IMG/VR virus record: IMGVR_UViG_3300031669_000072
Span: 1-42,424 of that record
DNA from: a virus
Length of the DNA stretch: 42,424 nt
Reading direction: 5' to 3' (one strand)
Part shown: positions 1 to 42,424 of the stretch, one piece after another
How positions within the stretch are numbered: the stretch's first letter is position 1
Layout of the letters: the number at the start of each line of letters is the position of its first letter
Translations under genes and position numbers: made by a program
Notes under the pieces: generated by a model
The model's input: the letters and a program-made list of their open reading frames with translations, nothing else
Databases searched by the model: none
Told to the model about the DNA's origin: nothing

Positions 1-131
1 CCTTTCTTTCGCCTTCAGCCGCCTTCCATTCATCCAGCCACTTTCCGGCTTCAGCAATCGTCTCCGAAGGCAGACCACCATCGAGAGTGAGCCGGGCCCG
101 CTCCAGGTCAATCTTGATATCATCCCGATCA
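1..131. repeat. Left copy of the contig-terminal direct repeat
   Basis: These 131 bases are repeated at 42294-42424 with a single mismatch at position 5 (T here, C in the right copy). The mismatch lies in a codon of the primase-helicase gene and is silent (AGA/AGG, Arg). The repeat shows a circular or terminally redundant molecule with a unit of 42,293 bp. A short overlap at both ends is what an assembler leaves on a circular genome; a real packaged terminal repeat is the alternative. Confidence 0.95.
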
Positions 132-886
132 AGAGGGACGACCGCAAAAGGTAGAGTCTTATGGATCGATAGCAGGCACTTGATCTTTCGCTTCTGGTTG
201 TTGAGCTTATCGAACTTCACGCGCCCGGCGTGCTCCGGGAACTCCTCGAAAAACGCCTTCTCAATATCATATAAGAGGGCATTGAAGGCCTCCATCCAGA
301 CCTTGAAATCGTGGTCCTGTTTTTCACGGTTGAAGCCTGCCAGGGCCCTGTTCTCCGATACGTCAGATAGGCCCGGATGCAACCAGATATAGAGTCCCTG
401 CCCCGAAAAGAGCACACCGACTGACTCTGCGATGCCTCGGTCTTTCAGGTATCGCACCATGAAGGACGCCGCCGCTTCCAAGGCCTCGGTCCGGCCCGGA
501 TGGTAGAGTTTTGATCCAGTCTCGCCCGGCGCCTTTGTGGCGTCGATGTCGGCGAAGAGACTGTAGGATATCAGATCTCCTCGGGTTCCCAGGGGGAACT
601 CTGGCCGCCCTTCTCCTCCTCTCCCTTCCACCCACTGAGACGAGAGATCGAATACTTCAGGGGAGAATACGTCGGCGGTCATGTAGAGCGATCGGGCCCG
701 CGCTGTTGTATCGTCGTAATCGGCAGGCCCACGAAGCCTAACAGCATCACCGGGGCCCTTGGAATACCAACCCTCGTCGCCGTTGAGCCCTCGAAGCCCC
801 CCAGCATAACTGCATAGCTTGAGAATGACTTCTTTAACTTCCTGTCGCTTATAATGCCCCCCGGTGATCTCCGTTGCGGTGCCCAT
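1..886 (-). CDS. Primase-helicase, N-terminal part (PriS-like primase domain); continues at the right end
   Basis: This is the first 295 codons of a 1037-residue protein that crosses the contig join and continues from 42293 to 40066 in the same frame. The start ATG overlaps the stop of the upstream nuclease gene (TGATG). The fold is an archaeo-eukaryotic primase: the metal-binding motif FADID is at residues 111-115, the nucleotide-binding motif SGQGLYIWLHP at 161-171, and the third motif, starting VKFDKLNNQ, at 223-231. It would synthesise RNA or DNA primers at the viral fork. The family and catalytic order follow known PriS/PrimPol enzymes; the exact subfamily is not known. It is the third gene of the early minus-strand operon that starts near 1632. 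Confidence 0.88.
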   Translation of the reverse strand, partial: MGTATEITGGHYKRQEVKEVILKLCSYAGGLRGLNGDEGWYSKGPGDAVRLRGPADYDDTTARARSLYMTADVFSPEVFDLSSQWVEGRGGEGRPEFPLGTRGDLISYSLFADIDATKAPGETGSKLYHPGRTEALEAAASFMVRYLKDRGIAESVGVLFSGQGLYIWLHPGLSDVSENRALAGFNREKQDHDFKVWMEAFNALLYDIEKAFFEEFPEHAGRVKFDKLNNQKRKIKCLLSIHKTLPFAVVPLDRDDIKIDLERARLTLDGGLPSETIAEAGKWLDEWKAAEGERK

Positions 887-1479
887 CAGATCACCTTAAT
901 GAACTGCTGCTTATCGATTTTGGCCTGAATCAACGGAGAAAATACCGGTCCTTCGGGATTATTCAAAGCAGTTGATAATAAGAACCCTACCCCAACGTTC
1001 CAGTTCCAGCCGTGAACGTCCCTTTCAAACTCGGCGAACCGCCAGAGGGAGCGGAGGGCCTGGAAGGTATGCCTGTATTCGGTGTTTGGAATCTCACCCA
1101 CCCTGGCGGCATAGTCGCGCCCATATGATGAGGGAACCTTCTTCTTCTCGAAGTCGAATAGGCATCCCCGGATACTATCTTGAGTGGCCAGTACATAACA
1201 GGCGGGCTGAATTTCGCGGTGATCTACATAGAACTTGAGCCCGTCCCTCGCATATCGAAGGGTCTGGGCGACGCCATCTAAAACATTCCCGGCACTTTTG
1301 GCATGTTTAACTTCGACCGCTATGGGATACCCGTTGTTAATAATCAGCATGTCGGGCCTTTCCGCCGTATCACATTGAAAGACCGGATAGCCGAAGTTGT
1401 TCTTTTTCTCCCAAAAAATCCTACCTTGAATCCACTGTGAAAGGAAGGATTTGACCTTTTCCTCATCTACCTTTGCCAT
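886..1479 (-). CDS. PD-(D/E)XK family nuclease
   Basis: A 197-residue protein with the restriction-endonuclease fold signature: Pro-Asp at 42-43, a hydrophobic strand, then EVK at residues 56-58, and a glutamine in AQTLRYA at about 72 as in motif IV of several viral and Cas4/RecB-like nucleases. It should be a metal-dependent DNA nuclease. It sits between a small RHH protein and the primase-helicase with which it overlaps by one base, so a role in replication or recombination intermediates is likely. It could also supply the exonuclease partner for the Bet-like annealing protein at 10067. No zinc or iron-sulfur cysteine cluster is visible. The start follows GGGAGACAACGTCGT, an acceptable ribosome-binding site. 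Confidence 0.75.
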   Translation of the reverse strand: MAKVDEEKVKSFLSQWIQGRIFWEKKNNFGYPVFQCDTAERPDMLIINNGYPIAVEVKHAKSAGNVLDGVAQTLRYARDGLKFYVDHREIQPACYVLATQDSIRGCLFDFEKKKVPSSYGRDYAARVGEIPNTEYRHTFQALRSLWRFAEFERDVHGWNWNVGVGFLLSTALNNPEGPVFSPLIQAKIDKQQFIKVI

Positions 1480-1494
1480 ACGACGTTGTCTCCC

Positions 1495-1632
1495 TCACGC
1501 CCCACCGTCTCTCATCGCCTCGGCGAGATCCAGCACCCGCCCCACACAATCGTTCATCGTCTCCGAAGCGTCGCCAAATTTTACTAGTCGTTTCTTATTC
1601 TCTTCCGATACCCTAATCAAAGGCTTTTTCAT
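1495..1632 (-). CDS. Small ribbon-helix-helix-like protein
   Basis: A 45-residue protein: an N-terminal strand (PLIRVSEENKKRLV) followed by two predicted helices, the pattern of short CopG/Arc-type DNA-binding proteins or VapB-like antitoxins. It is the first gene of the minus-strand early operon. Its ATG lies 26 bases from a TATA box and is also preceded by GAGGG. No toxin partner is next to it, so an autoregulator of the early operon is the simpler reading. Function is inferred from size and pattern only. Confidence 0.6.
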   Translation of the reverse strand: MKKPLIRVSEENKKRLVKFGDASETMNDCVGRVLDLAEAMRDGGA

Positions 1633-1653
1633 ACCCTCTTCTTAGTTATCGCG

Positions 1654-1663
1654 GTATATAAGC
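1654..1663 (-). promoter_or_regulatory. TATA box of the early minus-strand operon
   Basis: On the minus strand the sequence reads GCTTATATACC. Its centre is 26 bases upstream of the ATG at 1632, the usual spacing for archaeal TATA box to start site, so the transcript is nearly leaderless. It is divergent from the promoter at 1696. Confidence 0.7.
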
Positions 1664-1667
1664 TTAA

Positions 1668-1816
1668 CGACGGGGCATGGGGCATATTAGTAAACCTTAT
1701 ATACTGTCCCATCGTATAGGGTGCTATGTCCAATACACGGGAAGAAAAACAGGCAGCAGTGGCACACTGGGCTCTGATCATGGCGGCACCGCTGCCGAAA
1801 ACGGACGCGGAAGAGG
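1668..1816 (+). repeat. Promoter-plus-N-terminus repeat, copy 1
   Basis: A 149-bp block repeated at 3101-3249 with two mismatches, both just after the TATA box. It carries the promoter, the start codon and about the first 30 codons of a reading frame. After the block the two copies diverge at once, giving proteins with the same N-terminus and different C-termini. The offset is 1433 bp. Confidence 0.95.
1696..1703 (+). promoter_or_regulatory. TATA box for the gene at 1726
   Basis: CTTATATA, centred 26 bases before the ATG at 1726. No Shine-Dalgarno motif stands between, consistent with a leaderless transcript. The same promoter is copied at 3129-3136. Confidence 0.7.
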
Positions 1817-2046
1817 TCGAAGACATTATTGGAGAACTTGTGGGGCAAGAAATGCTGAGTGAGCAGAGCGCAGAGACTGAGCGACTTAAGAACGCAATTC
1901 GGAGTAAAACGGCACGAATTCGAAGCGGGATTGAGAAACAAGAGAACGGTCGTTGGGCAGAGGATCGAGCAGGGCCATATAAGGTATTCAGGTTCATTCA
2001 ATCCAGCGGGCTATCCAAATACGAGGAGCGTGGATTGCAGGAATAG
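1726..2046 (+). CDS. Hypothetical protein with duplicated N-terminus
   Basis: A 106-residue charged protein of unknown function. Residues 1-30 are identical to the N-terminus of the 46-residue protein at 3159. The rest is helical and basic and differs. It has its own strong TATA box and would be among the first plus-strand genes expressed. The two tRNA genes follow 17 bases after its stop, so they may be cotranscribed with it. I do not recognise the family. Confidence 0.65.
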   Translation: MSNTREEKQAAVAHWALIMAAPLPKTDAEEVEDIIGELVGQEMLSEQSAETERLKNAIRSKTARIRSGIEKQENGRWAEDRAGPYKVFRFIQSSGLSKYEERGLQE

Positions 2047-2062
2047 CTCAAAATTATATGAA

Positions 2063-2135
2063 GCCGGAGTAGTCTAGCGGCCATGACACGCGGGCCGCCA
2101 CCCGCATGGCCTGGGTTCGAGTCCCAGCTCCGGCA
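2063..2135 (+). tRNA. tRNA-Gly-like gene, anticodon probably GCC, atypical anticodon arm
   Basis: The seven-base acceptor stem (GCCGGAG with CTCCGGC), D arm of the archaeal Gly type, T arm (CTGGG, TTCGAGT, CCCAG) and discriminator A are all intact. The anticodon arm is odd: it folds either as five G-C pairs closing a six-base loop (CCGCCA) or as four pairs closing an eight-base loop (GCCGCCAC) with GCC at the expected place. A standard seven-base loop does not form, and position 33 would be C, not the near-universal U. CCA is not encoded. Calling it Gly rests on the similarity of the D arm, discriminator and GCC. Confidence 0.65.
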
Positions 2136-2149
2136 TCCTAATCATTAGT

Positions 2150-2235
2150 GCGGCGGTGGCTCAGTGGCCAACAGCGTTGGTCTTAAAAACCGATGGTCCG
2201 CCCGGATCACATGGGTTCGAATCCCATCCGCCGCG
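2150..2235 (+). tRNA. tRNA-Leu (anticodon TAA)
   Basis: Acceptor stem GCGGCGG pairs with CCGCCGC. The anticodon stem TTGGT/ACCGA closes the loop CTTAAAA with anticodon TAA. A long variable arm marks a type II tRNA (Leu), and the T arm ATGGG/CCCAT holds TTCGAAT. The discriminator is G; CCA is not encoded. It lies 14 bases after the Gly-like tRNA. It would read UUA/UUG codons, probably scarce in a GC-rich host. Confidence 0.88.
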
Positions 2236-2276
2236 CCTAACTTCTTAGTGATAGCTATGTACGCATATTATACTAT

Positions 2277-2420
2277 TCAAGCCTTTTGGTCGATCCACAA
2301 GCGTATAGCTTCCTCGATGGCGATTTTAATGTTACCCTTCTTTAATCCAAGGGTATTAGCTATTGCAGCTCGAAATTCGGTATCGAGATCGTCATCAATG
2401 AATACGCTGATCTGCCCCAT
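2277..2420 (-). CDS. Ribbon-helix-helix regulator
   Basis: A 47-residue protein: strand ISVFIDDD, then two helices ending in a segment rich in Ile/Glu (IKIAIEEAIRLWI). This is the arrangement of archaeal CopG-type RHH proteins. Its ATG lies about 27 bases from a TATA-like CTTTATAA on the minus strand and no ribosome-binding site is seen. It is divergent from the SWIM zinc-finger gene, and four copies of a TATCTAG element lie between them, so it is a good candidate for the protein that binds that array and represses both promoters. Confidence 0.75.
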   Translation of the reverse strand: MGQISVFIDDDLDTEFRAAIANTLGLKKGNIKIAIEEAIRLWIDQKA

Positions 2421-2435
2421 CCATCTATTATTGGA

Positions 2436-2512
2436 GATATCTAGTTATAAAGTTATCGCTATATCTAGGGAATCATAAACTATATATCTAGTTAACTACA
2501 TAACTAGATATC
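2436..2512. promoter_or_regulatory. Divergent promoter with four operator-like elements
   Basis: The 13-bp GATATCTAGTTAT at 2436-2448 has its exact inverted copy ATAACTAGATATC at 2500-2512, ending one base before the ATG at 2513. Two further TATATCTAG copies lie at 2460-2468 and 2483-2491. TATA-like boxes for both directions (2443-2450 minus, 2481-2488 plus) overlap the elements, so binding would block transcription both ways. Confidence 0.75.
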
Positions 2513-2935
2513 ATGCCATGGGACGAATCTACGAACCCTGAAGTTGGAAAGAGGATTTTGCGTGGTGCCAGAATGATAGAGGGGGGTAAAACACCGATAA
2601 AGATAGCAGAGGACAGGTTCGAGATCCCATCCCAGACCAACGGGAACGTATACACAGTTTCACGATACGCCAACAAATGGGTGTGCAATTGCCCCGACTT
2701 CGAGTTCAGGCACGTTACATGCAAGCATATTCATGCAGTTACGTTATGGCTTCGATTATCTGAGAAACTAAATAACGAGCGGCCCAAGGATCGCGAGATA
2801 TCGCGAGAGGTCGCAAGCGAAGATATAGGGTGCAAGTTCTGCGGATCATCCCAGGTTATCAAGTACGGTAAGGCCAACAATAAGCAGGTCTATAAGTGCA
2901 AGTCGTGCGCGACCACCGCGGCGTGTCGGCCATGA
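2513..2935 (+). CDS. SWIM zinc-finger and zinc-ribbon protein, resembling the N-terminus of an archaeal transposase
   Basis: A 140-residue protein. A SWIM finger (WVCNCPDFEFRHVTCKHIHA, residues 57-76; C-x-C...C-x-H) is followed by a zinc ribbon with CKFC near residue 107 and CKSC near 129. This pair of domains in this order is known from the N-terminus of certain archaeal DDE transposases, where a catalytic domain follows; here the protein ends about eight residues after the ribbon and I see no DDE domain in the next 220 bases in any frame. It is either a truncated transposase remnant or such an N-terminus kept as a DNA-binding regulator. The start is leaderless and abuts the last operator-like repeat. 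Confidence 0.7.
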   Translation: MPWDESTNPEVGKRILRGARMIEGGKTPIKIAEDRFEIPSQTNGNVYTVSRYANKWVCNCPDFEFRHVTCKHIHAVTLWLRLSEKLNNERPKDREISREVASEDIGCKFCGSSQVIKYGKANNKQVYKCKSCATTAACRP

Positions 2936-3100
2936 ACATCGAATAGGGCATTCTGGATATAAGCCTTATTTCCTCCAGACAACATATCGATATTCATTAT
3001 ATTGTTTGCCCCTCGTCGTAACACGCCTTTAGGAAGTTAATCATCACCACCACCACGATTGCACCACCATGCCTGCACCACCCTCAAACGCAACAGAACC

Positions 3101-3249
3101 CGACGGGGCATGGGGCATATTAGTAAACCTTATATACCTTCCCATCGTATAGGGTGCTATGTCCAATACACGGGAAGAAAAACAGGCAGCAGTGGCACAC
3201 TGGGCTCTGATCATGGCGGCACCGCTGCCGAAAACGGACGCGGAAGAGG
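3101..3249 (+). repeat. Promoter-plus-N-terminus repeat, copy 2
   Basis: 147 of 149 bases match 1668-1816. The copy contains the TATA box at 3129-3136, the ATG at 3159 and the first 30 codons. The stretch before it (2936-3100) holds no gene that I can support. Confidence 0.95.
3129..3136 (+). promoter_or_regulatory. TATA box for the gene at 3159 (duplicated promoter)
   Basis: CTTATATA, 26 bases from the ATG, identical to the box at 1696. Two bases just downstream differ from copy 1 (ACTG versus ACCT), which could change initiation strength or the start site. Confidence 0.7.
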
Positions 3250-3299
3250 CGGAAGAGAACGCGACGCTCTCGAGACTCAGCGCGATCCTGGGGGTGTGA
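3159..3299 (+). CDS. Short hypothetical protein sharing its N-terminus with the gene at 1726
   Basis: A 46-residue protein. Residues 1-30 equal those of the 106-residue protein at 1726; residues 31-46 (starting AEENATLSR) are its own. It opens a plus-strand operon: its stop is followed three bases later by the next ATG. Function unknown. The shared segment may be a genuine domain or merely a leader that travelled with the promoter. Confidence 0.6.
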   Translation: MSNTREEKQAAVAHWALIMAAPLPKTDAEEAEENATLSRLSAILGV

Positions 3300-3302
3300 G
3301 CG

Positions 3303-3539
3303 ATGTCCATAGCCTGGGCCTGCCACGCCTGCGGCCAGGTCTCGGTTACTGGCCGGATCTGTTGCGGCGGGTACATGGATCGCGTCGAGATAGATCTCCG
3401 CACCGATGAGCAGATCGAACAGGACGCTTTCGAGGAGTTCTGTGATGCTCGCGGCATAGTTGATATCGACGAAGCTCACCCGGACGTGAGGGCCGATCTG
3501 GATCAGTTCATCGAAGACGCGCTTTCGGTGGCTTCCTGA
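3303..3539 (+). CDS. Zinc-ribbon protein
   Basis: A 78-residue acidic protein with an N-terminal rubredoxin-like knuckle pair: CHAC at residues 7-10 and a second cysteine pair (ICCGG) at about 19-21, followed by an acidic helical region. Probably a small DNA- or protein-binding adaptor; no enzyme motif is seen. It is second in the operon starting at 3159, and its stop overlaps the next start (TGATG). Confidence 0.6.
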   Translation: MSIAWACHACGQVSVTGRICCGGYMDRVEIDLRTDEQIEQDAFEEFCDARGIVDIDEAHPDVRADLDQFIEDALSVAS

Positions 3540-3697
3540 TGCCCCATAAGCCGAAGATCCCGCGCAAGTCGATGAGGACGGCCTACGCCGGGGCGGCTAT
3601 CTACTATGCCGCCAGGGGCGACGTGTCGGGCTTCCGGGTCCACATGCTAGGGCTGTGGCTGTCCACCATAGACCCCAACCCTCTCGAACCCAGATGA
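3539..3697 (+). CDS. Small basic hypothetical protein
   Basis: A 52-residue protein, basic at the N-terminus (KPKIPRKSMR) with an Ala/Tyr-rich helix in the middle. Its ATG overlaps the stop of the preceding zinc-ribbon gene, which supports translation by coupling. I do not recognise it. The iteron-like repeat block follows 35 bases later. Confidence 0.5.
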   Translation: MPHKPKIPRKSMRTAYAGAAIYYAARGDVSGFRVHMLGLWLSTIDPNPLEPR

Positions 3698-3731
3698 GCG
3701 ATAACGCTATCTGGTGGAGGAAAAAAATGAT

Positions 3732-3822
3732 GAGGCTTTGCACCTAAACTCGCGTTTGCACCTAAAGTCCGAGACCTGCACCTAAAGTCCCCCCCCTTTC
3801 TCTACTTTAGGTGCAAAGCCTC
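3732..3822. repeat. Iteron-like block: three direct and one inverted GCACCTAAA elements
   Basis: TTTGCACCTAAA occurs at 3737-3748 and 3755-3766, a third GCACCTAAA at 3778-3786, and the inverted TTTAGGTGCAAA at 3806-3817. The outermost elements extend to a perfect 17-bp inverted repeat (3732-3748 with 3806-3822). Spacing between direct copies is 18 and about 20 bases, close to two helical turns. It lies in a 170-bp gap between genes. Candidate replication origin, recombination site or operator; the long inverted repeat could also act as a terminator. Confidence 0.75.
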
Positions 3823-3840
3823 TCGGAGCGCAAGCTATCA

Positions 3841-3867
3841 ATACTATCGCACTATCTATGATAGTAT
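3841..3867. promoter_or_regulatory. Inverted-repeat operator overlapping the start codon at 3866
   Basis: ATACTATC at 3841-3848 and its reverse complement GATAGTAT at 3860-3867 flank an AT-rich centre with a further ACTATC. The right arm ends inside the ATG of the small RHH-like gene at 3866, suggesting autorepression. Confidence 0.55.
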
Positions 3868-3994
3868 GCTACACGTGCATATCTACCTTGACGATTCCGA
3901 GGCTGAGATGCTTCAAAAAGTCAAGGGTAAGGTGACCTGGAAAGAGCTTCTGGTGCTGGGAGCTGAAAAGGAGGAGGCCGACGATGACAACTAA
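3866..3994 (+). CDS. Small RHH-like protein upstream of the pentapeptide-repeat gene
   Basis: A 42-residue protein with strand LHVHIYLDD, a helix (SEAEMLQKVKGKV) and a second helix (TWKELLVLGAEKEE), matching the RHH pattern and resembling the regulator at 24356 in its opening. It overlaps the next gene by 11 bases and carries that gene's ribosome-binding site (AAGGAGGAGG) in its own codons. The operator-like inverted repeat overlaps its start. Confidence 0.55.
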   Translation: MLHVHIYLDDSEAEMLQKVKGKVTWKELLVLGAEKEEADDDN

Positions 3995-4625
3995 ACGTCA
4001 GATAGATATTGGGGCAGTGCTTGCGGCCCACTCTGAGTGGCTAGTGGGAGAGCCGGGTGGTGCTCGCGCTGATCTACGGGGAGCGAACCTGCTCGGTTCC
4101 GACCTGCGTGAAGCCAACCTGCGTGAAGCCAACCTGCGTGAAGCCAACCTGCGTGAAGCCAACCTGCGCCATGCCGACCTGAGCTATGCCAACCTGAGCG
4201 GTACCGACCTGAGCTGTACCGACCTGAGCGATGCCAACCTGTACGGTGCCAACCTGAGCCATGCCAACCTGTACGGTTCCGACCTGCGCCATGCCAACCT
4301 GTACGGTTCCGACCTGCGCCATGCCAACCTGTACGGTTCCGACCTGCGCCATGCCAACCTGTGGGGAGCGGACCTCGACTTTTCGGCGTGGCCGCTATGG
4401 TGCGGGTCGATAGGAGTCATCACCGACGACCGGCTCAAAATCCAGTTAATTGCTCATGTGACGGTCTTGGCCGGAGATATCGCCGACCCGGACCTGGCCG
4501 AACTTCTGGGGTCCGACTTATTCGGGCGTGTCGCCCGAAAATGCCATCATGCACCAGAGATGGGGTTGGCGGATGCGGCCGGTTGGACGAGCGGGGTGGG
4601 GGCCGAGCATGGCCGAGATGAGTGA
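3984..4625 (+). CDS. Pentapeptide-repeat protein
   Basis: A 213-residue protein. Residues 28-132 are about 20 consecutive A(D/N)LXX pentapeptides, which fold as a right-handed quadrilateral beta helix. Some family members mimic DNA and inhibit gyrase or other DNA enzymes; many have unknown roles. The C-terminal 80 residues have no repeats. A short N-terminal helix precedes the repeats. As a viral accessory gene it might protect DNA or inhibit a host enzyme, but nothing in the sequence fixes the target. The ribosome-binding site AGGAGGAGG is strong. Confidence 0.85.
   Translation: MTTKRQIDIGAVLAAHSEWLVGEPGGARADLRGANLLGSDLREANLREANLREANLREANLRHADLSYANLSGTDLSCTDLSDANLYGANLSHANLYGSDLRHANLYGSDLRHANLYGSDLRHANLWGADLDFSAWPLWCGSIGVITDDRLKIQLIAHVTVLAGDIADPDLAELLGSDLFGRVARKCHHAPEMGLADAAGWTSGVGAEHGRDE
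4102..4360 (+). repeat. In-frame DNA repeats within the pentapeptide gene
   Basis: A 15-bp unit (core CTGCGTGAAGCCAAC) is repeated almost exactly four times from 4102, and a 30-bp unit (CGCCATGCCAACCTGTACGG plus ten bases) three times from about 4285. Near-identity at DNA level, not only protein level, indicates recent expansion by slippage or recombination. Confidence 0.85.
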
Positions 4626-4968
4626 AAACCGATGGTCGGATGTGATCACCTCCGATGATGGTGATTATGTCGGAGTGGATGAGGCAGACGACGCGGTTAA
4701 GACTGTCGTGCGGGTCTATGAAAATGCGCTTCAAAAGACACAAGAGGAGATCACCAGGATGAAGTCTGCGGTCGATTGGCAGAAGGCCACGATCTCCGCC
4801 AGGGACGCGAGGATCGCCGAGCTGGAGGGGGTGCTGGTAGATCGCATGGCGATGGATCTCGCATATTTCGATCGCTGGGCCCTGAAATCGAGGGAGGCGG
4901 CGTGGGAAAATTTGAACGAGGAAACCCGAGAAATGCACAGGCGGGAGGCCGAGCATGGCCGAGAGTGA
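4609..4968 (+). CDS. Coiled-coil hypothetical protein
   Basis: About 119 residues from the chosen ATG; an ATG nine bases later is also possible. Residues 35-80 form a likely coiled coil (TQEEITRMKSAV, then RDARIAELEGVL). Its 5' end overlaps the pentapeptide gene by 17 bases, and its 3' end overlaps the next gene. The block GGCCGAGCATGGCCGAG around this start recurs at the start at 4955. Function unknown. Confidence 0.6.
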   Translation: MAEMSENRWSDVITSDDGDYVGVDEADDAVKTVVRVYENALQKTQEEITRMKSAVDWQKATISARDARIAELEGVLVDRMAMDLAYFDRWALKSREAAWENLNEETREMHRREAEHGRE

Positions 4969-5206
4969 CCGACTTACCGACCCCGCGATGGCGGTGTTGG
5001 CAATGCCAGTGGAAATCAATGATCCGGAGGCCGAGATCGCCCGCCTGCGGGTGGCTCTGGCAGAGCTATTGGAAAGCATCGATGCTGATTGTGATTGTAG
5101 TGATGGTGGCCGATGTTTCCCCATTGCGCTGCGTGGGGCTGCATTACGGGCCCGCGCCGTCCTCCGGCCACAGGACCAAAAGGAGGCCGACGATGCCAAC
5201 AGATGA
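4955..5206 (+). CDS. Short coiled-coil hypothetical protein
   Basis: An 83-residue protein with a helical segment (AEIARLRVALAELLE) and a CDC pair near residue 46. The helical segment is paralogous to one in the next protein at 5193, and the DNA underneath is similar too. It overlaps both neighbours by 14 bases. Function unknown; short proteins of this type are common in viral early operons. Confidence 0.6.
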   Translation: MAESDRLTDPAMAVLAMPVEINDPEAEIARLRVALAELLESIDADCDCSDGGRCFPIALRGAALRARAVLRPQDQKEADDANR

Positions 5207-5498
5207 TGAAAAAATGATCGAACTCCTGAAAATATACAGGAGAACAGAGGCCGAGAACGCCCGCCTGCGGGGGGCGCTGGGTGCGATCGCGTCTTTCTCT
5301 GAGAATATCCGGTTGTCTATGAGCGGCGAACATGCATATGATTTGTATCGTATCTCAGTGGCGGCACGCGCCGCCTGTGGCTCAGAAAGCTATGAGGAGG
5401 AGGACGCCCCACCGTTTAGCGAAACGGAAGAGTTCCGAGAATTGGCAGAACTCCAGCGACAAATAATCGAAGACGATGAGGGGGCGGGGGACCGATGA
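5193..5498 (+). CDS. Coiled-coil hypothetical protein
   Basis: A 101-residue acidic protein. The segment AENARLRGALGAI repeats the motif of the preceding protein. The ATG at 5193 is preceded by AAAAGGAGGCCGACG, the same ribosome-binding block as before the gene at 3984, which decides the start. Ends with ATGA overlap to the next gene. Function unknown. Confidence 0.65.
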   Translation: MPTDDEKMIELLKIYRRTEAENARLRGALGAIASFSENIRLSMSGEHAYDLYRISVAARAACGSESYEEEDAPPFSETEEFRELAELQRQIIEDDEGAGDR

Positions 5499-5698
5499 CG
5501 GATGACTGCCCCTATAAAAACGAAAATACCGATCCTTGTCCGTTCTGGGATCTCGGTGCATTCGAATGCCCGGATTGGCGCCGGTGCTTCGGTGTCGGTG
5601 AAGAGCCTCCCGGCGCTGATGGAATGAATGAACACCAGGTGCAGAGGGCCGAGGAGTTAGACAACGCAATTCAGATCTTGGAGAAATCAAAAAGTTAG
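5495..5698 (+). CDS. Cysteine-containing small protein
   Basis: A 67-residue protein with cysteines at 5, 15, 25 and 31, each in an aromatic/Pro context (DDCPYK, DPCPFW, FECPDW), a likely metal-binding knuckle, and a C-terminal helix. The start overlaps the previous stop (ATGA). It is the last gene of the operon that begins at 3866 and is followed by a hairpin with a T-run. Confidence 0.6.
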   Translation: MTDDCPYKNENTDPCPFWDLGAFECPDWRRCFGVGEEPPGADGMNEHQVQRAEELDNAIQILEKSKS

Positions 5699-5719
5699 AC
5701 AGTTGATTTAGAATCACCA

Positions 5720-5757
5720 TGCGTCGCTATCACTAACGGGCGACGCACCCTATTTTT
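5720..5757 (+). terminator. Hairpin with T-run ending the 3866-5698 operon
   Basis: TGCGTCGC (5720-5727) pairs with GCGACGCA (5740-5747), an 8-bp stem with a 12-base loop, followed by CCCTATTTTTATA. The T-run fits archaeal U-rich termination. Confidence 0.65.
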
Positions 5758-5883
5758 ATAAATATGTTTTCCGACTCGAAAGGCATGGGTGTACGCGCCT
5801 GGGGGGGCGTATTCCTATAAGTCATGGAATCGGCGAGTTATCAAAAACGATTTTACCCATCTTCAGAAACTTTACACTGCTAA

Positions 5884-5893
5884 CCTATAAATA
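5884..5893 (+). promoter_or_regulatory. TATA box for the 5939 operon
   Basis: CCTATAAATA lies about 50 bases before the ATG at 5939, so this transcript should have a leader of some 25 bases. That fits the clear ribosome-binding site GAGGAGATGAG just before the start. Positions 5758-5883 hold no gene I can support. Confidence 0.55.
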
Positions 5894-5938
5894 CTATTAG
5901 AGATACTGTGTATATTGTAAGAACTGTGAGGAGATGAG

Positions 5939-6217
5939 ATGGAAATGAAATATAGCGTACTTGTGAATGTGGAAGGTGATTGGATCGCCTTCGAGGACGA
6001 AAAGGAGCGTAAGATCGTAGGTCCAAGTTATGATGAATGTCATAACTTGAGTAAGGCAGGGCGCATTATCAGCGCACATACTGATAGAATCGGGGACCTT
6101 GGTTCAGAAGAGTTCAAGGCAGCAATCGCGAACCAGATTGCCACAGGTGGGTTCTCGAAAGGGAAACATACAGACGCAGGGGATCACGTTTCGTTTTTCC
6201 AGGTGGGGGTCCCCTGA
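5939..6217 (+). CDS. Hypothetical protein
   Basis: A 92-residue mixed alpha/beta protein, soluble and charged, with no motif I recognise. It has its own promoter and a ribosome-binding site (GGAG, seven bases from the ATG). First gene of a three-gene plus operon ending at 6814. Confidence 0.65.
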   Translation: MEMKYSVLVNVEGDWIAFEDEKERKIVGPSYDECHNLSKAGRIISAHTDRIGDLGSEEFKAAIANQIATGGFSKGKHTDAGDHVSFFQVGVP

Positions 6218-6240
6218 GCCCCATTTTTTGAGGAGATCTG

Positions 6241-6636
6241 ATGTCCGGTGATAAAATCAACATCGAGATCAGCCGGTATAACCACGCCTGGCTCGGCCCC
6301 TGGCGTGGGGCTGGCTCCTTCGACGACGCTATCACGGCGCTGAGGGAGAGGATCTCAGTGCTGGAATACAGGATTGTTCGAGCGGGTGAAAACGCCATCA
6401 AACAGCTTGCGGAAGCAGAGGCCGAGCGGGACCGTTCCGCCGCCAGAGCCGAGGGATACCACAATGCCTTGGTAGCCATATCTTTCTGGAGAAAGGACTC
6501 ACACGACTACGACGACGACATGGGCCACGATCACCGAGACTTCGGCGACGAGGACTGGGACGCGGTGGAGGCGTATGCGAAGGAAGCCGCCGCGCAGCCG
6601 CCCGATGAGGGGGGAGAGGATGAAAACCGAAGCTGA
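6241..6636 (+). CDS. Hypothetical protein with coiled coil and acidic His-rich tail
   Basis: A 131-residue protein. Residues 25-75 form a coiled coil (ALRERISVLEYRIV...). A segment rich in Asp, His and Tyr (residues 85-103) could bind metal. Preceded by GAGGAGATCTG. Overlaps the next gene by 17 bases. Function unknown. Confidence 0.65.
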   Translation: MSGDKINIEISRYNHAWLGPWRGAGSFDDAITALRERISVLEYRIVRAGENAIKQLAEAEAERDRSAARAEGYHNALVAISFWRKDSHDYDDDMGHDHRDFGDEDWDAVEAYAKEAAAQPPDEGGEDENRS

Positions 6637-6814
6637 AATCAGGGGGCGGATGGAGTCGTTGGAACGCGACATGAAAACGTATGCAAGCGTAGGAGCGGGG
6701 GCTGGACCAGGTTTCATTGGTATGCTTTCCCAATACCAGGCCCTTCAATGGGTTTTGGGGGCCGCGCCACAGGAGATCACCGGACCAGCTCGCCCGAGTC
6801 CAGACAGTCTTTGA
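6620..6814 (+). CDS. Small helical hypothetical protein
   Basis: A 64-residue protein from the ATG at 6620, chosen because GGGGGGAGAGG stands directly before it. An N-terminal helix (EAEIRGRMESLERDMKTY) and a second helix ending QALQWVLGA resemble short phage proteins of unknown role. Its 3' end overlaps the convergent regulator gene by 38 bases, so the two transcripts are antisense to each other there. Confidence 0.6.
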   Translation: MKTEAEIRGRMESLERDMKTYASVGAGAGPGFIGMLSQYQALQWVLGAAPQEITGPARPSPDSL

Positions 6815-7184
6815 TGTACTGCTGGACCGTCCTCTCTTTGTACCCGACCTCCAGAGCGATCACGCGCCGATTCCTCTCTCCCGATATCCAGATCTTTTTT
6901 ATACGCGCCTGGGCCGCCAGGTCGTCAGAGAGTCTTTGAATCGGGACCGAAGTACTTTCCGCCTTCGGTACTTCGGTCGGTCGGTCGTCCAGTGCTTCGG
7001 GATTTACCCGCGCCGTTTGCTTGACGTCGGGCAACAAGCCGAGGAACGCCCACGTTGCATTATCGATAGCGGGATGAAGAATCGATGTGGCATACTCTTT
7101 CACGGTCGTGTGGTTTCGGGCGGCTTGCAGCACTAGGGCCTGGTGCAAGTCTTCGGGTACATCTATCCTAAACTGCTTTGGCAT
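6777..7184 (-). CDS. Regulator with N-terminal RHH-like and C-terminal HTH-like domain
   Basis: A 135-residue protein. Residues 1-45 look like an RHH domain (strand KQFRIDVPEDLH, then two helices); residues 90-135 look like a helix-turn-helix (RRVIALEVGYKERTVQQYI). A linker joins them. Probably a transcription factor or copy-control protein. It has its own promoter (TATTTAAG, about 27 bases upstream, no leader) and lies just downstream of the six-gene minus operon at 7267-9600, but behind a T-rich gap. Confidence 0.7.
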   Translation of the reverse strand: MPKQFRIDVPEDLHQALVLQAARNHTTVKEYATSILHPAIDNATWAFLGLLPDVKQTARVNPEALDDRPTEVPKAESTSVPIQRLSDDLAAQARIKKIWISGERNRRVIALEVGYKERTVQQYIKDCLDSGELVR

Positions 7185-7206
7185 GAAAGATCTATGGTAC
7201 TTCAGA

Positions 7207-7216
7207 TCTTAAATAC
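7207..7216 (-). promoter_or_regulatory. TATA box for the regulator at 7184
   Basis: On the minus strand GTATTTAAGA is centred about 27 bases before the ATG at 7184. An AGATCT pair flanks the region and may be part of an operator. Confidence 0.6.
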
Positions 7217-7225
7217 CTTCTGATG

Positions 7226-7263
7226 TATGGAAAAATGTGAGTTTTCGTCCATATATGGAAAAA
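7226..7263 (-). terminator. Two T-runs within a direct repeat, ending the 7267-9600 operon
   Basis: TATGGAAAAA occurs on the plus strand at 7226-7235 and 7254-7263. On the minus strand these are two TTTTTCCATA runs just after the stop at 7267, consistent with paired U-rich terminators. They may equally be binding sites. Confidence 0.5.
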
Positions 7264-7266
7264 CAG

Positions 7267-8010
7267 TCATCCTTCGGCCACCCTTTTCAAAATACTCGCA
7301 GCCGTCCCTTTCCCGACCCCAGGGCAAAGCAGGTCTTCGATGCACTGGACCGGATTGCCGTCGAACCGGGTCAGGCTCGGACTTATCCCCAGGTCGATCA
7401 GCGACTTGGCCCGACCAGGCCCGACCCCTTTCAGCCCGATAAGACACCACAACGGCCACGACTCGGCCTTGGGCTTGGGGATGCTCCAGTCCTGGAGTAG
7501 ATAAGCCCGAGAACACCGGCACACATGGGCCAGCGTCTTGTCTTGGGCCGCGAGTTCGGCTTCCTTCTTGTTTAGGTGGGGGAAGTCGTTCGCATTGAAC
7601 CCGAAATGAACGGTCATCCCCGACGCGAACAGGTTTGAGATCCATCGTGTCAATGACGTCTCGGCGGTCGCCAGTTCCGCGTCAGTTGGGTGATTGGTTT
7701 CCATGATCTCGGGAGATGCCCTCAGGACGTCGCCATACGTCCCCAGGACGATGATCTGGGCCGATCCTGGTGCAAACATCCTTTGAGTCATCAAATGGCC
7801 CGTAACGAGGCTCCTGGCGAGATCCTTGGCCGTCTTTATCTCCCACCATAGCTTTCTATCCCCGATGGAGAACTCCAGGTCGAGATCGGTCTTGACGAAA
7901 TCGAACATCCATCTTTCAGGGTGGCGGATGATAACGCGCTGGATCGCCACGGCCCGATCTGAGTTCATCTCGTTGGGGTCCATGTGGATGGTTACGGGAA
8001 TCTCAGTCAA
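7267..8010 (-). CDS. XPF/ERCC4-type nuclease with helix-hairpin-helix domain
   Basis: A 247-residue protein. The nuclease core has acidic residues at 42, 44 and 51 and the signature EIK-TAK-D at 57-63, matching the ExKx3D core of the XPF/Mus81/ERCC4 family (the usual ERK Arg is Ile). DLARSLVTGHLMTQ follows as in that family. Two helix-hairpin-helix motifs near the C-terminus (LKGVGPGRAK and CPGVGKGTA) would bind DNA. Expected role: cutting branched or flap DNA. The TTG at 8010 is preferred because GGGAGG lies seven bases before it and TTGA overlaps the previous stop; a GTG at 8025 is the alternative. No helicase domain is present. Confidence 0.82.
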   Translation of the reverse strand: MTEIPVTIHMDPNEMNSDRAVAIQRVIIRHPERWMFDFVKTDLDLEFSIGDRKLWWEIKTAKDLARSLVTGHLMTQRMFAPGSAQIIVLGTYGDVLRASPEIMETNHPTDAELATAETSLTRWISNLFASGMTVHFGFNANDFPHLNKKEAELAAQDKTLAHVCRCSRAYLLQDWSIPKPKAESWPLWCLIGLKGVGPGRAKSLIDLGISPSLTRFDGNPVQCIEDLLCPGVGKGTAASILKRVAEG

Positions 8011-8156
8011 TGAGATGCCTCCCACCCAACCCCGTATTCATGATAGCTTATTGCCGTCAGTATCAACCCGAACAAAGTAACCGTATGGTCGGTGGACACC
8101 AATTGACACGCAATACAGCCAATGGCCGAAGGAACCAGCCAGATGCGGTAATTCAT
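8007..8156 (-). CDS. Small membrane protein
   Basis: A 49-residue, mostly hydrophobic protein with one or two membrane segments (starting NYRIWLVPSAIGC, and TVTLFGLILTAIS). Start and stop both overlap neighbours by four bases (ATGA before, TTGA after), strong support for a real coupled gene. Lying between a hypothetical protein and a nuclease it could be the membrane part of an exclusion system, but that is a guess from context. Confidence 0.6.
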   Translation of the reverse strand: MNYRIWLVPSAIGCIACQLVSTDHTVTLFGLILTAISYHEYGVGWEASH

Positions 8157-8605
8157 CCCGTCGCCTCCGCTTCGGCTTCGGCTTCGAGCGCCTTGACGTA
8201 AGCCGCGAGGAGGGCTCCAGCCTGCGTGCTGCCAGAGGATGCGTAAATTTTCCTCACCAGATCCTCGATGCCTCCCCGGGGCCCCAGTGAGTAAATTTCA
8301 ACGGCCGATGAATACGAACGCCCGGTTTTCGATGTTTTTCCGGTGTTGGAATATATCCACTGCCGGTATAGGGCGCCCCTACTGGCCTGCCCCAAGATCG
8401 CGTCCTGGATGACGCCCTGAAGCCACTTGTCGCGATCTTTGGGACGCATAAAGGAGGGGGCAACGTATCGATCTGATTCAGTGTCCTGCCCGATGGATAG
8501 CATCGCCGAACGGGCGGGATTCGATATGTACATCCCGCTCTTGTATGTGAGCCACGTCTCCGGGTCCAGCTTCTTCAATTTCGATAGAAGAGCATCTAAT
8601 GACAT
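8153..8605 (-). CDS. Hypothetical protein of the nuclease operon
   Basis: A 150-residue basic protein ending in an Ala/Glu-rich helix. No motif I recognise; no conserved cysteine or histidine cluster. It overlaps the zinc-finger nuclease by ten bases upstream and the small membrane protein by four downstream, so it is made from the same transcript. Confidence 0.65.
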   Translation of the reverse strand: MSLDALLSKLKKLDPETWLTYKSGMYISNPARSAMLSIGQDTESDRYVAPSFMRPKDRDKWLQGVIQDAILGQASRGALYRQWIYSNTGKTSKTGRSYSSAVEIYSLGPRGGIEDLVRKIYASSGSTQAGALLAAYVKALEAEAEAEATG

Positions 8606-9213
8606 TTTATACCACCCTGATGAAGAATAACATCACACGCCTTCAATACTGGATATATGGGCTGTTCCCATTTTTCCCACCTGCTCAATGTTACAACCGA
8701 TATCGTGATGCCTACCATGTTCCTGACATCGTCACCGGGGATAAGCCAAATGTGCTCTGGGGTCAATGACTCCCTCGAATCGAACGCTATACATAGGAAG
8801 TAATCTGCAATGCGATTTTTGCCTATGTGGAATATCCATTGATCGGATCTCCCTTCTCTATGTCTCCTGCATCCTGATTTCACATCTACTTTATAGCCAC
8901 GACCGCAGATAAAATCAAATCCAGGATTTCCATAAGGCATCGCTTTTGTGTTTTCATATATGCAAGACAGTATGCTCTCTGCGACATGGATTCCAAGAAA
9001 GCAGGCGCAATCGCGGTTTTCGCCCATGGGTTGTTTAATGCCTTTCCGATGACTTCTTTCAAGTTCGTACTTGGTTTTGCAGTTCTTACACCATGATTGC
9101 AACCCATCGGGTTTACTAACGTCTCGGCTGAACTGGGATCTTGACTTATACTTGCCACACTTCCCACATAGTTTCTCGAGCTTCTCCAAAAGCTCGTCTA
9201 TCCTCTCAGTCAT
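8596..9213 (-). CDS. Zinc-finger PD-(D/E)XK-like nuclease, paralogue B
   Basis: A 205-residue protein. An N-terminal zinc finger (CGKCGKYKS near residue 15 and CKNC near 43) precedes a nuclease-like core: Glu in GIHVAES, Asp in NPGFDF, and DVK in RGYKVDVKS, the E/D/DxK arrangement of restriction-like folds. Strands (QWIFHIGKN, ADYFLCIAFD) and the motif PEHIWLIPG follow. The core is strikingly alike to the plus-strand protein at 24490. Such finger-plus-nuclease genes behave as mobile, homing-type endonucleases; that role is inferred. Ribosome-binding site GGAGGGG, seven bases before the ATG. Confidence 0.75.
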   Translation of the reverse strand: MTERIDELLEKLEKLCGKCGKYKSRSQFSRDVSKPDGLQSWCKNCKTKYELERSHRKGIKQPMGENRDCACFLGIHVAESILSCIYENTKAMPYGNPGFDFICGRGYKVDVKSGCRRHREGRSDQWIFHIGKNRIADYFLCIAFDSRESLTPEHIWLIPGDDVRNMVGITISVVTLSRWEKWEQPIYPVLKACDVILHQGGIKCH

Positions 9214-9403
9214 CTGAATGCCCCTCCGAATTGTCTTCTAGGGCGCCCTTTGCTCGCCGGTACTCTTCTATATATTTGAGTTCGGACATCATTAGCAGAA
9301 ACGCTGGCTCTGGGCCGCCGTTCGCAACGCCATTTATCGGTTTCAGCGCTTCCAGATCGTCCAACGCGGTCATTAGGCCGATTAGGGCGTCACGTTCTTT
9401 CAC
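9206..9403 (-). CDS. Small helical hypothetical protein (GTG start)
   Basis: A 65-residue protein rich in Leu, Ala and Glu. The GTG overlaps the stop of the upstream gene (GTGA) and GAGGAG lies just before. The reading frame stays open far upstream, but that part runs antisense to the AbrB operon and is not supported. It overlaps the nuclease start by eight bases. Function unknown. Confidence 0.55.
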   Translation of the reverse strand: MKERDALIGLMTALDDLEALKPINGVANGGPEPAFLLMMSELKYIEEYRRAKGALEDNSEGHSDD

Positions 9404-9600
9404 AGCCCCAGCTCCTCGCATAGCCGCGTGCTCTCGGCGTCCATCCGGCCGTAAGTCTCCGACCCGGCCCGCATTTTCGCGAGCTTCGCTTCGATCTCCT
9501 CGAGCCGCCCCATCTTCCGGCACCACGCCCGGAACGACAGGCGGCGCGGCACGTGGTCGTTTTCCAGGTGCCATTTCTGGTACTCTTCTATCGTAGGCAT
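9400..9600 (-). CDS. Small hypothetical protein, first gene of the minus operon
   Basis: A 66-residue charged helical protein (SFRAWCRKMG, then EEIEAKLAKMR). It is the promoter-proximal gene of the six-gene operon 9600-7267. Its ATG lies 27 bases from the centre of a TATA box that it seems to share with the divergent AbrB-like gene. Function unknown; first small helical genes of such operons are often regulators. Confidence 0.6.
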   Translation of the reverse strand: MPTIEEYQKWHLENDHVPRRLSFRAWCRKMGRLEEIEAKLAKMRAGSETYGRMDAESTRLCEELGL

Positions 9601-9622
9601 AGCACATACTACGATGGCAAAG

Positions 9623-9633
9623 CTTATATACTT
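9623..9633. promoter_or_regulatory. Shared bidirectional TATA box
   Basis: CTTATATACTT contains TATATA at 9625-9630. Its centre is about 27 bases from the plus-strand ATG at 9654 and about 27 from the minus-strand ATG at 9600. Read on either strand it is a good archaeal TATA box, and no second box is seen in the 53-bp gap. Confidence 0.7.
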
Positions 9634-9653
9634 TACGCACGTTGAGGTAGTGT

Positions 9654-9791
9654 ATGGCAGAAGAGAACATCTTTACGGGGGCGGTCCACAACGGCCGGAT
9701 AACCATCCCCCAGAACATCAGGACCCGGCATGGCATCGAGACCGGCGACGATGTGACCTGCGAAGTCATCAAGAAGGTGGATAAGAAATGA
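9654..9791 (+). CDS. AbrB/SpoVT-type DNA-binding protein
   Basis: A 45-residue protein containing the swapped-hairpin signature GRITIPQNIR at 14-23 followed by GIETGDDV, typical of AbrB/MazE-like dimeric DNA-binding domains. Probably a transcriptional switch for the divergent promoter in which it lies. It heads an operon with two zinc-ribbon proteins and the Bet-like recombinase. GAGGT stands before the ATG. Confidence 0.8.
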   Translation: MAEENIFTGAVHNGRITIPQNIRTRHGIETGDDVTCEVIKKVDKK

Positions 9792-9934
9792 TATGCAAGT
9801 ACTGTGAAAAAGAGACCGTTCCGGTGAAGGATAACAAGAAGATATACTATCTTCTCACCGGGCTGACGTACTGGCTCTACGTGATGCAAAAAGACCCGCA
9901 CCACTGCATGCTCTGTGGCGGTGATCTGAGATGA
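9788..9934 (+). CDS. Small zinc-ribbon protein
   Basis: A 48-residue protein with CKYC near the N-terminus and CMLC near the C-terminus separated by a Tyr/Leu-rich segment, a four-cysteine metal site. Start overlaps the previous stop (ATGA). Likely a structural zinc protein binding nucleic acid or a partner; function unknown. Confidence 0.6.
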   Translation: MICKYCEKETVPVKDNKKIYYLLTGLTYWLYVMQKDPHHCMLCGGDLR

Positions 9935-10065
9935 GCACATACGAAGACTTGCGAGACGAGGCCCGGGCCGAAGAGGTCCACGAGTGCCGCCACTGTGGCG
10001 ACATGGCGACGCATCCCGGACGGTGTAGGTGCGGCGGATGGAGAAATAGAGTAGAGGAGGAGTAA
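9931..10065 (+). CDS. Small zinc-ribbon protein
   Basis: A 44-residue protein with CRHC at residues 19-22 and CRC at 32-34, another compact zinc knuckle. ATGA overlap with the preceding gene. Its last codons (GTAGAGGAGGAGTAA) provide the ribosome-binding site for the recombinase at 10067. Confidence 0.6.
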   Translation: MSTYEDLRDEARAEEVHECRHCGDMATHPGRCRCGGWRNRVEEE

Positions 10066-10066
10066 C

Positions 10067-10951
10067 ATGTCCGTAAAAGATACAGTAGAAAAATTCATCG
10101 AAGATGTTAATGCCGAGTTCGGCTCGGACCTCGCCATAGACGAGGGAGAAGAGGGAGAGATATCGATCAACTGGCCCGGTCGCGGCCATATCTACGTAGA
10201 CGCCGGGACGGGGGTGGTTCTAGAAAAGACGAAGCTCGCCGGGGGCCTCGTCGATAAGCTCCGGGAAGCCCTCGGCCAGAACCCAGCTTTTGACGATCCT
10301 CGCCCATCGGCGGAAGAGGCCGACGAGGGAATGTCGACCCTCTTTAGAAAGGTGAATATTGTAACACCACTCACCCAGCGAGACGTTCCGGTGCGCGATA
10401 TCCAGGTGGCCGAGCTGACTCTGGCCGACATCAAGGCATACATCTGTCCCACAGCGACAGACTCAGAGGCTTTCATGTTCCTGAAGCTCTGCCAGGCTCG
10501 GAACCTGAACCCGTTCACAAACGAGGCATACCTGATCAAGTACGGCCAGAAGGCTCAGATGGTAGTCGGCAAAGAGGCGTTCATGCGGAAAGCCGAGATG
10601 AATCCTCAGTACGACGGTTTCGAGGCTGGAATAATCGTAGCCCAAGACGAAGACGGTGACGGGCTGGAAAATAGGACGGGCACGTTCCTGATGAGAAACG
10701 AAAAGCTTCTGGGGGGGTGGTGTAAAGTTTACCGTAAGGATCGCAAAGTAGCGATCATAGCCGAGGTATCGCTTAAGGACTTCAAGAAATCCGGCGCTGG
10801 GCCCTGGCAAGATATGCCCGCCGTGATGATCCGCAAAGTGGCGATCGTCCAGGCGCACCGCGAGGCCTTTCCGTCGGATCTGTCGGGCTGCTATGACTCC
10901 TCGGAGTTCCGGGATGCGATCGACGTCGAAAGTGAAGTGATGGGGGGCTGA
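10067..10951 (+). CDS. Bet/RecT-family single-strand annealing protein
   Basis: A 294-residue protein. Residues 95-290 match the Bet recombinase core: LCQARNLNPFTNEAYLIKY, then VGKEAFMRKAE, and towards the end MIRKVAIVQAHREAFP. These proteins coat and anneal complementary single strands for recombination at replication ends or forks. The first 75 or so residues are an extra acidic domain not usual in the family. No adjacent exonuclease is present; the PD-(D/E)XK protein at 886 is a possible partner. Ribosome-binding site AGGAGGAG is strong. Confidence 0.88.
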   Translation: MSVKDTVEKFIEDVNAEFGSDLAIDEGEEGEISINWPGRGHIYVDAGTGVVLEKTKLAGGLVDKLREALGQNPAFDDPRPSAEEADEGMSTLFRKVNIVTPLTQRDVPVRDIQVAELTLADIKAYICPTATDSEAFMFLKLCQARNLNPFTNEAYLIKYGQKAQMVVGKEAFMRKAEMNPQYDGFEAGIIVAQDEDGDGLENRTGTFLMRNEKLLGGWCKVYRKDRKVAIIAEVSLKDFKKSGAGPWQDMPAVMIRKVAIVQAHREAFPSDLSGCYDSSEFRDAIDVESEVMGG

Positions 10952-10955
10952 GGCG

Positions 10956-11048
10956 ATGAAACTCCCCCCCCTTCTCGGCTCGCCCTGGATCACGACAGTC
11001 GCGGCTGTGTGTATATTGATATTAATAATCTTCGAAAGTATGAGGTGA
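10956..11048 (+). CDS. Very small membrane protein
   Basis: A 30-residue peptide, mostly one membrane helix (WITTVAAVCILILIIF). It follows the Bet gene by four bases with GGGGCTGAGG before the ATG, and is followed by the secreted protein at 11055. Small size makes the call tentative. Confidence 0.45.
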   Translation: MKLPPLLGSPWITTVAAVCILILIIFESMR

Positions 11049-11054
11049 AAGAAC

Positions 11055-11648
11055 ATGAGGAAAGAAACGATAATATCGATCGCCCTCTTGGTGGCGATCG
11101 GATCGGCTGGAGCGGTGGTGAGCATTGAAACCCACGGCTACAGCGGCGGAGTATATGACTACACGACCAGCGCGTCCCTAACCGGGAACGCCTGGGGAAC
11201 CGGCGGCGGCGTATTCGCGCCGGACGGCTTCTCATGGGGCGGCGAGTACGAGGGATATAATTGCGGCAAAAACCAGGACTTCACGATCTACACAACCCAA
11301 GCCCTGACGTTCTGGAAACAGCCAGCCACGCCAGCCGATCCCTACTTCACCGACTCCGCTTTGGTCGTCGGAACCGGTGCCGGGAAGGATACCGCGAAGG
11401 TGACGACCACCGCCGGCCTGAGCATCGCCGGTTGGTGGTCCAACGCCGGAATCGGGACGGGCATCGACGCTAAGACCGACCTCGTGAGCTACAGCCTATA
11501 TGGGACAGACTTCGCGGGGTGGGTAGCTGACATGGGATTCGTGGCGACCGACTTCACGCCGAAAAAACTGACCCTGAACGGCGGCGCGAAATTCGATCCG
11601 ACGGTATCGTACTATCCGAATGCAGGAATGAACTGGGAGATCAAGTGA
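11055..11648 (+). CDS. Secreted protein with signal peptide
   Basis: A 197-residue protein with a clear N-terminal signal (MRKETIISIALLVAIGSAGA, probable cleavage near residue 20). The mature part is rich in Gly, Thr, Tyr and Trp and looks all-beta, as in surface or fibre-type proteins. It could be placed on the host surface by the infected cell, for example to block superinfection, or be a virion decoration. No enzyme motif seen. It lies between two small membrane-protein genes. Confidence 0.7.
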   Translation: MRKETIISIALLVAIGSAGAVVSIETHGYSGGVYDYTTSASLTGNAWGTGGGVFAPDGFSWGGEYEGYNCGKNQDFTIYTTQALTFWKQPATPADPYFTDSALVVGTGAGKDTAKVTTTAGLSIAGWWSNAGIGTGIDAKTDLVSYSLYGTDFAGWVADMGFVATDFTPKKLTLNGGAKFDPTVSYYPNAGMNWEIK

Positions 11649-11672
11649 CCTCCCCTTTTTTGAGGTAAAAAA

Positions 11673-11975
11673 ATGTCCAAAGCTTATTCCTTTTTTGCCT
11701 TCGGGCGAATCCTGGAGAGCCACCCCACCCTCCGGACCTTCATTTTATGGCTCCTCCTAACTGGGACGCTGGTCTGGGGATGTTGCTGGCTGGTGGATGG
11801 TGCCGAAGTCCAGATGAACGCTACCGAGGACCTCCAGTACCTCCTCGGCAACGTCTATGGGTTTGAGTCATGGGATCTCGACGAGAAGGTCGTCCTCGTC
11901 GGCGTGGCCTGGGGCTACAACGTCTCCTGGGACGGTACCGTAACTCTGGACGACGGGTCTATCTATGTCCTATAG
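11673..11975 (+). CDS. Single-pass membrane protein
   Basis: A 100-residue protein: a short N-terminal segment, one membrane helix (about residues 20-40, TFILWLLLTGTLVWGCCWLV), and a mostly beta C-terminal domain probably outside the cell. Preceded by TTTGAGGTAAAAAA. Last gene of the plus-strand accessory region; forms a membrane/secreted trio with the genes at 10956 and 11055. Function unknown. Confidence 0.65.
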   Translation: MSKAYSFFAFGRILESHPTLRTFILWLLLTGTLVWGCCWLVDGAEVQMNATEDLQYLLGNVYGFESWDLDEKVVLVGVAWGYNVSWDGTVTLDDGSIYVL

Positions 11976-11985
11976 TTCAGGATCA

Positions 11986-12012
11986 GGAGGCGGGGCAACC
12001 TTAGCCGCCTCC
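11986..12012. terminator. Stem-loop between convergent modules
   Basis: GGAGGCGG (11986-11993) pairs with CCGCCTCC (12005-12012) across an 11-base loop. It lies 10 bases after the last plus-strand stop. No clear T-run follows, so termination is only a possible role. Confidence 0.45.
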
Positions 12013-12020
12013 ACCCGGTG

Positions 12021-12055
12021 ACTACTCCCCGTCCTAAAGACCGGGGTTTCCGCTA
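12021..12055. other. GC hairpin resembling an IS200/IS605-type element end
   Basis: ACTACTCCCCGTCCTAAAGA followed by CCGGGGTTTCC forms CCCCG/CGGGG with flanking GTC/GAC pairing. This layout recalls the subterminal hairpins at ends of IS605-type elements in archaea and cyanobacteria. No transposase or TnpB gene is here, so it would be a solo remnant. The rest of the gap (12056-12154) holds nothing I can name. Confidence 0.35.
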
Positions 12056-12154
12056 CCCCTGCACCCCAGGTGATTCTATGATCTTTCCGAGCTGCCACCC
12101 CACCGGAAACCTTGCATACAGTTGATCGAATAATAGTATTGCCATTTTTGCACC

Positions 12155-14737
12155 TTACGGCTTGAATCGGTTTCGCCATGTTGCGGCGGCATCGCCCCAT
12201 CCGGCCCCGTCGATCTGAGTCTTGTACGTCGCGCCTGCCGGGATTTTCGGCAAGACAGAATCCGACACGGCGCGCTCCTGGTAGATCGTCAGGTCGTCGA
12301 TAGATAGCGACGTTGCGGAAGTTGGGCAGACGAATCTGATCCACACTTCGGTCTGCCCCTTGGCGATGCTGTCTGGGACGTAGACCTCCATCTCCTCGCC
12401 GTCGGTCCAGTCCTCGTCGTCGGAGTCGATCACAGTCTCCCAGGTAGCCCCGCTGTCAGCGGATGCTTCTAGCGCCAGTACGTCCGTTCCGGTCAGGGTT
12501 CCTGCGATGGTGGGCGTGAACGTGACGACGAGGCCCCCGGTCACGATCGGGAAGACGCCGGGGAGATGGTATTCGGCCTCGCGGTCGTCCTCGATTACCA
12601 GGGCGCCTCCGGTGACGTTAACGTTAAGGTCCAAGTTCGTTTCGGCTTGCGCGTCGACCACCGTGTCACCGTCCTCACCAGTCGCCAGGGATGCCAGGAC
12701 CAGCAGCTTTGCGTCATCGTCGGCGTTGATCGCGTCTATGAGCCCCTGGGCGGTCGTGGTGATCGCCCCCGCGGGGCCTGTATCGAGATCGACATCGATA
12801 TCGTAGCCGGAGACCCCCACCGATATCGTCTGATCGTTCCCTCCCGGGTCGGTCAGCTTGATCGTGATCTCTTCTCCCACTCTACCAGATATTAGAGAAG
12901 TAAGTACTATCTCGCTATCTATATATTTTGCATACGAATACCCATCGGTCCAGAAGTACCCATTGGAGAACGCTGGCCGCCCCACGTCGGCGGTGAAGTC
13001 GTCGACGTAAGTCTGTGTGATCTGGCCGAATCGGTCCACCTCCAGCACCTCGGAGGTCATCAGGGACGGGGAGAGTGCGAGGGAGCCAGTATCAGCGCCC
13101 GATATCGTCGCTCCGGTGGTGGACCACTCGTCCAGCGGGAATGAGATGTAAGGCCAACTGCCATCACTTTGGGTAGATACCGCGACAGATAACACGTCTG
13201 TGTTTTGTGCGGCATTCCATTGGAATCGTAGTCCTAATATGGTGTTTGTAGCCCAATCAGTTCCACCGGCTGTTAGGCTGTGCATGTCGGCCACGAGTGT
13301 ATGCCATATACCATCATTTACTAGTACCACGTCTTTACGATATGACCCGGACCAGGAATGTCCCGCCGTCCGATAATAGATTTGCCCTGCTGGTGTTCCA
13401 GAATTGGTCCGGTACCGAATCACGAAATATCGATATGTACTGCCAGAAAATGTTTCGGGGGTGCCAGCATCATAAATATTGGTTCCCGCAAGCGTACAAA
13501 TAATATTCAATGGTGATATGAGATTCAACGTTGGAGACATCGGTCCAATCGACGTAAGCCAGCCGCTATCATGAGTGTCGCCGTACCCGGCGGAGGTGTC
13601 GGCAAAATTGGTCAGAGTGCCGTCGTTGGAATTGCCGCTCAGATCGTATACCGTCGCACCCCGACCCTCGCAAAAATCGTACTCGATGGCGAGAGAGGTG
13701 TCGTCAACGGTCTCGCCGTTGAAGGCCGCCAGTGCTTCGGCTGCCGATAATACCCGTTTCCAGATTCGACAGAACGCGATCGCCCCGTCACTGTATTCTG
13801 ATATGTGTTTCCCGATATAAATATCAGTAGATACCAATGATATGAGGGTCTCAGACCACGTGTCTCCTAGCTTTGCGCCGTTCAGATAACAGATTGCAGC
13901 GCCCGCAGTCTTCGAGTAAGTCAAAATCAAATGTGTCCAAATATTCGTTTTGTCAGATGACCCGAATGTGTTAGAGAGACCGGCGGCCCCATCGCCGACA
14001 AACCCCTTGATGGCGTGGGTGTCCTGCTCGTATACGAAATGCAAGTGACCGGATGTTGTCGCACTGGCCCCGTTGGAAAAGCCTATCGATTTATCAGCAG
14101 TTTCCGATTCGGGACAGATCCATAGCTCGATACTGAGGAGGTCTCCAGATAAATCGTATGTGCCGGTGACATAATCGTCCGTTCCGTCGAACTCCAGCGC
14201 CGGGCCGCTCATCCTCGCCGTGAGCGCCAGCGAGTAAAGCCCCGCCTCTAGGTTCCCGGCGTTCTCCTCGCCCGTGGCCTGGGTGATCGGGAGCTGCTCG
14301 TCGGTCGGGCTCCAGGACGAGGGGGTGGCCGCGTAGAGCTCGGCGGCTTCTGACCAGAACTCGGCATCTGCCCGAATAATCCCAGAATCGCCGGCCGCTG
14401 GAGCGATCGAAGGCTCATGGCACGATCCAAAATAGACCAACGCGTATCGATCATCTCGGCCCGGATAAAACACGTCCCCGTCCTCAGCGTCATCGATTGC
14501 AACGACAACAGCGTCGTACTCGGCGATCTGGTCCGATAGACCTGGCGCGAATATGAGCCCGAGCTGATACCCGAGAGCTTTTCGCCCCTCCTCCCATAAT
14601 ACGGCCTTGTGGCTCCCCGGGATCGTGTCGGACTTGATGACTCTGTCCCCCCCTCTGGCCCGGATTGGCCCCCACTCGACGTAAGACCCCAGGTCCTGCG
14701 TACCGATTTGAATCTTGCGCGCGATGTCATTTGTCAT
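12155..14737 (-). CDS. Tail fibre / receptor-binding protein with LamG-like domain
   Basis: An 860-residue protein, last of the tail operon. The N-terminal 180 residues probably attach to the tail tip. Residues 180-345 form a LamG/concanavalin-like fold (ALEFDGTDDYVTG, SIELWICPES, CRIWKRVLSAAEALAAFNG), a common carbohydrate-binding domain in fibres. Further beta-rich domains follow, one (about 620-710) sharing the pattern ISVGVSGYDIDVDL...LIDAINADDDA with a domain inserted in the larger tail-tube protein. Likely binds the host surface glycan or S-layer. It overlaps the hub protein gene by four bases. Confidence 0.78.
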   Translation of the reverse strand: MTNDIARKIQIGTQDLGSYVEWGPIRARGGDRVIKSDTIPGSHKAVLWEEGRKALGYQLGLIFAPGLSDQIAEYDAVVVAIDDAEDGDVFYPGRDDRYALVYFGSCHEPSIAPAAGDSGIIRADAEFWSEAAELYAATPSSWSPTDEQLPITQATGEENAGNLEAGLYSLALTARMSGPALEFDGTDDYVTGTYDLSGDLLSIELWICPESETADKSIGFSNGASATTSGHLHFVYEQDTHAIKGFVGDGAAGLSNTFGSSDKTNIWTHLILTYSKTAGAAICYLNGAKLGDTWSETLISLVSTDIYIGKHISEYSDGAIAFCRIWKRVLSAAEALAAFNGETVDDTSLAIEYDFCEGRGATVYDLSGNSNDGTLTNFADTSAGYGDTHDSGWLTSIGPMSPTLNLISPLNIICTLAGTNIYDAGTPETFSGSTYRYFVIRYRTNSGTPAGQIYYRTAGHSWSGSYRKDVVLVNDGIWHTLVADMHSLTAGGTDWATNTILGLRFQWNAAQNTDVLSVAVSTQSDGSWPYISFPLDEWSTTGATISGADTGSLALSPSLMTSEVLEVDRFGQITQTYVDDFTADVGRPAFSNGYFWTDGYSYAKYIDSEIVLTSLISGRVGEEITIKLTDPGGNDQTISVGVSGYDIDVDLDTGPAGAITTTAQGLIDAINADDDAKLLVLASLATGEDGDTVVDAQAETNLDLNVNVTGGALVIEDDREAEYHLPGVFPIVTGGLVVTFTPTIAGTLTGTDVLALEASADSGATWETVIDSDDEDWTDGEEMEVYVPDSIAKGQTEVWIRFVCPTSATSLSIDDLTIYQERAVSDSVLPKIPAGATYKTQIDGAGWGDAAATWRNRFKP

Positions 14738-17352
14738 GGTTTCGTGATCCCCCTGATGGTCACATCACAACTAATAGAATTTGGTTCAGTACTATACGAT
14801 CCCATATATATTTTTATTTCTTCTTCTGTTCCATCTAGTTTGCATTCACCCGATATATCCAGATCGGAGAGAATATTATCGGAAGGCGCCCATGCTAGTA
14901 TTGCAGACACGGCCCCGTTTACTTCGACTTTTACAATTGCGGCAGTATGTACGAATGAATAATTATCCTGTTCTTGTGACAACGATGCTGATAATAATAT
15001 TAATCCTGGTTCCCCATCGAAATCTTCCGGGGTGAAATTTATTGTGGTTGGGGCCCACGTAACATTGACACCGTATAATTTATCGGCGCATATAAATGCT
15101 CTGCCATATTGCCATTTTCCGATGTTGTAAATAATCGATGGACTGTCACCGGTTGTACTGTACACACCGAACGAATCCCCGTAATCTTTGGATATGTATA
15201 ATACATCGTCACTATTTCGGATAATTGCGGTTCCATCGTCCCATGCCTGGCAGGAGTACACGTCGAAGCCTTCACCCAAATCATAATCATTAGACCACGA
15301 TGCCCCGAAATCGCTAGATAGTAACACCCGCCCCTCATAATTACCTATAACAATTGCATGGCCATCAGCGAATGTAGCCATTGCATGGTAATAACGTCCG
15401 ACACCATAACCACTATCATAAGCCACAGACCACGATGTGCCATAATTAGTCGTAACATAAATTCTGGATGTCATGCCAAAAAAACCGCATGGGTGGACTT
15501 CCCATCCCGCGATCCCATGTCCATCGTTCCATGATGCCATCCGCACAAATGATTGGGTCCCTTCGGGATATGAATAAGTTCCGATAAGTGACCATGACCC
15601 ACCATAATTAGTAGATCGATATAATTTGTTATCAATGGCGGCGGCAGCATACCCCCCGGGCCACGCGATTAAATCTACTACTGACGCACCTAGATTAGTG
15701 ATGAGTGCCCACGTTGCGCCATAATCTGTACTTTTATATATTTTTCCCCCGCCATGTGTTCCGGCGACCGCATACCCATTTTCCCATGTTGTGATAGTCC
15801 GGACAATACTGTCCGGGGTATCTAACACTTCACCCCAAGTCGCGCCGCCATCAACAGACCTAAATATTTTTCCAGATGGATACGTTCCAATTAGCAGGCG
15901 CCGATCTCCCCACGAAGCAAAACATCTAATGGAGGTTTCTGTATCATCGCCGAACAATTCCGATATCTCTGCCAATTCGTACTGAGGGCCACATGAAATG
16001 ATCACAGATTCCGAATATTCCCCGACGAGCCTGTCCCGGTATGTCTCTATGGCTGCCGTCTCCGATCGCTCCAGGAAGGCCGTGAGGAGCGACAGATCCG
16101 GGGCCCCCACCGCCGCCACGTCGTAACCGCTTGAGCGTTTCGATATCTGGCGGATCTGGCCGATAACCTCGTTTCCCGCCCCCAAGTCCAGCTCCAGCCA
16201 GTCGCCTGGGAGAAAACCGTCTCGATAGAGGACGACATCCACCGGCGAGTCCTGGTGGATTGCGTCGAAGAAGTCATCGGTTGCCTGATCCAAGTGCCCC
16301 CAGGGGGGGAGCCTGGCATCGGTGAGCTGATATGTAGTCTCAAGCCACGCCTGCCCCGAAGAGAGCAGCTCCCCTCTGGCATATCGGGCACCCTCAACAT
16401 TCCCCGCCCCGGCCCCCATCCCCACTACACAAGCATATGGGAGATACCGGGGGGCCGAGATCTTCTGAAGGCCGAAGCCGTCACCAATATGCAACGATGC
16501 GAACGGCGCGGCCTCGGACCCTCGCGTCTTTGGGGTCGCTGAGATGTCCAGATATACGTAATCACCATCTCGTCGGAAAATGATGTATTGGCCGGTCTCG
16601 CTGACTAGATCGCGAACCAAACGCCAGATATCGGTTTCGGTTGCGTTGTACAGAGCGTCAACCTCCGAGTCGGTCGCCACCGTTCCTAGCCTCATGTGAT
16701 TCTCGTTCCACCCGTCGGCTGAGACCACGTCGTAGATTGCCCCAGTTCCCGCGCCCCTGACGTAGAGGTTGCCCCCCGATATTGCATAGCGGTACGTCCC
16801 TCCAGTGATCGCTGAAAGCGTAGACTCGGTGAGCTTGTGGCCCCCATAATAGATATCGCATCCGGCGACGAGCGGCCCCCAACCTTCGAGGGTCCCAACT
16901 CCATCCGAATCCCACGATACGGCTCCGGCGTCGGTGCCATCGCAGATTTTCGATCGGGAAAGCCACAGGAGGCCCATGCAGTACTGAGTAACCCCAGCCC
17001 CTTGTGGCGGGGCGTCGGATGAGAAGATATCGGATAGGGTGAGCCCGACACTACCCGGATAGATTATGTTGGGTGCCTGACGGCACTGAAGGAGAGCTTC
17101 GGCGGCGATGCAGTTGTAGCGCCGTTTCCCGCCGGATGCACTGTACTCGATGGACGTCACCACCCCTAGGAAAAGCATATCACCTGGGTCCGAGACCGCC
17201 CGGACTCTCGCACCCATCCTGATATGATCTATCTCGGAGAGGAGATCTAGGCTATTGCCAATATCGTTTTCGAGAGTTTGGGACAAATCGTAGTCTGCCC
17301 CATCGATTATGAACTCGGATGACTGTCCGGGATTCTGGTAGTAGAGCCTCAT
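14734..17352 (-). CDS. Tail hub protein with inserted Asp-box beta propeller
   Basis: An 872-residue protein. Residues 1-450 are paralogous to the hub protein encoded just upstream (shared SSDAP-Q-AG--QY, GGTYR, LYV-GAG-G and GDWL motifs). Residues about 470-790 carry six Asp boxes (SVDGGATW, STDYGATW, STNYGGSW, TTNYGTSW, SSDFGASW, SKDYGDSF), as in sialidase/BNR-type propellers. The C-terminal 80 residues are again hub-like (ISGECKLDGTEEEIKI). The propeller thus sits as an insertion in a hub paralogue. No catalytic sialidase residues can be claimed; glycan binding is the likelier role. The propeller DNA looks more AT-rich than its flanks. Confidence 0.78.
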   Translation of the reverse strand: MRLYYQNPGQSSEFIIDGADYDLSQTLENDIGNSLDLLSEIDHIRMGARVRAVSDPGDMLFLGVVTSIEYSASGGKRRYNCIAAEALLQCRQAPNIIYPGSVGLTLSDIFSSDAPPQGAGVTQYCMGLLWLSRSKICDGTDAGAVSWDSDGVGTLEGWGPLVAGCDIYYGGHKLTESTLSAITGGTYRYAISGGNLYVRGAGTGAIYDVVSADGWNENHMRLGTVATDSEVDALYNATETDIWRLVRDLVSETGQYIIFRRDGDYVYLDISATPKTRGSEAAPFASLHIGDGFGLQKISAPRYLPYACVVGMGAGAGNVEGARYARGELLSSGQAWLETTYQLTDARLPPWGHLDQATDDFFDAIHQDSPVDVVLYRDGFLPGDWLELDLGAGNEVIGQIRQISKRSSGYDVAAVGAPDLSLLTAFLERSETAAIETYRDRLVGEYSESVIISCGPQYELAEISELFGDDTETSIRCFASWGDRRLLIGTYPSGKIFRSVDGGATWGEVLDTPDSIVRTITTWENGYAVAGTHGGGKIYKSTDYGATWALITNLGASVVDLIAWPGGYAAAAIDNKLYRSTNYGGSWSLIGTYSYPEGTQSFVRMASWNDGHGIAGWEVHPCGFFGMTSRIYVTTNYGTSWSVAYDSGYGVGRYYHAMATFADGHAIVIGNYEGRVLLSSDFGASWSNDYDLGEGFDVYSCQAWDDGTAIIRNSDDVLYISKDYGDSFGVYSTTGDSPSIIYNIGKWQYGRAFICADKLYGVNVTWAPTTINFTPEDFDGEPGLILLSASLSQEQDNYSFVHTAAIVKVEVNGAVSAILAWAPSDNILSDLDISGECKLDGTEEEIKIYMGSYSTEPNSISCDVTIRGITKP

Positions 17353-19556
17353 CGTAACTCCACATGCAGCTTGTTTATTCTGGCGCTATAGAACCCCCCA
17401 TGGATGACCTGATAGACCCAGATAATCACGCCTAATTGCATGTCGTCGAGATCCCCCTGAGTCCACGCCGAGCCTGTGTCAGGGTTCGTTGCCCAATCAT
17501 TTTCAAACTGTTGTTTATATGCGTCGATGTAGTGCTGGCTTCCGTAATATTTTACGCCATTTATTCTTAGGTATGGTTGGGCCTTAGCGGCCCACAAATA
17601 TGCGTCACGTGACCCCTGTATAACGAGAGTGACCTTGAAATCGAAATCTGGAGCCGCGACATTGGTAAGAGCGCCATATGCCTCTCCCGATTCCCACGTT
17701 TGCGTTGTAGTATTACCGTGATATTGAGCCTGTGATTCCCAGTCGGTCCCGCTGGTAAGCGTCGATGATATAGTCGATCCGCTTTTCACCATTGTTTTCG
17801 TTGCGCTCTGTCCGTACCGCCCGATACCTCGAATGGTGATCGTCATGCCGAGCGTTTCCGAAAGGGTGCTGGTGGGATCGGTTACGTCGATCTCCAGAGT
17901 CTCCTCGGTACCGTCGAGGGCACACCATTCGGTGATGTCCAACCCTTCGAAAATCGGATCTTTGCCCCAGGGCTGATGAGGGATTATTGCAATCACCTGA
18001 CCCCCCACATAGGTCGTGTTGGTGATCGTGAGCGTGTACGTCACTGATAGGCCCGACTCGTCCGAGTCCTCGGGTGCCGTCGCCCGGAGATCCACCAGGA
18101 TCTCAGAGGTTTCTCGATTCGTGGCGGCGGTGGGAGTCCAGGATATCGAAGCCGTGGCAGCCGGGCCGAGGTTGTCGGTGGCCTCCTGTGCCCCGAACGC
18201 CTGCCCCGCCCGCATAGCATCGATCGCGGCGGATGCCTGCTTTTCCAGATAGGCATAGGTGGGGCTGGCGTATTTTCCCCCGAGCCTGATCTGTCGGAGG
18301 GGGGTCAAGTCGCGTTGAATCTCGAATATTTGGGCGGTGATGATCTCGGATGGCGATATCTCAACGTCGAGCCAATCACCGGGCTTGAAGTAATCGATTG
18401 AGGTCTCCATGCTGATGTAATCGGCTGCCGACACGTCGCCCCATTGCGCGTCCAAGATATCCTCCATCCTGCCTTTCGGGGATAGACGACCCTCTGAGAT
18501 GTCAGAGGTTTGCTCGATCCAGGGACCACGTTTCGTCAGATCGGCCTCGGTGTATATCACTCTCGACACGCCCGACCCAGTACCGCGCCCGATCAAGACT
18601 GAGGGGGGTAGGCCTCGTGGTGCCGTCCTCTTGAGCTTGGTATAGTCGCCAGGGCCGACGTAGAACGCCCCACCATCAGAAGATCCCCGAACCCACGGGT
18701 TAATCGATCCATCGAGATAAGTTAGGTTTCCGACGTGTCGAAGTTGAAGATATATCCCCATATCGAAAAGAAAGTCTTGGATGATTTGCCAATAATTGTC
18801 ATCGTCGCCAGATACATCCAGGGCCGCTAGAAGGTAGTCGCTGGATCGGTCCAGGTCACCGAGCCTGAGTCCCACGTCTTTGAAGTTGTGGATGCATACC
18901 GGGCCGTAATCCCCGACCCCCGCTCCATAGACGTACAGATCGTTATCGCGATAAACCCGGTACGTTCCGCCGCTGATATCTCCGAGGGAGTCTACCTCAG
19001 TGCAGAGGTGGCCGCCTACGTAGACATCCCGCCCGACGGTCCGAGGATGTGAGCCCCAGTTCTCCCACTTCCAGACTCCCGCCGTCCGAGAGTCCGCTGT
19101 GATTGGGAAGTAGCTGTGTGCCATCCAGATTAGGCCCGGAACGTACTGATCTGTTCCAGCCGATTGACTCGGTGCATCGGAAGATAGGACTTGAGCCAGC
19201 GTCAGGGCCGAATAGCCCTCTACCACTGGTGGGGCCCCCCATCGCATCATTCCCCATGGAACCCGACTCTTGAGGATCTGGGGGACGCTGATGCACTTCA
19301 GCTTCAGGCAGCCCTCGGTTCTTTGGGCGGCGGAGTTGTAGAATGTGGACCCTTCACGTGAAGCCGCTGCACCACGATAAATCGTGTGGTCGTTCTCGAC
19401 CACCTTTAGCCGGGCGAGAGCCTGGATGGGCGTTTGGTATGTCACCTTAAACTCCAGCTCTTCACCCCTCTCAAAATCTCGATATTGGGTGTGCCGGAGG
19501 TCGAGAACGTCGATCCGGTGATAGGTGCCCGTGGCGTCGGCGACGTAAACCTCCAT
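17349..19556 (-). CDS. Tail hub / distal tail protein
   Basis: A 735-residue protein following the tape measure, the usual place for the tail hub that closes the tube and carries fibres. The N-terminal half matches the next protein (hub with propeller); the segment ITEWCALDGTEETLEI near residue 545 matches the C-terminus of that protein. It lacks the propeller and has an extra C-terminal beta domain of about 130 residues. Its ATG shares the last base region with the tape-measure stop. Role in adsorption and tail-tip assembly is inferred from position. Confidence 0.75.
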   Translation of the reverse strand: MEVYVADATGTYHRIDVLDLRHTQYRDFERGEELEFKVTYQTPIQALARLKVVENDHTIYRGAAASREGSTFYNSAAQRTEGCLKLKCISVPQILKSRVPWGMMRWGAPPVVEGYSALTLAQVLSSDAPSQSAGTDQYVPGLIWMAHSYFPITADSRTAGVWKWENWGSHPRTVGRDVYVGGHLCTEVDSLGDISGGTYRVYRDNDLYVYGAGVGDYGPVCIHNFKDVGLRLGDLDRSSDYLLAALDVSGDDDNYWQIIQDFLFDMGIYLQLRHVGNLTYLDGSINPWVRGSSDGGAFYVGPGDYTKLKRTAPRGLPPSVLIGRGTGSGVSRVIYTEADLTKRGPWIEQTSDISEGRLSPKGRMEDILDAQWGDVSAADYISMETSIDYFKPGDWLDVEISPSEIITAQIFEIQRDLTPLRQIRLGGKYASPTYAYLEKQASAAIDAMRAGQAFGAQEATDNLGPAATASISWTPTAATNRETSEILVDLRATAPEDSDESGLSVTYTLTITNTTYVGGQVIAIIPHQPWGKDPIFEGLDITEWCALDGTEETLEIDVTDPTSTLSETLGMTITIRGIGRYGQSATKTMVKSGSTISSTLTSGTDWESQAQYHGNTTTQTWESGEAYGALTNVAAPDFDFKVTLVIQGSRDAYLWAAKAQPYLRINGVKYYGSQHYIDAYKQQFENDWATNPDTGSAWTQGDLDDMQLGVIIWVYQVIHGGFYSARINKLHVELR

Positions 19557-22500
19557 CAGGGGCCTCCTCGGATACGGCCAACGTAGGCTTCGCTAATCTG
19601 GATCTTTAGCTCTTCGGCCACCTCGTGGGCGATCTCTCTGGCGTCGCCTCCGCCGTAGACGGTTATAGGGGCGTTCACGGTGACACCGCCACCGCCGGCC
19701 ATCGCTACGGCCTGCTGAATCATAGGCATGAGGTCGCCGAGCGGGGCGACGACCTCGGGCGTCCGGGCGTCACCTACAATTGCGGGAATTGGATTTGAAG
19801 CGATCCCACCAGATGCCAAAAAATGGATGTTTGGATACCTAGACTGTAAACTCCCACCAACACTCGACACGGCGCCAGACGAACTGTGCAAGAATCCACT
19901 CGCGGACCAAGCGCCGCCCCAAGTCGCTTCATCCGCCGTTACTGTTTTAATTCGCACAATCTTCGTCACAGGAGCAGTGAGTGCGGCTTCCAGGATCGCG
20001 TTCTGTACCAGTGCCATAGATATGTCGGCGTCTATCGGCGTGATTTTCTTAGCCTCTGCCTCCGCCTTAAGAGCGCCCATAGCGGCATCGGCTTCGGAGG
20101 TATCGGCTCGGACGCCGTAAGTGAAGTAGTTTTCGGCGTCGTGCCCCGCTCTGGCCCCTTGCCCTCGCCCGCCGTACCCGCTCTCCGGGCCGATGTAGCT
20201 ATCTAGGAATAGTCCTGGAGTGGTCTCTTCCCACTTGCCGAACTTGGACCACCAATCCGGGAGGCCCGATTCCCCCGCGCGAGCAATCCCTTTTTCAACG
20301 TTGCCAGAAAAGAAGGTTGCTATTGCAGCTATCAGCGCAGGGCTCTCTTCTGGAAATGCTTCGGCGATCCTTTCGATCGCCAGCACTACAGTTTCCACGT
20401 CGAAGTTGTCGGGATCTGTGATCACACCCCAGGCCGCTTCGACCTCCCCGCCCGCAGACTCAGCAGCCAGCCCCAGCTTTTCGAACCCCCCGGCGATCCA
20501 CCCCATCTGTTCACGGGCTTCCTTGCCGCCCCAATCCTCCCACCACAACGCTCTCCCCAGGGCGGATAGGTCAGGAGGGAGAAGTTCACTTTCTATCGCC
20601 AAAGGCTGGACTGCCTTGGCTGCGGCGACGATATCCGCTTGCATCTTCGTGAGTGTGTCGGGGTCGGCTTTGACGCCCATATTTATTTTGTACTCTGAAT
20701 ATACCTCGATTGCGTCGAGTAGCCCCTGCCACAGAGCTCGGCCGGCGTCTCCACCCATCTCATTGAACTTGGCGGGATCGGCGATCTCCATTGCATCATA
20801 GAGGTCTACCATGTCCTGTGCTTCAACGCCAGATATCAGGTTATCTGAGAACACTTTTGCCGCCTGATCGCCCAGATCGGCCCAGGCGGTGTCCCAATCC
20901 ATTATGATGCCCTCGCCCATCTCGTCGGCGACGGCGGCCCGGAACTCTGCGATCTTCGTTTCGAGATCGGCGCGGAGGTCTTCGGCGGCGGCAGCCATGT
21001 CCAAGTCGATTTGGATTTGAGCCCGGATATCTGCCGCGGCGGCTTTGTTTCCTTTCGCCTCTTCGATCGCGGCTTCGAGCTCCCGCGGGTCAATCAACAT
21101 AGCAAGCGCTGGATATTTGGCGGCCAACTTTTTCAAAAACTCTGGGCCCGATGGACCACCAGCGTGGGATATTACCTCACCGTTTACCAAAAACTTCCAG
21201 TTCAGATCCACGTCCTCGGTGTACCGGACCTCGGCTTCGTCCCCCCCTATCCCAAAAAAACCTGAGCGGGTCCATCGCGAAGAGCTTGGCTCATGGAAGT
21301 CTGCCCGGCGTTGCATCTCCTCGTTCCAGGCGTTTCGATATCCCGTCCCGGCAGCGTGCCCCATATCCTCGCCCGCGCTTTCCCCGTCGACGTTCTCCAG
21401 GTTCTCCTCGATCGCCGGTCCGACCCCCTCGGTACCTTCGGCGACGCCCTCTGTGAGATCTTCGCCAATCTCTTTTCCTGTCTCGAATCCGAGCTTCCCC
21501 TTAGCCCACCCGAACGCTCCACCCAGAGCCTCCGCCGGATTGAGGGCATACCCGACCATCTCACCGACACCGAACGCCCCGAGCTTCTCTTCCGCCGCCG
21601 CCACCTTGCCGTACATGTCGTATATGGACTTCCCGAAGTTCGTCGCGGCGGTGACGCCTTCGGTCAGCCAGTGGACGGCATCGGTGAGGATCGGAAGGAA
21701 GACGTTTCCGAGAGAGATCTTGGCCTCTTCGACTGCCGATCCCAGCATCTTCATAGCGCCCTGGAAGGTGTCGGTCTGGGTGTTGTACATCTCCTGAGCT
21801 TTGCTTGTGTTGGTGATCTCAGCAGTGTACGTTTTCAGATCTCCGGCACCGGCCACGATGACTGTCCCTGCCCCGGCCATCTCCTTACCGAATATCTTCG
21901 AGGATTGGGCCGCGGTCATCTCGTGCTCTTCGAGTGTCTGCAAAACCTCGTCGAGGGTGTGAGTTTCGAGGCTCACGTCTTCGGTGGTGAGTCCCATCTC
22001 GGCGAGTGCTTCCTCGGCACGTGGTGTGAAGGTGAGCAAAGACGCGATCACGCTCTTGAGCGCGGTTCCGCCTTCGGCACCCTTGATGTTGGAATCGGCG
22101 AAAACCATCAGAGCTGCCGAGGTCATCTCGAAAGACACGCCGGCCGCATTCGCAAAAGCACCAGCGTTTTTCATACCGTCGCCGAGTTGGTTGATTGTCG
22201 TGTTGGAACCGCTTGCAGCGGCAGCCATGACGTTAACGACGCGGTTGGACTCTTCTGCCTCCATGTTGAACTGCGCCAGGGTCCCGGTGACGATCTCAGC
22301 GGATCGGCCCATCTCCATACCACCCGCGCCCGCCAGGAGCAGGGTGTCGTTCAGAGACGCGATGATCTCGTCAGTGGACATCCCAGCGGAGGCGAGATAA
22401 TACTCAGCATCGGCGGCCTCCCTCGCGCTGAAGACTGTACTGGACCCAGCCTCTCGCGCGGCGGCAGATATCGCGCCAAGCTGATCCGCGCCGCCGCCCG

Positions 22501-22771
22501 TCACCGAGGAGACGTTTGCCATAGCTTGCTGAAAATCGGCGGCAGCTGTCACGGACGACTTCAGAGCCGCACCGACCGCGAGGACAGCGGCACCAAAGGC
22601 GGCTATCGCTATTGTTGCCGGGTTGATGGCCGCGACCATCCCACTGAACGTCGATGACACGCCAGACCCAAGCCCCATCGCTTGGGCCTTAGCCGCGGCG
22701 AGGCCTGTGGTTAGTTTTCCGGTATCGACTCCCACTTCGATGAACGCCGCGCCGAGTTTTTCTGAGACCAT
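19556..22771 (-). CDS. Tail tape measure protein (TP901-type)
   Basis: A 1071-residue protein. Residues 70-350 match the TP901 tape-measure core: FQQAMANVSSVTG, AREAGSSTVFSAREAADAEY, GAFANAAGVSFEMTSAALMV. Two hydrophobic stretches (near 25-70 and about 400-430) could enter the membrane at DNA ejection, and long Ala/Glu-rich helices fill the middle. Its length sets the tail length, on the usual 1.5 angstrom per residue rule about 150 nm, so a long flexible tail is expected. It has its own promoter (TATTTAAG near 22800) and ribosome-binding site AGGAGCT. Confidence 0.92.
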   Translation of the reverse strand: MVSEKLGAAFIEVGVDTGKLTTGLAAAKAQAMGLGSGVSSTFSGMVAAINPATIAIAAFGAAVLAVGAALKSSVTAAADFQQAMANVSSVTGGGADQLGAISAAAREAGSSTVFSAREAADAEYYLASAGMSTDEIIASLNDTLLLAGAGGMEMGRSAEIVTGTLAQFNMEAEESNRVVNVMAAAASGSNTTINQLGDGMKNAGAFANAAGVSFEMTSAALMVFADSNIKGAEGGTALKSVIASLLTFTPRAEEALAEMGLTTEDVSLETHTLDEVLQTLEEHEMTAAQSSKIFGKEMAGAGTVIVAGAGDLKTYTAEITNTSKAQEMYNTQTDTFQGAMKMLGSAVEEAKISLGNVFLPILTDAVHWLTEGVTAATNFGKSIYDMYGKVAAAEEKLGAFGVGEMVGYALNPAEALGGAFGWAKGKLGFETGKEIGEDLTEGVAEGTEGVGPAIEENLENVDGESAGEDMGHAAGTGYRNAWNEEMQRRADFHEPSSSRWTRSGFFGIGGDEAEVRYTEDVDLNWKFLVNGEVISHAGGPSGPEFLKKLAAKYPALAMLIDPRELEAAIEEAKGNKAAAADIRAQIQIDLDMAAAAEDLRADLETKIAEFRAAVADEMGEGIIMDWDTAWADLGDQAAKVFSDNLISGVEAQDMVDLYDAMEIADPAKFNEMGGDAGRALWQGLLDAIEVYSEYKINMGVKADPDTLTKMQADIVAAAKAVQPLAIESELLPPDLSALGRALWWEDWGGKEAREQMGWIAGGFEKLGLAAESAGGEVEAAWGVITDPDNFDVETVVLAIERIAEAFPEESPALIAAIATFFSGNVEKGIARAGESGLPDWWSKFGKWEETTPGLFLDSYIGPESGYGGRGQGARAGHDAENYFTYGVRADTSEADAAMGALKAEAEAKKITPIDADISMALVQNAILEAALTAPVTKIVRIKTVTADEATWGGAWSASGFLHSSSGAVSSVGGSLQSRYPNIHFLASGGIASNPIPAIVGDARTPEVVAPLGDLMPMIQQAVAMAGGGGVTVNAPITVYGGGDAREIAHEVAEELKIQISEAYVGRIRGGP

Positions 22772-22796
22772 GGGATAGCTCCTAATGTGACGAAAG

Positions 22797-22804
22797 GCTT
22801 AAAT
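22797..22804 (-). promoter_or_regulatory. TATA-like box for the tape-measure operon
   Basis: Minus-strand TATTTAAG lies about 29 bases before the ATG at 22771, giving the tape measure and tail-tip genes their own late promoter, apart from the upstream chaperone gene separated by the plus-strand insertion. Confidence 0.5.
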
Positions 22805-22812
22805 AGCAGTAC

Positions 22813-22833
22813 TGATATATGATATATGATATA
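22813..22833 (+). promoter_or_regulatory. Tandem TGATATA repeat, promoter of the plus cassette
   Basis: Three perfect 7-bp repeats of TGATATA supply a TATA-like element about 40-55 bases before the ATG at 22872. A 6-bp inverted repeat (CAAGGC / GCCTTG) follows at about 22837-22854, then GAGGAGATGAG as the ribosome-binding site. Confidence 0.55.
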
Positions 22834-22871
22834 TTGCAAGGCTAAGAGGCCTTGAGAGGAGATGAGAGAAG

Positions 22872-23111
22872 ATGCCATACCCTATTTGGATCGGAACGGA
22901 TAAGAACGGGCACGCCCTGATCGGTGCAGAACAAGTACGATCTAAGGCAGTTGATGTGGAAAAGATATACCCATCACAGATGGCTCACCGGGTCGTCGCC
23001 CGGCTGAATGGCGCGATCAGGATAATGACGCCCACCCAAGCCAACGACGCCGGGGCCGAGGTCGTTGCAACGTTCCCGCGAGCAGACGGCGCGCTGAAAA
23101 GGGGATACTGA
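22872..23111 (+). CDS. Hypothetical protein of the inserted plus cassette
   Basis: A 79-residue soluble protein with no motif I recognise (IWIGTDKNGHALIG, HRVVARLNGA). First of three short plus-strand genes lying between tail chaperone and tape measure, against the direction of all neighbours, so it is probably a moron-type insertion with its own promoter. Ends with TGATG overlap. Confidence 0.6.
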   Translation: MPYPIWIGTDKNGHALIGAEQVRSKAVDVEKIYPSQMAHRVVARLNGAIRIMTPTQANDAGAEVVATFPRADGALKRGY

Positions 23112-23293
23112 TGGCCCGCTATCCCGCCTACCTCACCGCCGCCCTCTCACAGGAGACGGCAGAGGAGGTATATCAGGCCGCGCTCGAAGAGGAGGTCGGC
23201 CCGTCGGTCATGGGTCGGAAGCTGATCGAGGAAGCGCTTTTTCTCCGGCGAACGATGCAACGCGCCGGAGAATTGCACCGCAAACAGGGATAG
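23111..23293 (+). CDS. Ribbon-helix-helix-like protein
   Basis: A 60-residue protein: strand YLTAALSQETAEEV, then a helix and a second helix (SVMGRKLIEEALFLRRTM), an RHH-type arrangement. Its start overlaps the previous stop. Probably the regulator of the small plus cassette. Confidence 0.6.
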   Translation: MARYPAYLTAALSQETAEEVYQAALEEEVGPSVMGRKLIEEALFLRRTMQRAGELHRKQG

Positions 23294-23294
23294 G

Positions 23295-23513
23295 ATGATG
23301 ACAGACGATGAAGAGAAGCTCATCTGGTTCCGGGCAAGGGGCGACCATTATAAGGATATGGCCGAGTTTTTCTCCCCGGCGGCATCGATGCTGGAAATGT
23401 GGCCGGGGGACGGCGAGCCAGAGTTGCCGTCCGAAACCGTGGGAATGTACCTCTTCCAGGCAGCCGAAATTATTCGTCGTCCGGCACCGGATGACCGAGG
23501 CGGCGCGCCTTAG
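23295..23513 (+). CDS. Hypothetical protein overlapping the chaperone frameshift product
   Basis: A 72-residue acidic protein (ATG at 23295 or 23298). Its last 44 bases are antisense to the end of the -1 frame product of the tail chaperone, which stops at 23470. Function unknown. The convergent overlap suggests the cassette inserted right at the chaperone gene's end. Confidence 0.55.
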   Translation: MMTDDEEKLIWFRARGDHYKDMAEFFSPAASMLEMWPGDGEPELPSETVGMYLFQAAEIIRRPAPDDRGGAP

Positions 23514-23805
23514 CGATCGCCTTTTCCCTCACGCTTTTTTCAGCCTTCCCCCCGGCTTTCGGTGTCGGGAAGAGTTCGGAAAAGCTTTTTGATTGTTTAC
23601 CGGCGATCCCCGACAGAACCAAATGCGACGTGACCCGCCCGATGTTCCAGGCGAGCGCGTTCTGTTTCTGGGCGTCGGCCTCCTGGAGTTTCCGGTGTCG
23701 ATAGAGGAGGAGGAGAAGGTCGTTCAGTCCGATGTCGGCGGCTTCGTCTGGGCGGAGGCCGAGCTCGATGTAGGCGATCCGAGAGCGCCAGAGAGGGCTT
23801 TGGCT
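23470..23805 (-). CDS. Tail assembly chaperone, -1 frame extension (T domain)
   Basis: After a slip at 23805-23810 the ribosome would read 111 more residues in the -1 frame, beginning SQSPLWRSRIAYIELGLRPD and ending at TAA 23470. WRSRIAYIELGLRPDEA and a Leu-run (LLLLLYRHRKLQ) are typical of the second domain of siphovirus gpGT chaperones. There is no start codon or ribosome-binding site suited to separate translation, so it should be made only as a fusion of about 257 residues with the upstream domain. That fusion would link the tape measure with tube subunits during assembly. Confidence 0.75.
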   Translation of the reverse strand, partial: SQSPLWRSRIAYIELGLRPDEAADIGLNDLLLLLYRHRKLQEADAQKQNALAWNIGRVTSHLVLSGIAGKQSKSFSELFPTPKAGGKAEKSVREKAIAKARRLGHPVPDDE

Positions 23806-24242
23806 TTTTTCTCCAATACCTTCATCGCCTTCCTGATCTCCTCCAGCGTCCCCGCCTCCCTCTCCAGGGAGCGGAGCTCGTCGAAGGTATTCCAGCTCTT
23901 CCGCATCGAGGCAGCATGAGAAGGGTCTTCCATCAGGGAATATGATTCGAGTATATCCCTGGTTAGCTCAAGTCGTGATCCTTCATACTTCGCCAGGGCA
24001 TCGTCTACCTCGTCCCCCTGGTATCCAGTGGCGGCTTCGATCGCCATTCGGCCGATCGGTGCAAGCGTGACGTGCTGAGCCAGGATGAGCTGAGTGGGAA
24101 GGTATCTCTTCGAGATCCCTCGATCCATCAGCCACTTATTAGCTTCGGCCTCGAATTGTTCCACCCTCCGGAACGGCCACGACAGCTCAACAGGGTCGCC
24201 CATCTTCACGGTTATAGATCGCAGTCCTTTTGCTTTTGTCAT
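23724..24242 (-). CDS. Tail assembly chaperone (gpG-like)
   Basis: A 172-residue helical protein placed between the tail-tube genes and the tape measure, where this chaperone always lies. It opens with a short beta segment (LRSITVKMGDPVELSW) and ends in a Ser/Pro/Lys-rich tail. A run of six A in AAA AAA codons at 23805-23810 is the probable slippery site for the -1 product. Ribosome-binding site GAGGGAGAAAATATC. The upstream neighbours on this strand (tube genes) are separated from it by the inserted RHH-nuclease pair. Confidence 0.8.
   Translation of the reverse strand: MTKAKGLRSITVKMGDPVELSWPFRRVEQFEAEANKWLMDRGISKRYLPTQLILAQHVTLAPIGRMAIEAATGYQGDEVDDALAKYEGSRLELTRDILESYSLMEDPSHAASMRKSWNTFDELRSLEREAGTLEEIRKAMKVLEKKAKALSGALGSPTSSSASAQTKPPTSD
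23803..23811 (-). other. Probable -1 ribosomal frameshift site
   Basis: Minus strand G AAA AAA GC: two Lys AAA codons in the zero frame followed by GCC. A slip back by one after the second AAA re-pairs the tRNA fully on A residues and opens the T-domain frame. Both frames are free of stops for the needed distance. Confidence 0.7.
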
Positions 24243-24325
24243 GATATTTTCTCCCTCGTTTCTGGGGGGTCTTAGGTATCACCCCCATGATTTTACAGGC
24301 CTTAAAACGCATCTGAGTGGGTAAG

Positions 24326-24333
24326 TATTTATA
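24326..24333 (+). promoter_or_regulatory. TATA box for the inserted RHH-nuclease pair
   Basis: TATTTATA centred 26 bases before the ATG at 24356; no ribosome-binding site, so probably leaderless. It gives the insertion its own expression, against the direction of the tail operon. Confidence 0.6.
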
Positions 24334-24355
24334 GGTTTACATCCATGTGAATGTT

Positions 24356-24493
24356 ATGACAGTTCCGAAGTACAAAACGCTCCATGTGTCGCTTACGGAA
24401 GACGAATATTTCAACCTCCTAGCACTCAAAGCCGCGTACCATGCAAAGACATGGGTGGATCTATTCCAGACTTTGGCGAGGCTCCCAAAATGA
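24356..24493 (+). CDS. Small RHH-like regulator coupled to the nuclease
   Basis: A 45-residue protein: strand KTLHVSLTEDEY, helix NLLALKAAYHA, helix TWVDLFQTLARL, the RHH layout. Resembles the 42-residue protein at 3866 (LHV-I/S-L--DE). Its stop overlaps the nuclease start (ATGA), so the two are translated together. Likely limits nuclease expression. Confidence 0.6.
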   Translation: MTVPKYKTLHVSLTEDEYFNLLALKAAYHAKTWVDLFQTLARLPK

Positions 24494-25062
24494 CCATGAA
24501 ACGATGCTCACATTGCGGTATTACGAAGTCGGCGAGCGAGTTCAACACGGACAAGCACAATCGAGATATCCTTCAAAGTTGGTGTAGATCGTGTTCGAAC
24601 AAAGCCAACAATGAACGTAGGTATCGCATAGGGGAGTGTCTCCCCCTGGGAACAAACTCGGCTTGCGCGTGCTTTTTGGGTGTCTACGTTGCTGAAAGGG
24701 TCCTGTCCCATGTATTCAAGAACATCGAAAGGATGCCGTTCGGAAATCCCGGATTTGATTTCGTCTGTGGACGTGGATATAAAATCGATGTCAAAAGCGC
24801 GGCGCGCGCGAAGAGCCGACCGAATACGTGGATGTTCACCATCAAAAAAAACATCACCGCAGACTTTTTCCTCTGTCTGGCATTCGACAACAGAACCAAC
24901 TTGAACCCAGAACATGTCTGGCTTGTTCCGGGTAACATAATCAATAACCGCAAGATGACGTCAATCTCAGATAGCACACTTGCGAAATGGGAAGCTTACA
25001 GGCTATCTGACAAGTTAGACGAAGTCACATCCTGCTGTGATATATTAAAAGGCACAGCATGA
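24490..25062 (+). CDS. Zinc-finger PD-(D/E)XK-like nuclease, paralogue A
   Basis: A 190-residue protein. An N-terminal zinc finger (CSHCGITKS, then CRSC about 20 residues on) leads to the core CACFLGVYVAER, NPGFDFVCGRGYKIDVKS, ADFFLCLAFDNR and PEHVWLVPG. The conserved Glu, Asp and DVK fit a restriction-like nuclease. About half of the core positions equal those of paralogue B at 8596. It interrupts the tail module between tube and chaperone on the opposite strand, as homing endonuclease genes and morons do. The ATG at 24490 is chosen by ATGA overlap and because the finger starts right after it. Confidence 0.75.
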   Translation: MTMKRCSHCGITKSASEFNTDKHNRDILQSWCRSCSNKANNERRYRIGECLPLGTNSACACFLGVYVAERVLSHVFKNIERMPFGNPGFDFVCGRGYKIDVKSAARAKSRPNTWMFTIKKNITADFFLCLAFDNRTNLNPEHVWLVPGNIINNRKMTSISDSTLAKWEAYRLSDKLDEVTSCCDILKGTA

Positions 25063-25124
25063 GGGAGGGAGGCCGTCCGCGAGAACTCCTCGAGTTCTGC
25101 ATCATGCGGCCCGGCGATCTCCCT

Positions 25125-26132
25125 TTACGGTGTCTCCGTGACATGCCGGAGAGGATAGTTATGGCCGCTCGCCTTCAGGCTCGCCTTCGCAGGGCTGGAC
25201 GGATCGCCCGCCCCGGTCACAGAATCGACGTAGCCGAAGCCGACATACATCAGGCCGTTGTCATAATCGCGGTAGAAATTGAAGACTTGCTTGGCCCCCT
25301 TCATCGTGTCGAAGATGAGTTCAGCCGCCCCACCCACCAGAGTGTAGGGTCCCGAGTCGGCGACGACGCCCGCGCCCGTCTCCCCAGTGGCTCGCATGGC
25401 TCGGATCCCCAGGGCCTGCACATCGGCGTCAGCATTCAGAGCGGCGATCACCTCGTCGGCGGTGGATATCGGAGATCCTTCGGAGGTCTTGAGATCGACA
25501 GTAATGTCATTAGTAACGACGGCAACAGAAAGGGAACCCGCGTCGTTGTCCTGGAAGTCAACGGTGATAGAGTTCCCGGCCACTCCACCCGTCCGGTGGA
25601 GGATTCGGAGGTGGCTGTTAGCCGCACCACCGGTTGACGAGACCTCGGCACATTTCGCGGCGACGAATGCCTCGATGGTGGCTTCCCAGTCGTCCAGGCC
25701 TGGAAATCGTTCTCTGGCAGTCTTTCCGATATCAGTAATTTCATGCATCTCTGTCTTATCGTCGAAGCTAAGATTCATGCATCCGAAAATCTCAGTCGGG
25801 ACGATATACTTCCCGGTAGCGCATTGGATCACGTCATCGGATTCTACCGCGGCCGAAAGGACAATGTACCCCGCACCGTACCATATTTCAGACGGCGTGA
25901 TAGTCGCGAACTCTCCCTCTCCGCCCGTCTGTTTCTCAAAAACTGGCACCGCCGAGTTGTTCATCATTCTCTTAGTGGCATCTGTAATTCTGTAGACCGT
26001 ATAAGCGGCGTGCCCTCCCCACTTAGAGGCGGAGAAGTCTACTGATTCCATAGCTTCGTCTGAATAATTCTGGTCCTCGCCCGAGCCCCGATAGACCCGG
26101 ACGTAAGAGCCTGGTGTAGGACTCAGTGCCAT
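25125..26132 (-). CDS. Tail tube protein, larger paralogue with inserted domain
   Basis: A 335-residue protein. The middle motif (GCMNLSFDDKTEMHEIT, then TARERFPGLDDW) matches that of the 128-residue tube protein encoded just upstream. A separate beta domain is inserted at about 195-290 (GNSITVDFQDNDAGSLSVAV, ITVDLKTSEG, VIAALNADADV), a type often seen added to tube and fibre proteins of viruses, where it would project from the tail surface. The C-terminal segment closes the tube fold (FNFYRDYDNGLMYVGFG). Possibly this is the main tube subunit and the shorter one a terminal or minor form, or the reverse. Confidence 0.72.
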   Translation of the reverse strand: MALSPTPGSYVRVYRGSGEDQNYSDEAMESVDFSASKWGGHAAYTVYRITDATKRMMNNSAVPVFEKQTGGEGEFATITPSEIWYGAGYIVLSAAVESDDVIQCATGKYIVPTEIFGCMNLSFDDKTEMHEITDIGKTARERFPGLDDWEATIEAFVAAKCAEVSSTGGAANSHLRILHRTGGVAGNSITVDFQDNDAGSLSVAVVTNDITVDLKTSEGSPISTADEVIAALNADADVQALGIRAMRATGETGAGVVADSGPYTLVGGAAELIFDTMKGAKQVFNFYRDYDNGLMYVGFGYVDSVTGAGDPSSPAKASLKASGHNYPLRHVTETP

Positions 26133-26141
26133 ATCTCAACC

Positions 26142-26528
26142 TCACGTTTCGGCTATGCCACCACTAACCGAAAGAGTCACGTCCATCTTCTGAACGTCGC
26201 CAGGACCGCCAGGCCTCTTGATGCTCTCGACGTAGGCGGTGAAAGTGAATGTCCTAGTTCCCTTCACCACGACGTACTCATACGGCGTGTGCGCTGATTT
26301 CGCGGCCCGGATCAAGTCCTGGCCGGTATCGTCGTCGTCCTCGATGAAGGTCGCGGTTACGGTTCCATCATCCAGGCCTGGATACCTCGCCCGCGCGGTG
26401 TTCGCGTCGCAAGTAATGTCCTGCATCTCAACCTTGTCATCGACATCACACGAAATGCAACCAAGCGTAGTCGTGCTAGTGTTCGTATTGAAGTCGAGTG
26501 TCGCCAATCCATCCGGTGCTAATACCAT
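26142..26528 (-). CDS. Tail tube protein, short paralogue
   Basis: A 128-residue protein: GCISCDVDDKVEMQDIT and TARARYPGLDDG, then a strand pair ending KMDVTLSVSGG. This agrees with the compact tail-tube fold of long-tailed viruses. It directly precedes the larger paralogue (ten bases apart) and follows the tail terminator, the normal gene order. Start supported by GAGGTGATTAGGAA. Confidence 0.72.
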   Translation of the reverse strand: MVLAPDGLATLDFNTNTSTTTLGCISCDVDDKVEMQDITCDANTARARYPGLDDGTVTATFIEDDDDTGQDLIRAAKSAHTPYEYVVVKGTRTFTFTAYVESIKRPGGPGDVQKMDVTLSVSGGIAET

Positions 26529-26547
26529 TTCCTAATCACCTCTATTT

Positions 26548-26922
26548 CTAAGAATCCGCTATGCAGCGGACCACCCTAAAATCAATCATGAATACGTGCC
26601 GCCCGTTCTCGTCAACGTAATGATCAGGGTGGCGGCCCTCCCAGATCATCGCAACGCTGTGACCGAACGCCGCCATCTTATGGAGCGCGTCCCGGATCGC
26701 CAAGGCGTCGGTTTGTGCGGTCTCCAGCGATGCCCTCCGGACCTGGATCTGGACGCGGGGTTTCTCGATGTCGCCCCCACTCACAATGTACCCGCTGCCA
26801 CCGGCCGGAAAGATGGCGATTTGCGAGGCACTGGATTCGTTGAAGCCGTATGCCCTGATGTTGCTGTATCCGGCGGCTGTGAGCGCGTCGGTGACGTCCT
26901 TTACGACGGGATTCATGGTCAT
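26548..26922 (-). CDS. Tail terminator-like protein
   Basis: A 124-residue protein from the ATG at 26922, chosen because ATGA overlaps the upstream stop. The pattern VVKDVTDALTAAGYSNIRAYGF, then RVQIQVRRASLETAQTDALAIRDAL, is that of minor capsid or tail-terminator proteins that cap the tube at the head-tail junction (residues shown in two parts, both conserved in the family). Position between neck genes and tube agrees. Confidence 0.7.
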   Translation of the reverse strand: MTMNPVVKDVTDALTAAGYSNIRAYGFNESSASQIAIFPAGGSGYIVSGGDIEKPRVQIQVRRASLETAQTDALAIRDALHKMAAFGHSVAMIWEGRHPDHYVDENGRHVFMIDFRVVRCIADS

Positions 26923-27161
26923 CCAACCACCCCAAAATCTATGAGCCGCCCCAGAAAAACTAATAGAAACGTAAAGGCCGCAAATGCCCCCAAAAGGTAC
27001 CATCTCCAGTTTTCGAGGGATATTATCCGTTTTTCATGGTATTGTACTTCGTCGCATAATCCACCCTTGCCGCTGATTTTAGTTTTCAGATGATTCACGT
27101 CGTGATGAATCTGCAACAGAAGTTCCCGATCCGTCTGAGGCTCGTCGGCGGCTATGGCCAT
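26919..27161 (-). CDS. Coiled-coil membrane-anchored protein (holin-accessory-like)
   Basis: An 80-residue protein: an amphipathic N-terminal helix (LLLQIHHDVNHLKTKIS), a second helix, then one membrane segment (WRWYLLGAFAAFTFLLVFLG). This layout recalls XhlA-type hemolysin/holin accessory proteins. It follows another small membrane protein and may act with it in host lysis or in the membrane during ejection. The location inside the neck module is unusual for lysis genes. GGGGGATAG precedes the ATG. Confidence 0.6.
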   Translation of the reverse strand: MAIAADEPQTDRELLLQIHHDVNHLKTKISGKGGLCDEVQYHEKRIISLENWRWYLLGAFAAFTFLLVFLGRLIDFGVVG

Positions 27162-27173
27162 CTATCCCCCAGT

Positions 27174-27353
27174 TCAGCCTTGCACTACTTCGACGACCTG
27201 ATTTTTTCCGACCGTTGACCCGAAGTAGAACGCGATGATCACAAGGGCAATGCTTTCGGGCACTTGGCCCGCGAGATACCCCGCCAGGATCATAACCGAT
27301 ATCAGGAACCGCTTCGATATCAGCTCCTTTTCTACGTAGTCGCCCCATGCCAT
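27174..27353 (-). CDS. Small membrane protein, holin-like
   Basis: A 59-residue protein with two close hydrophobic segments (RFLISVMILAGYLAGQV, then ESIALVIIAFYFG) and a short polar tail, like minimal phage holins. Start supported by GGTGAGGTGAGGGA. It lies between a zinc-ribbon protein and the coiled-coil membrane protein. Holin function is inferred from shape and pairing only. Confidence 0.6.
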   Translation of the reverse strand: MAWGDYVEKELISKRFLISVMILAGYLAGQVPESIALVIIAFYFGSTVGKNQVVEVVQG

Positions 27354-27362
27354 TCCCTCACC

Positions 27363-27734
27363 TCACCGCCCCATTTTCTTTAGGGCACAGGCGGGATCGA
27401 TCCCGTAGGTGGCCATGTACGGCCATCGTTCCAGAGAATCGCTGCCCCCACCCGGTTTGTATTCCCAGATCCCCATGTGCTCCTCGCCGCCAGCGGGCAT
27501 CTCTGCGACGACGCCCTCGAGCTCCAGACATGGCAGCCAGGTATCGTCCTCAGCGGCGACCGTTTCCAGCCTAGCCAACGCCTCGCCATCCATCACCATG
27601 CCCCGGCAACAATTCGGGCAGCCTTTCAGGAGGAGGCCCCCAACACTGGCAGCTTTCCGCTTCGCTTTCCTGATATCGCTATCAGTTACCTCAATTTCCT
27701 CGTCACATGCTGGACATTCAGTTACAAATCCCAT
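27363..27734 (-). CDS. Zinc-ribbon protein in the neck module
   Basis: A 123-residue protein from the ATG at 27734 (GAAGGTGAAAAA before it; an in-frame start 12 codons earlier has no such site). CPACDEEIEV and CPNCCRG form a four-cysteine zinc ribbon in the first half; the C-terminal part (GIWEYKPGGG) is unassigned. Similar small zinc proteins recur across this genome. Function unknown. Confidence 0.62.
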   Translation of the reverse strand: MGFVTECPACDEEIEVTDSDIRKAKRKAASVGGLLLKGCPNCCRGMVMDGEALARLETVAAEDDTWLPCLELEGVVAEMPAGGEEHMGIWEYKPGGGSDSLERWPYMATYGIDPACALKKMGR

Positions 27735-27744
27735 TTTTTCACCT

Positions 27745-28095
27745 TCATTTTTGCAAGTGTTTCTCAACATACTTCGCCGCGTTTGACGCTAATTGCTCCA
27801 CCGGGTCAGTGATGAAATGACTTTTGCCGGTCGTGTGATTGAGAGATGCGTCCTGATGCTGGCGGTAAATGTAGCTCTCCGCCGGGCCGCCGCCGCCGAG
27901 GATAATCACTCCCCGTTCGTCGTCGCGTTCCGTTCCAAGTGAGTTTCGCATCGTTCCGCCGTATTCGAGTGCTACGGGGCATTGCCTCTTCATCTCCGAG
28001 AGAACCTCGCCCTTCCCCCACTCCTCCAGCCCGTCGAGCGCCTTCTTCTTCGCGGTGTTGATGACGGCCCCGGCGGCCCATTCGACGATCTTCAT
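27745..28095 (-). CDS. Neck / tail-completion protein (HK97 gp10-like)
   Basis: A 116-residue protein. An N-terminal helix (LDGLEEWGKGEVLSEMKR) and the conserved stretch YIYRQHQDASLNHTTGKSHF followed by ITDP are typical of gp10-like neck proteins, which connect head stopper and tail. The ATG overlaps the previous stop (ATGA). Position directly after the stopper gene agrees. Confidence 0.78.
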   Translation of the reverse strand: MKIVEWAAGAVINTAKKKALDGLEEWGKGEVLSEMKRQCPVALEYGGTMRNSLGTERDDERGVIILGGGGPAESYIYRQHQDASLNHTTGKSHFITDPVEQLASNAAKYVEKHLQK

Positions 28096-28406
28096 GTGTA
28101 CACGACCGTGCTGTACGCCGTCCCTCTGTCATCCACCGACATATCGACCCGGAGGAGAGGAGGAGTCTCGCCCGCAAAAGTCACCTGGTCGGTATCATTC
28201 ACAGTCACACTGCCGTCCAAAAAGATCTGGCAATGCGAGACGACCTCCACCCCGTTCTTGTCCCGAATGTTGACGACCTCCTTCTCGACGTAACACGAGT
28301 ACACGATCGGCGTCCCGTAAGTCGGGCCATAAAGCCCGTTGCTAGATACGGCGGCGATGGATACCGATTGATTCATTTCGGCCCGGAAGTCGTCGATTAG
28401 GCTCAT
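28092..28406 (-). CDS. Head-closure (stopper) protein
   Basis: A 104-residue beta-rich protein from the ATG at 28406, which overlaps the upstream stop (ATGA). Features such as YGTPIVYSCYVEKE and QIFLDGSVTVNDTDQVTF fit the head-closure family of long-tailed viruses. It seals the portal after packaging. Family assignment rests on order (adaptor, stopper, gp10) and this pattern. Confidence 0.68.
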   Translation of the reverse strand: MSLIDDFRAEMNQSVSIAAVSSNGLYGPTYGTPIVYSCYVEKEVVNIRDKNGVEVVSHCQIFLDGSVTVNDTDQVTFAGETPPLLRVDMSVDDRGTAYSTVVYT

Positions 28407-28843
28407 GCGTCGGGGTCCGTCCATTGCGGCCTGGTCACGTCGCACGGTTCGTATATCGGCGGTGCGGTGCCGTCGAACTCCCCAGGCTCACCGGTGTCGT
28501 TCGTGTGACTGATCGTCGGGATGGTCCACCCGAGGTTTGTATCCCGCCTTTCGGCGACCAGGCTTTGCAGAGTCACCAAAAACGCGGCGTGGCGCTGGCT
28601 TCTGGAAGTTGACATTTTGCCGATCTTCTTGTCGAACTCCCTGGACAATTTCGCTATGCACCACCTGCACGCCAGGATCGAGGCGGCCAGAATTGAGCCG
28701 CCCTCAGCGTATGCCTGGGTGATCTCGTCATCATAGAGGAGCATGTCGTTGGTGTCGGTATCCCCGATCTTGACCCGGATCTGATCCCGGGTGGTCGTGA
28801 AGTCGGGCGTGTACGTTTTGGTTCTCGCCATTTCCCTCACCAC
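28403..28843 (-). CDS. Head-tail adaptor (connector) protein
   Basis: A 146-residue mainly helical protein with the start typical of gp6/gp15-like adaptors: TTRDQIRVKIGDTDTNDMLL followed by YDDEITQ, then helices. It forms the ring under the portal. Overlaps the stopper gene by four bases. Confidence 0.8.
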   Translation of the reverse strand: MVREMARTKTYTPDFTTTRDQIRVKIGDTDTNDMLLYDDEITQAYAEGGSILAASILACRWCIAKLSREFDKKIGKMSTSRSQRHAAFLVTLQSLVAERRDTNLGWTIPTISHTNDTGEPGEFDGTAPPIYEPCDVTRPQWTDPDA

Positions 28844-28848
28844 ATCAC

Positions 28849-29268
28849 TTACGCAACTATCTTAGCCGTTACCGAAAATGTAAAGCTCGCGTCGTCGGTC
28901 CCTGCATCTGTCACCGTATACTTGAGCCTAAGCTCGTCGGGGAAGGGGCCATAATCCACAGTGGAAGCGGCCATACTAGCATCTGTCGGCGTGATTATGT
29001 CGCCTTCTGCAATCGATCCTGTCCGTTGCAGGACCATGATGAAACGCTTTGCTCCCCCGTTGCCGAGGATGTCGGCGAACCGTCCGATATCATAATAGTT
29101 CGTTCCGTCGATCGTGCCCTGGACCCACATCTTCAGGATGTCACCGGAGTCCGTCGCGGCGGCGGTTACGTCGAGCTGAATCAAAATAGCCGTGGTGCTA
29201 TGCGGAATCGACGGAAAAACTTGAGTGCCCGCCGCCGTTCTGGCGGCAGACGCAAGGATAGTAGGCAT
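28849..29268 (-). CDS. Putative minor structural protein
   Basis: A 139-residue beta-rich, Thr/Ala-rich protein (HSTTAILIQLDVTAAATDSG, DGTNYYDIGRFADIL) lying between the repeat-bearing protein and the adaptor. Similar small proteins decorate heads in other viruses; no family recognised. GGGGGGATAGAT precedes the ATG. Confidence 0.6.
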   Translation of the reverse strand: MPTILASAARTAAGTQVFPSIPHSTTAILIQLDVTAAATDSGDILKMWVQGTIDGTNYYDIGRFADILGNGGAKRFIMVLQRTGSIAEGDIITPTDASMAASTVDYGPFPDELRLKYTVTDAGTDDASFTFSVTAKIVA

Positions 29269-29287
29269 CTATCTATCCCCCCCAAAA

Positions 29288-30448
29288 TTATTCAAAAGCC
29301 TGTACGGTGATCACGTCGGTGGCGACTACGTGCGTCGCACCGTCCCCGGTCAGGACGATCCTGTCAGGGCTTGCCCCGATCGTGAACAGGTCGGTCACGC
29401 CGCCCTTCACAAGGCCGGTAGCGGATCGGATCTGAGCTGTGAACATCGTCGGCGTGAACGGCACAGGGATCTCGACCAGTACCGCAGTATCCACCTCGTT
29501 AGCGGTGACAGTGTGGGCAACTATACACTGTTGCTTGGTTGCGGCGGCGAGACCACCAACCAGGTTCTCCAGCGTGGCAGGCTGCGCCCCTCCGGTCCTG
29601 GTGACCGTGACGTTCCCCGCAGTTCCGACGGCTTCGGCCATGATGAGAACAGTATCCCCATCGGCTATGGCAGTATAGGGACTGGCGGTCTTGCCGTTGA
29701 TGGCAGCGGCGAGGTTCGTTGCTGACTCGGATGCACTGGCCCCGTAAGCCCATTCCCCATCGGCTACAACCGGGGTCTCGTCATGGGTGAAAGTCTCTGC
29801 GCCGACAGAGACCGATGTACAATCCCCCGTCGCACCGAATAGACATGATCCGACGGCGATTGCTCCGGGATCTTGAGTTGCCAGAACTCCAGCCGAAGAT
29901 GTGAGACCCGTTCCGGCAATAGCGGAGACAAAGTCGGCCACAGATTCCAGCTTGCTGGGATCACCCTCGGTGCCCTCGTCGATGAATGGAATCGAGTCGG
30001 CGGCAACATCAAGAACCGCATCCCCGCATTCGTCAAGATCGACTGACAAAACTCCAGACGTGGCGGCCAACCCTTCCCCGGCAATCGCTGTTACTAGATC
30101 GGCGACGGCTTCCAATTTGGTGGGATCACCGTCGGCGGATTCGTCAACGAAAGCTATGGTATCGGCCGCAACATCGATTGCAGCGTCACCGCATCCGTCC
30201 AGATCAACTGCCAGAGTCCCGGAAGAGGCCACAAGTCCCGTTGAGGCTATCCCGGATACAAGATCTGCGATAGACTCTTCGTAGCTCTCGGAGTCGTCGG
30301 CGTCGTTGAAGATGATCGTATCGGCCGCAACGTTGACGGTCCCGGCGGCCATCTCAGCGATGTCGAGCTCGTCAGAGGTGTTTATGCCGGTAACGCCTGA
30401 CGCGCTACCGACTCCTCTGATACCTATGGGGGGTGGTATTCCTACCAT
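29288..30448 (-). CDS. Repeat-bearing structural protein (fibre or head decoration)
   Basis: A 386-residue acidic protein. Residues 38-190 contain three repeats of about 55 residues, each starting AAD(T/S)I-F-D and including the core LV-AIAG-GL-A-SG-L, separated by DLD(G/E)CGDA. Such repeats are known in phage fibres and head spikes. The second half is beta-rich (TFTHDETPVVADGEWAYGAS; ATNLAAAING). It follows the major capsid gene by 10 bases, so a head fibre or spike is likely; a tail fibre cannot be excluded. Confidence 0.65.
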   Translation of the reverse strand: MVGIPPPIGIRGVGSASGVTGINTSDELDIAEMAAGTVNVAADTIIFNDADDSESYEESIADLVSGIASTGLVASSGTLAVDLDGCGDAAIDVAADTIAFVDESADGDPTKLEAVADLVTAIAGEGLAATSGVLSVDLDECGDAVLDVAADSIPFIDEGTEGDPSKLESVADFVSAIAGTGLTSSAGVLATQDPGAIAVGSCLFGATGDCTSVSVGAETFTHDETPVVADGEWAYGASASESATNLAAAINGKTASPYTAIADGDTVLIMAEAVGTAGNVTVTRTGGAQPATLENLVGGLAAATKQQCIVAHTVTANEVDTAVLVEIPVPFTPTMFTAQIRSATGLVKGGVTDLFTIGASPDRIVLTGDGATHVVATDVITVQAFE

Positions 30449-30458
30449 ATCAATCCCC

Positions 30459-31388
30459 TCATGAGATCTGGATCTCCACGAAGGCGTTGTCCGAGTGGAA
30501 GATCATTCCAACGTCCTGGTAGATGTGGACCTCGCGGTTTCCGATCGGCACCCGGGTATAGTCGGAGTCGATGGTGATCGCCCGCGCCTGGACGAGTTCC
30601 GCTGCCTGCCTGGACTTGCAGACGATATAGACGTAATCGTCGGCGAGCTGATCGTTCCTGATAGCCCAAGAGTCTACAGGGGCGGTCTTTGCGCGACCAA
30701 AGAGCCCGCATACCGATTCGGCGACCGTGGTCGAAGAGTCCGAATAGGGATCCTTCTGCGCCAGAGCGTCGAGGGAGTCGGAGTTTCCGACAAGGAAAAG
30801 GTCGGAAAGACGCGCCCTGAACTTGGAATCGAGCAGCCCACGAGCGACTCTCAGATCCTCGTATATGTCCCGGTTCGTGTCCGTGGTGAGCCATGCGCCG
30901 ATATTGTTGTAAGTCCCGCCGGTGGCGGCGATCTTGCCGTTGCTGTTGGCTCTCGCGGCCGTCAGGAGGCCCGTGATGTTGTTCACGGTCACGCCGTTGA
31001 TGAACGCCTTGTCCTCTCCTCTGAAGATCTTGTCCATGCAGGCCTTGACGTACTGGTTGTACAGTTCCGGCCTCTTGTCCATGTCGTCTTCGGATATCGT
31101 GAAGTAGTCGGGCCATCTCCAAATCTTTGCAGAATCGCCAGACGCTCCGATGGAAACTTCAGATCCTGGGGCGTTCTTGGCTCTTGGGATTACGTCTTTC
31201 CCGGCGAAGTCCGAGCTGATCCTTTCGTACTCGTCGGCGGTAGGGGCCACGTCGGTGTTGAGGTAGACCACCTTCCGGGCGAGCTGGTTGTCGAGGAACG
31301 CATCATACCATCCGGCGACGGCATCATACCAAACTTCGAGGAAGTTGCCAGGGATGGACCCGCTTTTATAGAGTTTATCAGTTACCAT
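30459..31388 (-). CDS. Major capsid protein (HK97 fold)
   Basis: A 309-residue protein in the expected place after protease/scaffold and decoration genes. Pattern of HK97-type capsids: N-terminal helices, an E-loop-like segment near 60-95 (VIPRAKNAPGSEVSIGASGD), the spine-helix region (ELYNQYVKACMDKIFRGEDKAFINGV, in two parts) and C-terminal strands (GNREVHIYQDVGMIF). No long delta domain precedes it, in agreement with a separate scaffold. Start GTAACTGATAAACTC is preceded by GGAGGTGAAAAAAT. Confidence 0.82.
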   Translation of the reverse strand: MVTDKLYKSGSIPGNFLEVWYDAVAGWYDAFLDNQLARKVVYLNTDVAPTADEYERISSDFAGKDVIPRAKNAPGSEVSIGASGDSAKIWRWPDYFTISEDDMDKRPELYNQYVKACMDKIFRGEDKAFINGVTVNNITGLLTAARANSNGKIAATGGTYNNIGAWLTTDTNRDIYEDLRVARGLLDSKFRARLSDLFLVGNSDSLDALAQKDPYSDSSTTVAESVCGLFGRAKTAPVDSWAIRNDQLADDYVYIVCKSRQAAELVQARAITIDSDYTRVPIGNREVHIYQDVGMIFHSDNAFVEIQIS

Positions 31389-31406
31389 ATTTTTTCACCT
31401 CCTCGA

Positions 31407-32105
31407 TTACTTGATAAGCTGCACCTTGCACGGGAAGAGTTTGGTCACAAGATCACTGTCACCGTTGACGAGGGAGACGGTGGACGGCCAGGCGAGTGTG
31501 ATTACGGTTGATGTGAGGCTGGCTATCTTGTTGACCTGGAGCTCTGCAGAGAGGTCTTCCAGAAGGATGTAGTCCCCTGCGGTCATTCCTGCGGTGGCAG
31601 CTTCGCCATCGGTCATGGTCATGGTAGTGGCTCCGACAGCAACGTCGGACGCCGGTATGATGTACGAACCCGACCCCATCGTGACGGCTTCGAGCGCCTT
31701 CGCAACGGTGGCGATCGTAAAGACCGTACCGGCGTTGCTCCCGGCCTCCTCGAGGATGCCATGAGACGAGGTAGACCCGTCCCCCAGTGCCGCAACTTCT
31801 AGGAAGTCGCCGAAGTCGATATTCGTGTTCGATCCGTTTGGCGTCACAAGGGCCATGCCTTCGCCGCCCACGACCGGGACCGGGGCGTAAGTCTCCCAGA
31901 GCCCGTCATAGGCCCCCCTCGGGCAGCCTTTCCTCTTGTCCGCCAGACCGATTATGCTCGTCTGCGCAGTAGCTGGGGCGAGCGTTTCCGCGTCCTGTGT
32001 CAAGCCGGACCCGACGACGGCAGCACCGAATACGATCGGAGTGGCGGCGGCCCAGCTTCCAATGCTGTAACTGTTCGTAGTTCTTATATCTCTCGTTACG
32101 GCCAT
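31407..32105 (-). CDS. Capsid decoration / cement-like protein
   Basis: A 232-residue protein with Gly/Ala-rich beta segments (ATPIVFGAAVVGSG, TSIIGLADKRKG, GEGMALVTPNGSN) like small DUF2190-type cement proteins, followed by a second beta domain (about 140-232). Located between scaffold and major capsid genes, the usual place for decoration. The family call is moderate. Confidence 0.62.
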   Translation of the reverse strand: MAVTRDIRTTNSYSIGSWAAATPIVFGAAVVGSGLTQDAETLAPATAQTSIIGLADKRKGCPRGAYDGLWETYAPVPVVGGEGMALVTPNGSNTNIDFGDFLEVAALGDGSTSSHGILEEAGSNAGTVFTIATVAKALEAVTMGSGSYIIPASDVAVGATTMTMTDGEAATAGMTAGDYILLEDLSAELQVNKIASLTSTVITLAWPSTVSLVNGDSDLVTKLFPCKVQLIK

Positions 32106-32107
32106 TT

Positions 32108-32500
32108 CTATCCACTCCTGTCTCTCTTGAGCAGCTTGTCATCGGCCCGCTGCTTCGCGGCAGCGACGGAATCGGTAGCGCCCTCGGTCACGGTCTTGCC
32201 CTTGAGCTGCTTCTCGTCTACTGGAAGGGCCAGTTTGTCGGCGTTCTCTCTGATCCATCCAATCGGATCTTTTAGAAGCGCCTCGTAAAGATCGGCGGCC
32301 TCGGTCTGATGGCCAGGCTTGAGGCTCTCGGTGAATGCGAGCAAGTCGCGGGCCTTCTCTTTCGCCTCCAGCTCTTTGATCTTTGTCTCATATTTCTCGG
32401 TCAGTTCGGCTTTGGCGGCCTCGACCGCTTCAGCTATGAGAGGCTTTACGGCCTCCTCAGTTATGCCCGGCTCATGGCCGGGGTCGGTTTTGTCACCCAT
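32108..32500 (-). CDS. Nested scaffold protein (internal start)
   Basis: Within the MuF-protease gene, the in-frame ATG at 32500 (residue 477) is preceded by AAAAGGGGATTAAAT, a good ribosome-binding site. It would give a 130-residue, highly charged helical protein (EEAVKPLIAEAVEAAKAELT, then a coiled coil) of scaffold type. Independent translation of a scaffold from within a protease gene is known in lambda (C/Nu3). This is inference from sequence. Confidence 0.55.
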   Translation of the reverse strand: MGDKTDPGHEPGITEEAVKPLIAEAVEAAKAELTEKYETKIKELEAKEKARDLLAFTESLKPGHQTEAADLYEALLKDPIGWIRENADKLALPVDEKQLKGKTVTEGATDSVAAAKQRADDKLLKRDRSG

Positions 32501-33928
32501 ATTTAATCCCCTTTTATCGGCTCGATGAGCCGGTGACTGTGATTGTGATTTTTCGACATGGAATCCTGCGCCGTCTTCTGGCGTCACAACTCCATTTCGC
32601 ACCATGGAATACTCGTAAAAGACGTAAGGACCGCGCTCGATGGCGTCGTAATGCTGGCCGTTCCATTCACCGCCCTCATAATCCATGTAGCAAGAAAATG
32701 AAAGTGAACCGTGGGACGGCTTCTTTGATCGTAGTTGATCAGCCTCGCGTTGGGTGAGATCAATCTTGAAAAACTCGGTCGTGGTCCTGGCCCTTCTCTT
32801 AGAGTCCTCGGCTTTGGGATCGTGCATTTGGCCGATGGATCGCACATCAGGATCTATCGGTTCGTGGTTCGGAACTACTCGGAGACCTTCAAACCAGTTG
32901 ACGTAAGGCTTGAACTCTTCGTAAAGTCGAAGAGTCGGGAACCCGTGGCCGTCGAATACCCCCTCAACCATCGGGACCGTCGGGACCATGATCGAGGTCT
33001 CGGTCTCCTTTACGCCTTTGGCCTCCAGGACAACCTCGGTATGTGAGGACACCGCCTCTTTGATCCCGGATTTTTGTTTCATCGTAACCTCTTTCATCGT
33101 GATTTTTCGATAGCCTTCTGTGCATCGACATAAAACGTGAACCTTTGTTGTTACGCTTCCAGTTGAGGGATAGACACCATCGGGCAAGCTTCGTGCCTCG
33201 CCTTCCAGAGGGGCGCATTTATCGCATAGCCGCTCGTCGGGCGTGACGATCCTGAACCCCTCCCATTCGTGGGGGTCCATGATCCCGCGATTACAGGCGT
33301 CCTTTGTGCTGAAGTACTGGCCCCGGGTGGCGGCCTCGCTCGCCTCGTTGACGGCTATCGTTTTTGCGCGTTTCTTCAAAAGTTTTTCAGAATACCGAGT
33401 CGCCTTTTGATGAATCTCAGTATTTGAGAGGCCCTTCTTCTGCAATTTCTTAGCATAATTGTCAACCGCCTTAAGTCGTCGTTCATCGAGACCTACGAGG
33501 TCTTTGATGTACTTGGCCTGTTGTCGCGGGGTGTACCCCTCGAAATATCCCCTGAAAATGACCTCGCGCAGATCACGTTTCGCGCCTTCACCGATATCGG
33601 CGACAAGTTCCGCCCCGTGATCCTCGATCCAGTCCAGCGCCAGAGGGTTGGTCAAATCGTATCTGATCTTCGCGCCGGTGAGCCCCGCCAGATGATCTGA
33701 GTTTCGGGTTGCAGCGGCACCTAGCACGCCGCCTATCGCGGCTCCAGGCGCGTAGTCGGACCACTGGATCAGCTCGGCGGCATAATCGAAGTTGCCCGTC
33801 TCGATGTACTGCTCGAATAGATCCCAGTCGGTGGCGCTTAGTGTCGATTCAACGAAATCGAAGAAGTTTGAGGATATGTCTTTCGCGCCGGAGTCTATGA
33901 TGCGCTGGAGGTCTGTGGCGTGACTCAT
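32108..33928 (-). CDS. MuF head-morphogenesis, prohead protease and scaffold fusion
   Basis: A 606-residue fusion. Residues 90-280 are MuF-like with a metal-binding CDKCAPLEG at 235-243 and HVLCRC at 264-269. Residues 315-460 are a prohead-protease-like domain (VFDGHGFPTLRLYEE; His355 in VVPNHEP; Ser in GSLSFS at 407-412). Residues 480-606 are a helical scaffold with an internal start at 477. It would assemble on the portal and shape and then mature the prohead. Three functions in one frame is unusual. The ATG overlaps the portal stop (ATGA). Confidence 0.78.
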   Translation of the reverse strand: MSHATDLQRIIDSGAKDISSNFFDFVESTLSATDWDLFEQYIETGNFDYAAELIQWSDYAPGAAIGGVLGAAATRNSDHLAGLTGAKIRYDLTNPLALDWIEDHGAELVADIGEGAKRDLREVIFRGYFEGYTPRQQAKYIKDLVGLDERRLKAVDNYAKKLQKKGLSNTEIHQKATRYSEKLLKKRAKTIAVNEASEAATRGQYFSTKDACNRGIMDPHEWEGFRIVTPDERLCDKCAPLEGEARSLPDGVYPSTGSVTTKVHVLCRCTEGYRKITMKEVTMKQKSGIKEAVSSHTEVVLEAKGVKETETSIMVPTVPMVEGVFDGHGFPTLRLYEEFKPYVNWFEGLRVVPNHEPIDPDVRSIGQMHDPKAEDSKRRARTTTEFFKIDLTQREADQLRSKKPSHGSLSFSCYMDYEGGEWNGQHYDAIERGPYVFYEYSMVRNGVVTPEDGAGFHVEKSQSQSPAHRADKRGLNMGDKTDPGHEPGITEEAVKPLIAEAVEAAKAELTEKYETKIKELEAKEKARDLLAFTESLKPGHQTEAADLYEALLKDPIGWIRENADKLALPVDEKQLKGKTVTEGATDSVAAAKQRADDKLLKRDRSG

Positions 33929-35316
33929 TCAGGGGACACCACCGGAGATTGGCCGCCCTTGCGGGCCTTGAGTTCTTCGTACAACAGATCCCGTTCGGTC
34001 TTGCCGGTATCGTCGGGCTCCTCTGATAGCGGGGCGTGGCCGTTCTTTTCCCGGGCCTCGTTGATCGTGATTATACCAGCGGTCAGGTCGTCACGGACGG
34101 CCCTCTTTTCGGCCTCCTGGTCTTTCGGAGCCCAATTCCACCACCCCAGCTCCAAGACGAGGTCAAACCCGTTCCATTCGAGCCAGTCGTTCCAGAGGGC
34201 CTCAAAGGGCTGGCCGTAAGTCTCGCGCTCGCCTGCGATATGGTTGTCCAACAGCTCTTTGCTGGGCGCGGTCGTGGCTGAGATCGCCTGAGCTGTGACT
34301 TGGAGGATGTCGGTGTGGAAGAAGAAGTCCATGATCTCTTTTCGCAAGAGGGCGTCAGCCTCCCACGGATTGATCGGGATAGATACGTTCGGGTACTGGA
34401 GCTTCATCCCGGCTAGAGACATCTGTGCGCGATCGATCCCTTGATTTTGAACTATGTCTTCAGCATATTCTTTGATATCTCCCAGTGTCGGTTGGTTGGG
34501 GCCACCGATAAGGTCTGCGTCTTTGAGGAGGACCAGATCGCGAGCATCGAGTTGTGCGACCTGGTTGGGCGACCCGACGCGGTGCATGGTGAGCATCGAA
34601 TCGTACCGCACCTCTTTCCAGGCTTCGATGCTGGGGACGATCGCCTTGATGAGACTTGTATTATCGGGAATTTTATTATCCTGGATGTATAACACGTTTT
34701 CGGGGTCGAGTTCTTGCGTTTTCCCCATGCCTAAGCTCTGGTAGAATTTCACGTCGTCGTCCTGAGAATCGGCCACGATACCGGGCAGGATCTTGTCGGC
34801 GACATATCGCTCTTGACCCGCAAGCGACGGTGGCATCGTGGCGAAAGTCTCGCCCGGGAGGATCTGGATGTCGGCAAAGTTGAGCCAGCTTCCGTCTCGG
34901 ATGGTGGCGTATTCGACGACCACCTGGCGGAAGGTGTAGCCCTCCAGGAACGACCGCCGGATGAGCCCCAAGGTACCGACGTTGCGGGCTTTCCCCACCC
35001 GTCCGATCTGGGAATCGAGGCGCTTGATCTCAGGTAGAACCTGATAGATCTTCTTTTCGACTGCCTCTTCGTTGCCCTCCTCGAGCGGCTTTAAGATCCA
35101 ATCGAATCCAGAGAAACACAAGCCCGAAAGACCGCCGATCGCCGAGATGGCAGGGGCGACGTTGCGATCTTCAACCAGCAGGGCGGGCGTGATGTTGCGC
35201 TCCCGGGTGTTGGCCGCGTAAGTGGTCTGCTTCACGATCGGACGACCTAGCAGCTTCGCTGGAGCGGCCTCTTGGACCCACGGGATTCTGCGCTTGATGG
35301 ATTCGATGAGAGTCAT
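33925..35316 (-). CDS. Portal protein
   Basis: A 463-residue protein between terminase and MuF genes. Portal traits: NVAPAISAIGGLSGLCFSGF near residues 51-70, a wing region (EGYTFRQVVVEYATIRDGSW), the segment PDNTSLIKAIVPSIEAW, a long C-terminal helix and the typical end EAREKNGHAPLSEEPDD. It forms the twelve-fold DNA gate. The DUF935-like type is likely but not certain. Confidence 0.82.
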   Translation of the reverse strand: MTLIESIKRRIPWVQEAAPAKLLGRPIVKQTTYAANTRERNITPALLVEDRNVAPAISAIGGLSGLCFSGFDWILKPLEEGNEEAVEKKIYQVLPEIKRLDSQIGRVGKARNVGTLGLIRRSFLEGYTFRQVVVEYATIRDGSWLNFADIQILPGETFATMPPSLAGQERYVADKILPGIVADSQDDDVKFYQSLGMGKTQELDPENVLYIQDNKIPDNTSLIKAIVPSIEAWKEVRYDSMLTMHRVGSPNQVAQLDARDLVLLKDADLIGGPNQPTLGDIKEYAEDIVQNQGIDRAQMSLAGMKLQYPNVSIPINPWEADALLRKEIMDFFFHTDILQVTAQAISATTAPSKELLDNHIAGERETYGQPFEALWNDWLEWNGFDLVLELGWWNWAPKDQEAEKRAVRDDLTAGIITINEAREKNGHAPLSEEPDDTGKTERDLLYEELKARKGGQSPVVSPE

Positions 35317-35478
35317 TCATTCCTCGGGAGGGTCAATAACAACTTCCCAAATCTGTTGATAGAAATCATTGATTCTCACTTGTCGGACTTCAAGGTGGCA
35401 GGGTATATGCGCAAGCGGAACCTCGACAGTGTTACTAATCATGTCTATCTCCTGTGCTAAATGGTGTACTTCGTCCAC
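35317..35478 (-). CDS. Small hypothetical protein before the portal
   Basis: 53 residues from GTG at 35478, or 41 from the ATG at 35442 which has the better ribosome-binding site (CAGGAGATAGAC). Ends one base before the portal ATG. Content: MISNTVEVPLAHIPCHLEV and an acidic end. Unknown function; coupling supports translation. Confidence 0.5.
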   Translation of the reverse strand: MDEVHHLAQEIDMISNTVEVPLAHIPCHLEVRQVRINDFYQQIWEVVIDPPEE

Positions 35479-35479
35479 G

Positions 35480-35608
35480 CTAATCTATCCCCCTTCCTGG
35501 AGTTGGGGCAATGTCGCTACACTGAACCTCTTGCCAGTTGGCGTCGAGATATTCAGCTATGGACCATAATATCACGAAGCCCGATAAATCATCGAATCTA
35601 CTTTGCAT
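35480..35608 (-). CDS. Small hypothetical protein
   Basis: A 42-residue peptide, second of three tiny genes between large terminase and portal. It starts inside the preceding gene (overlap of 37 bases) and ends three bases before the next GTG. Contents (RFDDLSGFVILWSIAEYL) suggest one amphipathic helix. Unknown function. Confidence 0.42.
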   Translation of the reverse strand: MQSRFDDLSGFVILWSIAEYLDANWQEVQCSDIAPTPGRGID

Positions 35609-35724
35609 TTGAGCACGCCCTGACTACCACCGACGAACCAGCACTGCTGCTCGAAAAGATCGAACTCGTCATCCTGGCATCTGTACATATTCTCATAGAT
35701 CAAATCTATGTGATCAAAGTTCAT
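35572..35724 (-). CDS. Small acidic hypothetical protein after the large terminase
   Basis: A 50-residue acidic protein with three cysteines (MYRCQDDE, QQCWFV, LKCKV). ATG preceded by GGTGAGGGAGAACGT, a strong ribosome-binding site. It lies ten bases after the terminase stop. Function unknown; perhaps a packaging accessory. Confidence 0.55.
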   Translation of the reverse strand: MNFDHIDLIYENMYRCQDDEFDLFEQQCWFVGGSQGVLKCKVDSMIYRAS

Positions 35725-35734
35725 ACGTTCTCCC

Positions 35735-37189
35735 TCACCAATAAGACTTCGGGGCGCGGCGGCCCCCCGTGACGGCCCGATTCGGCACGGTCCAGGTGAT
35801 GGGCGCGGGCTTCTGGATGTCAGCGAACGCCAACATCAGAGCGTCGCCACGATCAGGAGATCCAACGCCGCGCCGTTTCATCTCGTCCTTGGACTCTATC
35901 TGGATCTGACCCCGGGACGTGAATTTGTACTTGATATTAGAGAGTTGCGCGGCCAGGTCATCATCTTCGTCGATGTCGATATCACCGGCCTCGAAACGTT
36001 CCCGAAGTCCCCACCACCACTCTGCCCGGGCGTTTAAGAACCGTTCCGGATCTTTAGCGGCCTGGCCCGATTGCATTTCGACGGCAGGCTTGCCCATCTC
36101 TCGGAGTCGATCATAGACACCGGCACCGATCCCAACGGCGTCGATTCGTGCTTCGGTGGCATTCGTTTCGTTCAGAGACACCACGACGCGCCCGGTGGTC
36201 TGCATGGTGTCTTCCTGATGTGTAACCTTGACGACTCGCGCCGCGGGGCCTTGTCGGTGGACGATAACCGTCTCATCCGATCCCTGGCGGGCTACATCTA
36301 CACCGAGTACGTCGGGTGTAGAAGCATCCAAGCCGCGATGCTGGGCGGCTTCTATCCAAGATAATGGGATAAGCGTATCCGTTGAAACGTCCGGAAAATC
36401 CCCGAGCACCCTGGATATCCATAACGGAGAATCTTCGCCCCATTTTTCCCACTTGTCCCGAACCCATTCAGGCGTGATGAGGTAGGGGGCAGGAAGGGGC
36501 CCCGTGATCTTTTCTCGCCAAGTGTTGTTTCGGATGTCGTCAAGCGTGATCCCAAACGCTGTAAAGTTCGGCGTGTCGAATGCCGAGATATGGATCTTCA
36601 CAACGCCCTTGCGCTTGAACATCTCGAAAAACTCGCCCGTGGGCGCAGTAGGGTTTCCGATTGCCAGAAGATGGGAATCTTCCGAGGTTAGGATACCATC
36701 TATCCCGACCCAAATATCAGTCTCGATTCCTGCAGCCTCGTCGGCGACGACGAATATTGAGCCCCGTTGAGAGTGAGCGCCTTGGAACCTGTTGGCGTCG
36801 TTCGTACTTCGGCCAGTGGCGAACCAGTTCGGACCAAGTTCAAGCCTTGTCTCTAGCAGCTTACCACCCAAATCGACCCGGGACGACGTATAAGCGGCCC
36901 GTATCTCTTGCCAGAGGATGTCCCGAACCTGATCAAAAGTCGGCGCCGTGGTGACGACTCTTGATAATCGATGAGTATAATTGAACCAGATCACGGCCCG
37001 AGACGAGATCCAGCTCTTGCCAGCCGCGTGACATGAAGCGACCGCGACTTCCTTGTTGTCCCGGACGGCTTCCAGGATCACGATCTGTTTCTCCCAAGGT
37101 TCCGATCCTAGAAAATCCCGGATGAAATAGACCGGATCTTCTCGGATGAGCTTAACCGTCTTGGCTTCCTTCTCTGCCTTCGACAGCAT
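35735..37189 (-). CDS. terL: Terminase large subunit
   Basis: A 484-residue DNA-packaging motor. The ATPase domain has a Walker A variant SCHAAGKS at 52-59, Walker B VVADEA with Asp150-Glu151, and the coupling motif AIGNPT at 176-181. The RNase H-like nuclease domain has acidic residues Asp298 (LGVDVARQGSDET), Asp350 (RIDAVGIGAG) and Asp449 (SPDRGDALM), so both activities should be present. It cuts and drives viral DNA into the head. Overlaps the small subunit by 38 bases. Confidence 0.93.
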   Translation of the reverse strand: MLSKAEKEAKTVKLIREDPVYFIRDFLGSEPWEKQIVILEAVRDNKEVAVASCHAAGKSWISSRAVIWFNYTHRLSRVVTTAPTFDQVRDILWQEIRAAYTSSRVDLGGKLLETRLELGPNWFATGRSTNDANRFQGAHSQRGSIFVVADEAAGIETDIWVGIDGILTSEDSHLLAIGNPTAPTGEFFEMFKRKGVVKIHISAFDTPNFTAFGITLDDIRNNTWREKITGPLPAPYLITPEWVRDKWEKWGEDSPLWISRVLGDFPDVSTDTLIPLSWIEAAQHRGLDASTPDVLGVDVARQGSDETVIVHRQGPAARVVKVTHQEDTMQTTGRVVVSLNETNATEARIDAVGIGAGVYDRLREMGKPAVEMQSGQAAKDPERFLNARAEWWWGLRERFEAGDIDIDEDDDLAAQLSNIKYKFTSRGQIQIESKDEMKRRGVGSPDRGDALMLAFADIQKPAPITWTVPNRAVTGGRRAPKSYW

Positions 37190-37655
37190 TGATTAGCTCC
37201 AGGAGGGTCTCGGCTTTTCTTGATTCGGGATCGTCGCCCGTGATTTCTTGACTCTGCTTAATCGCTTGAATGCCGATCCTCGCCCCGGCCTCCCAGTGGA
37301 TTGCAAGAGACCCGTAGGACATCGTTCTCTTCTGGCCGTCGGCGGTCTCGTAAGTGTCACCAAGCTTTAATCTGGAGAGGGTCTCGGCGTTGAGCTTCAT
37401 AAGGTTGAGAAGTTCCAGATCATTCACGATCCGAGCTTTGCCCTCCTCAAATCGCTCTTCTTTCGACTTCTGGCGTTCTGCTATCCATTCGCTCGAAGCG
37501 GCAGTCTTGAAATCGAATACTTTATTTTTGTAATTATAAATTGTTCGCCATTTCTTAGGAATGCCTAACGCTTTGGCTATGGCTTGAGGGCTGTGACCCT
37601 TTGCAAGTTGTCTTTCAATTTCGTCAACATATTCAGCAATGGACTCAAAAGCCAT
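37152..37655 (-). CDS. terS: Terminase small subunit
   Basis: A 167-residue protein with an N-terminal helix-turn-helix (GHSPQAIAKALGIPKKWRTI), a central helical region (FEEGKARIVNDLELLNLMKL) and a C-terminal tail. Position directly before the large terminase, with overlap, gives the assignment. It would recognise the packaging site on viral DNA. Confidence 0.8.
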   Translation of the reverse strand: MAFESIAEYVDEIERQLAKGHSPQAIAKALGIPKKWRTIYNYKNKVFDFKTAASSEWIAERQKSKEERFEEGKARIVNDLELLNLMKLNAETLSRLKLGDTYETADGQKRTMSYGSLAIHWEAGARIGIQAIKQSQEITGDDPESRKAETLLELINAVEGREGSQDG

Positions 37656-37700
37656 AACAAGCGACCTTGAAAAGTTGAAATTTGTTGTAATGAATACTAT

Positions 37701-37841
37701 TCAGCCCGTCTCTCGCACAAGCGTGCTTATCGGCGGGCCGTCGAGATCAACCCATCCGTCTTCCATAGATAGCCCCTTCCATCCCCGCCCGGCAGTCCAT
37801 GTGACCTCAAGCCAGGTACGGATGCCAGGGCCAAGTGTCAT
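37701..37841 (-). CDS. Small hypothetical protein
   Basis: A 46-residue protein rich in Gly and Trp. Its ATG overlaps the stop of a 12-codon open frame beginning ATG ATT GAT at about 37877, which has AAAGGCG before it and might be a leader peptide. Unknown function, low support. Confidence 0.4.
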   Translation of the reverse strand: MTLGPGIRTWLEVTWTAGRGWKGLSMEDGWVDLDGPPISTLVRETG

Positions 37842-37905
37842 GCGTCGAGCCACCAATGCGTTACGGGATCAATCATATTTCGCCTTTCAGAGCGTATAAC
37901 TGTGA

Positions 37906-38091
37906 TTATTCCAGGCGTGGCCAGGTCAGGGGCCACGTGGTAGGTGTGTTTTCCGGCCCGGCTATTTTGGTTGCTTCTTCCCGCAGACGGTTGATCACAG
38001 GTTGGTCATCAATGTAAGCTTCAAGGCGAGACGTGTATATCTCCTCGAACTTCGTGAACTTTACCAGGTTTGCAACAAATTCGTCGTCCAT
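37906..38091 (-). CDS. Small hypothetical protein
   Basis: A 61-residue helical protein (NLVKFTKFEEIYTSRLEAYI). ATG preceded by GTGAGGGAGATAT, a strong ribosome-binding site. It lies between the GIY-YIG-type gene and the terminase. Unknown function. Confidence 0.55.
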   Translation of the reverse strand: MDDEFVANLVKFTKFEEIYTSRLEAYIDDQPVINRLREEATKIAGPENTPTTWPLTWPRLE

Positions 38092-38125
38092 ATATCTCCC
38101 TCACAGAGATCGATAACTGTTATTT

Positions 38126-38623
38126 TTACTTTTTACACGATTTGTAAAATGAACGATCCAAAACGAAACTGCGGCTGCGTTTAAAAATGGCATCACAGCA
38201 TTCCGGAGATGACAATTCTTGCTCCAACGTCGATACCTTTTCCTTTAAACGCGATACTTCACCACGAAGAGCTGATATCTCCAGATCTTTCGCATCGAGG
38301 GGATGTTCACTGAAATCAAACAGCTCATCGAATCTATCATCTACGATAGAATATTGCCTTATCGCCTCCACCATTCCAGAAGACAGCTTAAACCATTCAC
38401 CACTTAATCTGGCCTGTGAAAATTTAGAGTGAAAGTACTTTTCAAGTCTTGAAGAGTTTTCCTCCCGAATTGTTCCCACTACGACTATTTTCACAGGAGA
38501 AGCCGTATGAAGTTCAGTTAACCTTTTTGGGAGGTTTTTAGTTATCCCTATCTTAATCACGGGAAATATGGACCGCCACGTCGCATTATCATACGTCGCG
38601 AAATATACCAATTGCTTCGACAT
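38126..38623 (-). CDS. GIY-YIG-type nuclease of the T5orf172/Mug113 kind
   Basis: A 165-residue protein. Residues 5-95: VYFATYDN, VIKIGITKNLPKRLTELHTA, VVVGTIREENSSRLEKYFH and SGEWFKLS, the set of strands and helix that define T5orf172/Mug113 members of the GIY-YIG superfamily. The C-terminus (about 110-140) is a leucine-rich coiled coil. Probably a DNA nuclease or DNA-binding relative acting in viral or mobile contexts. It lies next to the packaging genes. CGGAGGTACAAA precedes the ATG. Confidence 0.8.
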   Translation of the reverse strand: MSKQLVYFATYDNATWRSIFPVIKIGITKNLPKRLTELHTASPVKIVVVGTIREENSSRLEKYFHSKFSQARLSGEWFKLSSGMVEAIRQYSIVDDRFDELFDFSEHPLDAKDLEISALRGEVSRLKEKVSTLEQELSSPECCDAIFKRSRSFVLDRSFYKSCKK

Positions 38624-38727
38624 TTTGTACCTCCGATTGTACCCGAGATGATTCTAGGAGGAAGCCGCCCTCGGAAAAGCGGTTTTCGACCCGTCGGTCT
38701 ATCCCCACAAGTTATAAGTCGATAAGG

Positions 38728-38737
38728 TATATAAATC
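38728..38737 (-). promoter_or_regulatory. TATA box in the 38624-38770 gap
   Basis: Minus strand ATTTATATAC gives a strong archaeal TATA box. Transcription would start near 38705, leaving a leader of about 80 bases before the GIY-YIG-type gene at 38623. This is a candidate start for the packaging operon. The gap contains no gene. Confidence 0.5.
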
Positions 38738-38770
38738 TTTTTTTACGGTCGGAGAGATCTTCTCTCGCGC

Positions 38771-39073
38771 CTATTGTGCCTGTCGGCAGACGTTTACGAA
38801 TTTCCCGAAATCATTTTTTGATCGCGCCGAATCGAATTGTAGCGGTCCAGTTCGTTCGTTCCAAACCAGCCCGCACTCACAGACCGCGTAACCATGAGCA
38901 TCGTACCTGATGATTTCCCCACAGTCGGGACATCGCCACGGCGCTTTGATCTTTACCTCGACGTCCTCACCAAGGAAAGGGCTATATCTCTTCTCGATAC
39001 CGACGACCATCTCCCCTGCAGATTTTCCTACTTTCCCGCAATGCTCGTGTGCACGACGACCGAAAGATTTCAC
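38771..39073 (-). CDS. Zinc-ribbon protein (GTG start)
   Basis: A 100-residue protein with CPDCGEIIRYDAHGYAVCEC, a compact zinc ribbon at about 48-67, flanked by basic segments. GTG overlaps the previous stop (GTGA). Likely a DNA-binding or partner-binding protein. An ATG 21 codons in is an alternative start. Confidence 0.6.
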   Translation of the reverse strand: MKSFGRRAHEHCGKVGKSAGEMVVGIEKRYSPFLGEDVEVKIKAPWRCPDCGEIIRYDAHGYAVCECGLVWNERTGPLQFDSARSKNDFGKFVNVCRQAQ

Positions 39074-39231
39074 CGCTTATATACAGCATCTTGATAATAT
39101 ATATATCTTTCCTCTAAATGTCTCTGCTGGCGCCGGATGACATGGCAACGGCGGCACAGGAGCACGCCATTGATCCGCCTCATCTCCGACGATGGAACGG
39201 ATTCCATACACCCACAGCAGTAGTCTCTCAT
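39070..39231 (-). CDS. Small zinc-binding protein
   Basis: A 53-residue protein with CCGC near residue 5-8 and CRRCH at 26-30, then a basic helix (VIRRQQRHLEERY). ATGA and GTGA overlaps with both neighbours. The pattern resembles the zinc-binding half of HNH-like proteins, but no complete HNH motif is seen. Confidence 0.55.
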   Translation of the reverse strand: MRDYCCGCMESVPSSEMRRINGVLLCRRCHVIRRQQRHLEERYIYYQDAVYKR

Positions 39232-39446
39232 TCGTGCCCCGGCCAATATGCCTTGGGTTCGCGTCTAGGATAGACACGATGCCCTGGTTTTCGGATGCCA
39301 TGCTTCCAGGCCCAGTAAGACACTGCCGCCCGCGTGCAGCCGCCACCAACGATACGGGCCACGTCTGCCTGCGTCCGTCGTCGCTCGATATAATTTTCCT
39401 GAAGCCATTTTTTGTCCTGAAGCAACGGATATTTCGATAATGCCAT
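39228..39446 (-). CDS. HTH DNA-binding protein
   Basis: A 72-residue protein with DKKWLQENYIERRRTQADVA and the following GCTRAAVSYWAWKHGIRK, a helix-turn-helix of the kind often linked to homing HNH endonucleases and resolvase-like regulators. It is coupled to the small zinc protein at 39070, so the two together resemble a split HTH-zinc endonuclease, though no catalytic residues can be shown. GAGGTGGTGGTG lies before the ATG. Confidence 0.62.
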   Translation of the reverse strand: MALSKYPLLQDKKWLQENYIERRRTQADVARIVGGGCTRAAVSYWAWKHGIRKPGHRVYPRREPKAYWPGHE

Positions 39447-39452
39447 CAGTCG

Positions 39453-39710
39453 TCACCACCACCTCGCAAGTACCGGGCTGATCAGGATTAGCCCGGGCTC
39501 GACCCCCAGACGTGCTGCCAGGGGCTCCACGCGGGCCCTCCAGAAGCTTTCGTCCCCCCACTCCATACCTCTGCGTCCTCGTAACATCCACGCCGTCTGC
39601 ACGTCCGTGATCTCATCCTCGGCGACCGGGCGTTTCGAGAAGTCCGCCCGGCACGCGCCGCCTTCGCAGATCATCTCAACCACCCAATGGGATAATACGT
39701 AGCGTTCCAT
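39453..39710 (-). CDS. Hypothetical protein
   Basis: An 85-residue protein (HWVVEMICEGGACRADF; WRARVEPLAARLGVEPGLIL). Overlaps the upstream gene by 40 bases and is followed six bases later by the HTH gene. No motif recognised. Confidence 0.5.
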   Translation of the reverse strand: MERYVLSHWVVEMICEGGACRADFSKRPVAEDEITDVQTAWMLRGRRGMEWGDESFWRARVEPLAARLGVEPGLILISPVLARWW

Positions 39711-39889
39711 GCTACCTGATACTGCATCATTCCAGAGGAAAAACTATATTCAATCATTCTCATAATAAGCCGATCATAATCCAGCTTCCATATGGTCCCA
39801 GCCATGTCGGCCCAACACGACGCGGTCGCTAGTTTCATTCGATACCCGCCAGGCACATGTTGATGGAATTTCATTTCTTGCCGAGTCAT
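39671..39889 (-). CDS. Hypothetical protein
   Basis: A 72-residue protein rich in Met, Tyr and Trp. The ATG overlaps the stop of the zinc protein at 39886 and AGGAGGACGAAGAG stands before it, so translation is well supported. No motif recognised. Confidence 0.55.
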   Translation of the reverse strand: MTRQEMKFHQHVPGGYRMKLATASCWADMAGTIWKLDYDRLIMRMIEYSFSSGMMQYQVAWNATYYPIGWLR

Positions 39890-40059
39890 CTCTTCGTCCT
39901 CCTCTTGTTACGATTTTCGTTCATAATCGTCTCCCTGTGGCATTTCGCGCATAGATATGTGTCATCGTCTACGAGCCACATCTCAGAAACCGGATAGCCT
40001 AGGCCACATTTGGCGCATCCGGTGAGCGTGTGCAGTTGGTATGGTTTTTGCCGGACCAT
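39886..40059 (-). CDS. Small zinc-ribbon protein after the primase-helicase
   Basis: A 57-residue protein with CAKC at 15-18 and CAKCH at 37-41 and a very basic C-terminus (NENRNKRRTKR). Lies seven bases after the primase-helicase stop. The basic tail suggests nucleic-acid binding; function unknown. Not part of any longer gene in the same frame. Confidence 0.6.
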   Translation of the reverse strand: MVRQKPYQLHTLTGCAKCGLGYPVSEMWLVDDDTYLCAKCHRETIMNENRNKRRTKR

Positions 40060-40065
40060 CTCATC

Positions 40066-42424
40066 TCACATCCTGCTTCGGGGATACCATGTCCCCGGCG
40101 ATCGCTCTTCCCAGCCTCTCGCTTCCAGGATCGGGGCCCCCTCGCCTTCGTCCAGATCCCACTCGAGCTCGAGGGCTTCGACGTTGTAGGCGTCGCCCTG
40201 TCGTTCCATCTCGGAGAGGACCTGGAGCATTTCATTGTTTTTCTCAGGCATGTGCTCAAGCAGGTTACAAGCAGAGCCAACTTCTGAAATGTCTCCTCTT
40301 ATCGTTTTTACAGGCATCTCAACCATCTCAACCATTTTTCGATATTCCTCCTCAATAGAGAACCTATGTACAATAAAATCCCATTTTGCCTGCGATGCTT
40401 GTAAAACCGATATCCCCTTCCCATAATCATGCTTGAGATCTGCTTGAGAATGCTTGTAAATGCTTGTAAAACCAGTAGCTATAGACTTAATAACACTATC
40501 TACCTTATCGTCATGCAACATCAATCCAGGATAGGCAGTATAGCTTTTACCGTCTATTTTCGGTCTCACTGGGTCTCTTCCGTTGCAGAGTCTCTTCAGA
40601 TACCGACCAAAATAAGACTCGTCTACCACTTCGCCCACCAAATACCGACACCACTTTTTATAATATTCATATATTGCGGAGGTCGGTATCTTGATGGATA
40701 TGGCCGTTTCATCATATTCACAAAACGCATCACAGAACGTCAAAACGCTCGCGCTTTGTTGTGCGTATTCACAGAACATCTCGCTTGCTTGGCGTTTCAA
40801 TATCTCCCCGGTTCTGATTATTTCGGGGGCACGCCACAGCAGAAGATTCAATATCCCAGAAAGCTCCTCGTCGGTCGTGATCCGTTCAAATAAATGGGGA
40901 TCTTTTTTCTTCTGCAGGGGATCGTTCTCGTCCGGGTTAGGTAGAAAAGTATAAGGCAGGTCTATCTTGATGAATCGCTCCATCCAGCCTATAGATGTGT
41001 CGTCAATCCGGGGCATGGCGTTTGTATCCACTATGGTCTGGAAGTACGGTTTGAACTGAATGCGACTTTTGTTTTTCCGATCAGCATCTATCGTTCCGGC
41101 CCCGCTCACCAACTTTATAAAATCGGTTCCGATGGTTGACTTCTTTTTTCCCGATTGCTCAGAAGCTATCCAACCACGTTTTTTATAAAATGCACTTGAT
41201 GCAAAATTGTTTTTCGTTACCTCTGATAAGGCCATTTCTCGGAACGACGGCTCGCCAAAAAATTCCATCTGCAAATCTTCATAAGTTCCTTTCCCGTTCC
41301 TGCCCAGCCCCAGCATAAACAGTACATACGGGATAGGTTTTTTTATCGCCGTCGCTGGAAACCAATCGATCAGAGTTAGCCGGTCGGTAACATTTGGAGC
41401 ACTAGTTTCTAAGAATCGCAAGAAGTTTGTACATTTTGCTGATGGATTATATTCGACATCGATCATGTCAGTGATGAGATCTTCGGGTCGGTATTCTCGG
41501 ACTTCCCCCGTTCTCAGATCGGCCACGCCGTTTCGTAACCCCAGAAGGTATGGGTCGGGATCAAATTCAACTGGTGTCTCTAGGAGAATGTTCTTAATCC
41601 GTCTTGTGACCTCTTGCACGTCTCTGCCGTTGGCCCTGTCCCCAGCCACGGTGGTTATCTTCAGATCGATTTTCCGCTCACCGTCGTCTCGGTACACTTG
41701 ACCATCATACCAAAATATCTCGGTCTCGTTTTTTGACATCGCCAGAACGAAATACTTTCCTATAAGAGCATCAGTGGAGGCAGTGGGTGAAAACTTATAG
41801 TAGACCCCACCATCCTTATTTATAACCTCGTTGCAAAAGTCTGTAAGTTCATCCTTTGGTTGTTTCCCATATTGGCCTGGCCAAATGGCTCCCTCGCATT
41901 TCTCATCTGGATTGCACAAGTTCAACCCCCCGAAGCCGAGAGATGGATATCCCGCGCTCGTCTTTTGGATCGTCTTACACGACGGGCTGTTGATGACACC
42001 ATAAGAGGTATAGAAGATCCTCGTCTCCACGTCACACCTGGCAGCGACATTGTACCACAGATCGAATGCCTCCCCCTCATCCCAGCCTGCCTGATAGAGC
42101 CAGGCTGCCAGTGCCCCACATACCCGGTGAGCCCCCGTGCCTCCCGGAAACGTCCCAAGTGCCTGATAGAGGGGGCACCAATCCAAGATAGGTATTGGCT
42201 CCGATACCCGGCTGATCTCCCCCGACACATTAGCCTTCCTGGAGATGTCCCTTTCGGCTTTGGCGGCATAGGGCTTCAGAAGAGAGATGAGTGCCTTCCT
42301 TTCGCCTTCAGCCGCCTTCCATTCATCCAGCCACTTTCCGGCTTCAGCAATCGTCTCCGAAGGCAGACCACCATCGAGAGTGAGCCGGGCCCGCTCCAGG
42401 TCAATCTTGATATCATCCCGATCA
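40066..42424 (-). CDS. Primase-helicase, C-terminal part (PriL Fe-S-like domain and SF3 helicase)
   Basis: Continuation of the protein that starts at 886; full length 1037 residues, here about residues 296-1037 plus the repeat overlap. Numbered on the full protein: residues 330-430 look like the C-terminal domain of the large archaeal primase subunit (DWCPLY, then HRVCGALAAWLYQAGW, and cysteines at 335, 401, 422 and 428 that could hold a 4Fe-4S cluster). A D5-type linker follows. The SF3 helicase has Walker A GLGRNGKGT at 624-632 and, further on, NAMPRI with a downstream Arg finger region. It should prime and unwind viral DNA. Stops at 40066. Confidence 0.87.
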   Translation of the reverse strand, partial: DRDDIKIDLERARLTLDGGLPSETIAEAGKWLDEWKAAEGERKALISLLKPYAAKAERDISRKANVSGEISRVSEPIPILDWCPLYQALGTFPGGTGAHRVCGALAAWLYQAGWDEGEAFDLWYNVAARCDVETRIFYTSYGVINSPSCKTIQKTSAGYPSLGFGGLNLCNPDEKCEGAIWPGQYGKQPKDELTDFCNEVINKDGGVYYKFSPTASTDALIGKYFVLAMSKNETEIFWYDGQVYRDDGERKIDLKITTVAGDRANGRDVQEVTRRIKNILLETPVEFDPDPYLLGLRNGVADLRTGEVREYRPEDLITDMIDVEYNPSAKCTNFLRFLETSAPNVTDRLTLIDWFPATAIKKPIPYVLFMLGLGRNGKGTYEDLQMEFFGEPSFREMALSEVTKNNFASSAFYKKRGWIASEQSGKKKSTIGTDFIKLVSGAGTIDADRKNKSRIQFKPYFQTIVDTNAMPRIDDTSIGWMERFIKIDLPYTFLPNPDENDPLQKKKDPHLFERITTDEELSGILNLLLWRAPEIIRTGEILKRQASEMFCEYAQQSASVLTFCDAFCEYDETAISIKIPTSAIYEYYKKWCRYLVGEVVDESYFGRYLKRLCNGRDPVRPKIDGKSYTAYPGLMLHDDKVDSVIKSIATGFTSIYKHSQADLKHDYGKGISVLQASQAKWDFIVHRFSIEEEYRKMVEMVEMPVKTIRGDISEVGSACNLLEHMPEKNNEMLQVLSEMERQGDAYNVEALELEWDLDEGEGAPILEARGWEERSPGTWYPRSRM
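42294..42424. repeat. Right copy of the contig-terminal direct repeat
   Basis: Repeats positions 1-131 with one silent mismatch (position 42298 is C where position 5 is T). See the left copy for interpretation. Confidence 0.95.

Follow-up and report, generated by a model that had tools for sequence, protein, structure and literature searches.

At the two ends of the window, which is the whole 42,424-nucleotide stretch of IMG/VR record IMGVR_UViG_3300031669_000072 analyzed here, lies one gene on the minus strand, running from position 886 down through base 1 and continuing from the other contig end to position 40066. Its 5′ part (2–886, minus strand, with an ATG at 886) encodes residues 1–295, consisting of an AEP catalytic domain and a linker; this part shows 82–89% identity in IMG/VR relatives and no Pfam or PHROG match of its own. 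The 3′ part (40066–42423, minus strand) is a 785-aa frame, open at its 5′ end, that covers residues 253–1037, comprising a PriL-type C-terminal domain (PriL-CTD), an SF3 helicase, and a tail. The 295-aa and 785-aa frames have 43 identical residues in common, so that the joined chain amounts to exactly 1037 aa, and positions 42294–42424 are the same as bases 1–131 save for one base (base 5, a synonymous difference). The record is therefore circular or terminally redundant, with a unit of about 42,293 b.

Because the gene spans the contig ends, separate viral genes might have been fused only in this assembly by a chimeric join. The overlaps of 43 residues and 131 bases (one base differing), together with the uninterrupted reading frame in vir515 and other contigs, make this explanation exceedingly improbable. 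vir515 (BK063672; listed host, Methanosarcinales) has the same gene as a single unbroken open reading frame of 1056 aa, with the window protein being 88% identical to it over the N-terminal part and 70% over the remainder. Several IMG/VR contigs hold unbroken copies as well, as do genome contigs from a Methanosarcinales MAG, from Methanocrinis natronophilus, and from a Methanothrix sp. A chimeric assembly was accordingly dropped, the intact relatives carrying the gene as one reading frame. The sequence-only reading had proposed a chain of 1037 residues, split by the contig ends, that joins an AEP, a PriL Fe-S-like domain, and an SF3 helicase. The exact overlap and the intact relatives, together with the motifs and domain homologies found on the joined protein, confirm that this three-part architecture is real and extends the known AEP/primase fusions; all of the motif and cysteine positions named in that reading are correct on the joined chain. 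Its expectation that automatic annotation would miss the gene holds for this record, in which the gene is split, but not for vir515, whose copy had already been deposited as "DNA primase", with the middle domain unrecognised.

Genes for a tail tape-measure protein, a terminase, head morphogenesis, and RecT in the window are marks of a tailed virus. Given the presence of the primase gene in vir515, with its Methanosarcinales host, and in methanogen genome contigs, the host is probably a Methanotrichales-type methanogen, and the window would thus be a virus of such methanogens. Upstream of the primase gene, and having base 886 in common with it, is a gene for a PD-(D/E)XK-like protein of 197 aa (886–1479, minus strand; HSDR_N match weak and below the cut-off), which adjoins the primase in L002–L006 (52–96% identity) and was not found in L010–L016. 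The window also contains, within 2063–2237, a tRNA-Leu (taa) gene with an odd tRNA-like match alongside, and the product of 3984–4625 is clearly a pentapeptide-repeat protein (match to PF00805 at E = 2e-35); DNA mimics are among the proteins with this fold.

As judged from its motifs, Foldseek matches, and a profile match to PolpTN2, the N-terminal domain is a divergent AEP. Motif I (FADID, residues 111–115; 542–556, minus strand) contains D113 and D115, both kept in all of the homologues aligned; motif II is SGQGLYIWLH (residues 161–170; 377–406, minus strand); and motif III (KFD, residues 224–226; 209–217, minus strand) is followed by NNQKRKIKCLLSIHK, which is like the KRLIR..SLH of PriS. 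Across the family, motifs I (DID), II (SGxG), and III (K-F/Y-D in most members) are conserved, and D226 is kept. Motifs I–III of the AEP superfamily are thus all present, but the canonical His of motif II is Tyr166, this position being mostly Tyr in the family, with His in one two-domain relative and Asn in one member. PolpTN2 likewise has a substitution here, namely Gln, with which the Tyr region of the family was aligned in the profile match.

The catalytic domain has no Pfam, PHROG, or PDB sequence match, and a PDB search with the AEP–PriL profile returned nothing relevant. The family profile does match PolpTN2, in the stretch of its AEP that spans motifs I and II (hmmsearch E = 9e-6 against this single target; hhalign, 76%). 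Foldseek searches with the AEP–PriL model gave leading matches nearly all to PriS (eukaryotic best) and CAPP Prim-Pol, with weak scores (E = 1.5e-3 at best, TM ~0.3). The earlier description of the domain as PriS-like therefore stands for fold and motifs, but not for a significant sequence profile link to chromosomal PriS: no Pfam DNA_primase_S (PF01896) match was detected, PriS profile scores were non-significant, and hhalign gave 12.6%. The nearest sequence relative is probably PolpTN2, and the domain PrimPol-PV1-like.

Separated from the AEP by a short linker only, residues ~330–440 (41860–42192, minus strand) contain Cys335, Cys401, Cys422, and Cys428 as well as an invariant R352; HRVCGALAAWLYQAGW is found at residue 351 of the joined chain. 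These residues had been read as a PriL Fe-S-like domain, with an unrelated zinc domain as the outcome to guard against, and the profiles found PriL. Pfam PF04104 (DNA_primase_lrg) was matched by four of 12 homologues individually (L011, 8.2e-8; L010, 1e-6; vir525, 5e-4; L012, 0.01), and NCBIfam PriL models were matched by homologues with 6e-6 at best, with no Pfam match to PriCT-1/2 or a zinc family in any of the 12; an unrelated zinc domain was dropped on these grounds. In hhalign comparisons with the CTDs of chromosomal PriLs, the 12-protein fusion set gave a probability of 96.9 and E = 1.7e-10 (against ~32 CTDs) and a 25-protein set gave E = 6e-14, with the reversed, shuffled, and PriS controls at E = 0.15–0.73. 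The window clade alone showed a non-significant direct match to the canonical PriL CTD (E = 0.04); profile–profile comparison of this clade with a set of standalone PriL-CTD proteins (described below) gave E = 1e-32, and that of the standalone set with canonical PriL E = 4e-13. Thus, by homology linked through intermediates, residues ~330–440 are a PriL-type Fe-S C-terminal domain. The wording "PriS-PriL fusion" is apt insofar as an AEP is joined to a PriL-CTD; the PriL N-terminal docking domain, however, is absent: of the 266 profile positions, the first 60 are left out of every Pfam match in the family.

All four cysteines, singled out earlier as a PriL-CTD feature, are kept in each of the first 12 homologues, in which AEP–PriL identity falls to ~35%, and Cys2–4 in nearly all of the 25-protein set, two members of which are truncated; C354 and C382 of the same domain are not conserved in homologues. 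Cys401, Cys422, and Cys428 occupy the same columns as in all canonical PriLs, and the loop separating the second cysteine of the site from the third is longer here. The placement of Cys335 varies with the alignment: either it shares the column of the canonical first Cys or it is displaced from it by two. The domain most likely holds a 4Fe-4S cluster on these four residues. A distant viral relative (L097:6016–7332) has lost Cys2–4 and is a natural cluster-loss variant, so that at least part of the family can do without the cluster. AlphaFold models built on 12 and eight sequences were of modest quality (pLDDT 75 and 64), and in the second (785 aa) most of the PriL part was below 60, too poor there to use.

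Two other readings of the middle domain were weighed. AEP–PriCT–helicase layouts are common in mobile elements, and PriCT is distantly homologous to the Fe-S_N subdomain of PriL (PMC5862659), so that the domain might be a PriCT-1/PriCT-2 with incidental or zinc-binding cysteines, and the protein an ordinary AEP–PriCT–SF3 primase-helicase; the non-significant PriL match of the window clade by itself fits with this. There is only a slim chance of this being so, given that among the 12 homologues Pfam returned DNA_primase_lrg and never PriCT_1/2, that the four Fe-S-site cysteines are kept, three of them in canonical columns, and that PriCT similarity is limited to the Fe-S_N part of PriL. Somewhat less improbable, but still unlikely, is a PriL-CTD fold with zinc or no metal, that is, a PriX-like module in which the cysteines are structural relics: PriX functions without a cluster, L097 does without Cys2–4, and Cys335 is possibly displaced. 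Relics would drift, however, whereas all four cysteines are retained 12 out of 12 times down to ~35% identity, and Cys2–4 almost throughout the set of 25 (two truncated). A PriL-CTD with a cluster is thus the preferred reading.

The helicase assignment is unambiguous. The D5/P4-type SF3 helicase (40996–41655, minus strand) comprises matches to D5_N (41407–41655; PF08706, E = 2e-17) and DUF5906 (40996–41313; PF19263, E = 2e-9), with the Walker A motif GLGRNGKGT, named already in the sequence-only reading, at residue 624 (41284–41310, minus strand). TIGR01613 (SF3, D5/P4 type) was matched in nine of the 12 homologues, and the helicase half matches PHROG families of primases and helicases. Both sequence and structure matches were obtained with ASFV C962R and the SaPI5 primase-helicase, and a match by structure only (Foldseek) with MPXV E5.

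Comparison with L004 showed the helicase to lie within an exchangeable cassette (40241–41865, minus strand), inside which there is no DNA similarity to L004, with 87–89% identity on both flanks. DNA identity is 87.5% up to a sharp break at 41866; beyond the cassette, it is again high (88.6%) between 40240 and the stop codon, over a conserved C-terminal tail of ~58 aa (40066–40240, minus strand); at the protein level, identity is 91% over AEP–PriL and 33% over the C-terminal module. Likewise, L010 and L011 are 78% identical in AEP–PriL with unrelated C-terminal modules, whereas L010 and the window protein are 53% identical in the helicase and only 39% in AEP–PriL. Several SF3 subtypes were found among the C-terminal modules of the 16 chains compared, and three modules among these chains (L011/L068, L003/L012, and L067) gave no SF3 match in the searches made. 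Two-domain AEP–PriL proteins without a helicase also exist, viral contigs included. The AEP–PriL pair thus appears to be a conserved functional unit, the helicase having been swapped many times among relatives. Variety of helicases behind AEPs is already known for PrimPol-PV1; new here, as far as the comparisons indicate, are the Fe-S PriL-CTD in a PrimPol-PV1-like setting and the sharp recombination boundary. As a side observation, the AEP–PriL proteins whose C-terminal module lacks an SF3 match (L011:2709–5960; L003:8001–10784; L067:1–2862, minus strand) include two with P-loop-like motifs, GDSSGGKT (L011) and GDWVVGKS (L067), which suggest other helicase families.

True PriL has been reported in a survey to be nearly exclusive to chromosomal primases, with mobile elements using the related PriCT (PMC5862659). 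In the present family, a four-Cys PriL-CTD occurs in mobile elements, fused to a catalytic domain as well as to a helicase. A PriS–PriL fusion is indeed known, as pointed out in the earlier reading, from an archaeal plasmid of the pTN2 type, namely PolpTN2 of Thermococcus nautili plasmid pTN2 (PrimPol-PV1 supergroup), which has a brown, Fe-S-like appearance and is an active primase (PMC3973330). The two proteins are alike in the fusion of an AEP to a four-Cys PriL-like domain. PolpTN2, however, lacks a helicase in its chain and still has regions of the PriL NTD-like, PriCT-1, and WH types; between its PriL part and the PriL-CTD of the window protein, no similarity was detectable. AEP–PriCT–SF3 primase-helicases (pRN1 ORF904, the SaPI5 primase, and P4-family primases) similarly combine an AEP, a small helical domain, and an SF3 helicase, the window helicase being homologous to their D5/P4 type, but have PriCT where the window protein has the four-Cys PriL-CTD. 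The archaeal chromosomal PriS–PriL heterodimer, with PriX, contains a homologous PriL-CTD with Cys2–4 in register; the window protein, in contrast, is one chain without the PriL NTD, has a helicase attached, and belongs to a separate PriL-CTD clade (98/97). For the helicase half, the ASFV PrimPol C962R and poxvirus D5/E5 matched best in structure and sequence, but nothing in them matched a PriL-type domain when compared here. Finally, BcMCM of the Bacillus prophage phBC6A51, a prophage listed as holding a PriS–PriL-type fusion (Gill 2014), likewise joins an AEP and a helicase in one viral chain, but its helicase is an MCM rather than an SF3. No earlier description of an AEP–PriL(Fe-S)–SF3 protein was found in the open-access papers searched, which does not prove its absence.

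Taken together, the gene of this tailed virus very probably codes for a primase-helicase that serves in replication as a single chain, in which the AEP would make the primer, the PriL-CTD (most likely with an Fe-S cluster) would aid initiation, and an SF3 ring, exchangeable among relatives, would unwind the DNA. In published work (PMC5700102), initiation depends on the PriL-CTD or PriX, which holds the initiating nucleotide and without which the first bond does not form; that work also has the Sulfolobus primase priming in the absence of its Fe-S cluster, a point against the present model. In the proposed mechanism, the PriL-CTD would take the role of the host PriL-CTD or PriX, holding the initiating nucleotide and the template for the first bond, with R352 as a candidate basic residue in initiation, while the PolpTN2/PrimPol-PV1-like AEP would synthesize the primer. 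With the PriL-CTD tethered directly to the AEP, a PriL N-terminal docking domain would be dispensable, and the two would form an initiation–elongation pair. The C-terminal SF3 domain is predicted to form a hexameric ring that opens the origin, unwinds the duplex, and feeds single-stranded template to this pair, with priming following unwinding and the helicase serving as an exchangeable cassette on the conserved AEP–PriL unit. The annotation of vir515 includes no DNA polymerase, and primers may be extended by a host polymerase or by the AEP itself. Tethering of initiation and catalytic modules in one chain would let Cys mutation test the disputed role of the Fe-S cluster, for which natural variants exist, the cysteines being kept in the window protein and vir525 and lost in L097; helicase exchange on a nearly identical AEP–PriL background is, moreover, a natural experiment on the coupling of a primase to different motors.

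Among 238 genomes from the class to which G003 belongs (Methanosarcinia), ~36 encode a standalone protein of ~226–315 residues with a PriL-CTD of the same subfamily. The gene upstream of it is the same in all 16 cases examined, and L15e is its neighbor in 10 of these; with such constant chromosomal neighbors, the standalone PriL-CTD is a cellular gene with a fixed locus. Tree support is 93/85 for its grouping with the viral fusions and 98/97 for its separation from canonical PriL. The standalone protein resembles an Fe-S-bearing PriX. Standalone four-Cys PriL-CTD genes are seen, for example, at L056:4515–5195 and in L077–L092. Tentatively, and at rather less than even chances, the Fe-S PriL-CTD subfamily may move between viruses and the chromosomes of Methanotrichales and relatives, with viral copies locked to the AEP as a priming core that takes different ring helicases, and standalone chromosomal copies being the Fe-S counterpart of PriX, possibly a third primase subunit or an interferer with viral priming.

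A PF04104 search also retrieved, from another archaeal genome, an 879-residue frame (L054:5421–8057, minus strand) containing a Prim-Pol domain (PF09250, 2e-15), a four-Cys PriL-CTD (PF04104, 5e-7), and an SF3 helicase. Searches with this type of Prim-Pol/PriL protein matched no viral contig; in phages and plasmids, the matches were mostly to Prim-Pol. The L054 protein represents an independent origin of the same three-part layout from an unrelated Prim-Pol. A further frame, of 553 residues (L055:1426–3084, minus strand), has a weak C-terminal PriL-CTD match (PF04104, E = 4e-4).
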